In this document: positions 1-43,036 of the stretch, piece by piece
Layout of the letters: every line of letters starts with the position of its first letter
Numbering within the stretch: position 1 is the first letter of the stretch
Source: a virus
Virus record (IMG/VR): IMGVR_UViG_3300026519_000021
Location: 1-43,036 of that record
Direction: 5' to 3' (one strand)
DNA length: 43,036 nt
Made by a program: the position numbers and the translations under genes
Notes under the pieces: model-generated
The model's input: only the letters and a program-made list of their open reading frames with translations
Database searches by the model: none
Told to the model about the DNA's origin: nothing

Positions 1-2
1 CT

Positions 3-134
3 ATACTTGAGCTCGAATTTAAAAGCAAAAAAAGGGACGTTACTCAATATCGAAAAGCAACTAATGTTTTTTGTTTTCATAAACTTAAAGATAGGCTTAT
101 TAAACTTATAACAAAAAGAAAGTTAAAAAAATGA
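3..134 (+). CDS. 3' end of a truncated gene, function unknown
   Basis: An open frame runs from the left edge to a TGA whose bases overlap the ATG of the next gene (ATGA at 131-134). This is the stop-start overlap used elsewhere in this genome. The 43 visible residues are rich in Lys and Arg (FKSKKRDVTQY, LIKLITKRKLKK) and contain no start codon, so the true start lies outside the window. Joining the two window ends as a circle does not supply a start either: the joined frame reaches a TAA with no ATG, GTG or TTG. No family recognised; the reading rests on open frame and overlap only. Confidence 0.4.
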   Translation: MLELEFKSKKRDVTQYRKATNVFCFHKLKDRLIKLITKRKLKK

Positions 135-1066
135 ATAAAGACACTAAAATTACAATTGAAACACTTAAAAAGCTTAATGTTCCTTATAAAGTCCATGAGA
201 ATGGAGATGTTACCACGACTGGAGACATTTATCTTGATGATTATGAATATGATTTTTATGCTCCTAAGTTAACCAAGGTTGGAGATATTTATCTTGAAGG
301 CTACGAGTATAACTTTAATGCGCCGAATTTAAGAGAAGCTGGAAATATTTATCTTGATGGTTACGAGTATAACTTTAATGCTCCTAAGTTAACAAAAGCT
401 GGAAAGATTGATCTTGAAGACTATAAGCATGATTTTAATGTTCCTAATTTGACCAAGGCTGGATATATCGATCTTCATGGCTATGAGTATAAATTTAAAG
501 CTCCTAAGTTAAGAGAAGTTAGACATATTTGTCTTTGGGACTATAAGCAGGACTTTTATGCTCCTAAGTTAAAAGAGGCTGGATTTATCGATCTTGATGG
601 CTATGGGTATGATTTTAATGTTCCTAATTTGACCAAGGCTGGATATATCGATCTTCATGGCTATGAGTATAAATTTAAAGCGCCGAATTTAAGAGAAGCT
701 GGAGATGTTTATCTTCGGGAACATAAGCATGATTTTGATGTTCCAAAGCTAACAAAAGCTGGAAAGATTGATCTTGAAGACTATAAGCATGATTTTAATG
801 TTCCTAATTTGACCAAGGCTGGATATATCGATCTTCATGGCTATGAGTATAAATTTAAAGCTCCTAAGTTAAGAGAAGTTAGACATATTTGTCTTTGGGA
901 CTATAAGCAGGACTTTTATGCTCCTAAGTTAAAAGAGGCTGGAAAGATTGATCTTCGTGATTATAAACATAAATTTAATGCTCCTAAGTTAACAAAAGCT
1001 GGATATATTTATCTTTGGGGCTATGGGCAGGACTTTATTGCTCCTAAGTTAACCTTAACCAAATAA
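131..1066 (+). CDS. Protein of fourteen 20-residue solenoid-like repeats
   Basis: Function unknown. After a 30-residue leader (MNKDTKITIETLKKLNV...), residues 31-310 are fourteen back-to-back 20-residue repeats with consensus G-x-I-x-L-x-x-Y-x-x-x-F-x-A-P-x-L-x-x-A. Regular placement of I, L, F and L every few residues suggests a leucine-rich-repeat-like or beta-solenoid fold (inference). There is no signal peptide or membrane segment. The ATG overlaps the stop of the preceding partial gene. The repeats are unusually well preserved at DNA level (see the repeat entry), which points to recent expansion or gene conversion. It sits with a pentapeptide-repeat gene downstream, another solenoid-type protein. 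It could be a phage surface, DNA-mimic or host-interaction protein, but nothing in the sequence decides between these. Confidence 0.8.
   Translation: MNKDTKITIETLKKLNVPYKVHENGDVTTTGDIYLDDYEYDFYAPKLTKVGDIYLEGYEYNFNAPNLREAGNIYLDGYEYNFNAPKLTKAGKIDLEDYKHDFNVPNLTKAGYIDLHGYEYKFKAPKLREVRHICLWDYKQDFYAPKLKEAGFIDLDGYGYDFNVPNLTKAGYIDLHGYEYKFKAPNLREAGDVYLREHKHDFDVPKLTKAGKIDLEDYKHDFNVPNLTKAGYIDLHGYEYKFKAPKLREVRHICLWDYKQDFYAPKLKEAGKIDLRDYKHKFNAPKLTKAGYIYLWGYGQDFIAPKLTLTK
221..1060 (+). repeat. Fourteen tandem 60-bp coding repeats with a 194-bp exact internal duplication
   Basis: The repeat period is exactly 60 bp. Bases 390-583 and 750-943 are identical over 194 bp, an offset of six repeat units (360 bp). 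A third stretch (about 611-680) repeats 431-500 almost exactly. Such identity over synonymous sites indicates recent unequal exchange or slippage rather than selection on protein alone. It lies wholly inside the repeat-protein gene and is in frame throughout. Confidence 0.9.
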
Positions 1067-1149
1067 ATAAAAAACTATAGAAGGATAATAAAATGAAAAC
1101 CGCGATTTATTTAAAGTGCTATGGAATTCAATAAAAGGTAACATGGTAC

Positions 1150-1199
1150 TAACCCATTTGTTTGGGTTATAGAATTTAAAGCACACAATGTTAATGTGC
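1150..1199. terminator. Two weak hairpins between convergent genes
   Basis: Between the + strand repeat gene and the - strand DUF1064 gene there are two short hairpins: TAACCCA/TGGGTTA (1150-1156 with 1163-1169, 6-nt loop) and GCACA/TGTGC (1181-1185 with 1195-1199). Neither has a clear T-run, so terminator function is only a positional guess. Just upstream at 1093-1134 an ATG with a good AAGGA site opens a 13-codon frame (MKTAIYLKCYGIQ), too short to call as a gene. Confidence 0.25.
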
Positions 1200-1228
1200 G
1201 TAAAATCAATATAAATGATTGAGGATTT

Positions 1229-1567
1229 TTAAATATCCGCGCTGGGTGATTTTGTTATATACAAATCCACACCATTTGAAGCAAGCATAAGTTTTTTCTT
1301 TAACTTAAAAATAGCGGTTTCTACACCTTTAAAATCCTCAACCACCAATAAGCCAGTTTCATTTTTCAAATAAGTAAAATCGGCTATATATTTACAGATT
1401 AAAGTATCATTTATTACAATTTTAAACGGTACTTGTGTTTTCAATTCGTGGATAAGCCCATCATCTTGCGCTGCTTTTAAGAATAAATACCTGTGATACT
1501 CGCCTTTGCTATCAAATTTAAGCCCGAACGCTTCAACTTTCTTATTCCCGTATTTTGATTTTCTCAT
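1229..1567 (-). CDS. DUF1064 family, PD-(D/E)XK nuclease-like protein
   Basis: Compact 112-residue protein matching the phage DUF1064 family, which is related to restriction-endonuclease-fold (VRR-NUC/Holliday-resolvase-like) nucleases. Visible hallmarks are the N-terminal KYGNKK, FDSKGEYHRYLFLK (the conserved acid E23 in an SKGE motif), YIADFTY (D63) and VVEDFKGVET (E76-x-K79), which form the usual D...ExK arrangement, followed by FKLKKKLM. The length is typical. The ATG at 1567 follows a GCGGAAA site about 9 nt away. It stands alone on the minus strand between two + strand genes, with an AT-rich 230-bp spacer to the pentapeptide gene. A role in phage DNA recombination or resolution is inferred from the family; no substrate can be read from sequence. 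Confidence 0.75.
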   Translation of the reverse strand: MRKSKYGNKKVEAFGLKFDSKGEYHRYLFLKAAQDDGLIHELKTQVPFKIVINDTLICKYIADFTYLKNETGLLVVEDFKGVETAIFKLKKKLMLASNGVDLYITKSPSADI

Positions 1568-1799
1568 TTTAAATTTCCGCTGTTGTTATAAATAAAGTTA
1601 TAAAGGTCTAAAAATAGTTTAAACACAATATACCCTTCTTCTTAAAATTAACCTCTATTAATGTACTATATAATTTAACAATTATCTATACCCTTGGACT
1701 AACAGCATTAAAATAATTTAAAAAAAATAAAAAACATATTGACGCATTAACTTAAATACTTCACAGTTAAATTTATTAAGTATAAAAAGGATAAATAAA

Positions 1800-2519
1800 A
1801 TGAAAGTGTATGAAAAAAATTCAAAAATAGTAATCTATCATGATTTAGAAGATGTTCTTGCTAAGCATAAAGCACAGCTAGCATCGGGGTTCGCTAGAGG
1901 ACAAGTAGAAGCACGCGAGCGTTGTAAAGGTTGGTGTAGTAACCCGATCTCGCGTCTCGACCTTATAGGTGCTGATCTTAGGGAGGTTGATTTTAAAGGT
2001 CTTGCTTTTAAGGGGGTTGATTTTAGGTATATTAATTTTAATATCTCTGACCTTGACGGGGTTGACCTTAGAGGCGTTGATCTTAGGGGTGCTGATTTCG
2101 AATGTGCTAGTCTCAGAGGTGCTAGTCTTAGAGGTGCTAATCTTAGAGGTGTTAATCTTGGCCTTGCTAATCTAGAAGGTGCTGATCTTAGGGACGTTAC
2201 TCTTGGGGGTACTTGTCTTACAAATGCTTATCTTAACGATACTTATTTTAGACGGTCAAAGTACATACGGAGAGTTAAAGGTTTATGTATGGTACTTCAC
2301 TGGCGTAATAATGTACTTGAGGCTACCAATTTGGATTATGAGCACACTGCTTATCTAGTAAAACATAACGATTGCGTTATGGTTCAATTAAGTGGTACTT
2401 GGGCTACTCTAACGGAGGTTCTAGAAAGTATAGGGTTTAGATATAGTAAGGATTCAGACTATGCCAAGAAGTTAATAGAAGCAGCTAACAAGTTGGAGAA
2501 GTGCAATGAAAGTATATGA
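1800..2519 (+). CDS. Pentapeptide-repeat protein
   Basis: The middle of this 239-residue protein (about residues 55-145) is a run of A(D/N)LxG-type pentapeptides such as GADLR, GVDLR, GASLR, GANLR, GVNLG and GADLR, which fold into a right-handed quadrilateral beta-helix. About 55 N-terminal and 95 C-terminal residues lie outside the helix; the tail (RRVKGLCMVLHWRNNVLEAT, then LIEAANKLEK) looks globular and is common in phage proteins of this kind. It is preceded by AAAAAGGATAAATAAA, a clear ribosome site, and a 230-bp AT-rich spacer that probably carries its promoter. Some pentapeptide proteins mimic DNA and bind gyrase, but that is family knowledge and is not shown here. A short frame with the same N-terminal start follows immediately. 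Confidence 0.85.
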   Translation: MKVYEKNSKIVIYHDLEDVLAKHKAQLASGFARGQVEARERCKGWCSNPISRLDLIGADLREVDFKGLAFKGVDFRYINFNISDLDGVDLRGVDLRGADFECASLRGASLRGANLRGVNLGLANLEGADLRDVTLGGTCLTNAYLNDTYFRRSKYIRRVKGLCMVLHWRNNVLEATNLDYEHTAYLVKHNDCVMVQLSGTWATLTEVLESIGFRYSKDSDYAKKLIEAANKLEKCNESI

Positions 2520-2580
2520 AAGGTATTCAAGAATCAGAAGAACACAAAGATCACTTTATACAAATACAGCCACCAATTAA
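2506..2580 (+). pseudogene. 24-codon frame duplicating the start of the pentapeptide gene
   Basis: An ATG at 2506, overlapping the last codons of the pentapeptide gene, opens MKVYERYSRI..., while the pentapeptide protein itself begins MKVYEKNSKI. The first ten codons match closely at DNA level too (ATGAAAGTRTATGAAA). The frame then runs into unrelated sequence and stops at 2580. The simplest reading is the remnant of a tandem gene copy whose body was lost. A GGAGAA site lies about 7 nt upstream, so a 24-residue peptide could still be translated. Confidence 0.4.
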
Positions 2581-2602
2581 ATATTAACAAAAAGGGCTAT
2601 TG

Positions 2603-4903
2603 ATGGTTGATTTAACACCATATACAGCGCAAATAACACGGGCGATGAGAGATGCTTGCGTGTCAGAATGCAATGATCCACGCACCGCTTTTATTAACGA
2701 ACTCACGTCATATGGCTTTGAGAAGCCAACTAGGCTCGAGGTCAACGGGATTATTGGTCGCGTTGGCAGCCCCTTGGACATCAAGAAAGGGCAGCAATCA
2801 GGTTGGTATTGGTATAAAGAACTTGAAGTCAAAGACAGAATAATTGGCGTTGCCTCATTTGGCGACTGGAAAGATGGTTCTAAACACCAATGGTCATCAA
2901 AATCTCAACGCACCATGAGCCTTCAAGAAAAGAGCGCGTATCAAGAGGCGCAAGATTTAGCGCATAAAGCCGCAGAGCTTGAACAAGAGCGCAGATATGG
3001 AGAAGCAGCAAAGAGAGCTTTAAATATCTATCAAAACGCAGCCCCCGCAAGACCTGACGCAAAATACTTGCTAAACAAAAAAATAACACCCTGCCCGCTA
3101 ATAAGAGAAACCTTTGTCAATGATCCAAATGGGGAGTTAATAATACCTGTTACAAGGAATGGTGAGTTATCTTCTCTTCAATTCATTAAAAATGAAGGGT
3201 CTTATACTGTCAATGGAAACAGTATAGGTAACAAAAGAATGATGAAGGGAGGGCGGCAAAAGGGATGCTGCTTATATATAGCGGGTAACAATGATATCGT
3301 TTATATATGCGAGGGTTATGCCACAGGGCGTAGCCTTAGTATGGCGACTGGCAACACTGTTTGCGTAACTTTTTCATCTACAAATATGTATAACGTCGCT
3401 TCCACTGTTAAAGACGCATACCAAAAATCAATAATTATTGTTGCTGGTGACGATGATATAGACGCAAGAATAAATACAGGTAGGGAGAAGGCAGAACACG
3501 TAGCATCATCTCTAGGTTTGGATATCATCTTCCCTTTATGCGGTGGTGACTTTAATGATATGCATAATGAGTTAGGGCTAAATGAGCTATCGAGATATCT
3601 TAAACCTCAATCAACAACGGTAAGCAACACAACTCAAAGAGTCATTCATAATGACGACATTATTATCAGACCAAGCGGCGTATTAGGGAACATGTTCGAT
3701 TATTACAACGCAACAAGCGGTGCATATCAACCTGGATTCGCAGTACAAACCGCCTTGGCAATATGTTCTGTCTGGCTTGCGCGATCTTATAGGTCGTCAA
3801 GCAACAATTATAGCTCCTTGTTCTTCTTATGTATTGGGAAAACAGCGACAGGCAAAGAACACATAAAGACTGTCATTGAAGAGCTGTCTAGCGCGACAGG
3901 CAATGAAGGACTAATAGTTGGTGAAGGATATACCGCACCAGGTGCGGTAATGTCAGAGCTACTTTACAGACCAGCTCATATAGCTGCAATTGATGAACTA
4001 GGACTATATCTTGAGGCTTGCAAAGGCACTAATGGTAACTCACAGCAAAAAGAAGCTGTGTCAACCCTTATGCAAGCAATTACAAGGTGCGGTTCTGTCA
4101 TACGAGCAAAGTCATACTCCACAATGGGTATGAAAAAAGAGATGGCAGAAATGACCAGAAATAGATATGTTCATAACCCAGGACTGTCACTAATAGGAGC
4201 AACAACACCAGGTACATTTTTTAAGGCAGTCGACATATCAGCCATAGAAAGCGGATTTCTTAACAGATTTTTAACATATGCATCTGACACTAAAAGAGCA
4301 CTCAGACGCGATTGCCCCGACATTGAAGTGCCAGACAGAATAATAGATTGGGCAAGAGTGATAAATGAGCGTAGCGATACTAAACATGTATCATCAGAAA
4401 AGGTTGATCCAATCATAATTACTTTTACAAACGACGCAAAGAAAACGTTTAGAGAGTATGAGCAACATTGCATTGATTTAGCAGATAGCCTTGAAGATGA
4501 TGGGCTATCCAATATAGTTGTGAGACAAAATGAATGGGCGATGAGGATAGCTTTGATATGTTCGTTATCAAGAAACCCCATGACAGATTTTATTGAAAAA
4601 GAGGATGCCGAATGGGCTATTTACTGGTCGAAGCTGTGTTCAGAAAAAAATCTTAAACAGTTAAGAATGCATATATCGCATTCAGGGTTTGAGGGAGATA
4701 AGAAAGAGGTATTAGAAGATTTGCGTAACCGTGGGGAAAAGGGTATAACATGGTCAAGAATGATGAAAATAAATCCATACGCAAAACACAAGCCGAAGGA
4801 CTTAAAGAATATTCTTAACGCACTAAAAGATGCTGATGCCGTCTATGAAGAAGTGTATGCGGCAGGCAGAGGACGACCAACCACGTTGTGGAAAGCAGTA
4901 TAA
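2603..4903 (+). CDS. Toprim-domain primase / AAA+ helicase replication protein
   Basis: Likely the phage replication initiator-type primase-helicase. Residue numbers are from the ATG at 2603, which has AAAAAGGG 6 nt upstream; a TTG immediately before it is too close to that site. Residues 1-150 include a coiled, Glu/Ala-rich linker. A toprim domain follows, with YICEGYATG (E237), the acidic patch GDDDID (about 282-287) and GGDFNDMH (about 314-321), the last resembling the DFND/DWND motif of P4-type primases. The C-terminal half is a helicase of the DUF3987/D5-like kind: Walker A GKTATGKE (about 412-419), Walker B AAIDE (about 461-465) and an NRF motif near residue 554. No zinc finger or separate primase catalytic domain is obvious, so priming activity is less certain than ATPase activity. 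It would act at the phage origin and rely on the host polymerase. Confidence 0.8.
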   Translation: MVDLTPYTAQITRAMRDACVSECNDPRTAFINELTSYGFEKPTRLEVNGIIGRVGSPLDIKKGQQSGWYWYKELEVKDRIIGVASFGDWKDGSKHQWSSKSQRTMSLQEKSAYQEAQDLAHKAAELEQERRYGEAAKRALNIYQNAAPARPDAKYLLNKKITPCPLIRETFVNDPNGELIIPVTRNGELSSLQFIKNEGSYTVNGNSIGNKRMMKGGRQKGCCLYIAGNNDIVYICEGYATGRSLSMATGNTVCVTFSSTNMYNVASTVKDAYQKSIIIVAGDDDIDARINTGREKAEHVASSLGLDIIFPLCGGDFNDMHNELGLNELSRYLKPQSTTVSNTTQRVIHNDDIIIRPSGVLGNMFDYYNATSGAYQPGFAVQTALAICSVWLARSYRSSSNNYSSLFFLCIGKTATGKEHIKTVIEELSSATGNEGLIVGEGYTAPGAVMSELLYRPAHIAAIDELGLYLEACKGTNGNSQQKEAVSTLMQAITRCGSVIRAKSYSTMGMKKEMAEMTRNRYVHNPGLSLIGATTPGTFFKAVDISAIESGFLNRFLTYASDTKRALRRDCPDIEVPDRIIDWARVINERSDTKHVSSEKVDPIIITFTNDAKKTFREYEQHCIDLADSLEDDGLSNIVVRQNEWAMRIALICSLSRNPMTDFIEKEDAEWAIYWSKLCSEKNLKQLRMHISHSGFEGDKKEVLEDLRNRGEKGITWSRMMKINPYAKHKPKDLKNILNALKDADAVYEEVYAAGRGRPTTLWKAV

Positions 4904-4917
4904 AGAAGGAGATAGCA

Positions 4918-5091
4918 TTGGAGAATTACGAAAAAAGAGCATACTTATATGGCGGACAAATGGCATATGAATATGCAAAAGAGATTGGAAAACATGACTT
5001 AACAACATTTACAGGAGATGAATGGCTAACCTTCTGTGAGTGCATGTGCCATAATTACCACCTAGAATTTGCCAAAGACCAACTCAATTAA
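4918..5091 (+). CDS. Small hypothetical protein of the replication operon
   Basis: Unrecognised acidic protein of 57 residues. The start is taken as TTG at 4918 because an excellent AAGGAG lies 6 nt upstream (4906-4911). An upstream in-frame GTG at 4888 would overlap the primase-helicase gene and has no ribosome site. The sequence contains several aromatic residues and two Cys (CECMC region) but not the spacing of a standard zinc site. It lies between the primase-helicase gene and the next gene with 14-15 nt gaps, so it is most likely co-transcribed and may serve replication. Confidence 0.55.
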   Translation: MENYEKRAYLYGGQMAYEYAKEIGKHDLTTFTGDEWLTFCECMCHNYHLEFAKDQLN

Positions 5092-5106
5092 TGAAAGGAA
5101 AGTAAC

Positions 5107-5571
5107 ATGGAAAACACAAGAGTAAAAATAGCAAATAGAATACAGGACTTAAACGTCATTGAAAGCAAGATATTAAGCATTCTTGATGAAATTGAGCCGC
5201 GACTAGCCCCCCTCAAGGAAATGAGAGACGAGATCAATGACGAGATAGATGGCATGATTAAAGACTTGGGAGATACAATGCTCCAAAATAAACCCTATGG
5301 GTGCGGAACTGCAAATTTTTGTGCAGGTGATTATGAAATAAAATATGTAGCACCAAAAAAAGTCACTTGGGACGAAAAAAAGTTATTAGAAGTCGAAGAA
5401 ATGATAAAATCAGCAGGTAAAAACCCAAATGAATATATTCATTACAAATTAAGTGTAGCAGAAAAAGATTATGCACTATTTGATGACAATATAAAAACTG
5501 TATTCAAGCCTGCTAGGACTGTTGGCGTTGGAAAACCAAGGATAACATTTAAAAGAAGAGATAACGATTAA
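5107..5571 (+). CDS. Hypothetical coiled-coil protein, last gene of the left + strand operon
   Basis: A 154-residue protein with AAAGGAAAGTAAC before the ATG. Residues 1-60 are strongly helical and charged with heptad-like Leu/Ile spacing (IQDLNVIESKILSILDEI), which suggests a coiled coil. The remainder (YEIKYVAPKKVTWDEKKL, then KPARTVGVGKPRITFKRR) looks like a small mixed alpha/beta domain with a basic tail. The plan recalls phage host-nuclease-inhibitor Gam-like and related DNA-end proteins, but I do not see enough to assign that family. It is followed within a few bases by a strong bidirectional terminator. Confidence 0.65.
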   Translation: MENTRVKIANRIQDLNVIESKILSILDEIEPRLAPLKEMRDEINDEIDGMIKDLGDTMLQNKPYGCGTANFCAGDYEIKYVAPKKVTWDEKKLLEVEEMIKSAGKNPNEYIHYKLSVAEKDYALFDDNIKTVFKPARTVGVGKPRITFKRRDND

Positions 5572-5575
5572 TAAT

Positions 5576-5607
5576 AAAAGGGGCTGCTCTTATCCACAGC
5601 CCCTTTT
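5576..5607. terminator. Bidirectional intrinsic terminator
   Basis: An 11-bp perfect stem, AAAAGGGGCTG (5576-5586) with CAGCCCCTTTT (5597-5607), encloses a 10-nt loop. The ends of the stem supply T-runs in both directions. It separates the convergent + strand gene ending at 5571 and the - strand helicase ending at 5610, so one hairpin should end both transcripts. Confidence 0.9.
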
Positions 5608-5609
5608 AT

Positions 5610-7328
5610 TTAAAAAGGAATATCAAAATATTCGTTGTTGTCAATAATTTCACTTACAGATTCTTCCTTATCTGAAAAATCATAATCAAGTATATCAAAA
5701 TACTTACCCTTTGGTTTTATAAGTATTCTTTTTGGCTGCGGATATTCGGCAATCAATGCCTCATCAACCGATTTAGGCACGTCAATATCAGGCAACCTCT
5801 TCTTATGCCACTTAACGGCTTGACTCCACGCAAATCTTTTATTGTCTCCAACATCAAATGTGTGATGCTCAAAACAAACCCACTCGCGAACAAGGTTGGT
5901 TAAGGTGTAATATGTTACCTTCATAGAGGGTAAACCGCCTTTTTTTTCATGCCTATCATAACCAACATCAAGGACATCAACCCACTCAGGCTCAATATCA
6001 ACACTGACAACAGCGGCGTTACCCGCAGAATCATCTAAAACAATGAAGCAATAAGAGCAATTATAGCAATATCTTTGTGAGGCTGCGCAAATAGAGCCGC
6101 ATTGAGGGCATTCTTTTGTTGCCGCCTCGCCTTCACCATCGCTCTCGACTTCCCCCATATATTTCTTATGAATCTCGATTTTATCTATTGGTCCTAATGC
6201 TTTTACAACCCCTCCATAGTCAACAATCATGCAGTTTGGCTTTATGCTATCCGCGATAGCCCTTAGTCTTGCCTCCCTTGTACTGGCATCATAATTGTCG
6301 GCATAGATTGGGCGAACCCCGCGACCTACGCATTGAATGTACAGCGCGGGGGAGCGCATCGGGCGCATAATACAAATAAGATCAATATATGGATCGTTAT
6401 AGCCAGTAGTTAACTTTGCTACATTAACAAGGGCTTTAAACTTACCAGCTTTGTGATTTTCAAGAATGCTATCTTCTTCATTTGCTGGTGTATCATCTGT
6501 AATAAACTCTGCTGCTATACCATGGGCTCTTAATTCATTACAAACATCTTCCGCATGCTGCTTTCCTGCCGCAAAAACCAACCAGCGGTTTCTGTTTCTA
6601 CCAAGATCAACAAGGTCATTAATACATAATTTGTTTATCTCTGGTGTGTTTACATTTCTTTCGATTGCGCTGCTTACAAAGTCACCATTGCGCATAGGAA
6701 TGTTAGATGTATCCATCTCAAAGGCAACTTTAGGGGATACGGGCTTAGCCCACCAACCCTCTTCAATCATATATGTCATAGGGATTGTATAGGTAACTTC
6801 ATCAAACAACCTATTCTCTCCTTCGTCGAGTCTGCCAGTGTCCGACCTAAAAACTGTGCCTGTAAAGCCAATAAGCCTTAAGTTTGGGTTTAAGACTAAG
6901 CAGTCAGCAATAAACTCTCTGTACTGCGTGCTACTCTTGTGCGAAACGAGATGCACTTCGTCAATTATTATTATCTCAGGTGGCCGAGGCATAAAGCTAG
7001 CTTTCCCTGCAATGCTTTGAATGCTCGCAAAAGTAACATCATTATGTAGTCTCTTCTGCTTTAGTCCTGCGCAATATATGCCTGCGTCAACATTTGGGTA
7101 TTGTGAAAACAGCTCTATTACGTTTTGTTCAATAAGCCTTTTGCTGTGAACTAGTGATAATATTCTTAAATGCGGATATAGAGCATGCAATCTTCTAATG
7201 GTCTCGGCAATAAGAAACGACTTTCCAGCAGCGACAGGAGCGTCAATTAAAGCGTGTTTTTTTGTGGTGAATAGGTGATTAAATAAGTAAACCAAGGCGG
7301 GCTCTTGGTAATCTCGTGCGGTCTTCAT
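5610..7328 (-). CDS. SF2 DEAD/DEAH-type helicase with C-terminal zinc ribbon
   Basis: ATP-dependent superfamily 2 helicase of the type I restriction/RecG/RadD-like class. Visible motifs: Q-like RDYQEP (5-10), motif I APVAAGKS (30-37), motif II DEVH (123-126), motif III TGT (156-158), motif V-like AKLTTGYN (304-311) and motif VI QCVGRGVR (332-339). A four-cysteine ribbon CPQC...CYNC (C407, C410, C421, C424) follows, then about 140 residues of unknown fold ending in an acidic tail. The ATG at 7328 has AAGGATAATT directly upstream. It is the last gene of the recombination operon, 8 nt after the Cas4-like nuclease gene; helicase and nuclease may work together on DNA ends, which is inference from adjacency. 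Confidence 0.9.
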   Translation of the reverse strand: MKTARDYQEPALVYLFNHLFTTKKHALIDAPVAAGKSFLIAETIRRLHALYPHLRILSLVHSKRLIEQNVIELFSQYPNVDAGIYCAGLKQKRLHNDVTFASIQSIAGKASFMPRPPEIIIIDEVHLVSHKSSTQYREFIADCLVLNPNLRLIGFTGTVFRSDTGRLDEGENRLFDEVTYTIPMTYMIEEGWWAKPVSPKVAFEMDTSNIPMRNGDFVSSAIERNVNTPEINKLCINDLVDLGRNRNRWLVFAAGKQHAEDVCNELRAHGIAAEFITDDTPANEEDSILENHKAGKFKALVNVAKLTTGYNDPYIDLICIMRPMRSPALYIQCVGRGVRPIYADNYDASTREARLRAIADSIKPNCMIVDYGGVVKALGPIDKIEIHKKYMGEVESDGEGEAATKECPQCGSICAASQRYCYNCSYCFIVLDDSAGNAAVVSVDIEPEWVDVLDVGYDRHEKKGGLPSMKVTYYTLTNLVREWVCFEHHTFDVGDNKRFAWSQAVKWHKKRLPDIDVPKSVDEALIAEYPQPKRILIKPKGKYFDILDYDFSDKEESVSEIIDNNEYFDIPF

Positions 7329-7336
7329 AATTATCC

Positions 7337-8062
7337 TTAGCTATGGCATTCGTTTGAAAATGGACAGAACCTACATAAATAGTAATCTGATTGCTCAGAT
7401 ACTTTTGTAGGGGCTAGGCTTGCGTTAACAATCTTATTGGCTCTATCTATATACTGTAAAGCTATATCTTTTTTATAGTTTGTTCTGCATGTAGCGTAAT
7501 CTCGTCCACCAGAATATGATACGGTTAAATATCCGCGTGTACATTCGAAGTAATGCATATACAGCTGGTGCTGCACGTAGTATGTTATATTCCAGTTTTT
7601 AAGAGCATCTTTTTCACCAAACTTTTTCTTAACCCGCTTAAACTCATTAAACTTTTCATGCTTACAAGACTTGTTTTCCCATATGTGCCATGTTTTTGGT
7701 GCTTGTTTAATACCAAATATTAAACCATCAATATGCCCTTTAAACTTGCCCCCCAAATCAGAAAAGCAAACTTGCGATCCATCTGCATTATGCGTGACTA
7801 AATCCACACCATCAACAAGTCTAAGCCTATAGGCTGTTAAGTCTTCTGTTCTGTGACCATCTTCAATTGCCATTAAACCTTGAGATGGTATAGGCTCTTT
7901 ATTATATCCATTGTAATCATACCAAACTTTACGAGGGCAAGGATCGCCTATAAGCGAAGCTCCAAGATAATTGCGGCGTTTAGTTTCCTGCTTAGCCTCT
8001 ATAGCTAACCTCATTGCCGCTATAGTTGGGTCTTCTAAAAGTTCTTTTGGTAGTGTAACCAT
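7337..8062 (-). CDS. Cas4/RecB-like PD-(D/E)XK exonuclease with Fe-S cluster
   Basis: A 241-residue nuclease. The PD-(D/E)XK core is visible as GHIDG (H110, D112), WENK (E129-x-K131) and a Q-rich helix YYVQHQLYMHY (about 161-171, the QxxxY motif of the RecB/Cas4 group). One Cys near the N-terminus (PCPRKVWY, C42) and three near the C-terminus (C230, C233, C239 in CRFCPFSNEC) match the 4Fe-4S ligand pattern of Cas4 and AddB. It probably trims duplex ends to give single strands for the annealase encoded upstream. It lies between DUF669 and the helicase; a terminator-like hairpin at 8088-8118 separates it from DUF669. No cas1 or cas2 or CRISPR array is present, so a CRISPR role is unlikely. Confidence 0.85.
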   Translation of the reverse strand: MVTLPKELLEDPTIAAMRLAIEAKQETKRRNYLGASLIGDPCPRKVWYDYNGYNKEPIPSQGLMAIEDGHRTEDLTAYRLRLVDGVDLVTHNADGSQVCFSDLGGKFKGHIDGLIFGIKQAPKTWHIWENKSCKHEKFNEFKRVKKKFGEKDALKNWNITYYVQHQLYMHYFECTRGYLTVSYSGGRDYATCRTNYKKDIALQYIDRANKIVNASLAPTKVSEQSDYYLCRFCPFSNECHS

Positions 8063-8087
8063 TATTTATCCTTGAGTTTTAAAAATT

Positions 8088-8118
8088 AGCCTATCCTTTA
8101 AAAGCAAAAGGATAGGCT
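8088..8118 (-). terminator. Intrinsic terminator or attenuator inside the recombination operon
   Basis: Twelve-bp perfect stem AGCCTATCCTTT (8088-8099) with AAAGGATAGGCT (8107-8118) and a 7-nt loop. Minus-strand transcripts leave it into AATTTTTAAAA. It lies between DUF669 (ends 8125) and the Cas4-like gene (starts 8062), so it would lower nuclease and helicase expression relative to the ssDNA-binding and annealase genes. Confidence 0.75.
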
Positions 8119-8124
8119 TTTTAT

Positions 8125-8712
8125 TTATTTTGGTACTTCAAACGGATTAGCAACTGGATGCGCTGCCCCCATTGCATCACCATATACTGCCTGAGGAACG
8201 GGCGGGGTGAAAGCTCCGTCCTGATATGGTACTTGCGGTTGCTGTGAGCTAGCAGCTGGATGTGCTGCTTGTCCCGTTGACGTTGGCAAACGCTTCACTA
8301 TAACACTTTCAAATTTACCTGTCATATCGACCTCCTCACCATCATTATTTATGAAGTTTTTGCGCTGTTTTTGCTTAACTTCAATAACGTACGGTTTATT
8401 ATGCAGCTGGTTCGTATCTGTTATGCTAGCCAAGCCAACAGCTTTACCGATATTTGCTAACGTTTGCATAGCTATTAATACAGTCTGATCTTTAGGGTGA
8501 ATAATGTTTAAATGCTCAACAAATTCAGTATCTTTATACTTTCCACTAGTTATGATTGTCTTTAGACAAACCATTGAACCAGTGCCTTTGCTATTTTGCT
8601 TTAATTCGCTAGATATAACGACAGCTGGATATCTTCCATCATCAATACAGACAATGCTTCCACCCTCTCTCGCTTCTTTCTCAACATCTACTGCTCTAGG
8701 TAATGCAACCAT
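8125..8712 (-). CDS. DUF669 family, ssDNA-binding-type partner of Sak4
   Basis: A 195-residue protein matching phage DUF669: DDGRYPAVVISSELKQNSKG, then LNIIHPK and a central helix IAMQTLANIGKAVGL, followed by a VKQKQRKNF segment. The C-terminal ~50 residues are low-complexity Pro/Gln/Ala and probably disordered, as in single-stranded DNA-binding proteins. DUF669 genes regularly sit beside Sak4-type annealases and are thought to be their SSB-like partners (established context, biochemical detail limited). The ATG at 8712 has AAGGAGATTAAA upstream and lies 1 nt after the Sak4 stop, which fits translational coupling. Confidence 0.8.
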   Translation of the reverse strand: MVALPRAVDVEKEAREGGSIVCIDDGRYPAVVISSELKQNSKGTGSMVCLKTIITSGKYKDTEFVEHLNIIHPKDQTVLIAMQTLANIGKAVGLASITDTNQLHNKPYVIEVKQKQRKNFINNDGEEVDMTGKFESVIVKRLPTSTGQAAHPAASSQQPQVPYQDGAFTPPVPQAVYGDAMGAAHPVANPFEVPK

Positions 8713-8713
8713 T

Positions 8714-9427
8714 TTAATCTCCTTTTGTTGGTTGTTTAGTAATTCCGATAACTTTGTTGTGTATATCCAGAAGGTTGGGCTTCTCGTAACCCCCTAACGG
8801 GTTAGGCTCTCCATATTTTGTTCTCACTCCGACCGCATATTGTGGGCAAGGGTGACATTGGATAACATGAACATCTTTTCCATCCTTATCCTTAATGATT
8901 TTAGCCGCTAAAACAGCAGAAAATCTATATGGTAAGTTGGTTTGCAACTTAGCCCATGTTAGGACTGGGGCAGCAATCATACCGCCAGTAGTTTCGTCCT
9001 TCACCAGCCCCTGCTGTGCTATGCAGACGACATTACACGGTAACGATTTTATCTTGTCCATGAGTTCGATATACCTAAGTTCAAACTTCTGATAGCCTTG
9101 CCGACCGTCTTTTTCTTTAGAAAATATCTCATTAAACATTTTCTGAACAATGTCAGTAATACTGTCTATAAAAACCCAATGATCTGATTTCCCATTGGCG
9201 ATCACCATATCTAGAACCGAGGTAAAGTCAGCGACGTTATAACAGTCAGCCTTGTTTATGTCAGCCCCTTCGATGCTATCAATGTTGTTTTCGGTGTTAA
9301 TAAGCAGGACTTTTCCAGCAGGCAATGTTGTAGCCAACATTGTCTTTCCAGTTTTAGTGTTCCCAAAAACAAGATAGCTTTTGGTTTCACCGCCAGAATC
9401 TTTTAAGTTTGTTATTTTTACCGTCAT
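8714..9427 (-). CDS. Sak4-like RecA-fold annealase (AAA_24 NTPase)
   Basis: A 237-residue NTPase with a RecA core: Walker A GNTKTGKT (22-29), LLINTENNID (41-50), Walker B HWVFID (83-88) and a conserved polar helix CNVVCIAQQG. This is the AAA_24/Sak4 group of phage single-strand annealing proteins, which promote homologous pairing with an SSB partner. The gene order RHH regulator, Sak4, DUF669, nuclease, helicase forms a coherent recombination module. The start codon is in an ATGA overlap with the RHH gene at 9424-9427. A host RecA origin is excluded by size and motif pattern. Confidence 0.8.
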   Translation of the reverse strand: MTVKITNLKDSGGETKSYLVFGNTKTGKTMLATTLPAGKVLLINTENNIDSIEGADINKADCYNVADFTSVLDMVIANGKSDHWVFIDSITDIVQKMFNEIFSKEKDGRQGYQKFELRYIELMDKIKSLPCNVVCIAQQGLVKDETTGGMIAAPVLTWAKLQTNLPYRFSAVLAAKIIKDKDGKDVHVIQCHPCPQYAVGVRTKYGEPNPLGGYEKPNLLDIHNKVIGITKQPTKGD

Positions 9428-9573
9428 TCTTCTAACTTCCTTTCTAATCCTTCTTTTATAAATCGAGAAGCCTGAGCCGATGCAGACCTGTTTTCAATTT
9501 TAGCCACCCTTTTAAGGTTGCTTGATGTTTCCTTGTCTATATAGACCTGAATAACTGCTTTAATGTCAGTCAT
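9424..9573 (-). CDS. Ribbon-helix-helix (Arc/MetJ-type) small DNA-binding protein
   Basis: A 49-residue protein. It starts MTDIKAVIQVYID, an alternating beta-strand as in ribbon-helix-helix repressors, followed by two helices (SSNLKRVAKIENRS and ASRFIKEGLERKLEE). The ATG at 9573 is preceded by AAAGGAG, and its TGA overlaps the Sak4 ATG, so it is the first gene of the recombination operon. An autoregulator position is likely: an inverted repeat and a TTGACA box lie 50-65 bp upstream. Identification rests on fold pattern and length. Confidence 0.7.
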   Translation of the reverse strand: MTDIKAVIQVYIDKETSSNLKRVAKIENRSASAQASRFIKEGLERKLEE

Positions 9574-9606
9574 AATTTTAAACTCCTTTGTTTAATAGAA
9601 AATACA

Positions 9607-9640
9607 ACTATACATTAAACGTCAGACAAAATCGTGTCAA
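9607..9640 (-). promoter_or_regulatory. Candidate promoter and operator of the recombination operon
   Basis: On the minus strand a consensus TTGACA (9635-9640) lies upstream of the RHH gene. Possible -10 elements are TAATGT at 17-bp spacing (9612-9617) or the better TATAGT at 22-bp spacing (9607-9612); neither is ideal. The -35 box overlaps the inverted repeat GACA-6-TGTC (GACAAAATCGTGTC, 9624-9637), a plausible repressor site for the RHH protein. Confidence 0.4.
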
Positions 9641-9642
9641 GT

Positions 9643-9670
9643 AAAAAAAAATAAAAAAAAATAAAAAAAA
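9643..9670. promoter_or_regulatory. Three helically phased A-tracts (intrinsically curved DNA)
   Basis: Runs of A9, A9 and A8 separated by single T residues recur at a 10-bp period in the divergent control region. Phased A-tracts of this type bend DNA. Here the bend would sit between the leftward TTGACA box and rightward genes, suitable for IHF/HU-like or promoter upstream-element effects. Confidence 0.6.
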
Positions 9671-9708
9671 CTTGCTTAATGAAATAAAATAAAATACAGT
9701 TGCTTTAG

Positions 9709-9810
9709 ATGAAAGATGAGGTGTTGTTTATGCCAGTTATAAAAAGTGCGATGAATGCAGGAAAGTTAAAGAGATTAATCTTGGAGGCTAAAGATCATGA
9801 GCAAAGTTAA
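9709..9810 (+). CDS. Possible small basic protein upstream of fic
   Basis: A 33-codon frame MKDEVLFMPVIKSAMNAGKL... with a possible internal start at 9730 preceded by GATGAGGTG. The C-terminal 26 residues form one amphipathic, basic helix. A weak rightward promoter (TTGCTT-17-TACAGT, 9672-9700) precedes it. It might be a leader peptide or small regulator; no family recognised. Confidence 0.3.
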   Translation: MKDEVLFMPVIKSAMNAGKLKRLILEAKDHEQS

Positions 9811-9847
9811 TTTAATGCCACGCGGCTCTGGCTTTAGTGATGGCTGA
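9797..9847 (+). CDS. Possible 16-residue leader peptide
   Basis: ATG at 9797 follows TTGGAGG at about 10 nt and encodes MSKVNLMPRGSGFSDG before a TGA. It overlaps the end of the preceding small frame. The ribosome site is good but the product is tiny; it could be a leader peptide or the scar of a deleted gene. From 9848 to 9926 nothing further is seen except the fic ribosome site. Confidence 0.2.
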   Translation: MSKVNLMPRGSGFSDG

Positions 9848-9926
9848 TTTTGTACTTAAAATATATTACGGCAATTAAATTTTAGAAGAATTAGACATTA
9901 TAACAATAGAAGTGGAGCAATAAATC

Positions 9927-10424
9927 ATGGAAAATAAAATGAATACTATTAACTATATGAGAGGCTTATATAGTTTTGTTGAAGAAAGCAATAAAATTGA
10001 AGGCATAAACAGACCCCCAACAAAAGAGGAAATAGATACGCTTAAATGGTTTTTGTCCCTTGATAAAATCACCATTAATAACCTAATCAAGTTCGTTGGT
10101 GTTTACCAGCCAGATGCGCAGTTTAGGAATAACGCAAAAGTCCCAAGCGTTCGGGTTGGTAAACATAAGCCAATTGTTAGTAGTATGCTTGTTGAAATAC
10201 ATATACAGCGTATAATCGAACAGTTAAATAACAATAGTAGAAGCATTTATTGTAACCATGCACAATATGAGACCCTCCATCCGTTCACAGACTGTAACGG
10301 CAGGTCAGGGCGCGCGTTGTGGCTTTGGCAACATAAAAAATACAGCTTAAATTTTAATGCTGTTTTAAAGCGTGGATTTTTGCATAGCTGGTATTATGAA
10401 TCACTCGAAAACTGGAGAAAATAA
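9927..10424 (+). CDS. fic: Fic-domain protein with N-terminal inhibitory motif
   Basis: A minimal 165-residue Fic protein, predicted to transfer AMP or another nucleotide/phosphate group to protein hydroxyls. The catalytic loop is HPFTDCNGRSGR (118-129), matching HPFx(D/E)GNGRxxR except that the first Gly is Cys (C123). Catalytic H118 and both Arg (R126, R129) are present. The flap region FRNNAKVPSVRVGKHKP (66-82) is typical. Residues 21-26, SNKIEG, match the autoinhibitory (S/T)xxxE(G/N) motif, placing it among class II-like Fic proteins that carry their own brake. ATG at 9927 follows GTGGAGC; the next gene starts directly after its stop. No antitoxin-like partner gene precedes it. Target unknown; it may modify a host protein or act as a toxin. 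Confidence 0.85.
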   Translation: MENKMNTINYMRGLYSFVEESNKIEGINRPPTKEEIDTLKWFLSLDKITINNLIKFVGVYQPDAQFRNNAKVPSVRVGKHKPIVSSMLVEIHIQRIIEQLNNNSRSIYCNHAQYETLHPFTDCNGRSGRALWLWQHKKYSLNFNAVLKRGFLHSWYYESLENWRK

Positions 10425-10727
10425 ATGAAAAATGAAACTTATACAGACGGAAGCCCCAGTCGAACGTGGTATGAAGAGCAGGGCAAATTTAAACGCGCCG
10501 ATCTTGTGCCTCAATGGCATCCTATGGAAACTGCTCCAGAAGGCAAAGATATTCTAGTTTATTGTGAGGAAACTGGGGAGATGTTTGTTGTTTTTTGGGC
10601 AATGCAAGTCACTACTGAAAAATATAATTGGGTTATAGCTAGAGCACATGACGGAACATGTTTTATCTGCGCGAACCCAACCCATTGGATGTTGTTACCT
10701 AAGCCACCTAAGGAGAATAACTTATGA
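10425..10727 (+). CDS. DUF551 domain protein
   Basis: A 100-residue protein carrying the phage DUF551 signature WHPMETAPEGKDILVY (31-46) with the downstream THWMLLPKPPKE (about 86-97). DUF551 proteins are frequent in temperate and virulent phages of Proteobacteria; function unknown. The ATG follows the fic stop without a gap (TAAATG), so translation is probably coupled, and its own TGA overlaps the next ATG (ATGA). It has no signal peptide or membrane segment. Confidence 0.8.
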   Translation: MKNETYTDGSPSRTWYEEQGKFKRADLVPQWHPMETAPEGKDILVYCEETGEMFVVFWAMQVTTEKYNWVIARAHDGTCFICANPTHWMLLPKPPKENNL

Positions 10728-11059
10728 TATCATCTGCAACAGAAGCACTTAAAATGCTGATTGACGAATATGAAAGAACGAGTAATACGGCGTTTGAGCG
10801 CGGGTTTGTTTGCGGGTTAACAACGCGCCAACAAAAAGGGGTTTTGTTAGCTCGGCGGGTCTTGTCTCGGGAAGCATTTCAATCTTTCAAACAAGGCGAT
10901 AAAGTTCGTAAAAAAGGAAATAAGGGTCAATGGCACGGTGTTATATGTGGAAAATATAGCACAGCCATAACCCCAGAGGGTTATGCTGTAGAAAGCGTTT
11001 ATGAAAAAGGAAGCGTGCAAATTTATCCTGTAAATGCGCTGGAGAAATGGGAGAACTAA
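10724..11059 (+). CDS. R67/DfrB-like dihydrofolate reductase homologue with N-terminal extension
   Basis: Residues 57-111 of this 111-residue protein align almost end to end with the SH3-like barrel of plasmid R67 (DfrB) trimethoprim-insensitive dihydrofolate reductase: GDKVRKK, W70, Y78, then TPEGYAVES and GSVQIYPVNALE. The R67 active-site residues K32, Y46, T51, G64 and the VQIY 66-69 strand correspond to K63, Y78, T83, G96 and V98-Y101, with a one-residue insertion near 65-69. Functional R67 is a homotetramer with one central pore. An added ~56-residue N-terminal helical part (EALKMLIDEYERTSN...LLARRVLSREAF) is absent in R67 and could block or modify assembly. AAGGAG precedes the ATG, which overlaps the DUF551 stop. 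Enzymatic activity is inference; an SH3-fold binding role is the alternative. Confidence 0.75.
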   Translation: MISSATEALKMLIDEYERTSNTAFERGFVCGLTTRQQKGVLLARRVLSREAFQSFKQGDKVRKKGNKGQWHGVICGKYSTAITPEGYAVESVYEKGSVQIYPVNALEKWEN

Positions 11060-11060
11060 A

Positions 11061-11675
11061 ATGGATTATTATGAGTTAACAGATGATACTAAAACGTTGC
11101 CTAATGGCACGAAAGTCTACAGAATAAGATCTACACTGGCTTTTGCCAATATTAAAAAAGGCGAGTTAGGGGGCTGGGTAGAGCATAAAGGTAACTTGCT
11201 GTACCCTGCTTGGGTTTCTGATGAGGCTTGTGTTTCTGATGAGGCTTGTGTTTTTGGCATGGCTAGGGTTTCTGACAAAGCTTGTGTTTCTGATGAAGCT
11301 AGGGTTTCTGACAAAGCTTGTGTTTTTAATGACGCTAGGGTTTCTGATGAAGCTTGTGTTTTTGGCAGTGCTTGGGTTTCTGATGAAGCTAGGGTTTCTG
11401 ATGAAGCTAGGGTTCTTGGCAGGGCTAGGGTTTTTGGTAAAGCTTGGGTTTCCGGAGAAGCTAGGGTTTCCGGAGAAGCTAGGGTTTCTGATGAGGCTTG
11501 TGTTTCTGATGAAGCTATAATTTCTGACAAAGCTAGGGTTTTTGGCAGAGCTAGGGTTTTTGGCAAAGCTTGGGTTTTTGATGAAGCTATAATTTCTGAC
11601 AAAGCTAGGGTTTTTGGCAGAGCTAGTATTTCTGGTAAAGCTAGAGTTTCTGAAAACAAAATGAAATCAATATAA
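11061..11675 (+). CDS. Hexapeptide-repeat (left-handed beta-helix) protein, YdcK-like
   Basis: The start is taken at the ATG at 11061 (GGGAG about 7 nt upstream), giving 204 residues; an upstream in-frame ATG at 11034 lies inside the previous gene without a ribosome site. The N-terminus (LPNGTKVYRIRS, then IKKGELGGWVE) is a conserved leader of phage/prophage beta-helix proteins. From about residue 50 to 196 the protein is a run of six-residue units (VSDEA[CR], VFGKAW, VSGEAR) with V at position 1 and A at position 5, the pattern of left-handed beta-helices seen in acyltransferases. No catalytic His for acetyl transfer is apparent. The DNA repeats with an 18-bp period. Role unknown: surface, scaffold or host-interaction protein. 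Confidence 0.75.
   Translation: MDYYELTDDTKTLPNGTKVYRIRSTLAFANIKKGELGGWVEHKGNLLYPAWVSDEACVSDEACVFGMARVSDKACVSDEARVSDKACVFNDARVSDEACVFGSAWVSDEARVSDEARVLGRARVFGKAWVSGEARVSGEARVSDEACVSDEAIISDKARVFGRARVFGKAWVFDEAIISDKARVFGRASISGKARVSENKMKSI
11211..11650 (+). repeat. 18-bp tandem coding repeats of the beta-helix gene
   Basis: About two dozen 18-bp units of the form GTTTCTGATGARGCTNGG or GTTTTTGGYARAGCTNGG follow each other in frame, each coding one hexapeptide. Adjacent units are often identical (for example the doubled CCGGAGAAGCTAGGGTTT at about 11450-11485), a sign of recent slippage. Confidence 0.8.
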
Positions 11676-11688
11676 ACGGAAATAAAAA

Positions 11689-11793
11689 ATGATTTGGACA
11701 ATATTATGGTTTTTAGGCGGCTTGTTAGCTTTTGTTATGTTATGGCTATATATAATTTTAATAACTATAAATTATATGGATGGAAATGAATAA
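11689..11793 (+). CDS. Small single-pass membrane protein
   Basis: A 34-residue frame, MIWTILWFLGGLLAFVML..., whose residues 3-27 form one hydrophobic transmembrane helix with a short polar C-terminus (NYMDGNE). A weak ACGGA lies about 10 nt before the ATG. It sits between the beta-helix gene and a larger membrane protein gene in the same orientation, 27 nt from the latter. Tiny single-pass proteins are common in phage accessory operons. No function assigned. Confidence 0.5.
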   Translation: MIWTILWFLGGLLAFVMLWLYIILITINYMDGNE

Positions 11794-11820
11794 CCAAAAT
11801 AAAAATTAAAGGATAAGTAA

Positions 11821-12342
11821 ATGTTTATAATTGGCGCACTACTATCAAGGCTACACGGGTCAACGTGGCTGCCTTATAAAATATTAAAGTCAATCCTATG
11901 GGCTTTGCCATTCGCCGTGATAGTTTGGTTGTTGTTAGGGGGCTGGTGGGCGTTACTTGTCCTTGCTGGCTGCTCACTAACCAAATCAACAGGACATGGC
12001 AACTGGCTTGATTATGGGCGCAGAAATAATGAAGTATTCGAGGATGAGCGCACCGAGTTTCTTATTAAGCCAGCTAAAAGTAAATTAAGCGGTTATTGGT
12101 ATGACGCTTTAGGAATGCTAATAACTGGCATTTTAAGCACGCTACCATTCGCACTGGTTATGTTTTTTGTAAATCCTATATATTACGTTGTGGCAGTATT
12201 TGGCGGTGCATTAAAGACAGTTGGTTACATGATCGGCTGGAAGTTTTTACCTAAACAGGCAACTGTAATAGGTGAACTATTTTCGGGCGCAACAGCATAT
12301 CTGGTTTTAGACTTAATCATAATTATGGAGTTTGTTTTATGA
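11821..12342 (+). CDS. Phage integral membrane protein, unknown function
   Basis: A 173-residue protein with hydrophobic segments at about residues 20-54, 94-133 and 148-172, giving four or five membrane passes. Between the first two lies a conserved-looking polar loop KSTGHGNWLDYGRRNNE and EDERTEF, a pattern I have seen in phage inner-membrane proteins of unknown role. AAAGGATAAGTAA precedes the ATG, and its TGA overlaps the GcrA-like start (ATGA). It could be a superinfection-exclusion or host-takeover protein, but nothing in the sequence proves this. Confidence 0.65.
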   Translation: MFIIGALLSRLHGSTWLPYKILKSILWALPFAVIVWLLLGGWWALLVLAGCSLTKSTGHGNWLDYGRRNNEVFEDERTEFLIKPAKSKLSGYWYDALGMLITGILSTLPFALVMFFVNPIYYVVAVFGGALKTVGYMIGWKFLPKQATVIGELFSGATAYLVLDLIIIMEFVL

Positions 12343-12728
12343 GATGGACAGAGGAAAAAGATCGAGAAATTAAAGCTTTAGTCAAAAAAGGTTTAACCTA
12401 TCGTGAAGTTGGTGAGCTGGTTGGGGTATCAAAACGAGCCATAGCGAACAGGATTTACAGACTAAAGATTGATAAACCAAAGCATGTGTGGATTAACAAC
12501 GATAAAAATAGCAAAATAAATAAGCAATCAGATTACAAACAGCGTGAGCAAGATTTTGATGGAGTTCCTCTTGACGGTCTTAAAAATAGCCAATGCCATT
12601 ATACCGTAAATGCAAAAGATTTCTGCGGTGATGATGTTAAAGGAAAATCTCCATATTGTGAGAGGCATTACAAAATATGCTATACAAAACCAAAACAATT
12701 AACACCTAAAGGAGACAAATATGGTTGA
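12339..12728 (+). CDS. gcrA: GcrA-like cell-cycle transcription regulator
   Basis: A 129-residue protein with the GcrA plan. Residues 1-43 are an SANT/HTH-like DNA-binding domain beginning MRWTEEKDREI with LTYREVGELVGVSKRAIANRI; GcrA proteins begin M(S/R)WT(D/E)E in the same way. The linker is short (44-75). The C-terminal domain LKNSQCHYTV...DFCG...SPYCERHYKICY (81-115) has the C86, C96, C107, H110 pattern typical of GcrA, whose C-terminal domain contacts the sigma-70 factor. Cellular GcrA is usually longer (about 170 residues), with the difference in the linker. In Alphaproteobacteria GcrA activates genes at CcrM-methylated promoters, so a phage copy could redirect host cell-cycle transcription or activate phage promoters. 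It starts inside the stop of the preceding gene. Confidence 0.85.
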   Translation: MRWTEEKDREIKALVKKGLTYREVGELVGVSKRAIANRIYRLKIDKPKHVWINNDKNSKINKQSDYKQREQDFDGVPLDGLKNSQCHYTVNAKDFCGDDVKGKSPYCERHYKICYTKPKQLTPKGDKYG

Positions 12729-12816
12729 AGTCGCAACTCACTACCCGAAAGATGATAAAATAGTCATTACAGACGATAACGATAATGTTATAAGAATTAT
12801 AAAGTTGAATAAATAA
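12721..12816 (+). CDS. Small hypothetical protein, end of accessory operon
   Basis: A 31-residue frame (MVEVATHYPKDDKIVITDDN...) begins inside the last codons of the gcrA-like gene with an excellent AAAGGAG 6 nt upstream (12708-12714). It is acidic in the middle and looks like a beta-hairpin (DKIVITDDNDNVIRIIKL). No family recognised. The good ribosome site and overlap support real translation. No strong terminator follows; only a 5-bp hairpin at 12880-12897. Confidence 0.55.
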   Translation: MVEVATHYPKDDKIVITDDNDNVIRIIKLNK

Positions 12817-12941
12817 CTTATGGGGTGTCTAAAAATTGCAGCACCTAGATATCAGGTTCAATAGAGATATGCTAATAATAGAGGATGCGAGACCTCTTAA
12901 CACTCCGCCAAGGTTATTCAATTAATCAGAAATATTTGTTT

Positions 12942-13100
12942 TTATTTGCAATTTTCCTGCCTTGTTAAATTATGTTCTAATATTTGCGATAGAGTTTTAC
13001 CCGTGTCTAAATCGCTAGCGATTATATAGCGTGACCAAGAGCATTCATTCGTTGCGCATCCAGTTATTAGAGTGCAGCCTATCAATAACAGCTTTTTCAT
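12942..13100 (-). CDS. Rz1-like outer-membrane spanin lipoprotein
   Basis: A 52-residue frame beginning MKKLLLIGCTLITGCATNEC. The two Lys, hydrophobic core and ITG-C15 lipobox make a signal-peptidase II lipoprotein signal, giving a mature 38-residue lipoprotein. It overlaps the last 56 nt of the i-spanin gene in another frame, the classical embedded Rz/Rz1 arrangement. Unlike lambda Rz1 it is not proline-rich. Together with the i-spanin it would fuse the inner and outer membranes in the last lysis step, which implies a Gram-negative host. Confidence 0.75.
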   Translation of the reverse strand: MKKLLLIGCTLITGCATNECSWSRYIIASDLDTGKTLSQILEHNLTRQENCK

Positions 13101-13278
13101 TTAGCCCCCTCACACGTTTTTCTATAACCTCACGCGAACGTTGACCAGCTGCAACAGCTTTGAGTTTGGCTGACTGGCACTGTGACCTCGCTTGATTCTT
13201 TCCTGCAAGGTAACTCGCGCTTAGGGCTGCGGATAAGAGCAGCCCTGCGATGATTATAACGATTAGGCGTGTTTTCAA
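13045..13278 (-). CDS. Rz-like inner-membrane spanin
   Basis: A 77-residue protein with an N-terminal signal-anchor (TRLIVIIIAGLLLSAALSAS, 3-22) and a charged helical periplasmic part (residues 27-70) suited to coiled-coil formation, as in phage i-spanins. The only sensible start is TTG at 13278: GAAGG lies 9 nt upstream and there is no ATG before residue 74. The o-spanin frame overlaps its 3' end. It follows the holin-like gene by 2 nt and belongs to the lysis cassette. Confidence 0.75.
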   Translation of the reverse strand: MKTRLIVIIIAGLLLSAALSASYLAGKNQARSQCQSAKLKAVAAGQRSREVIEKRVRGLNEKAVIDRLHSNNWMRNE

Positions 13279-13280
13279 TG

Positions 13281-13466
13281 TTATTTACCTTCATTGAGTT
13301 TTGCAACGCCACGAGAAATAACATATGAGCCAATTATACCAGCTATCGTAGCAATAGCCTCAACTGGCAACACAAATGAACCTAAAACACCAGATTGATT
13401 CAAAATTACAGCAATGCTTGATATGGTGGTTATCCAAAACTCACTTGTTTTATATCCTGTTTTCAT
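13281..13466 (-). CDS. Small holin-like membrane protein
   Basis: A 61-residue protein starting MKTGYKTSEFWITTISSIAV and carrying two hydrophobic segments (about residues 9-30 and 34-53) separated by a short turn, with a charged C-terminus (KLNEGK). The N-terminal pattern KxGYKTxEFW is recurrent in small phage holin-like proteins next to endolysin genes. AAAGGAATATGAA precedes the ATG. Position between endolysin and spanins supports a role in membrane permeabilisation, though the TM/coiled-coil protein at 14008-14283 is a second holin candidate. Confidence 0.65.
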   Translation of the reverse strand: MKTGYKTSEFWITTISSIAVILNQSGVLGSFVLPVEAIATIAGIIGSYVISRGVAKLNEGK

Positions 13467-13478
13467 TTCATATTCCTT

Positions 13479-14021
13479 TCAATTTATACGATTTTTGAGC
13501 CATCCAAATATGAACCGCTCATCTTTTTCTCGCTTTTCTGCGAGGTTAATATAGAAACTGCCCTGCAAGCAATTAAGCCCGCGAATAAAGACAGTTTCGC
13601 CAATTCCGCCGCGTAGATTTAAATATTTGTGCAGCGTATTAATTGTTTTAAAACCTATAAGCCCATCAACAATTAAATCATTATAATGCTTTTCCCTATC
13701 ATTTAAAACATTTAAAAGTCTTTGAGCAAATATAGCTGCTCTTTTAACGCCCATATTGACGGCTATATCAGCTAGCTTTACAGCTATTGCGGGCGATAGC
13801 TTTTCTATATTATCCAACTCTAGCTTATTCCAGTATTTCTCTTTGTATATTTGTTTTGCCATAGATAGCGGTAAATCGCGCATTTCACCATTATAACCAT
13901 ATTTACGCGCAACGCGCTTTGTTACACCATAATTTGTTTCACCGCCACTATCGCTTGGGTCAAACACATATCCACCTTCAATAATTAGAAGCTCTTCTAT
14001 AAACTTATCAAACACTTTCAT
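13479..14021 (-). CDS. Endolysin, GH108 N-acetylmuramidase family
   Basis: A 180-residue endolysin. The family motif is complete: IIEGGYVFDPSDSGGETNYG (13-32) followed by VTKRVARKYGY, with catalytic Glu E15 in EGGY. The C-terminal half matches the peptidoglycan-binding fold that accompanies GH108 (Glyco_hydro_108 plus PG_binding_3), including GLIGFKTINTLHKY and FIRGLNCLQGSFYINLAEKR. It lacks a signal peptide, so it needs a holin to reach the cell wall. It would cleave the glycan backbone of peptidoglycan. Its start overlaps the preceding TM/coiled-coil gene by 14 nt. Confidence 0.9.
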   Translation of the reverse strand: MKVFDKFIEELLIIEGGYVFDPSDSGGETNYGVTKRVARKYGYNGEMRDLPLSMAKQIYKEKYWNKLELDNIEKLSPAIAVKLADIAVNMGVKRAAIFAQRLLNVLNDREKHYNDLIVDGLIGFKTINTLHKYLNLRGGIGETVFIRGLNCLQGSFYINLAEKREKDERFIFGWLKNRIN

Positions 14022-14283
14022 TATATCTTTCCCTTATTTCTCTAACGTCTGTTTTTATAGATTCTATATCTTTATTTAATGAATCAAATGCTATTTGAAA
14101 CTCACCTTTGGTGATATGAATATCAGAAACGCGCACAGAAAGATCATCAACCTTTTTATGTATATTTGCGCGAAACTCTTTATTGCTCTTTGCATGGAAG
14201 CCAAATAGAGCTAAAAAGCCTGTTGCAATAAAACCGATTGCAGCAAAAAAACCTTTTTCAAAATACGTCGCCAAATCTTGCAT
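14008..14283 (-). CDS. TM-anchored coiled-coil protein of the lysis cassette
   Basis: A 91-residue protein. Residues 10-30 (FFAAIGFIATGFLALFGF) form one membrane helix. The rest is a charged helix with heptad spacing (IHKKVDDLSVRVSDIH, SLNKDIESIKTDVREIRERY) and is probably a coiled coil. This layout is the reverse of XhlA (coiled coil first) and resembles single-pass holin or antiholin-like proteins. It overlaps the PLA2-like gene by 1 nt (TAATG) and the endolysin by 14 nt, so all three are translationally linked. A pinholin, antiholin or spanin-like function are all possible. Confidence 0.6.
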   Translation of the reverse strand: MQDLATYFEKGFFAAIGFIATGFLALFGFHAKSNKEFRANIHKKVDDLSVRVSDIHITKGEFQIAFDSLNKDIESIKTDVREIRERYNESV

Positions 14284-14735
14284 TATCTATTTTTCCTTTT
14301 CATTTTATACCAGCTCCACCAAACCCACGGCATATTTACAGCTAAGAAGGCGGCTATTGATAATAACGGATATCCCTTCCCTGCTATAGCTGTGGAGAAG
14401 TCATAATCAGCGCATAATTTACATTTGCCGTGCGTGTATGCGGAGTCGTGTGTGGCGCACTCATAGTGGAATTTCTTTTCGAACCAGTTTCTAAACCAAG
14501 GGATGGCGGGCAGTGTGCAGTATCTTTTAGTCATTACACGTGCAACCCACTTTTCATAAAGATGTTCCCTAATAGTCTCAACATCTAAAAACATCAACTC
14601 TTTCTCTTTGAAGTCAACTTCTTCTACTTTTTTATTATTTATAAACACTGAAAAAACGTTATTATCAAAGGTAATACACGGTGTTTTAGCCTTATTTGCG
14701 CCATAAAATGGCATTTTGCAGTATCTTTTAGTCAT
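14283..14735 (-). CDS. Phospholipase A2-like membrane protein with duplicated start segment
   Basis: Residues 90-113, with ECATHDSAY (92-100) and CKLCADYDFS, match the C-x2-HD-x2-Y...CxxD pattern of secreted and phage phospholipase A2-like domains (catalytic H96-D97 pair, later D110). A hydrophobic segment LLSIAAFLAVNMPWVWWSW (124-142) would anchor the C-terminus. The first 67 residues are unrelated and may be an extra domain. The hexapeptide MTKRYC occurs at residues 1-6 and again at 68-73, each coded by the same 18 bp; the second Met is exactly where a stand-alone PLA2-like protein would begin. Position beside the endolysin suggests membrane lipid hydrolysis during lysis or entry. ATG at 14735 has TAAGG upstream. 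Confidence 0.6.
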   Translation of the reverse strand: MTKRYCKMPFYGANKAKTPCITFDNNVFSVFINNKKVEEVDFKEKELMFLDVETIREHLYEKWVARVMTKRYCTLPAIPWFRNWFEKKFHYECATHDSAYTHGKCKLCADYDFSTAIAGKGYPLLSIAAFLAVNMPWVWWSWYKMKRKNR

Positions 14736-14788
14736 TTGTTCTAACCTTACTTATAATTTCATTTTTTGTTACTTATGATCATCTATAG

Positions 14789-17700
14789 CTAACTCGCTGT
14801 TATATATGTATATGTTGGTGCAATTGGTGCGCCGCTAGTATCAAAGTCTGCTATCGTTCTTGTATCATACAACGGATTACCTAGCTCAACAGTTACTACT
14901 CCAGTAGCTCCAGTTTGCCATAAATTCTCGTTAGGTACAAACGTGCCTAACCCAACGGAGTTAGAGCCAACAAGATCAAAGTTATAAGCATCTATGACGA
15001 TAACTTCCCACACACCGTTGGCTTGTATTGAACCTGCTACACCTTCTATACCGACTGTTTGACCGTTTAACAGACCATGCCCACCGACTTTTTGAGAGTC
15101 GCTAGGGATTGCTGGTGTAACTGGATCAGCAGTTGTTACGCGTATAAGACCTGCTCCATTGTCCGTTACGCCTGTTATACGTGGTGTGAAGTACGTGTTT
15201 GTGGTGTAATTGCCAACGTAGCCGTACTGGTAGCGTATATAAGCAGCACCTATAGGAGCGGCAGCTAGTGTTAGTCTTACAGTATTTGATCCAGTGACTT
15301 TTGCACTAATAATAGGATCAAGTGAGGTGAATAGTGGATTTATAGAAACTTCGAACCCAGTGATGTCAAGTGCGTCATTTAGCGTTTTAAGTGAGCCTCC
15401 ATTCATATCGAAAGTGAGATCAATTATATTCGTAGTTTTTGTTGCACTTACTAGAACCCCGCCTACACCGTCATTAGCTATTACACCAAGCTTAGCAGAT
15501 AGAGAATGACCCAATCTTGAGGCTTGAGATAAGTAACCTTTTAATGTTGGTGATAAATGGGCATTTTCAGGAAAGTTATTTTGCCATGTAGGTTGAAGAT
15601 CATTATACCAACCGAGTGAGAAGATATTTACGTTAGCTTTACGAGTTACCCAATCATCCATACCATGGCGGAACTCATGAACCGCGCTGGAACTCATTAA
15701 GGATTTACCTCCAATAGCCGTAAAATTAGCCACTCCGAATTTAAAGTCATTATTAGGCATATCTGCATTTAAGATATCGTACAACTTACCTAACTCACCA
15801 AAGCCAGTCCATGCACCAGCAGAACCAGCATCAGAGAAGTAACCAGTTTGCCCGATGTTTGAATTACCATGTAGCCACAGGAATGCGCCTGTTTTGCCCA
15901 TTGCATAACCAGTCACTATGATTTCACTAGCGTAGTTGTCCGCGATATACTGGTTGAATTGCTCGATAGCTTTTCCGCCGTAAGCCTTATTCGCCACACA
16001 GACAACCGAGTTACTTTGATTAGATACGTAGTTGCCGAATATGGCTAGTGGGGCAGGGAAGACCTCTAAATTTTGGTTAGCTATTTTAGTATAGTTAATA
16101 GCCCTTGCAACCGTTCCACCGCTTATGTAAGCATTAGTATAAACAGAGCCATCTAGCGTAACCTTATTAAGGGCAGTCGCCGTCACTGTCCATACGGTAT
16201 CATTAGCTTCTACCGTACCTATAATGGCTGACACCATTATCTTATCACCAGTTTTTAAACCATGCGCAGGGGTTATGGTTAGCTCAATCTCACCACCAAC
16301 ATTTGCGGTTGCTGTAACGTCAAACCCAGTTAAGGTGTAAGAATTTATAGTCTTAAATTCTGATACATAACCGTTTAGAGCCACACTTGTATTAGTGGTT
16401 GCGCTCATAGCTTCCATGAGGGATTGACCACTTAAAATAATGTTTTCACCAATGCCCCATTTAAGGGTTGAGGTCATCACATCAGCAGAACCTTTTTTAC
16501 GTATTTGTGCGTTTATCCAACGCTTCCCTTTAGGCAGGGTGATGTTGCCAGACCAAACGCCACCAGAAGAATTGCTTTGAATTGTGCGCCATTCTTGAAT
16601 ACCATTATTTTGATCATCAAAGAATTGAATTTCAATATCAGAACCATCTGCTCCATAGTATGTGCCTGAAAGCGCAACCGTAGCAACGCCATCAACTTGC
16701 TGCACAACGTAGCCACCAACGCCAACAGGATTAAAAAACACAGCATCAGTCATAGGAGCATAACCGCGCCCAGTAACAAGGCTGTAACCATTATTTAGAT
16801 ATCTTGCCGCAGTAATAGCATTAAGCTCATTAGTCCATGTTGCACCTACGTTATCCATAAGGAAACGCCAGTCAGTAGCGGCAGGTATTCCAAACGTTTC
16901 TACATTTGCGCCGTTGCCTATTTGGTCGATTTGAGTTTTAGTTAGACTATAAGAAACCTTAAACCAGTTGCGCATCGAGCCTGTCAATCTGCGCCCGAAG
17001 GATATAATTTGCCCAAATGAGATAAAAGTATCAGTCATTGCCCCGAAAGCCGTATGCTCTTCAGCAGCCAACACGGGAGCATGCCCCTTAAATTTGAGCC
17101 ACATTTGAACAACAGCTCCTACTTTTTGAACCGTAACGAATACGTCTTCACCTTGTTTCACGCGATAATTTGAAGTTATACCGCGCCCAGCGTACGGATA
17201 CCAATCTGATAATTTTGTGCCAAGTACATTCCCCGCAGCGTCTTTGCCATATAAACCTATACGCCCGTCAATAGGATTATGTTCAAGATATAAATTGTTG
17301 CTTGTGTTGCCGTTTGCTCCAAGCCCGCCTATGCAGAACGGCACAGTTACAGCCGCTCCATCATTTCTTAACCAACCGCCGATAGACCAATCACCTGCTG
17401 GCAATGGTTGGTTTATTACGTGATATCGCGCGTAAGTATCATTAAAGTTTACGGCATTATCGATGGAGCTAGCGGGTAATGCTTCTAAATTAAAATTTAT
17501 ATTTGCCCAAGGCGCGCCCCATTTAGTAGACAGATAGTTACCTATTTGATTCATTTCATCGGCATTTAAAACACGATCAAATATTAAAATCTCGCCAATA
17601 CCACCGCGAATAGATATAGGTGTATCATCGCCGATTTGAGTTATTGGCTGCGTTAAAGCAGAATCTGTTAGGTTGTTTCCATCATCAACTCCACCGATAT

Positions 17701-18205
17701 AAATCCCCGTACCAGCGGACGAGGTGTACGCCGTAAGTATTTGTGAATCTGTGGGAACGGGGTTAGTTCCGTTAACAAGTACAGCCTGTGCAGTGCGAAC
17801 AGCGTCAAGTCTATTTGTTGGGTCAACTCTAACTGTAAATGATCCAGCATCTCCGCGCACAAAAGTTTTGTTTATTAAATCACCTGATCCATGGGATGGT
17901 GCTATAAATACCGTGTACCCATTTGTGTGGCTTATAGGGTTTGTGAAGATTAATTTATCATCGCCATCAAATTGTATAACATTATTAGAATTAGTTGTGA
18001 CCGCGCCAGTAGTTGGTCGTGCGCCCGCAACACCTTGCGTTGCGTGATTATTGTTGCCTGATTTATCGTCCCATTGAGATACCGCTCCAGCTATATCTGT
18101 AATGGTTGAAGTATCCGCGGCATCTAACCATAGCTTGAGGTTGGCTATATCCGTGGGGAAAAAGCTAAAAAGTGTTTTTGTATGTCCGCCTAATAATGGA
18201 AGCAT
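14789..18205 (-). CDS. Tail spike with lectin-like domains and SGNH (sialate O-acetylesterase-like) esterase
   Basis: A 1138-residue virion protein, probable host-recognition spike. Residues about 15-235 and 245-425 are two concanavalin/LamG-like jelly-roll domains (LKLWLDAADTSTI, WDDKSGNNNHA, IGEILIFDRVLNADEMN; then NWFKVSYSLTKTQIDQIG). The esterase begins at LSGQSLM with nucleophile S595. The oxyanion block is probably WLHGNSN (777-783) and the catalytic His H883 in NAHLSP. Between nucleophile and later blocks lies an inserted domain (about 648-702, HGLKTGDKIMV...) that recurs near the C-terminus (1042-1100, HGLLNGQTVGI...), a beta module common in tail proteins. Deacetylation of surface polysaccharide during adsorption is inferred. 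It is the last virion gene before the lysis cassette. Confidence 0.8.
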   Translation of the reverse strand: MLPLLGGHTKTLFSFFPTDIANLKLWLDAADTSTITDIAGAVSQWDDKSGNNNHATQGVAGARPTTGAVTTNSNNVIQFDGDDKLIFTNPISHTNGYTVFIAPSHGSGDLINKTFVRGDAGSFTVRVDPTNRLDAVRTAQAVLVNGTNPVPTDSQILTAYTSSAGTGIYIGGVDDGNNLTDSALTQPITQIGDDTPISIRGGIGEILIFDRVLNADEMNQIGNYLSTKWGAPWANINFNLEALPASSIDNAVNFNDTYARYHVINQPLPAGDWSIGGWLRNDGAAVTVPFCIGGLGANGNTSNNLYLEHNPIDGRIGLYGKDAAGNVLGTKLSDWYPYAGRGITSNYRVKQGEDVFVTVQKVGAVVQMWLKFKGHAPVLAAEEHTAFGAMTDTFISFGQIISFGRRLTGSMRNWFKVSYSLTKTQIDQIGNGANVETFGIPAATDWRFLMDNVGATWTNELNAITAARYLNNGYSLVTGRGYAPMTDAVFFNPVGVGGYVVQQVDGVATVALSGTYYGADGSDIEIQFFDDQNNGIQEWRTIQSNSSGGVWSGNITLPKGKRWINAQIRKKGSADVMTSTLKWGIGENIILSGQSLMEAMSATTNTSVALNGYVSEFKTINSYTLTGFDVTATANVGGEIELTITPAHGLKTGDKIMVSAIIGTVEANDTVWTVTATALNKVTLDGSVYTNAYISGGTVARAINYTKIANQNLEVFPAPLAIFGNYVSNQSNSVVCVANKAYGGKAIEQFNQYIADNYASEIIVTGYAMGKTGAFLWLHGNSNIGQTGYFSDAGSAGAWTGFGELGKLYDILNADMPNNDFKFGVANFTAIGGKSLMSSSAVHEFRHGMDDWVTRKANVNIFSLGWYNDLQPTWQNNFPENAHLSPTLKGYLSQASRLGHSLSAKLGVIANDGVGGVLVSATKTTNIIDLTFDMNGGSLKTLNDALDITGFEVSINPLFTSLDPIISAKVTGSNTVRLTLAAAPIGAAYIRYQYGYVGNYTTNTYFTPRITGVTDNGAGLIRVTTADPVTPAIPSDSQKVGGHGLLNGQTVGIEGVAGSIQANGVWEVIVIDAYNFDLVGSNSVGLGTFVPNENLWQTGATGVVTVELGNPLYDTRTIADFDTSGAPIAPTYTYITAS

Positions 18206-18209
18206 TTAA

Positions 18210-18560
18210 TTACCTGTTATTCAGTGATCTTACCGATAGTAACTGAATCGTGCGCTCAGCACCTTCAGCACTACCAGACACGATTTTTATATATGGATAA
18301 CCAAGAAAATCAATAAGATTTAATGAGTAAGCACGCCCCTGCGTTACTGTTGCGCCTATGGCTGCGTCCGAGCTATCATATATAGTAGAAAACGTCACAT
18401 TATCAACGCTACCTTGAAACGTTACAGCTGCACCTGTGAAGGCTGCGGGCAAAATAAACCCACATAATGTAAAGTCATTAAGGCTAGCAGCTGTACTCAC
18501 TGTGCCAGAACTGGAAATAACCACATCATGGTACTCTTTTCCTTGCGTTAAGCTGGTCAT
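18210..18560 (-). CDS. Small beta-sandwich virion-associated protein
   Basis: A 116-residue protein rich in Ser, Thr, Ala and Gly, with strands such as AVTFQGSVDNVTFSTIYDS and GYPYIKIVSGSAEGAERTI. This is a discoidin/jelly-roll-like pattern often found in small phage tail-associated proteins. It lies 4 nt upstream of the tail spike gene and downstream of the fibre gene, which suggests a joint or accessory part of the adsorption apparatus. No catalytic motif is seen. The 93 bp between it and the fibre gene hold nothing I can name. Confidence 0.6.
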   Translation of the reverse strand: MTSLTQGKEYHDVVISSSGTVSTAASLNDFTLCGFILPAAFTGAAVTFQGSVDNVTFSTIYDSSDAAIGATVTQGRAYSLNLIDFLGYPYIKIVSGSAEGAERTIQLLSVRSLNNR

Positions 18561-18653
18561 TTTATTTTATCTCCTTATTATATGCGTCATACGCCAAGTT
18601 AAATGCTGTTTTAGCGGTTTCGTATAGGCAACATTATTGCACTTCAATCAAAC

Positions 18654-19715
18654 CTACTCTAACTCAACAACAATTACAAATCCAGATTTACCAGCAGTAC
18701 TACCAGTTCCGCCAGCAGACCCAGCCGCACCTACTGTTACAGTTTCAGTCGCCCCAAGTCCAGTTGTTATAAATTCTACAGATAAGCCACCGATACCGCC
18801 GTCTTGCCCGAGGGCGTAACCATCAGCCCCCCTAAAATCAGCATAGCCACTACCGCCCTTACCGCCCCCAGCAGGCACGTTAACTATATTACCACCTGAA
18901 CCAGTGCCATCACTAGCTCTTCGCGCAAAATCAACCTGACCACTTAAACCACCAGAACCACCAGAAGCACTGCAAAATGCAGCAAAAGAAGAAGCCCCAC
19001 CTGCGCCACCAGCGCCAGAAAGACCACCACCACCACCGCCCCCGCCGCCTGCGCATATAACTATAGCTTGGCTCGCGCTAGCATGTTTAGTGTATGTGAC
19101 AGAGCTGGAAAATCCTTGTACATTAACAACACGTCCTAAAGCCGTTAAAGCTGGAGATAAGGCATCTATAGCCTGTGCAGTCCGCAGGGCGTTTAATGGT
19201 TTATCTGTTGCTATTCCCGCCTCGGCTTCCGCTTGGGAGGCAAATGCCAGCGCACTATTGACCCAGTCAGTACCATCATAGGTGATGTGTTCACCAGAGC
19301 TTGGCGAAGAAAGATTAACTTCCAACAAGTTTGCTGGTACTATGAAACTGGAAAAATCAGTAAATGTAATCGCTGTTGCTCCAAGAACAATAGGATTGCC
19401 AGAAGCCCCCAAAGACCAAAACTTACTACCATTAACTGTGCCGCCAGTAACAAAAACCAACGACCCTACAACAAGGTCACGAACTCCATTTGCGTCAACC
19501 CTGCGAGTCCACGCTCCAGAGCTGGTAATATAAATACCGTTCTTCGTTGCGTCAGACTGATCCTTAACAAGGACATCTGATGATGAGGTTAGCGTACCAT
19601 CAATGGTTTGCTCACCAGACAGCGTTATATTAGCAGTTGTCGCAAGAGCAACAGGCTTTTTAACAGCCGCTCCTCCATTTACACCATTTAATCTATCCAC
19701 TAATGTCGATGCCAT
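18654..19715 (-). CDS. Tail fibre protein with glycine-rich tip
   Basis: A 353-residue fibre. The N-terminal part contains the phage fibre module VALATTANITLSGEQTIDG (21-39) followed by DVLVKDQSDATKNGIYITSS and AWTRRVDANG, recurrent in podovirus and siphovirus tail fibres. The C-terminal ~130 residues are extremely Gly/Ser/Ala-rich (CAGGGGGGGGGLSGAGG region and several GG-rich loops), like the glycine-rich receptor-binding tips of phage adhesins, where polyglycine helices pack against each other and loops vary. GGAGACGAT precedes the ATG. It should act with the spike at 14789-18205 in receptor binding. Confidence 0.8.
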   Translation of the reverse strand: MASTLVDRLNGVNGGAAVKKPVALATTANITLSGEQTIDGTLTSSSDVLVKDQSDATKNGIYITSSGAWTRRVDANGVRDLVVGSLVFVTGGTVNGSKFWSLGASGNPIVLGATAITFTDFSSFIVPANLLEVNLSSPSSGEHITYDGTDWVNSALAFASQAEAEAGIATDKPLNALRTAQAIDALSPALTALGRVVNVQGFSSSVTYTKHASASQAIVICAGGGGGGGGGLSGAGGAGGASSFAAFCSASGGSGGLSGQVDFARRASDGTGSGGNIVNVPAGGGKGGSGYADFRGADGYALGQDGGIGGLSVEFITTGLGATETVTVGAAGSAGGTGSTAGKSGFVIVVELE

Positions 19716-19762
19716 ATCGTCTCCAAATAATCCTTACTATACCATATTTTTTATTAATTGCA

Positions 19763-22700
19763 TTAATTAAAATAATCAGATGCACGCTCAGCTTTTTTCT
19801 CCGTGTAACCGCCAAACCTCAACGCCCCCTTAACAATATCACCTTCGGGCATATCACCCAACACACCCTTAGTCGCATTTATTGCTGCACCAGTAGCGTA
19901 ACCTGTTAAAGTACCACCTACAACCGCTAAAGCTTCCAAAATTTCTGTAAACTCAATACCGTCTTCCCAATTCCTAGCCGTATCAGCAATTACCCATGAA
20001 AGGTCTTCTATGCCCATAAGGTAATTCATACCCTTACCCTCGTAATATGTGCCGTATAAACGTGCGAAACCAGTGGTCAATATGTCACCAATAAGTATCG
20101 GGCCATTCAAACTGCCAAGAACAGCAGCACGCCACAAAGAGCTGTCATCTTCATCATCAGGCACAAGAGCGTTACCTACATATTGGAACATAACAGGCAA
20201 GATAAAGTGATAAATAGCAATCTTCTTAGCAAATTCTTTTCTGCTTATATCACCGCGACTAAAATCTCTAATCGCGTCTATCTCTTTCTTGAAATAAGAC
20301 AATGGAGCAGACTTAAAGGCAACGAATGTTCTTACAAACGGATTTGTACTCATCTGCCATCTTGACCTTTGAGATATAGAAGCCGATTGCTGTGATGAGT
20401 CAGTAGCCCTAACAAACGCCTCAACAGACTCCTCATGACTCTTTTTAAGAACATCGCGGTTATACTTGTAAACAGCCCAACCACCCATATAAATAGCCGA
20501 CCTATCACCCAATTTAGTGAATATAAGCTGCGCCTGCTTCCAATTTATGTTTTGCCCATAACCAAGGCTCTTCTCAAGAAGCGATGCCTCACTGCCTTTT
20601 ATAATGTCAAGGGATGGGTCTGCCCCGCGCAATATCATATAATCTGTGGACGACAATATCTTTATCGCCTCTTGGGGGTTTTTTGCAAAGTCAGCAAGCC
20701 CTTTTGCAAATTCTCCTGATGGTATCTCATCAGCATAAGCAATGAATGAGGTTAATTGCTTAGCAGTCATATTCGGCTTTAAACCAATAACAGACGTTGC
20801 CATATTATTGTTTAGATTCTGGAATATACTATTTGTCCACTCATCTCTCTTGGCACTGCCCCGAGAGAAATCATCAATATAAGCCATGAGGTTAGCATTA
20901 TATTGCTTGCCGAGCTTAGACTCTATGACGTCAGATATATCTGTGCCTGTAAAGTAAGCCCTTAAATCACGGGTAGGCTGCGCAAAAGAAACGAATTGCG
21001 CCGAATGACTTATATATCTTGTAAACACGCTGGTGTCTGATTGAGCGGCAATCTGAACTATTGTATCAACACGATCCTTGAGCAATGTTTGTGATGAAGC
21101 AGAAGCCCTGTAATGCTTCTCACTTAAGAACTCATCATACGATTCTATATCCGTGTGACGCGAACGCTTGATAGGGCTGTAAAACTCGTTGAATGGCAAA
21201 TCAACGCCGTACATGTCTGAATAAACAGCATTTACATCTACGTAAATATCTTGATATAGCTCGATCTGCGCATCAATAAATCTCTTGTCTTTTGGTGTCA
21301 AATAGCTATCAAGAGCATCTATCATCTCGTCAGTTAAACCATTGCCAGTCTTCACCTCAACATCACCGTCACGCTGCCTTTTTATCGGCGCAAACAAAGT
21401 ATCTGATAACGTAGGGTCTCTTAACTCCATCCATAATTTACGAGCTTCAGAGCGCGACATACTCCATGGTCTCGCACGTGTATCACCATTCTTTTTGAAC
21501 ACACCAATAGTGTCAATAACAACATCATCTTTAGTTATTGCCGCCCTTATCTCATTTGAGGATAAATTGTAAATGTCCATATATGTATCAGTAAATGCCT
21601 TACCATGCTTAACAAGCAACCTGCGCTTAATTTGCTCAGCTTGGAACATCATCTCAAACAAGCCATCAGACAACTCCTTGTCCTTACCAAATGGGATATC
21701 TATAAACTGCTTCCAACTGTACTGCATACCCCAAAAACGACTACGAGCAGCAGTCATGCCGTCTATTATTTTTTCAGATATGGTCTTGTTGTCAAGGTCT
21801 TCTACTTCCCTACCTTTTAACAACTGATCCATTAAACGTGAGCGAACCTCATGAATATGCTCATCTCGAGTAAACTTTTTAACCTCAGCAAGCTTTTTCC
21901 CGCCTTTTACAACGCTGTTTATTTGCAACAGAACACCTGCCATATCACTAACAGACATATCCTGATAACCAGAACGTATAGCTAACAACATGTTTTCGAA
22001 CTTTGTCACGGCATCTGTTTTACCAGATTCAAGATTTGCATGCAGCTGCTTAGCTGCAACATCCCTTTTTTTCTCCCTAGCTTTTTTTCTTTTCGCCAGT
22101 ATTTCAGCTCTTTTTTCAGGGTCTTTTTCAGTTATTTTACTGCGCCCGTCTTTTGTCTCACTTAAAAGCGCACCCACCTGTGATTGAATTCTTGCATCGC
22201 CTAACACACCTACAGGCTTCTTACCTGCTTGCTTTTGCTTCCCCATACTAAGAGTCTTAACAATAAGCTCTTTAATTTCCTTCCTTTGAGCAACATCAAT
22301 TTCTCTATTCACCCTGCTGACAATACGATTTATTGCCTTATATGTTATATCAGATTTACCAATATCGCTAACCATTTTTAGGAATTTACCCTTATTAGGC
22401 AATCCAGAATCTTCTATTGTTTGAATAATAACATCCCTAGCTCCCTTAGCATCTTTGATCGCTAACTGCCGCCCTTTAGATAATCCCACTCTAACGGCAG
22501 ATACAGCCTCCGACGACACCTTACCCCCAAGAGCAACTATAGAACTACCCTGCGTAAGGGTTTGCTTCCTCAACTCACTCTTAACGGCATCAGTCGCACC
22601 CACATTACCCTTTTCATCTAAGAACGAATAAGCCTTATCGGATAATTCAAGCCGCTTGTCATATAAATTATCCATGCGCTCAATAGCAGCTGCTTTTTCA

Positions 22701-24160
22701 CCTTCTGTAATATTTTTCTTGTTAAGCCTTTTCTCTGCCTCAATAATTTGATTGTCAATAAAGTTTATTTGCTTCTCAATAACTTTAACCCTACCCTTGG
22801 CGGCAACAAGCCCTGCCTTTTCAACACTACCAGCTGTCTTTTTTTCTATAAAATCTATAACTTCTTGTTTTTGAGCATCATTAATTTCAGTTAGCGCATT
22901 AAGCTCTGCACGTATATCTATTTCATCGCCCTTTTGAAAACGATCAAACATGTCCCCGACCTTCTTAATTACAGGATCATTAGGGTCAAATATTTCAGCC
23001 TCGTTATTTACAATCTCTGCGACTCGCTCTTCCACCTGCTCCTTATTTTTAAACAAGCCCTCAGATAGCCTTTTAGCTTGCCTTTCACCAAAACCCTCAT
23101 CTTTAAAATATGTATTTATTGCGCTAACTGGTGCGCCAGACAACATACCCACAAGCCCAGAATAAAGTGCGTCCTTAAATGCGCCAGACACATCAGTATC
23201 CCTTAAGCCAGACACTTGAGCAACTGTGGACTCACCAGCGGATTGTGCAAACTCTTGCGCCCCCTCAATAAGCATTGTTTTAACCATTGAGGATACAAAT
23301 TTATCAGCTTGAAGAACATCGAGCATTTTTCCAATACCGACCATTTCAAGACCACCTTCTACCGCCCCCATAACCGACGATATAGAATCAGCCGCTTGTG
23401 GCGACCAGCCCTTGTCACGCGCCTCAACATATGACTGGTTCTTTTGTATTCCACCGATAAGAGCAAGCGACGCTGCTGGACTTCTAGTTAGCGCGGCAAC
23501 GCCCAAAGATCCAACCAATGTGGTTATTCCACCAAAAACATCAAATACAAGTTTTTCTGCAATATCATCAGTTTCTGCTACACCTGTAGACTCTAACCAT
23601 GCTTGGTGCTTATACTTTATATTTTCAGCAGCTATCAGCATATCCTCATTAGCAAGGATCGCGCTTTCTTGCTGCTCCTGATTTAAAAACCGCCTATCTA
23701 TAACGCCCTTATTGCGCCCAGCACCAGCCACAAGACCAAAAGGATTTAATCGCTTTAAAATACTATAATCATCGAGCTTGCCATCTAAGGCGTCTCTATA
23801 AGCGTCAGCATATTGTCTGCGAATAGATTCGCTTGCTGTAGCAACTATACTTGACGCTGTAACCTGAATACCTCTTTTTGGTGCGCTAAGCAGTTCTTGC
23901 GCTTCACCAAGTGCTGTTTTGACATACCCAAAATAATTAGATGGGTTAGCACCATTACCTATATCATCGTAATAAAGCTTTTGATCTACATTCTCATTGT
24001 AATCAACATTTATCGTCTTCCCAGAATCAATGTCAAAAACACTATCGCTAGTACTCACGCCCAAAGAAAGCAGCTTGTCATCATATTGATCGAGAACACC
24101 TGCTGGGTCTGAGTCTAGCGCATTAAACTCACTGTCATATTGATCAAGAATATTTCCCAT
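19763..24160 (-). CDS. Giant internal virion / DNA-ejection protein (gp16-like position)
   Basis: A 1465-residue protein, the largest here, at the position of T7 gp16. The N-terminus carries two DQYD motifs. A membrane-compatible stretch occurs around residues 210-245 (VFGGITTLVGSLGVAAL). A long charged helical region spans about 370-640 with many Lys/Glu heptads. The C-terminal third is helical, with NPFVRTFVAFKSAPLSYFKKE and hydrophobic helices (FILPVMFQYVGNAL), a pattern seen in large phage polyvalent/internal core proteins. No lysozyme domain is visible, unlike T7 gp16; that activity is in the neighbouring gene. It probably enters the cell envelope with the DNA to form the ejection conduit (inference from size and order). 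Confidence 0.7.
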   Translation of the reverse strand: MGNILDQYDSEFNALDSDPAGVLDQYDDKLLSLGVSTSDSVFDIDSGKTINVDYNENVDQKLYYDDIGNGANPSNYFGYVKTALGEAQELLSAPKRGIQVTASSIVATASESIRRQYADAYRDALDGKLDDYSILKRLNPFGLVAGAGRNKGVIDRRFLNQEQQESAILANEDMLIAAENIKYKHQAWLESTGVAETDDIAEKLVFDVFGGITTLVGSLGVAALTRSPAASLALIGGIQKNQSYVEARDKGWSPQAADSISSVMGAVEGGLEMVGIGKMLDVLQADKFVSSMVKTMLIEGAQEFAQSAGESTVAQVSGLRDTDVSGAFKDALYSGLVGMLSGAPVSAINTYFKDEGFGERQAKRLSEGLFKNKEQVEERVAEIVNNEAEIFDPNDPVIKKVGDMFDRFQKGDEIDIRAELNALTEINDAQKQEVIDFIEKKTAGSVEKAGLVAAKGRVKVIEKQINFIDNQIIEAEKRLNKKNITEGEKAAAIERMDNLYDKRLELSDKAYSFLDEKGNVGATDAVKSELRKQTLTQGSSIVALGGKVSSEAVSAVRVGLSKGRQLAIKDAKGARDVIIQTIEDSGLPNKGKFLKMVSDIGKSDITYKAINRIVSRVNREIDVAQRKEIKELIVKTLSMGKQKQAGKKPVGVLGDARIQSQVGALLSETKDGRSKITEKDPEKRAEILAKRKKAREKKRDVAAKQLHANLESGKTDAVTKFENMLLAIRSGYQDMSVSDMAGVLLQINSVVKGGKKLAEVKKFTRDEHIHEVRSRLMDQLLKGREVEDLDNKTISEKIIDGMTAARSRFWGMQYSWKQFIDIPFGKDKELSDGLFEMMFQAEQIKRRLLVKHGKAFTDTYMDIYNLSSNEIRAAITKDDVVIDTIGVFKKNGDTRARPWSMSRSEARKLWMELRDPTLSDTLFAPIKRQRDGDVEVKTGNGLTDEMIDALDSYLTPKDKRFIDAQIELYQDIYVDVNAVYSDMYGVDLPFNEFYSPIKRSRHTDIESYDEFLSEKHYRASASSQTLLKDRVDTIVQIAAQSDTSVFTRYISHSAQFVSFAQPTRDLRAYFTGTDISDVIESKLGKQYNANLMAYIDDFSRGSAKRDEWTNSIFQNLNNNMATSVIGLKPNMTAKQLTSFIAYADEIPSGEFAKGLADFAKNPQEAIKILSSTDYMILRGADPSLDIIKGSEASLLEKSLGYGQNINWKQAQLIFTKLGDRSAIYMGGWAVYKYNRDVLKKSHEESVEAFVRATDSSQQSASISQRSRWQMSTNPFVRTFVAFKSAPLSYFKKEIDAIRDFSRGDISRKEFAKKIAIYHFILPVMFQYVGNALVPDDEDDSSLWRAAVLGSLNGPILIGDILTTGFARLYGTYYEGKGMNYLMGIEDLSWVIADTARNWEDGIEFTEILEALAVVGGTLTGYATGAAINATKGVLGDMPEGDIVKGALRFGGYTEKKAERASDYFN

Positions 24161-26574
24161 TATCTAATAACTCCAAGTCTTTTAAACCTAGATATAGTCT
24201 CTTCAACAGTTAGCCCACTGGCATCTGCCTTTGCTTGTAAATCCTTTAACGTAACAAAACCATCTCGGTCAACTAGCTTGTATTTTTGCAACGGTATAAA
24301 TTTAGGTTTGCTTTGTCTTGTTGTTTTCACACCCTCTGCGGACTTAGACCTCAACCTAGGAGGGACAATGATAACACCGCCATTAGCTGTCCTTATCCTT
24401 GCAGGAAAATTACCGTCCTCATAATCAGCTAACGAAGGATATTGCTCACGAAGAAAGTTACCAATAGTAGCATTAAACACCTCATTTTGTTTGGCAGGTG
24501 GAACGCGACCACCCTCGGCAACCGCGTCAAAATTAGACACTAAATCAGCCATCAATCTAACTTGAGACTCCGAAGAATTTATACCATCGCTCATATCAAG
24601 GAAACTAGACATTTTTGTAAGCGGCAGATAATACTCACCCTCTTTGTCTAGCTTAGCGCGCCCTCCATATTCAATTAACTTCCCGACCTTTTGATATAAA
24701 AGCTTTGTAAGATTTTTAAAGTCCTTCATCTCAGACAAGGTAAAAGCACTTGAATTTTCAGCAAGCTCACTTTGGAATTTCAACAATTCCCCAAGCCCCT
24801 TTGCCCTGCTTTTCCTAACATCTTTGCCAAATTCATCGTTTAATATTGAGAATTTAGCATACATACTATTATAAATCTCAGCCCTTTTTTTGTTGCTTAC
24901 GCCTTTACCGCCCGCCTTTATAGCAGCAGCCTCGCTAAGGTTTTTAGCGCCCTTTTCAACGCGTTCCTGCTTGGTCAGCACGATATCACCACTAAAAGAA
25001 TCTAACATGCGCAACTTAATCTGCTTTTCAGCATCCGTTAGCTCGCTGTTGCTCTCAACAATGTTTTTTTCATTTTCAATCTCAGTGTATGTCAATGTGC
25101 CATTGATGTGCTTTTCAAAGATAGCGTCATTAGCCTGATACTCCCGATTTAATGCAGCCTGTTTAACCAGAAGGTCTTTCTGTTTCGCCATGGCATCAAG
25201 CTTTACAGCTACAGAAACCTGCTGCTTTTCAGGTAAGCTTAAAAACTCACGTGTACTTGTGTAATTGCGCATCTCTGTCGATGATAAAGAAGACAAATCA
25301 TCGACAAGACTAGCCACAGCTCCATTACGTATCTTTTCAATATCGCCAACATCAAGCTTGTCAATCAATGTTTCAGAGCGTGTTCTCGAATAAATTGCGC
25401 CAACAGGCTTAGCAACCTCAAACTTACTAATCCACAAATCAGCAAATTCAGCATTAGTCATATCTTCACTTCCGCCGTTATTTACAACAGCCCTTTTACC
25501 AACAGTATCAACAGCCAACCTATCAGGCTCTTTCAGTAACATAATAGCCCCAGATCGACCTTGCTGGTGAGCCAAATACAACTCACTATCAGTAGGTTCA
25601 CGACCTAACGTGTCTTTTAAAAATTCCCTATTTTTATCTGTAAACTTAATAACAGCTTCCATACTTTGAGACGGATCAAACTTGTCTTTTAAGCCAACTT
25701 CTTTTGCCGTGCTGTCTATAAATTGAAATAGCCCGCCCGCGCTGCTTTTTTTATTCTTCGCGCTAGCATCTCCAGAGCTCTCCACCATAGCAAGCTTGCG
25801 ATAATATTTTTCAGATATTCCGCTATTTTTTATCTCATCGGCGTATAGAGCAAACACATCATCATTATATTCCCCTAATGCGTCATTAGCCAAGTTAAGC
25901 CTATCCTGAGGCTTTAATGAAGCAGCATATGCATAAGCAGCTTTCTTATCGTACTCTTTCAATTCCACAGCAGCAACTACAGGGTCTTTGTTCCACTTAG
26001 CACCATTAGCTATTATAGCTTTTCTACCAGCGTCATAGGCTTCTAAATCGCCAGTCTTGGCTAATGAAGCAAGGCTGCTATCAGTAATTCCCATGGCGAC
26101 AACACTATCACGGCTTTGCATCTTCTCTCGCACAAGCGTGTTTAAACTAAACTGGTTTTTTGCCATGAAGTTATTAACCTTTATCTGCGCAAACTCACGC
26201 GCATCATCGGAAAAACCATCAATAATTGGGGCAGAAACATCGCTTAATAACTTAATACTTTCATCTTGAAAATTCTCATAATCATTTCTATCCGCAAACT
26301 CCTGAGATTTATCCAGTGACGCTTGCAATAACGTAGAATCTAATTGAGCCTCAAGCAAAGCATCATTAGTTTTTCTTGCCCTTTCATCTTCTTTGCGCTG
26401 CTTCTCAAGCAAACCACCGCCAAATTGCTCCATACCCTGACCAATGCCCTTTATAACATCGCCAGCTTCATATGCTGCACGAGCCTCAATACCAGCATCA
26501 TAGCCCTGTATAGGTGAAGCTCCACTTGGTGCTGGTCTTCGACCCAGCTTCTCAGCAGTTACAAATTCAACCAT
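24160..26574 (-). CDS. Internal virion protein with lytic transglycosylase domain
   Basis: An 804-residue virion protein with a central SLT-type transglycosylase domain (about residues 255-370). Catalytic Glu is E265 in LAMVESSGD, followed by SSAGGLFQF (278-285) and AHQQGRSGA (335-343), the typical lysozyme-fold motifs of phage cell-wall-opening proteins. The N-terminus (GRRPAPSGASPIQG) and remaining helical regions are like phage internal core proteins. It should make a local gap in peptidoglycan during DNA entry. Its stop overlaps the next gene's ATG by one base, and it lies between gp14-like and giant core genes, so the three form the ejectosome set. Confidence 0.85.
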   Translation of the reverse strand: MVEFVTAEKLGRRPAPSGASPIQGYDAGIEARAAYEAGDVIKGIGQGMEQFGGGLLEKQRKEDERARKTNDALLEAQLDSTLLQASLDKSQEFADRNDYENFQDESIKLLSDVSAPIIDGFSDDAREFAQIKVNNFMAKNQFSLNTLVREKMQSRDSVVAMGITDSSLASLAKTGDLEAYDAGRKAIIANGAKWNKDPVVAAVELKEYDKKAAYAYAASLKPQDRLNLANDALGEYNDDVFALYADEIKNSGISEKYYRKLAMVESSGDASAKNKKSSAGGLFQFIDSTAKEVGLKDKFDPSQSMEAVIKFTDKNREFLKDTLGREPTDSELYLAHQQGRSGAIMLLKEPDRLAVDTVGKRAVVNNGGSEDMTNAEFADLWISKFEVAKPVGAIYSRTRSETLIDKLDVGDIEKIRNGAVASLVDDLSSLSSTEMRNYTSTREFLSLPEKQQVSVAVKLDAMAKQKDLLVKQAALNREYQANDAIFEKHINGTLTYTEIENEKNIVESNSELTDAEKQIKLRMLDSFSGDIVLTKQERVEKGAKNLSEAAAIKAGGKGVSNKKRAEIYNSMYAKFSILNDEFGKDVRKSRAKGLGELLKFQSELAENSSAFTLSEMKDFKNLTKLLYQKVGKLIEYGGRAKLDKEGEYYLPLTKMSSFLDMSDGINSSESQVRLMADLVSNFDAVAEGGRVPPAKQNEVFNATIGNFLREQYPSLADYEDGNFPARIRTANGGVIIVPPRLRSKSAEGVKTTRQSKPKFIPLQKYKLVDRDGFVTLKDLQAKADASGLTVEETISRFKRLGVIR

Positions 26575-26576
26575 GA

Positions 26577-27350
26577 TTAAAACCTCACTGGTTTGCGTGG
26601 GGTAGCGTATAATGACGGATTATATCCACCGCCCATGTCTTCAAAGCCTTTAGGCGAATATTTGTTATACAATGTGCCACCAACAGATGTTGCAAAATCA
26701 GTCACACCCCTAAGCCTAGCAGCAGAAGCCTTAGTGTTTGCAGCAGCCATGCTTCTAGCACCATCATACTCAGCAAGCAACGAGCCTTGCCCCAACGACT
26801 GTGCAGACTTATCTCCCTCAAACAGAGCTAATGATTTACGGTATTGTGTCTCGTAATCCATATCTCCAAGCATTTTAAGTGTTGACTCACTACCTGCCTG
26901 ACCTTGACCAGCAGCCTTAGCTTGTATAGCAGACATCCGAAGTCTGCCTTGACGAGCCTCCTCTTGAGCTATACGTTGAGACCTTGCCTTCTCCTGCCCA
27001 GCCGCAACACGCCCTTGCTCAGCCCTGTATTGTGCCTCAGCCCTTGCAGCCCGCCCCGATGCTTTAAGCGCACCCGCTTGGCGAAGTGATCCAAACAAAC
27101 CAACGCCAGCTCCAGCTAGGGAAGTGGCAAGAGCTACTTGAGCCATCGTTATCCCCGTAGCAGCCGCAGTTCCAGCAGCCGCAGTTCCAGCGGCAGCAGT
27201 TCCAGCAGCCGCAGCCGCAGCCGCAGTTCCAGCAGCCGCAGTTCCAGCGGCAGCAGTTCCAGCAGCCGCAGCCGCAGCCGCAGTTCCAGCGGCAGCAGTT
27301 CCAGCAGTTCCAGCGGCAGCAGCTAATAACGGTATTTCTAATCCTGTCAT
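26577..27350 (-). CDS. T7 gp14-like internal virion protein with Ala/Gly/Thr-rich N-terminus
   Basis: A 257-residue protein. Residues 67-90 (GITMAQVALATSLAGAGVGLFGSL) form a hydrophobic helix. The middle (ARAEAQYRAEQGRVAAGQEKARSQRIAQEEARQGRLRMSAIQAKAAGQGQAGSEST) is the helical region shared by internal virion proteins of the gp14/IVP-B kind, ending in the recurrent Q-A-G-S-x-S motif. T7 gp14 forms the outer-membrane portion of the ejection channel. Residues 8-66 are almost only Ala, Gly and Thr and come from a tandem DNA repeat that is probably recent. The ATG lacks a strong ribosome site and lies directly after the preceding stop. Confidence 0.75.
   Translation of the reverse strand: MTGLEIPLLAAAAGTAGTAAAGTAAAAAAAGTAAAGTAAAGTAAAAAAAGTAAAGTAAAGTAAATGITMAQVALATSLAGAGVGLFGSLRQAGALKASGRAARAEAQYRAEQGRVAAGQEKARSQRIAQEEARQGRLRMSAIQAKAAGQGQAGSESTLKMLGDMDYETQYRKSLALFEGDKSAQSLGQGSLLAEYDGARSMAAANTKASAARLRGVTDFATSVGGTLYNKYSPKGFEDMGGGYNPSLYATPRKPVRF
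27153..27329 (-). repeat. Nested GC-rich tandem repeat coding an Ala/Gly/Thr tract
   Basis: Units of the type GCAGCCGCAGTTCCAGC on the + strand recur with short (12-15 bp) steps inside a longer ~57-bp period. This gives repeats of GTAAAGTAAAGTAAAAAAA in the protein, present about three times. It is the most GC-rich and most simple stretch of an otherwise AT-rich genome. All reading frames stay open across it, so only the frame continuous with the gp14-like body is taken as real. Confidence 0.85.
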
Positions 27351-27725
27351 TTAAAGACAACTCCTCTTATATATCCCATCAACATGACGAAAACCTAACC
27401 GCTTAAGAAACCTTGCAGCATTTGGCATGTTAATATCTGGTGTAGCATAAACATCGCATTTCATATTATCAATGGTCTTCATAAACACCCTTGTAGCACG
27501 CCATATAGTTATATCAGGAACTATAATACCATCTTTTATATCAGAAAACACGGTAAAAAAATTACCATCATATCGAACACCTGCTATAGCAACCAAATCA
27601 TCGCCCAAGAAAAATGACATCCCCTTTATCGTGACAAAAACAGGCGCGCCACCGTAAAAGTTCTTGTAATTTTCAAAAGATAAAGGGCGATAACTAACAC
27701 CTCCATCACCTGTCATTTGTTTCAT
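27351..27725 (-). CDS. GNAT-fold virion protein (T7 gp13-like position)
   Basis: A 124-residue protein starting at the ATG at 27725, which has GGAG 9 nt upstream; a TTG at 27743 is an inferior alternative. The sequence FFLGDDLVAIAGVRYDG and the C-terminal NAARFLKRLGFRHVDG follow the GNAT N-acetyltransferase pattern (central strands, then helix and beta-bulge). The acetyl-CoA pyrophosphate loop R/Q-x-x-G-x-A is not evident, so it may be a structural relic. T7 gp13 and relatives occupy this place (between tail tube B and gp14) and show similar GNAT-like sequence. It overlaps the tail tube B gene by 20 nt. Confidence 0.65.
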   Translation of the reverse strand: MKQMTGDGGVSYRPLSFENYKNFYGGAPVFVTIKGMSFFLGDDLVAIAGVRYDGNFFTVFSDIKDGIIVPDITIWRATRVFMKTIDNMKCDVYATPDINMPNAARFLKRLGFRHVDGIYKRSCL

Positions 27726-30408
27726 TTGCAACAACTCCAGCAATACATGCTAATATAGTACAAGGTCTTGGGGACTTAACCTCCAAGCATATCCTAGGAT
27801 CAGTGTCGTATTCACCGCCAAAATCAAACATCTCTTCATCATACGTTTCATAAAGATTTGAATCAGCAACAATAGAGCCACCTTCAACATCAGGCAAGTC
27901 ATACATGTCTGTAAAGTCTTGCCCATATTTTAGCGCAGACTTCAACGTGTTCTTTAAAGTAAAGCCAATATTTATTATATTCTTTTTTTGCAACAACAAA
28001 GTCCCCATTCTTGACTGTAACAATAGCTTGGCACTCTTATATTGAGCCGTATAAGGTAAACCAACAACAGCATTACTTACAGCTGTAAACAACGTTATTT
28101 GCCCACCAGAAACAGTATATGTCTGTTGAACACCAGTACTATCATCGGGACTAAGGTCAACACCATCCCCCCAAACAACAACATCCTTGCCCTCTAAATG
28201 ACTTAAACCCGTTATGGTAGATGTAGGGCTTCCTTGATAAACAGTAAAGCTATCAGCCTGCTTGTTTAAATTTCCACCTTGACATTCCGCTTCCTGCGCC
28301 CACTTCTCAAGATAACGAACAGTGTTGCCGCCAACCGTCCTCGCAACAGAATAATAAACAGCGTCCTCACTGTCGCCTGGTAAAATAACTACGTCCTCAA
28401 CACTGCCGTCAGTAGAATAAGAAAACCACCCTTTAACGTCCTCTAATTCGTCAAGAACCAATATCATTACCGTGCCGTCACCGAGAACTACATGCACCCT
28501 TGTGTCAGGTTGTCGCTGTATCGCAATACGAACAACGCCAGAGAGCAAAAACTCAGGTATTATCTTCGATAAATCATCAGGCTTATAATCATCTGCCTCA
28601 ACCTTATAACTCGACTGGAACAACCTGATACCAGACTTCTGCACAAAAAGACCAGCACCATCATACTCAACAGCGGAAACACTAGAAGAACCTTGATTAG
28701 ATGGTGATTTTATATTAGAGTTACTTAACGTAACAGCCTCATCATATGAATTAGACATAGCGAACCACTCATGGCTCTTTGTTCCAAACATTAAGCGTTT
28801 CAACGAAAGCATCCATTTAACAACTCTAGCACCCTTAGGGATGTTTTTAGTGAACGCAGCCGCATTACCCTCAACAGTACCATCATAATCCTCGTACGCA
28901 TCAGACGCGGAAAAATACAACTTACCATTTCCGCCATGAGTCAACCGACCATCATGCAGCACAAGAGCGGTTGGGAAACCTTCAGTAACAGACCACGCCC
29001 CCGCGCTCCAATCGCTAGAAGCAGTGGTTTGCCCCAAATCCTGCAACACCATTGCACTAACGATTTTCTCACCAGTATAACCCGTAATACGGACAATACC
29101 GCTAATTGACCCACTGCTATACGTAAACGAGCATTCAGCAGAGCCAGACGTGTAATCACCAGTGTCGATACCTATGCGGTAATACACAATTTGATTGTCT
29201 AAACCACCATCAACGGTTGACGATATATTTGAGATGTATGTAGCGTAATCAGTCCAAGCACCCTCATCACCAATTGATTGCTGTATTGTGACAGTTCCAG
29301 CCCACGTTCCAGATATAACAAAACTAAACCTGCGCCCCTCACCAACACCGCTTACTCTTATGGAATCACTCCATTGACCAGCTCCATTAGCACTAACCTC
29401 AACCTTTTGACCGATTGAATGTATCCTGTATAATTGACCAACACTATCAGATGTAAATAAATTTTGTGACGATGTAAGCGTTATATCGCCACTTAACGCG
29501 CTAGGAGTTAAAGTTGTTCCTGTTGTGTTTATAATATTGAATGGCCCATTATTAGGCTCAAAATCAACAAGAGACCATGACCGCTGGTCATACCTAATTA
29601 TTTTTTTTTCCTGATACCCTCGACAAGCAATATAAATAACATCTCCAGACTGATCGTATCTTAGATTGCCTAAATCAGCTTCAAGCCAAGGAGAGTTAAC
29701 AACTACATCACCGCTAGACTCAATTACACAACTATCAACAAGTGATGCGTATTTCTTATTAGCACTAAACTGAATATGAAAATCACCAGTAGGAGTTATC
29801 TCAAGAGAATGCTCGCCCTTGCCCAATATTCGCTGATAAACATACTCACCGCCGCCAACAGACGAGCCTATATCCAAAACAACCTCGCCTCGCTCAATAA
29901 TAATCCTTATACCATGCGCAACATTTTGATCCAATGGGGCAACAGATACTAATTGATAAGCCCTAGCCTCGCTATACAATGAACCAACCAAAGATAAATA
30001 ACCGCCAGTATCCCATGACGATGTAGCACCAGCATCATCAGCACTAGTCCAGCCAGAAATACTAGATGAGAAGTCGCCATTCGTGACAGATGAAGACACA
30101 GAAGATCTAGAAATCAGGGAGTCCGACACCAACACACGAAAATTTTGATCCGTAACCTCTATAAGAGCAACATCATCAGTGTCTTGGTCATCATAAACAA
30201 AACCAATATGAAATGGCTTGTTATTATTATATACCTGATTAACATATTGAGTGCCTGGACGAAGCATCAAAACACCCAAGACGCGAGTAATAAAATTGTT
30301 CTGCAATACAGCAGATAGTGAAATGCGCTCAATATCCTGCCTAGCAAGACCAAGGTCAGAGACTAAGCCACGATTAAAATTGAGAAAAATGCTGAGCTGT
30401 TTTATCAT
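27706..30408 (-). CDS. Tail tubular protein B / nozzle (T7 gp12-like)
   Basis: A 900-residue protein. The N-terminal FNRGLVSDLGLARQDIERIS, followed by NNFITRVLGVLMLRPGTQYV, is the signature start of podovirus nozzle proteins, which read N-G-(L/V)-x-S...x-N...RPGT. The rest is beta-rich (WD-like strands, Ser/Gly/Asp-rich loops), with VKWMLSLKRLMFGTKSHEWF typical of the gp12 fold. Six copies should form the tail nozzle below the gp11-like ring. A carbohydrate-binding-module-like insertion is possible at about residues 105-230 (SSSISGWTSADDAG...). It lies 3 nt from the tail tube A gene. Confidence 0.85.
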   Translation of the reverse strand: MIKQLSIFLNFNRGLVSDLGLARQDIERISLSAVLQNNFITRVLGVLMLRPGTQYVNQVYNNNKPFHIGFVYDDQDTDDVALIEVTDQNFRVLVSDSLISRSSVSSSVTNGDFSSSISGWTSADDAGATSSWDTGGYLSLVGSLYSEARAYQLVSVAPLDQNVAHGIRIIIERGEVVLDIGSSVGGGEYVYQRILGKGEHSLEITPTGDFHIQFSANKKYASLVDSCVIESSGDVVVNSPWLEADLGNLRYDQSGDVIYIACRGYQEKKIIRYDQRSWSLVDFEPNNGPFNIINTTGTTLTPSALSGDITLTSSQNLFTSDSVGQLYRIHSIGQKVEVSANGAGQWSDSIRVSGVGEGRRFSFVISGTWAGTVTIQQSIGDEGAWTDYATYISNISSTVDGGLDNQIVYYRIGIDTGDYTSGSAECSFTYSSGSISGIVRITGYTGEKIVSAMVLQDLGQTTASSDWSAGAWSVTEGFPTALVLHDGRLTHGGNGKLYFSASDAYEDYDGTVEGNAAAFTKNIPKGARVVKWMLSLKRLMFGTKSHEWFAMSNSYDEAVTLSNSNIKSPSNQGSSSVSAVEYDGAGLFVQKSGIRLFQSSYKVEADDYKPDDLSKIIPEFLLSGVVRIAIQRQPDTRVHVVLGDGTVMILVLDELEDVKGWFSYSTDGSVEDVVILPGDSEDAVYYSVARTVGGNTVRYLEKWAQEAECQGGNLNKQADSFTVYQGSPTSTITGLSHLEGKDVVVWGDGVDLSPDDSTGVQQTYTVSGGQITLFTAVSNAVVGLPYTAQYKSAKLLLQSRMGTLLLQKKNIINIGFTLKNTLKSALKYGQDFTDMYDLPDVEGGSIVADSNLYETYDEEMFDFGGEYDTDPRICLEVKSPRPCTILACIAGVVANETNDR

Positions 30409-30411
30409 TCA

Positions 30412-31056
30412 CTAAACCAAACCACCCGTTGACCTTATATCACCACGCCCGCTGCTGCCTCGACGAGAAAGCACCCAAGAGCTTAACGGCGGACGCCTAG
30501 AGGGCTGGTTCATTTGATCTATAGACTTAGCCTCACGCTTAGCCCTTTCAGAGTCTACGCGCAATTGTTCGGTTAGTGAATCACTCCCAGTGATAGCACG
30601 GCAAGCCCTGTAAGCTAGTTCACACTCCGCATAATTAACCAGACTTTGTGCCCACATAGACACATCGCCGCCAAAAGCATCATCATCAGATACATAACGC
30701 ACATATATAGTATCTAAATCACAAACCCAAACATCAGCCTCATCTTCATACCTCATAAGCGGCGGAGTCATATTCTCACTACCAGATAAACCGACAGTCC
30801 TAACCCAATCGCTTGGCTTTGTATGAACACGACTATAACCTCCAAAATCAGACGTGTCATAGCTTGGGTCATACGTAGACTCAATAGCCCTAACAGCACT
30901 GTTCCATTGCCCTGTCTCAAGCAACCTGCGAACAAAACCACCATCCCATATAGCATCTAATGCCTTACGAGATGGTCTGTTCTCGCTTAGAGAGCTAAGT
31001 TTCCTCGAACCCAACATAGTAAGCGCGCTATTATATATCGAGAGCTTATCAGGCAT
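30412..31056 (-). CDS. Tail tubular protein A / head-tail adaptor (T7 gp11-like)
   Basis: A 214-residue adaptor. It starts MPDKLSIYNSALTMLGSRKL, the conserved I-Y-N-x-A-L-x-x-L-G motif of gp11-like proteins. The centre contains ALDAIWDGGFVRRLLETGQWNSA, followed by HTKPSDWVRTVGL and IYVRYVSDD, all family features. A helical C-terminal part with ANYAECELAYRACR-type sequence and a basic, disordered tail follow. Twelve copies are expected to join the portal to the nozzle. The adjacent gene order (A then B) is the T7 order. Confidence 0.85.
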   Translation of the reverse strand: MPDKLSIYNSALTMLGSRKLSSLSENRPSRKALDAIWDGGFVRRLLETGQWNSAVRAIESTYDPSYDTSDFGGYSRVHTKPSDWVRTVGLSGSENMTPPLMRYEDEADVWVCDLDTIYVRYVSDDDAFGGDVSMWAQSLVNYAECELAYRACRAITGSDSLTEQLRVDSERAKREAKSIDQMNQPSRRPPLSSWVLSRRGSSGRGDIRSTGGLV

Positions 31057-31058
31057 GA

Positions 31059-31592
31059 TTACATACTCAACGCCAACAAGTGATCCTCAAGTTCACTCTG
31101 AGCCTCGGACTTAGTTTTTATACCATACTTCACAGCCCTGCCATCAGGAGCGATAACACTCCATGTCGCGCCCTGTTTGCGAACAGAATACCCCTGATTC
31201 GAAAGGTCTTCATCTTTATTAGCCTCATCATCTTCAGCCTTAGCATCATCATCGCCTCCAGACTCATCAGAAACTTTCTTTGATTTAGTTTTACCAACCT
31301 TCTTAGATGAAAAGTCAATATATTGAAGCTCCTTTACAATGGCATGAGTAGCACCAGCATCAAGGATCATCCCCTTGAAATAATAGCTAGTGCTGTCATT
31401 TAAAATCTCAATTTCCGCGAACTGACCGCCGCGAGCAAGCACGCCGCCAGACAATGAATAAAAATCAGAACTAGTTAAATCCTTGCGCGTAACGTCATCA
31501 TCAACAATAGCTTGAAAAACAACCTTGCCAGCCGTGCGTGATATTTCTTTCAACCTGTTAAAAGGCAAGCGTTTATTACCAGACTTAGACAT
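31059..31592 (-). CDS. Hypothetical virion-region protein with acidic linker
   Basis: A 177-residue protein between the capsid/decoration genes and tail tube A. Residues 1-95 look like one beta-rich domain (GGVLARGGQFAEIEILND, SYYFKGMILDAGATHAIVKE). A highly acidic linker follows at about 107-132 (DESGGDDDAKAEDDEANKDED). The last 45 residues form a second small domain (GYSVRKQGATWSVIAPDGRAV). Position suggests a head-completion or decoration role. No family recognised. AGGAGATTATTAAT precedes the ATG; it is the first gene after the terminator at 31638-31675, so a promoter is expected between 31593 and 31637. Confidence 0.6.
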   Translation of the reverse strand: MSKSGNKRLPFNRLKEISRTAGKVVFQAIVDDDVTRKDLTSSDFYSLSGGVLARGGQFAEIEILNDSTSYYFKGMILDAGATHAIVKELQYIDFSSKKVGKTKSKKVSDESGGDDDAKAEDDEANKDEDLSNQGYSVRKQGATWSVIAPDGRAVKYGIKTKSEAQSELEDHLLALSM

Positions 31593-31637
31593 ATTAATAA
31601 TCTCCTAATATATGTTTAGATACCAATAGTGTTGCAT

Positions 31638-31675
31638 AAAAAAAAACACCTGTCCAATAAAAAACTGGGCAGGTG
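31638..31675 (-). terminator. Intrinsic terminator after the capsid/decoration genes
   Basis: Nine-bp stem CACCTGTCC (31647-31655) with GGGCAGGTG (31667-31675), one G-T wobble, 11-nt A-rich loop. On the minus strand it is followed by nine T residues (31638-31646). It ends transcripts coming from the capsid and the small decoration gene. Confidence 0.85.
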
Positions 31676-31703
31676 CAATAATCGACTAGCTAAGTGAGGA
31701 GGA

Positions 31704-31994
31704 TTAGTCGGAATTTGTAGTAGACCCAATAGTCGCTGCGTCCTGTAAGTCAACAGCACCTGGTGATGTAGAACTAACAGAAATAACATTCATTATTGAA
31801 GTCACATTCAAGTTTGTGTCCTGGTAAATAACAACATCATCAACCTTCATACTTAAATCTCCGCCATTAGATATAAAACCAGAAACCTGAACTGTGGAAG
31901 CTGGATCAGTCCCCTTAAGCATCCATAACGTAGGGTTCTGACCCGATATAGAAGCACAAAGAGGGGCAGGGGGTGTCTTCGTAGAATAAGCCAT
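31704..31994 (-). CDS. Small head decoration-type structural protein
   Basis: A 96-residue protein, MAYSTKTPPAPLCASISG..., with TDPASTVQVSGFISNGGDLSMKVDDVVIYQDT and an ending in DLQDAATIGSTTNSD. This arrangement (x-S-x-x-P-P-x-L then D-A-A-x-T-V...G-Y-F-x-(N/D)-G-G-x-L-G-M-K-V-G-D) is common in small phage proteins encoded directly after the capsid gene, and is likely a capsid-decorating or head-fibre-base protein. AAAGGAAATAAG precedes the ATG. The strong ribosome site and tight position after the capsid gene fit an abundant product. Confidence 0.7.
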   Translation of the reverse strand: MAYSTKTPPAPLCASISGQNPTLWMLKGTDPASTVQVSGFISNGGDLSMKVDDVVIYQDTNLNVTSIMNVISVSSTSPGAVDLQDAATIGSTTNSD

Positions 31995-32018
31995 AATCTT
32001 ATTTCCTTTCTATTAAAA

Positions 32019-32891
32019 TTAAACAGTCACAGCGGAAGCTGTATTACCAACAAACTTAAGTTTTTGAACACCAGCATTTTGCAACAATTTAGCACCTGAA
32101 AATGCAGAACAACGAATAAATGAATAATCATTTTCTTCGTTATAGCCTATTGCAGTTTTAAATGTCTCGTTGTCAATAGCATGACCAATGGACGACTTAT
32201 GATACAAGAAACATGTTTCGCTTGCTGTAGCATGACCAGGAACACCAGTATTATTAAATATATTAATACCATTCCACTTGTACATCATCTTAGATGAACG
32301 AACTCCGTCATCCCATTTGCGCATAGAAACATAATCCGCATTAGAAAATACATCGCTTTCTAGACATGCCTGAAGAAACGCATGAGAAACTGCCGCGTAA
32401 ACCTCACCATCATCAGTAGGCACATTGTTTTGAGCCATGATAGTAAGACCATCAGTTAAAAGCTTGATAGCATCAGTTGTTGGCGTAGCTGTTGGACCAG
32501 TAGTCGCAGAATCAAGAGCAGACATAATCTGATCCTCAACTTTGCGATTAATAACCTCGTACGCAGTCGTGTACATATCTTCCCTGCCCTGGTATTGGCT
32601 TTCAAAGATATTAAAACCTGTCTTCTTAGGAAGATCATGCCACTCTGTCATTGTAAGAGTAACCTGATTTTGGTTCATAGAACGACCGATTAGGTTAGCA
32701 TCAAGACCACGAGTCTGCGCTTGAGCGCCCCCACTGTCAGTGACTAAAAACACATGCGAACTGCCTTGTTTTTGGGTTTTTGTGGTCACTGTACTTCTTA
32801 GCGCGGAATCACCACGCTCGTAACCTTTGATAAATTCATTGGAATATTGTACTAAAGGTGCATTTATTGCGCCAGTAATTGTCTGTGTCAT
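32019..32891 (-). CDS. Major capsid protein
   Basis: A 290-residue coat protein, expected to adopt the HK97 fold. Features: N-terminal arm (APLVQYSNEFIKGYERGDSALRS), E-loop-like TKTQKQGSSHVFLVTDSGG, spine helix (YTTAYEVINRKVEDQIMSALDSA) and P-domain region (NNVPTDDGEVYAAVSHAFLQACLESDVFS), ending in a beta-rich A-domain (KLKFVGNTASAVTV). The gene has the strongest ribosome site of the window (TAAGGAGGT, 9 nt before the ATG) and its own terminator downstream, consistent with high expression. It follows the scaffold gene after a 226-bp regulatory gap and precedes the decoration gene. Confidence 0.85.
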   Translation of the reverse strand: MTQTITGAINAPLVQYSNEFIKGYERGDSALRSTVTTKTQKQGSSHVFLVTDSGGAQAQTRGLDANLIGRSMNQNQVTLTMTEWHDLPKKTGFNIFESQYQGREDMYTTAYEVINRKVEDQIMSALDSATTGPTATPTTDAIKLLTDGLTIMAQNNVPTDDGEVYAAVSHAFLQACLESDVFSNADYVSMRKWDDGVRSSKMMYKWNGINIFNNTGVPGHATASETCFLYHKSSIGHAIDNETFKTAIGYNEENDYSFIRCSAFSGAKLLQNAGVQKLKFVGNTASAVTV

Positions 32892-32942
32892 AACAAGACC
32901 TCCTTATATTGGCTGATTAAAAAAACAATCATCGCTAATATA

Positions 32943-33068
32943 GGTTGTCCTTGCAACGGAATGTGACTCGCGGTTGTCTCATAAAAGAGGGCGCAAACCA
33001 TATAACCATAAGGGGCTATAAACAGATGTATTACAAAAAAACAATCAGGGCTTCTTGCGAAGGTTGTC
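32943..33068 (-). promoter_or_regulatory. Capsid upstream region with three GGTTGTC boxes
   Basis: The 226-bp gap before the capsid gene holds three copies of GGTTGTC in the same orientation (32943-32949, 32972-32978, 33062-33068); the second and third extend to GGTTGTCT(C/G)AT. The outermost lies in the loop of the scaffold terminator. No textbook -35/-10 pair is evident, so the boxes might mark a phage-regulated capsid promoter. This is inference from position only. Confidence 0.35.
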
Positions 33069-33077
33069 TGATTGTTT
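33039..33077 (-). terminator. Intrinsic terminator between scaffold and capsid genes
   Basis: Ten-bp perfect stem AAACAATCAG (33039-33048) with CTGATTGTTT (33068-33077), and an inner CTTC/GAAG stem in the loop (33051-33062). On the minus strand the stem runs into seven T residues. It lies 40 nt after the scaffold stop and implies that the capsid is transcribed mainly from its own promoter. Confidence 0.8.
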
Positions 33078-33117
33078 CGATTGTTACATAAAAAATACGG
33101 TATGTCAATACCTTATT

Positions 33118-33942
33118 TTATCTTCCACGTGCTGTAAGGAGCGCCCTATACCTATCCTGCATTTCATCACTGTTTTTGTACTCATCACTATGCATCTTAG
33201 CCTCAATAGAGGCTATCTCGTCATTAACGCTCTGATTAGGATTTTGGGAGTTGGGAAATAACGAAACAGTAGGATTTATCTGGCGAGCTATCCTTGTTAG
33301 CGGCAAAATAGTGTCAGGGTGGCTCATTAATATCTCAGCCGTAGCTTCTGGAAACTCAGTTTTAAGAAAGTTCTCAACCTCGTTTCTGTTGGCTAGGTAA
33401 TCAGCCCCCCATTCTGCACGAAGAACCTCCTCAGTGTGAACAGCGTCTTGCTTTGCAAGTTCAGCCTCTTGAGCTAATTGAGTCTCTTGAAGCTTTGTGT
33501 ACCATTCAAGAGCTGGCTTAGTATAGCTATCAGGAACATTGCTCTCATGCATATTCGCCAAAAACTCATCCACAAGAGGCTTATCATTATCGCTAAACAC
33601 AACACCTTCAGGCATTGTGTACTTGTCAGCAGATTCAGGTATGCCATTAGCCTCACGCCAATCCTTCATAGCCACTTCATCATCAACTGGCGGCTCTGTG
33701 TTTCTCTTATACTCACCGCTAGCTATCTTGTCGCGCGCTTCAAGAGCAGCCTCAAACACATCTTTCTGCGCAACAAAACGATTGAGATAGTTTAACATCT
33801 TTTCATCACCATCAGCTATAGCCACCCTCTGAGCCTCCCAAGAATCCTCAGCAGGGGCAGGGCTTGGTGGTGTTTCTGTTGGTAGTGTCTCTGTTGGTAG
33901 TGTTTCTGTTGGTAGTGTTTCTGTTGGTGGTTCTTCTGTCAT
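33118..33942 (-). CDS. Capsid scaffolding protein
   Basis: A 274-residue acidic protein directly before the capsid gene, the place of podovirus scaffold genes (T7 gp9). The N-terminus is a disordered Pro/Thr/Glu tract with four PTET(L/P) repeats (residues 6-25) coded by 15-bp tandem DNA repeats (about 33867-33927). The middle is helical and Glu/Lys-rich (ALEWYTKLQETQLAQEAELAKQDAV, coiled-coil propensity). The C-terminal part contains TEFPEATAEILMSHPDTILPLTRIAR and ends in a basic helix (DEMQDRYRALLTARGR), typical for capsid-binding tails of scaffolds. GAGGAGATCACA precedes the ATG, which overlaps the preceding stop (ATGA). Confidence 0.8.
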   Translation of the reverse strand: MTEEPPTETLPTETLPTETLPTETPPSPAPAEDSWEAQRVAIADGDEKMLNYLNRFVAQKDVFEAALEARDKIASGEYKRNTEPPVDDEVAMKDWREANGIPESADKYTMPEGVVFSDNDKPLVDEFLANMHESNVPDSYTKPALEWYTKLQETQLAQEAELAKQDAVHTEEVLRAEWGADYLANRNEVENFLKTEFPEATAEILMSHPDTILPLTRIARQINPTVSLFPNSQNPNQSVNDEIASIEAKMHSDEYKNSDEMQDRYRALLTARGR

Positions 33943-34214
33943 TGTGATCTCCTCTTTTCACTTAATTTGACTAAATCAATAGCAATCTCCTTTAATAGTA
34001 AAGATGCTACACTCCTTCTACCTAAATGGTAGTCTGTAAAACGAGAGCTTTCAGGATTGAATTGCTCATCGTTATATCCGCACATCTTCTCTATAATGCA
34101 CTTCAATACTTTTTCTTGCTGCTCCTTGGTGGCTTCACCGCGATTCAAGGCTTGAATGGCAGCCGTCTCATCAAAATCTATTTTTGGAACTTTCCATGAT
34201 TTTTTTATATCCAT
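33939..34214 (-). CDS. Bbp19-like small phage protein
   Basis: A 91-residue protein between portal and scaffold genes. The pattern GEATKEQQEKVLKCIIEKMCGY, acidic spacer, then FTDYHLGRRSVASLLLKEIAIDL matches the small Bbp19-type phage proteins: a helix with V-L-x-x-(L/I), a D/N-rich turn and a G-R-R-x-V helix. These occur at the same gene position in Bordetella phage BPP-1-like podoviruses; function unknown, possibly in head assembly. Its last codons overlap the scaffold start by 4 nt. Confidence 0.6.
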   Translation of the reverse strand: MDIKKSWKVPKIDFDETAAIQALNRGEATKEQQEKVLKCIIEKMCGYNDEQFNPESSRFTDYHLGRRSVASLLLKEIAIDLVKLSEKRRSQ

Positions 34215-34217
34215 AAA

Positions 34218-35861
34218 CTAAACCTCACCAGACAATGCCTGTAAAGCCTGACCAGCCTCACCAACAGATTGCGCGGCTTGCGCCCCTTGTTGTATTTGAG
34301 CCATCATGTTTTGTTGCAACTCCTGCTCTTGTTTAGCAGCCTTCATGCCATCAACCTGATCCTCAGTTCTGAACCAATCTCTTGGAGAACCAATACCCTC
34401 AAGGGTGTCGCGCATAGAAGTGTTAGTGTCAAGAACCATAGACGCGTCAGGGTCTATAGCAGTCATCTGAGATATAACGCCTATAGCCTCTTGCAGCATA
34501 GAACCCTTAACCTTCTCGGAAGCCTCAACAAGTGGATTCTTAAATTTAAATTCTACCTTTTTCTCTATAAGCTCATCAGGTATCATCTCGGGTGGAGCAA
34601 ACAAACCATTTGCTTTTCCAACTTCATAAGATAACGAACATATAGAATGATTGCGCTCAGACTCAAGAGGGTCAAGCAATGTTAAGCCATTGCGAACATA
34701 CTCGCTAACCCGCTGGGAAACCTCAAATGGAGACATTCCACCACCAAGCGGAGGTAAGCCCAACTTGTTTATATAGTGAGCCTCATCAATCATCTGCTTG
34801 ATATTGTTCATCATATCCATACCCATAGGTATAGCAGAATTGTTTTGAGTTATAGGACGTAAAACGTCACCTAATCGCTCATCATATTCAGAGTCAACAG
34901 ATGTTATAGCACCAGAATAAAGCCCAACATCAGACCGTATAGCCTCAGTAACCGCTATCATAGGCGGGGTAACAGCCTTTTGCCCAGCTTCCAACAAAAC
35001 AACCATCATGTCCTGTATAAGCCTAGCATCTGCTAACGCTGCGGTTGTCGAAGGGCTATAGCCATATTGACTTTGAGACAATGTTTTCCAACGACTAATA
35101 GAGTACATGGGAGTATCAGTATAAAGCTCTTCCATAATAAAAGAGTTCTCAACATCATACCAGATAGACACATATTTTTTATTACCAGTGTTTTTTCCTG
35201 TATGATATAAATCCGCATCAAGGAAGCAGTGCCTTATCTTAACCTTACGGAATGGCTCTTTATCCAAAATCTTTTTCAGCTTCTCATGGATATTACCCTT
35301 GAACTGCTGGTTTAGAACAGATATAGGCTGCTCATCTCTTCTCGATACGCGACCAATAGAGCGATCGTAATTCTCATGCCAAACAACATCCCTAGGGTGG
35401 TGTGTAGTATATAATAGCGACTTCTTACGCCAATTCATAACACAAGACGTTATAGAGTTGCCAATTAAAGATATATCATCATCGGCTTCACGCTGCGACC
35501 TGTTGAACATAGCATCAGGATCATATATAGCATTGCGCAAAATCTTAGTCTCAAGCTCTATATACCTTTTAGTGTCCTCATGAAGATACTCGTAACCATC
35601 AACATTAATATCAAACCAGTCCCTACCATAAGGTCTAAGAACACCAGATATCATACCGCCAAGCTCTCTATGAGAAAGAATAGGCTGCGACGTAGTAAGG
35701 TACGAAGCCCAATCCTCACCAATAGTTATAGAAGACGTAAAATCAGCCCTATTAGGATTAAAATTCTCTGCAAGCTCCTGCCACAAAGACATAAGCGTTC
35801 CCCTGTCGGAAAACAGCTTGTCGTCCATAGCTACTAGGTTTTTGCAATCAGACAATGACAT
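34218..35861 (-). CDS. Portal protein (podovirus head-tail connector)
   Basis: A 547-residue portal, close to the usual length of the podovirus head-tail connector family (T7 gp8, about 536). Recognisable parts: LMSLWQELAENFNPNRADF at the N-terminus, READDDISLIGNSITSC in the wing, KTLSQSQYGYSPSTTAALADARLIQDM (the Y-G-x-S-P-x-x-x-A-L-x-D-x-x-x-L stem motif) and QVSEYVRNGLTLLDPLESER in the crown-side helices. The tail is Gln/Ala-rich. Twelve copies form the DNA gateway used by the terminase. Located downstream of the terminase and two small genes, 3 nt from the Bbp19-like gene. Confidence 0.9.
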   Translation of the reverse strand: MSLSDCKNLVAMDDKLFSDRGTLMSLWQELAENFNPNRADFTSSITIGEDWASYLTTSQPILSHRELGGMISGVLRPYGRDWFDINVDGYEYLHEDTKRYIELETKILRNAIYDPDAMFNRSQREADDDISLIGNSITSCVMNWRKKSLLYTTHHPRDVVWHENYDRSIGRVSRRDEQPISVLNQQFKGNIHEKLKKILDKEPFRKVKIRHCFLDADLYHTGKNTGNKKYVSIWYDVENSFIMEELYTDTPMYSISRWKTLSQSQYGYSPSTTAALADARLIQDMMVVLLEAGQKAVTPPMIAVTEAIRSDVGLYSGAITSVDSEYDERLGDVLRPITQNNSAIPMGMDMMNNIKQMIDEAHYINKLGLPPLGGGMSPFEVSQRVSEYVRNGLTLLDPLESERNHSICSLSYEVGKANGLFAPPEMIPDELIEKKVEFKFKNPLVEASEKVKGSMLQEAIGVISQMTAIDPDASMVLDTNTSMRDTLEGIGSPRDWFRTEDQVDGMKAAKQEQELQQNMMAQIQQGAQAAQSVGEAGQALQALSGEV

Positions 35862-36047
35862 TTACGCACCGCCAAGCTTTTTGCTCTTTGACATAAAGGT
35901 TGACTCCCTACTTCCTGCCGCTAAACGCCGAGCTTGACGCTTCCTTGAAGACACTTTCAATGCAGGGTCTTCCGCATCAGGCATAGCAATAGGATCAGGA
36001 ACATCAACTGGATCAGGAGGTGACGGCTGTTTCGTTAAGCCACTCAT
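35862..36047 (-). CDS. Small Pro/Asp-rich protein preceding the portal gene
   Basis: A 61-residue protein, MSGLTKQPSPPDPVDVPDPI..., with a proline/aspartate-rich first half and a basic second half (SSRKRQARRLAAGSRESTF) ending KSKKLGGA. The final R-x-S-T...K-L-G-G pattern is common in tiny phage proteins beside the portal gene, and may be a disordered head-assembly factor. The gene abuts the portal start (no gap) and overlaps the preceding stop by one base. Function unknown. Confidence 0.6.
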   Translation of the reverse strand: MSGLTKQPSPPDPVDVPDPIAMPDAEDPALKVSSRKRQARRLAAGSRESTFMSKSKKLGGA

Positions 36048-36832
36048 TAAAACCTATCCTTTTTAACATCGATATAATCAATATCAACAGATTTAGAAGT
36101 CGTTGCTCTAGCCATAACGCAAATAATAGGCGTTAAAGCTACTGTCGTCGTAACCGCATCAGCAATAGAACCAACACCAACACCATCAATATAGAAATAA
36201 GCAATACCATCACTATCAATCTCAATTTTCAATGTTTGAGCAGTAGAAACAGTAGGTGCAGACTCCGTAGTAACCGTAGATGAGTCTGTGCCATTTTTAA
36301 CACCCTTGCCATACCAAACATCAGTAGTAGCGCCAGTGTCATAAACAAAACCAACAGCATCCGTCGCGTTAGTAGTAAAAGTGTTACCAGATAAAGTAAC
36401 AGGCTCTTCAAGAGTTGAAGTAGCAAGAACATCTGTAAATCCAACGAAGTAAGAAACATCAGCTACATCAGTTACAGGCAAAAAGCTAACCTCAAGCGTT
36501 AAACCACCGTCAGAAGCACGCCATTGCAAACCCTGCGTCAATGAAGACAACGACTCAGCTACAGTGACTGTATTGCCAGATGTTAGCCTAACAACGCCAT
36601 TTACAGAGCCAGCAACTATCGTAGCAACAACAGCCTGTGCATTAATGCCTTTAGCAGCACTCCACTGGTCAGCAATAACATCGCCAAGAAAATCATCCTG
36701 CAAATGAACTTGCCTATTCATTGTCGGGGCAGCTATAACAGCATCTTTACTGATAAGCTCACCCTCCTTATTAAGAAAGACTCCTGCCTTTCCTGCACCT
36801 GAAATAATCTTTTGAGCCACTTTATCAGCCAT
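36047..36832 (-). CDS. Concanavalin-like beta-sandwich virion protein
   Basis: A 261-residue beta-rich protein between terminase and portal genes. The central part LVDDFLGD-type start (VHLQDDFLGDVIADQWSA), GLQWRASDGGLTLEVSFLPV, DAVGFVYDT and QTLKIEIDSDGIAYFYIDGVGVG follows the strand order of LamG/concanavalin-like jelly rolls in which D-G-x-x-x-x-Y-I-D-G is the final hairpin. Proteins of this kind in head operons are thought to decorate capsids and bind glycans (inference). AGGAGATTATA precedes the ATG. It is transcribed after the terminator at 36861-36904, so it probably has its own promoter or receives read-through. Confidence 0.65.
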   Translation of the reverse strand: MADKVAQKIISGAGKAGVFLNKEGELISKDAVIAAPTMNRQVHLQDDFLGDVIADQWSAAKGINAQAVVATIVAGSVNGVVRLTSGNTVTVAESLSSLTQGLQWRASDGGLTLEVSFLPVTDVADVSYFVGFTDVLATSTLEEPVTLSGNTFTTNATDAVGFVYDTGATTDVWYGKGVKNGTDSSTVTTESAPTVSTAQTLKIEIDSDGIAYFYIDGVGVGSIADAVTTTVALTPIICVMARATTSKSVDIDYIDVKKDRF

Positions 36833-36860
36833 TATAATCTCCTAAAAAACAAAAAAATAT

Positions 36861-36904
36861 AAGATAGTGTAACGTTTCACAACAAACATTGCAAACACTA
36901 TCTT
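36861..36904 (-). terminator. Intrinsic terminator overlapping the terminase stop codon
   Basis: Ten-bp perfect stem AAGATAGTGT (36861-36870) with ACACTATCTT (36895-36904), a 24-nt loop with an inner GTTT/AAAC pairing, and a T-rich run on the minus strand just beyond (ATATTTTTTTGTTTT). The right arm includes the TAG stop of the terminase gene (36898-36900). It would separate packaging from head gene transcription. Confidence 0.75.
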
Positions 36905-39384
36905 CGTATTCGCCTTTTTCTGTTTTGATGCCCAACAACAGCCTTTATAGGTTGACCAGAAGCATTCAATATAGTGCTTCCACTATTATTGCCAGCTCGC
37001 TTTGTATGCTCCATATAAACCCACAAAGCAATGGCTACAGCATCCCCCTCATCAGGTGATCTGCGGATTCTCTTCTTTATATCATCCTTACCTTCAACCT
37101 TTACACACATGCGCCCCTGAAACATATTAGTCTTAAATAATGGCGTTGCCAAATCAGATAAGAGTTTTTTAGATGGAGGTAATGCAATAACAGCACCACC
37201 ATCCTGCTCAGGATCAAGAGCCTCGCGTAAGCGATAATAAGCCTGATCGCGCAAATTGTAAAAACCATAAGACCTGTCTCTAGTACGTTGATTTGTTTTT
37301 TTGTTAGGAATAAAGCCGTAAGCATTAACACCAGCAAAGTTAAGATGCTCCTTTGGTCCACCACCATAGCCACCACCCATATCAACGCCAACAGGGCAGC
37401 CGCCACGCCTAACCATAACAATATCAGCCGCCATAGCGCTAGGGCCACTATAACTTGAACCAACCTTAGTCTTTACCTCACCAAAGTATAAGCCGTCATA
37501 CATAGGCGCTATAGCAACCATATCACTACCACTGCCTGTGACATCAGCACCTATGGAAGACATCAGCCTACCCTCATGACTAGACCTCCTCCACCTCTCC
37601 TGTGCAGCACGTATCCAAGCTGTAGGTATCAACTGCCGATCAGCATCAGGGCGAGCAAGAAGAAAGTTACCAGACATAAGTATCTTTCTTTCTTCTTCGC
37701 TCATTTGAGATAGTGTCTTTACGTACTTCTCAGTATCGTAGAAAGGATTGTCTTTATAGTCCGAGGCGATAAATGTTCTTGAGTGAGCATAAACCTTATC
37801 GCCGTTCATTATAACATAATCGTCTTTTTTGCACTCAACATCCATACCGCCATCACGAATAAAGTACCTAAGCTCACCATCAGCAGCAGGATTAGGGTAT
37901 GTATCATCAAGCCAACAAGGAAAGACATTAACTAACCAGTCACCAGTACTGTCAAGTGGGGGGTTTGATGCCAAAACAACACGTAAACGCTCACTTTTAG
38001 GGGTTCTTGCCGTAGCCCTCAACCAACCAAGAAGTGTACGGAACGGCGATTCGGCTACTTGAGCAGCCTCATCTATACCAATAAATGAATGAGCCTCGCC
38101 CTGCATAGAGCCTAAGCCGCCATCAGCAGCTAAACCCATAAAATGTATTACACCACCATCAGCACGTCTAAATTCAGGTCTGTTTCCACCTATAAAACCC
38201 TTAGGTGTTCCGTTTATCTCCTTAGCAACATCTATTAACGCCCTTAAAGCTAGGTGATTCTTCCGAACCAACAATGATCTTGTATGCTCCTGTATAGCCA
38301 AACCCGCTATGAGCGCGGAATTATGAGTTACAATATACGACCCACCAAGGCAATATAGACCACCATCAACAGTAATACAATTCATAGGCACTGGTGAGCA
38401 TTTAGAAACAGAAATAATTGCTCTGCTAGAAACAATCCGCTTCTTATTAAGGGGTCTTTGTTTGTTAAGATTCCTTTCTAACTTAAACACATAGAAATCA
38501 GGAAGGAACTTCATCTTGTAAAAGTCCTTATAGTCTTTATTAACCATTGATAAAGCTATCTTGCTAATACTTGCCTTAACACCAAGCCCATTTATTAAAT
38601 CAAGAGAATCATGTGATAATCTACGATTACTAAAATCCAACTCGCACCAACCAACAGCATTGCACGTGCCATTTGCATCCATAAGACCGCGTAGCAATTC
38701 CTTGCGCTGGTCAATACCAGCCCTCAAATACATGCTTGGTATATGCTTATCCATAAGAACGCCTAAATCCCTTAACTTGACCATACATATATCGCCCTCA
38801 TTACAAGAGCCATCGCCAAGCCATAAGCCAAAAAGATACGGGTCTATCGGTAAATCTACATGGTCACCAGCCAAGCCAACAACAGTAGCTACAGAATGAT
38901 TAAGTTTGCCGTTTTCTTTAAGAGTCCTTTTTATATCCAATGCTGTTAAGATGTTTTTTTCTGGTTGCAAATCAGTAGTTTCCCACAGATGTTGACCATC
39001 ACACTTAATAACTTCGCCAGTAGAAAACCCGACCTCGTACGCATCAGGCTTATGACACAACGGATGAACCTGCAAAACACGCTTCGGTAAACCATCAGCA
39101 CCATAAACAAAGTCACCCACAGATAAATCACCATGCTTTTTATAACCACTTACATCAGTTGATAACGGGACAGGAACGAGCTGCTCTGTATGAATACGTT
39201 TTCCGCCCCCTGGCTTTCCACCGTATAACAATATATCAGCTTCAGAGAAGTAAGCACGAGTTTGCGTTCCAGGAAAAGGAATAAACTTAACATTAGCCAT
39301 AGTCTCGTTAACAATAATAGCTAATTCGTTTATCTCGTCATGAGACATGGAATTTAAAAGGTCTAATCTCTCACTAAAATCCAT
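36898..39384 (-). CDS. terL: Terminase large subunit precursor containing an intein
   Basis: An 828-residue precursor. Removing residues 63-355 joins GKPGGGK to SALIAGLAI and restores a full Walker A loop (G56-K62 plus S356). The spliced enzyme would be 535 residues, usual for TerL. Other ATPase motifs are Walker B FIGIDEA (D438, E439) and coupling motif LASNPP (471-476). The C-terminal RNase H-like nuclease has acids at SIGADVTGSGSD (D614), VGVDMGGG (D668) and DEGDAVAIAL (D778, D781). It pumps DNA into the prohead through the portal and cuts concatemers. Because the intein interrupts the ATP-binding loop, activity should require splicing. It lies after the small-terminase candidates and ends in a terminator. 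Confidence 0.9.
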   Translation of the reverse strand: MDFSERLDLLNSMSHDEINELAIIVNETMANVKFIPFPGTQTRAYFSEADILLYGGKPGGGKRIHTEQLVPVPLSTDVSGYKKHGDLSVGDFVYGADGLPKRVLQVHPLCHKPDAYEVGFSTGEVIKCDGQHLWETTDLQPEKNILTALDIKRTLKENGKLNHSVATVVGLAGDHVDLPIDPYLFGLWLGDGSCNEGDICMVKLRDLGVLMDKHIPSMYLRAGIDQRKELLRGLMDANGTCNAVGWCELDFSNRRLSHDSLDLINGLGVKASISKIALSMVNKDYKDFYKMKFLPDFYVFKLERNLNKQRPLNKKRIVSSRAIISVSKCSPVPMNCITVDGGLYCLGGSYIVTHNSALIAGLAIQEHTRSLLVRKNHLALRALIDVAKEINGTPKGFIGGNRPEFRRADGGVIHFMGLAADGGLGSMQGEAHSFIGIDEAAQVAESPFRTLLGWLRATARTPKSERLRVVLASNPPLDSTGDWLVNVFPCWLDDTYPNPAADGELRYFIRDGGMDVECKKDDYVIMNGDKVYAHSRTFIASDYKDNPFYDTEKYVKTLSQMSEEERKILMSGNFLLARPDADRQLIPTAWIRAAQERWRRSSHEGRLMSSIGADVTGSGSDMVAIAPMYDGLYFGEVKTKVGSSYSGPSAMAADIVMVRRGGCPVGVDMGGGYGGGPKEHLNFAGVNAYGFIPNKKTNQRTRDRSYGFYNLRDQAYYRLREALDPEQDGGAVIALPPSKKLLSDLATPLFKTNMFQGRMCVKVEGKDDIKKRIRRSPDEGDAVAIALWVYMEHTKRAGNNSGSTILNASGQPIKAVVGHQNRKRRIRR
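38320..39198 (-). mobile_element. Class 3 (WCT-type) intein with LAGLIDADG endonuclease in TerL
   Basis: A 293-residue insertion, R63-N355 of the terminase precursor. It lacks the usual N-terminal Cys/Ser nucleophile (first residue Arg after GGGK). It does show the triplet that defines class 3 inteins: W134 two residues after block B His H132 (CDGQHLW), C336 at block F position 4 (PMNCITV) and T353 directly before the terminal H354-N355, followed by Ser +1. The endonuclease insert has two motifs, YLFGLWLGDG (183-192, acid D191) and LLRGLMDANG (230-239), where the second catalytic acid position is Asn (N238). Class 3 inteins start splicing from the block F Cys. The N-terminal boundary is inferred from the Walker A loop. 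Confidence 0.85.
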
Positions 39385-39393
39385 CAGTCCAAT

Positions 39394-39576
39394 TTAACCT
39401 TTTATTGCAAAATCATTTAAAAGCTTACGGTCACAAACCCTCTCGCCCTTACACATGCGGAAAACAGTAGATTTTGGAACGCCAGTATGCTTGGCAATGT
39501 CACGATATGACATGCCACGCCGCCTAAGCTCAAGAATACGGGAGATGCTATCAGTATGCACAGGCTTGCAAGACAT
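39394..39576 (-). CDS. Small helix-turn-helix protein next to terminase
   Basis: A 60-residue protein that is almost only a homeodomain-like HTH: ISRILELRRRGMSYRDIAKHTGVPKSTVFRMCKG (11-44). The G-x-S-x-R-x-I-A-x-x-x-G-V-x-x-S-T-V pattern is the recognition motif of resolvase/transposase-type HTH domains, also used by small terminase subunits for pac/cos recognition. It overlaps the preceding gene by 1 nt and lies 9 nt upstream of terL. It may be the DNA-binding part of a split small terminase, or a regulator. Confidence 0.65.
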   Translation of the reverse strand: MSCKPVHTDSISRILELRRRGMSYRDIAKHTGVPKSTVFRMCKGERVCDRKLLNDFAIKG

Positions 39577-40055
39577 TATTCACTAACCTCCACACTATCA
39601 GCATCATCAGTCCCCGCCTTCTTCCTTTTGTGTAACTCCTCAGTAAACGCCCAAACACGAGCTAACTGACTAACCTCATCAGCATCATTAGCATTTATAA
39701 CATTAACAGTAACCTTGCTCTCAGGAGCAGATGTAGAAGCAACCTTACCATGCGCCCTGTCTAAAATCTTCTCAGCCGCAGCCTGAGATAAGCGCTCATC
39801 ATCAGAGAACATATCCTTTATTAACTTAAATTGAGCTATGCCCGCAACCTTCTTAGCCAAATCCTCAGCACTGCCACCTTCAGCTATAAGCGTCTTTATC
39901 TCAGGTAATGCCCGCGATAACTCATCAGCCATGCCCTTGCGAACATCATCAAGTGCGCTCTTCTCAGCAATAGGAGAAACACCCCACTTGCCACTATCAT
40001 CAATAATATCATCATCATCGTCATCTATAATAACATAATCACCCATCAACTTCAT
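39576..40055 (-). CDS. Candidate small terminase subunit
   Basis: A 159-residue protein directly upstream of the HTH protein and terL. It opens with a run of Asp (DYVIIDDDDDDIID), then a helical part (IAEKSALDDVRKGMADELSRALPEIKTLIAEG, AEDLAKKVAGIAQFKLIKDMF) and AAAEKILDRAHGKVAS, a phrase frequently found in phage small terminase-type proteins. No HTH is visible in it, which fits a split between this protein and the 60-residue HTH protein. An internal ATG at 40046 (AGGA about 10 nt upstream) is at least as likely a start as 40055, where AGGA is only 2 nt away. Assignment is from position and weak sequence likeness. Confidence 0.5.
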   Translation of the reverse strand: MKLMGDYVIIDDDDDDIIDDSGKWGVSPIAEKSALDDVRKGMADELSRALPEIKTLIAEGGSAEDLAKKVAGIAQFKLIKDMFSDDERLSQAAAEKILDRAHGKVASTSAPESKVTVNVINANDADEVSQLARVWAFTEELHKRKKAGTDDADSVEVSE

Positions 40056-40986
40056 TTCCTACTTGCTGTTCCTCTAAATCATTAGATTCAATATCATCAA
40101 TATCATCAATATCATCAACTTCATAAATGCTGGTTACCTTCTTAATAAACTCTAAATTATAACGATTAGTCCCACGCTTCTCAGCATAATCCAAAGCCTC
40201 TTCACGTGATAAGGAATTTACATCTTTGAAATGACTGTAACCATCAAATTCCTTGTCACTCTCCACCCTAACACGCTCATAATCATGTATGCTATCAAGT
40301 ACAGCCTCATTTTTGCGCTGCTCAACAGCAACAGCCTTCTCAACCTCAGGGGAAGAAGGCTCATGCTTTATCAACGTATCCATGCAATTCTTACTCTGAC
40401 GCTGCGCCGATAAAGCCAAGTTTAAAATACGTGACAGCTCAGTGGTGTTTTTTGCATCAGCAGCAGCCCTAGCCAGCTTGTTGAATATCTCGTCCAAAAC
40501 CATGACATGGGCAAGTAAAAATTGATAGCCAGCAGACTTGTCACCTTCAGACATCTCCTTCGCAATGATAGAGATATCATTAGCTAAAACACGCCAATTA
40601 CGACCAAAAGTCTTGTCACTTGACTTTATAGTTAGCGCAGCATTCCTTAATGGATTATAAGCATTCTTAAGAGAAACTAAACGCGTCTCCTTAGGCGGTC
40701 TACCCTTAATACCACCGCGAACCTCAACCTCACGCAAGCCAAACTCATCTTTCTTTGATTCAAGCATATGATCTAAATTGTCATAACCAACCTTAGACCA
40801 TAAAACCCTATCATCAACAAAACCATCAACGTCAATATCTACACAATTATTAACAGCAACACCCAACTCAGGATGATCGCCAAGTGGAACAACCCTCTGA
40901 CGACCAGAACTTGCAACACTAAAAATAAGAACATCACGAGATGCATCATACTTTACCCTGTTGTCATATTTAGACTCTTTAACCAT
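40039..40986 (-). CDS. Hypothetical protein at the start of the packaging operon
   Basis: A 315-residue protein from ATG 40986 (a TTG at 40998 is possible but also lacks a strong ribosome site). No family recognised. A GIKGRPPKETR segment (about residues 92-102) is AT-hook-like (GRP core) and may touch the DNA minor groove. Residues about 120-230 are helical with repeated charged segments. The C-terminus carries tandem acidic repeats (DDIDDIDDIE) coded by a short ATCATCAAT repeat at about 40095-40125. It is the first gene of the leftward late region and borders the repeat-dense non-coding region, so a role in DNA recognition for packaging or replication is an attractive but untested idea. It overlaps the next gene by 8-17 nt. 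Confidence 0.65.
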   Translation of the reverse strand: MVKESKYDNRVKYDASRDVLIFSVASSGRQRVVPLGDHPELGVAVNNCVDIDVDGFVDDRVLWSKVGYDNLDHMLESKKDEFGLREVEVRGGIKGRPPKETRLVSLKNAYNPLRNAALTIKSSDKTFGRNWRVLANDISIIAKEMSEGDKSAGYQFLLAHVMVLDEIFNKLARAAADAKNTTELSRILNLALSAQRQSKNCMDTLIKHEPSSPEVEKAVAVEQRKNEAVLDSIHDYERVRVESDKEFDGYSHFKDVNSLSREEALDYAEKRGTNRYNLEFIKKVTSIYEVDDIDDIDDIESNDLEEQQVGNEVDG

Positions 40987-41070
40987 AAAAACTAACAACC
41001 AATGTGAATGTTATAATAAACAATATGGGACATATTAGCGCGAATATTATAAAAACTCAAGAACAATATA

Positions 41071-41113
41071 AAAGTAAATCAAAAAGTAAATCAAAAAGTA
41101 AATCAAAAAGGAA
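41071..41113. repeat. 12-bp tandem repeat AAAGTAAATCAA
   Basis: Three perfect consecutive copies of AAAGTAAATCAA (41071-41106) followed by a partial, changed copy (AAAGGAAAT). It lies immediately beside the tRNA-like element. Confidence 0.85.
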
Positions 41114-41117
41114 ATAT

Positions 41118-41173
41118 TGGTCGGAACGAGAGAATTCGAATCCATGACCCCAAAACATGTGCGCTACGCTCCA
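41118..41173 (-). pseudogene. Shortened tRNA-Pro(UGG)-like element
   Basis: Read on the minus strand, this 56-nt element begins TGGAGCGTAGCGC and ends TTCCGACCA. The seven 5' bases TGGAGCG pair with CGTTCCG at the 3' end (two G-T wobbles), leaving A plus CCA. TTCGAAT is a perfect T-loop. TTTGGGG supplies a seven-base anticodon loop with UGG, flanked by CATG/CATG pairing. The order matches a bacterial tRNA-Pro, but the D-loop, the 3' side of the D-stem and the variable loop are missing (about 20 nt short). The T-stem has one mismatch and shares bases with the anticodon stem. It may be a tRNA remnant, a former attachment site or a tRNA mimic. Confidence 0.5.
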
Positions 41174-41310
41174 AAAAAGTGAAATCCCAAGCCACTAGCA
41201 TATAACCCAGAATCTCACCCACTCAGTAAAGGACAAGGTGACTATATAATAAAACCAAACAAACACAATGTCAATCAATAAAAATATTCAGCGCAACAAC
41301 ATTGTAAACG

Positions 41311-41350
41311 ATATGGGACAGTGAAGAGGGGGTATATATAATATGGGACA
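41311..41350 (+). repeat. ATATGGGACA boxes
   Basis: ATATGGGACAGT occurs at 41311-41322 and 41341-41352, exactly 30 bp (about three helical turns) apart, and the 10-mer again at 41023-41032. The two close copies are each followed by G-rich sequence. The fixed spacing suggests binding sites for one protein. Confidence 0.6.
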
Positions 41351-41455
41351 GTTGGGGTTGAAAAATAGTTTGTTGTGGTGGTATAGCGCGATCGGAGGGG
41401 TTATGGGGGGGGCATGATCATTTTCTTTGCATAACACCTTAATTCTCACACATAA

Positions 41456-41495
41456 GAACATTCATAGAACATTAAGGAACATTCATAGAACATTA
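41456..41495. repeat. Four helically phased GAACATT boxes
   Basis: GAACATT starts at 41456, 41467, 41477 and 41488, spacings of 11, 10 and 11 bp. The array is a duplicated 19-mer GAACATTCATAGAACATTA. One copy per helical turn is typical of iterons or cooperative operator sites. A TATTATAACA stretch follows, and TGTTC (inverse) appears at about 41541. Confidence 0.7.
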
Positions 41496-41677
41496 GTAAT
41501 ACTGGTATTATAACACCGTACATTTAAGGGTCGTTGAGTGTGTTCTAATATGTTTTATGGCACAAAGTACCTGATAGCTATTAAAACGCCTGTAGCATAG
41601 CTTAAAATCGATTTAAGGCTATATTGTTAGTGCATGGCTATATACTGGCATTGATACTGTTGAATGTGGGTATAAAA

Positions 41678-41713
41678 ACGATAGAAACGATAGAAGCGAC
41701 AGAAACGATAGAA
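41678..41713. repeat. Four 9-bp tandem repeats ACGATAGAA
   Basis: ACGATAGAA at 41678, 41687 and 41705, with a variant GCGACAGAA at 41696, all head to tail. The region is non-coding. Confidence 0.8.
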
Positions 41714-41763
41714 TGTTTATAGTTTTAACAATGTGTGTGAACAAGCCCCGCCCTCTTCTATGG

Positions 41764-42015
41764 TTCTACTTTAACTATGATTTTTAAGTTGTTGATATCA
41801 TTAAATAAAATGAATTTCTACTTAAAATGAATTTAAATAGATTGTTGAATAACTCATTGATATCATTGAGCAAAGTGCATTTCTGTTGAGATTCTACTTT
41901 AACCCTGATTTTTAAGTTATTGATTTAATTGAGTAAATTGATGTTCTATTTAAAATGAATTGAATGTTCGCACCTCGCAACTCATTGATATCATTGAATA
42001 AAATGAATTTCGATA
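41764..42015. repeat. 128-bp direct duplication built of four ~64-bp units with TGATATCA palindromes
   Basis: TTCTACTTTAAC...TGATTTTTAAGTT starts at 41764 and again at 41892 (offset 128). Within each copy are two related half-units centred on TTGATATCATT and followed by (A/G)AATGAATT-like sequence. The palindrome TGATATCA occurs at 41793-41800, 41858-41865 and 41986-41993, with a diverged fourth (TGATTTAA) at 41921; spacings are 65, 63 and 65 bp. AT-rich repeated palindromes suggest initiator or repressor binding. Confidence 0.75.
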
Positions 42016-42596
42016 CGATTTTCTAGGAATTTAGTCATAAAAATAAAATAAAACCTTATCCATCAAGGCTTACAGCTATTAAATAAACGGCTTAAAAAAA
42101 AGATTTAAGGCTTAACCCCTTGTTTTAACTAAATAAAGTGCGTATCGAAATTGTTTTTATTTATTTTACCCCCCGCTCTCACGCTCTTAGGCTTTCTCTT
42201 TCTAGTAAATAAGAAGATATAGGAAGGGTACCCCTATTTTAAATAATAAATACTTTGAAACATAAAAAAACCTAATAAAATCAATAACTTTAATTTTTTT
42301 ATTAATATAAAAAAATCATTTATGTAAATTTTTTTCATCATCAATTTACCCAACGATATCAAGCACTTACAGCCTTTTCTTAATCCACTGATTATTTTTC
42401 AATCTTTCTAAAAATAATTACCTTTACACATCAACAACTTACAGTGTTTTCTTAATGTGGCTTAAAATAAAATCAAAAATAATTCAAAATAATTAAGATT
42501 AATAATAACTTCATAAAGCCTGAACTATTTTAAAAATAAAACAAGGGCGCGGGTGCATTTCCTATAAAGCAAATTTCTATAAAGGGTTTTATCTTT

Positions 42597-42643
42597 AAAA
42601 TTTATGAGAAAATTTATGAGAAAATTTATGAGAAAATTTATAT
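42597..42643. repeat. 12-bp tandem repeat AAAATTTATGAG
   Basis: Three perfect copies from 42597 to 42632 and a partial fourth that runs into the stop codon of the HTH gene. Copy number changes here would not alter the protein. Confidence 0.8.
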
Positions 42644-43030
42644 TTCTGCGGCTGCGGTGGGCAAAGTAGAGCCGCGCGGAACTAATTTTATTTTTAAAAT
42701 ATCGTAATATTTTAAATCCAGCAAAACCATTCTTAAAACTGCATCATGTGCGCTTTTAAATGGAAAGCCTAAGCGTTGTGCTTCATCATCATCACAACAA
42801 AAGCCAAGCTCATAATTTTCTACATCCGCATTAAATTTTATTATGTTGATAACATTTTTTGCACAAATTTTTTGTTTTTCAATTAAGCTGCAAAGCTCTA
42901 TTAAAACGCCTTGCGGGCATGTGCGCCGTCCAGATGCCCAGCTCTTGACCGTGTCAACGGATACTTTTAAAAACGCGGCGGACTCTCGATTTGAGAGCCC
43001 AGTATTTTTTAATAATTCTTTAAACAACAT
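42638..43030 (-). CDS. HTH regulator of the Xre/Aca-like type
   Basis: A 130-residue protein. Residues 5-45 (LLKNTGLSNRESAAFLKVSVDTVKSWASGRRTCPQGV) form a Cro/C1-type HTH with the W-x-S-G-R-R-x-C-P motif shared by small plasmid/phage regulators, including some Aca-type repressors. The rest is a helical domain (IEKQKICAKNVINIIKF) and a mixed part ending LPTAAAEI. The stop region is fused to a 12-bp repeat array. The ATG (43028-43030) is six bases from the window edge, so its promoter is not visible. Likely a phage transcription regulator; whether it is a lysogeny repressor cannot be decided, as no integrase or Cro partner is present. Confidence 0.65.
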   Translation of the reverse strand: MLFKELLKNTGLSNRESAAFLKVSVDTVKSWASGRRTCPQGVLIELCSLIEKQKICAKNVINIIKFNADVENYELGFCCDDDEAQRLGFPFKSAHDAVLRMVLLDLKYYDILKIKLVPRGSTLPTAAAEI

Positions 43031-43036
43031 TTTTAT

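Follow-up and report, generated by a model that had tools for sequence, protein, structure and literature searches.

A DfrB-type dihydrofolate reductase homologue with a helical N-terminal extension in a podovirus-like phage

What does a gene of the R67/DfrB type do in a phage genome? The original function and source of the DfrB resistance enzymes have been stated as open questions (PMC11662351, PMC9835603); Burkholderiales have been described as environmental hosts of dfrB, and what advantage DfrB is selected for has been called poorly understood (PMC11662351). The sequence analysed here, called the window, is the 43,036-nucleotide stretch of the IMG/VR record IMGVR_UViG_3300026519_000021, and the gene in question lies on its plus strand at positions 10724-11059.

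Phage DfrB genes were known before. DfrB2-like genes were found in four freshwater viral contigs (PMC7265639), eight dfrB candidates were counted in lytic phages (PMC12466917) and dfrB was listed alongside queC, queD and queE among the folate genes of viromes (PMC10284932). Lemay-St-Denis et al. (PMC9835603) reported two phage proteins with extra domains, DfrB-H3 of a Pseudomonas phage and DfrB-H4 of a Vibrio phage. DfrB-H4 conferred trimethoprim resistance, DfrB-H3 was poorly expressed and stood outside the four homologues giving resistance, and DfrB-H5 showed R67-like kinetics and an R67-like oligomer, so that its extra domains blocked neither the tetramer nor the activity. The window protein shares with DfrB-H3 and DfrB-H4 the phage-encoded DfrB domain combined with extra sequence, as well as VQIY, K32 and W38, whereas these two are larger proteins with other extra domains. 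The earlier note on this DNA had called the extension new relative to R67 and had proposed the phage copy as a natural reservoir. Its main idea is correct, but phage homologues with extra domains had already been published in 2023. The window protein is nevertheless a genuine addition to the phage DfrB homologues already known.

The DfrB-like gene, its protein and its neighbourhood

The open reading frame starts with ATG and encodes 111 amino acids. A Shine-Dalgarno-like AAGGAG, read from the sequence at 10710-10715 (+), stands 8 nt upstream of this ATG, and thus the long form of 111 amino acids likely has the natural start. Residues 54-108 (10883-11047, +) are covered by the R67 dihydrofolate reductase family (Pfam: PF06442) with 65.7 bits against a cut-off of 25 (E 3.3e-18). 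Moreover, the protein matches R67 crystal chains (E 3e-14) and PHROG 31682 (E 4e-18), a phage family catalogued without function. The Pfam match, together with the phage structural genes on the contig, confirms the earlier identification of a phage-encoded R67/DfrB homologue with an N-terminal extension, and the proposed active-site strand and equivalents of K32, Y46, T51 and Q67 are all present.

Compared with R67/DfrB1 (PDB: 1VIE, 2RK1; Pfam: PF06442), the window protein shares the SH3-like core at 58% identity and all named active-site residues. K32, W38, Y46, T51 and S65 of R67 correspond to identical residues K63 (10910-10912, +), W70, Y78, T83 and S97, and V66-Y69 to the identical V98-Y101, the VQIY found at 11015-11026 (+) by translation, by the R67 chain alignment and by the core alignment. 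In contrast to R67, there is Lys for W45 and Glu for H62, the loop preceding W38 (KGNKGQW) is longer by one residue, and a predicted 57-residue helical hairpin replaces the short disordered N-terminus. W70, the counterpart of the R67 W38, presumably sits at the dimer-dimer interface as W38 does. The KGNKGQW-type loop is confined to the window protein and its closest relative, and the DfrB of Skermania phage SPI1 also carries an insertion at this loop, though a longer one of another kind.

The AlphaFold monomer consists of two helices (residues 4-25 and 34-51) and a five-strand barrel. The predicted two-helix hairpin makes up the N-terminal extension of residues 1-57 (10724-10894, +), for which homologue searches were negative: residues 1-55 have no homologue in phages, viral contigs or Pfam. 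The best structural matches of the core found with Foldseek were all R67 (against 1vie E 1.1e-6, rmsd 1.8 Å and 58% identity; target TM 0.82-0.86 over the R67 matches), and the fold of the protomer is, as modelled, SH3-like. The NCBIfam model trim_DfrB (NF000331) gave 75.2 bits, below its curated cut-off of 137 bits, which marks true clinical trimethoprim-resistance DfrB. Clinical DfrB proteins have about 78 amino acids and, like R67 with its integron, an integron or resistance-gene context, whereas the window protein has 111 amino acids and is encoded in the accessory region of a phage genome.

The contig encodes a terminase, a portal protein, a capsid (major head) protein, a tail protein and an endolysin, carries primase, helicase and AAA genes, and is a podovirus-like phage. 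Directly upstream of dfrB lies a DUF551 gene (Pfam: PF04448; 10425-10727, +; 24.5 bits, cut-off 22), whose last 4 nt are shared with the start of dfrB. This overlap agrees with the accessory operon drawn in the earlier note; the Fic gene placed there beside dfrB adjoins DUF551 instead. It is a Fic/Doc-like gene at 9927-10424 (+) with the motif HPFTDCNGRSGR and a Pfam score of 23.6 bits, just under the cut-off of 24. Its motif has Cys where Gly is usual, and its best PADLOC matches are PDC-S04 and SoFic. Downstream of dfrB follows a YdcK-type beta-solenoid repeat protein (11061-11675, +) made of near-identical short repeats.

Further along the window there is a pentapeptide-repeat protein of 239 amino acids (1800-2519; Pfam: PF00805, E 6.5e-23), with an Alr5209-type model as its top NCBIfam match, below cut-off, and about 23-30 bits to Qnr models. 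A GcrA-like regulator (Pfam: PF07750) is encoded at 12339-12728. Such regulators are typical of alphaproteobacteria and their phages, which hints at an alphaproteobacterial host. Binning placed the contig in a 2.46 Mb assembly, in which no 16S was found. This assembly contains a folA of its own, so an extra dihydrofolate reductase is not obviously needed. Among 368 other genomes searched from the same class as this assembly, not one contained DfrB, which therefore looks like a phage gene and not a host trait. No phage relative was retrieved by megablast with the window's first 25 kb.

Distribution of the family and exchange of the N-terminal module

With tblastn, 26 of 50,697 phage records were found to carry DfrB relatives. 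The same 26 records came back when two much more distant family members served as queries, indicating that the family is closed at the sensitivity of tblastn. In the examined records among these 26 the motif is kept, with few conservative changes. Individual pattern scans of IMG/VR yielded at most 229 related stretches, and these were reduced to 155 non-redundant viral loci; 39 DfrB loci were found in 84,980 bacterial and archaeal genomes. Judged by sequence, the whole active site is retained in many of the phage relatives. This is one of three new points here, the others being the exchange of the N-terminal module and the FolE-QueD-QueE linkage.

Among the relatives there are several unusual arrangements. 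In Vibrio phage 1.030.O (L084) a DfrB-domain protein (5743-6399) is encoded between a DNA circulation gene and a baseplate J gene, in a tail-module-like setting. In L068 (4947-5597) the DfrB core is fused to a downstream stretch which by eye resembles MazG-type pyrophosphohydrolases. The DfrB-like gene of Rhizobium phage RHph_N38 (L088, 5028-5243) is unannotated and lies in a different frame from the annotated HTH gene.

The closest relative of the window's dfrB is in the viral contig IMGVR_UViG_3300026519_000030 (G040; its DfrB-like gene is labelled L002/L182). A DNA block of 95.7% identity extends over 10895-11055 (+), and its left edge is the domain boundary: the match ends there and the extension DNA is unmatched in G040. 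The two N-termini have equal length and are each predicted to form a two-helix hairpin, whereas their sequences are unrelated, with a similarity not above that of shuffled sequence (z 0.7). Both DfrB proteins share the loop insertion, and both genes are followed by a YdcK-type gene (about 81% DNA identity); in G040 a second tandem copy of the latter begins. Upstream, the window keeps at 9881-9923 (+) a 3'-terminal remnant of the gene that stands immediately before dfrB in G040, a mosaic scar, and the remainder of that gene is missing from the window. Otherwise the two phages have only weak terminase and HTH similarity in common, and G040 is Pam3-like in some genes.

Because the core match stops at the domain edge and a different hairpin of the same length takes over, core and extension appear as a shuffled module. 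As far as these sequence comparisons go, the dfrB core has moved between structurally unrelated phages with its helical add-on swapped. We propose that dfrB would be accessory cargo which unrelated phages pass on to one another as a block, and that the hairpin would hang outside the tetramer as an exchangeable add-on. By a rough rule, N-terminal extensions of at least 31 amino acids are present in 47 of the 92 viral loci with a start supported by a ribosome binding site.

Linkage to folE, queD and queE

When the genes neighbouring dfrB in the 155 viral loci were clustered, QueD ranked first (23 loci), with FolE (18) and QueE (16) also among the commonest families. At least one of the three lies within 6 kb in 24 of the 155 loci, the family assignments being confirmed with Pfam, PHROGs and NCBIfam. 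In these 24 loci dfrB is commonly directly beside queD, folE or queE, in the gene orders queD-dfrB, folE..queD-dfrB-queE and folE-dfrB..queD..queE. In at least 10 loci the stop of queD and the start of dfrB share 4 nt, and the coordinates show the same 4-nt overlap with the folE stop in about four. QueD identity falls to 38% within the linked group, so the link between dfrB and the pterin genes has outlived much divergence.

This suggests dihydropterin reduction in the queD/folE-linked group. The product of QueD is prone to oxidation, and from gene order and chemistry we propose that DfrB in these phages might keep it reduced for QueE. One could go further and see the native job of DfrB in dihydropterin reduction for 7-deazaguanine or pterin synthesis, for example in keeping 6-carboxy-tetrahydropterin reduced for QueE, and not in folate reduction. 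We hold this broader reading to be possible and attach clearly less than even chances to it. In its favour, the phage with the closest core, G040, has a canonical QueD 1.6 kb upstream of dfrB. However, the linked loci share many other neighbours and nearly all come from one broad freshwater phage group. Outside this group QueD occurs in one of 50 DfrB contigs, that of G040, against one of 46 control contigs, and a general enrichment of QueD with DfrB was thus rejected. Furthermore, in the DfrB contigs, which may be incomplete fragments, QueC gave a single weak match and QueF none over cut-off, and in the window itself folE, queD and queE were not detected with phage-derived profiles.

Two other roles were considered and rejected. 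DfrB as a stand-in for QueF found no support, since the weak QueF matches are apparently FolE frames, which have the same fold, and QueC is almost absent. Thymidylate supply as a general reason for DfrB is at odds with a thymidylate-synthase-family gene in just 9 of the 50 DfrB phage contigs (ThyA family in 8, ThyX in 1, counted in DfrB contigs alone); a FolA-type DHFR was found in none of the 50. Besides, the QueD homologues of the freshwater group (L215, L231, L240 and relatives) read AYRQ and HGY where the canonical QueD of G040 has GHRV and HGH, and judging from these motifs their zinc ligands may be missing.

Pore conservation, function and origin

K32 (Lys63 in the window), W38, G40, G44, Y46, T51, G54, Q67 and P70 are invariant in all 183 distinct cores, position 69 is Y in 180 and W in 3, I68 is kept in 177 and S65 in 180, the counts for VQIY, TPEGY and, in one scan, W38-Y46 being biased by the search patterns. 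The invariance of K32 is little biased, because this residue is outside the short motif patterns that found nearly all loci; positions 31, 33 and 34 beside it vary freely. Position 62 is E in 124 cores and H in 58. Of the 7 differences that separate the core of the window from that of its nearest relative, 6 are synonymous (P = 5e-4). In the pterin-linked group, three pairs have a dN/dS-like ratio of 0.03-0.13, a fourth pair, misaligned by an insertion, having been left out of this estimate. The invariant pore residues and the dominance of synonymous changes indicate that the ligand pore is under purifying selection.

We consider it likely, though well short of certain, that the gene encodes a working R67/DfrB-type protein, carried as phage accessory cargo for folate or pterin reduction. 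Four SH3-like cores would assemble into a D2 tetramer with one central pore, in which NADPH and a dihydropterin (dihydrofolate at least) would bind side by side and a hydride would pass between them. During infection DfrB would most likely replenish the pools of reduced folate or pterin. Pterin or folate reduction is probably the trait selected in phages, and the unusual active site would bring trimethoprim insensitivity as a side effect. Counted against this reading are the missed trim_DfrB cut-off, the insertion beside the dimer-dimer Trp and the replacement of W45, together with the poor showing of the phage protein DfrB-H3, the folA of the assembly, the few thymidylate-synthase-family genes in DfrB phage contigs and the negative profile search for folE, queD and queE in the window.

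Two further readings accept the fold and deny the reaction, and both seem improbable to us. The pore could bind or sequester NADPH or a signalling nucleotide as its ligand without catalysis, for example in counter-defence: the surrounding accessory region, which includes DUF551 and the Fic-like gene, would fit, and the invariant ligand-binding residues would suit any phosphate-bearing ligand. However, the best structural matches include no known nucleotide sponge, the DfrB-like protein has no PADLOC match, and published homologues catalyse dihydrofolate reduction (PMC9835603). No better placed is a decaying or purely structural domain kept just for oligomer formation; SH3-like folds are common non-enzymatic modules and many DfrB cores are fused to unrelated phage pieces, yet K32 and Q67, which contact the ligand and do not form the fold, never vary and synonymous changes dominate. 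A trimethoprim-resistance cassette recently acquired from an integron or plasmid, as the fold and active site shared with DfrB1 and the integron DfrB among the best plasmid matches might suggest, was rejected as very improbable, because identity to plasmid copies is at most about 62%, the closest relative is found in another phage, the NCBIfam score stays below the resistance cut-off and resistance genes were not seen in the annotated dfrB neighbourhood.

Most of the diversity in a tree of 182 cores is viral, and R67 falls inside it, grouped with Burkholderiales-type copies at weak resolution. The tree is built on 53 columns with few supported forks and uneven sampling, and on the origin of clinical DfrB it is only suggestive. 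The earlier idea of a natural phage reservoir gains from the hundreds of viral loci and from the position of R67 and the bacterial copies inside mostly viral diversity, weakly resolved as this is; we regard phages as a plausible reservoir of DfrB, not a demonstrated one. A bolder idea, which we think rather unlikely, is that DfrB enzymes are at root phage dihydropterin reductases working beside FolE, QueD and QueE in 7-deazaguanine or pterin synthesis, and that the integron enzymes are their stripped-down descendants. If true, the dihydrofolate activity of integron DfrB would be a side effect.

The viral DfrB set compiled here is larger than those in the cited literature, and it has its whole ligand pore kept under selection. 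With the window protein it gains a clear example of a core moved between unrelated phages with the helical add-on swapped, and the tight coupling to queD and folE in the freshwater phage group gives a concrete, testable clue to the natural substrate.
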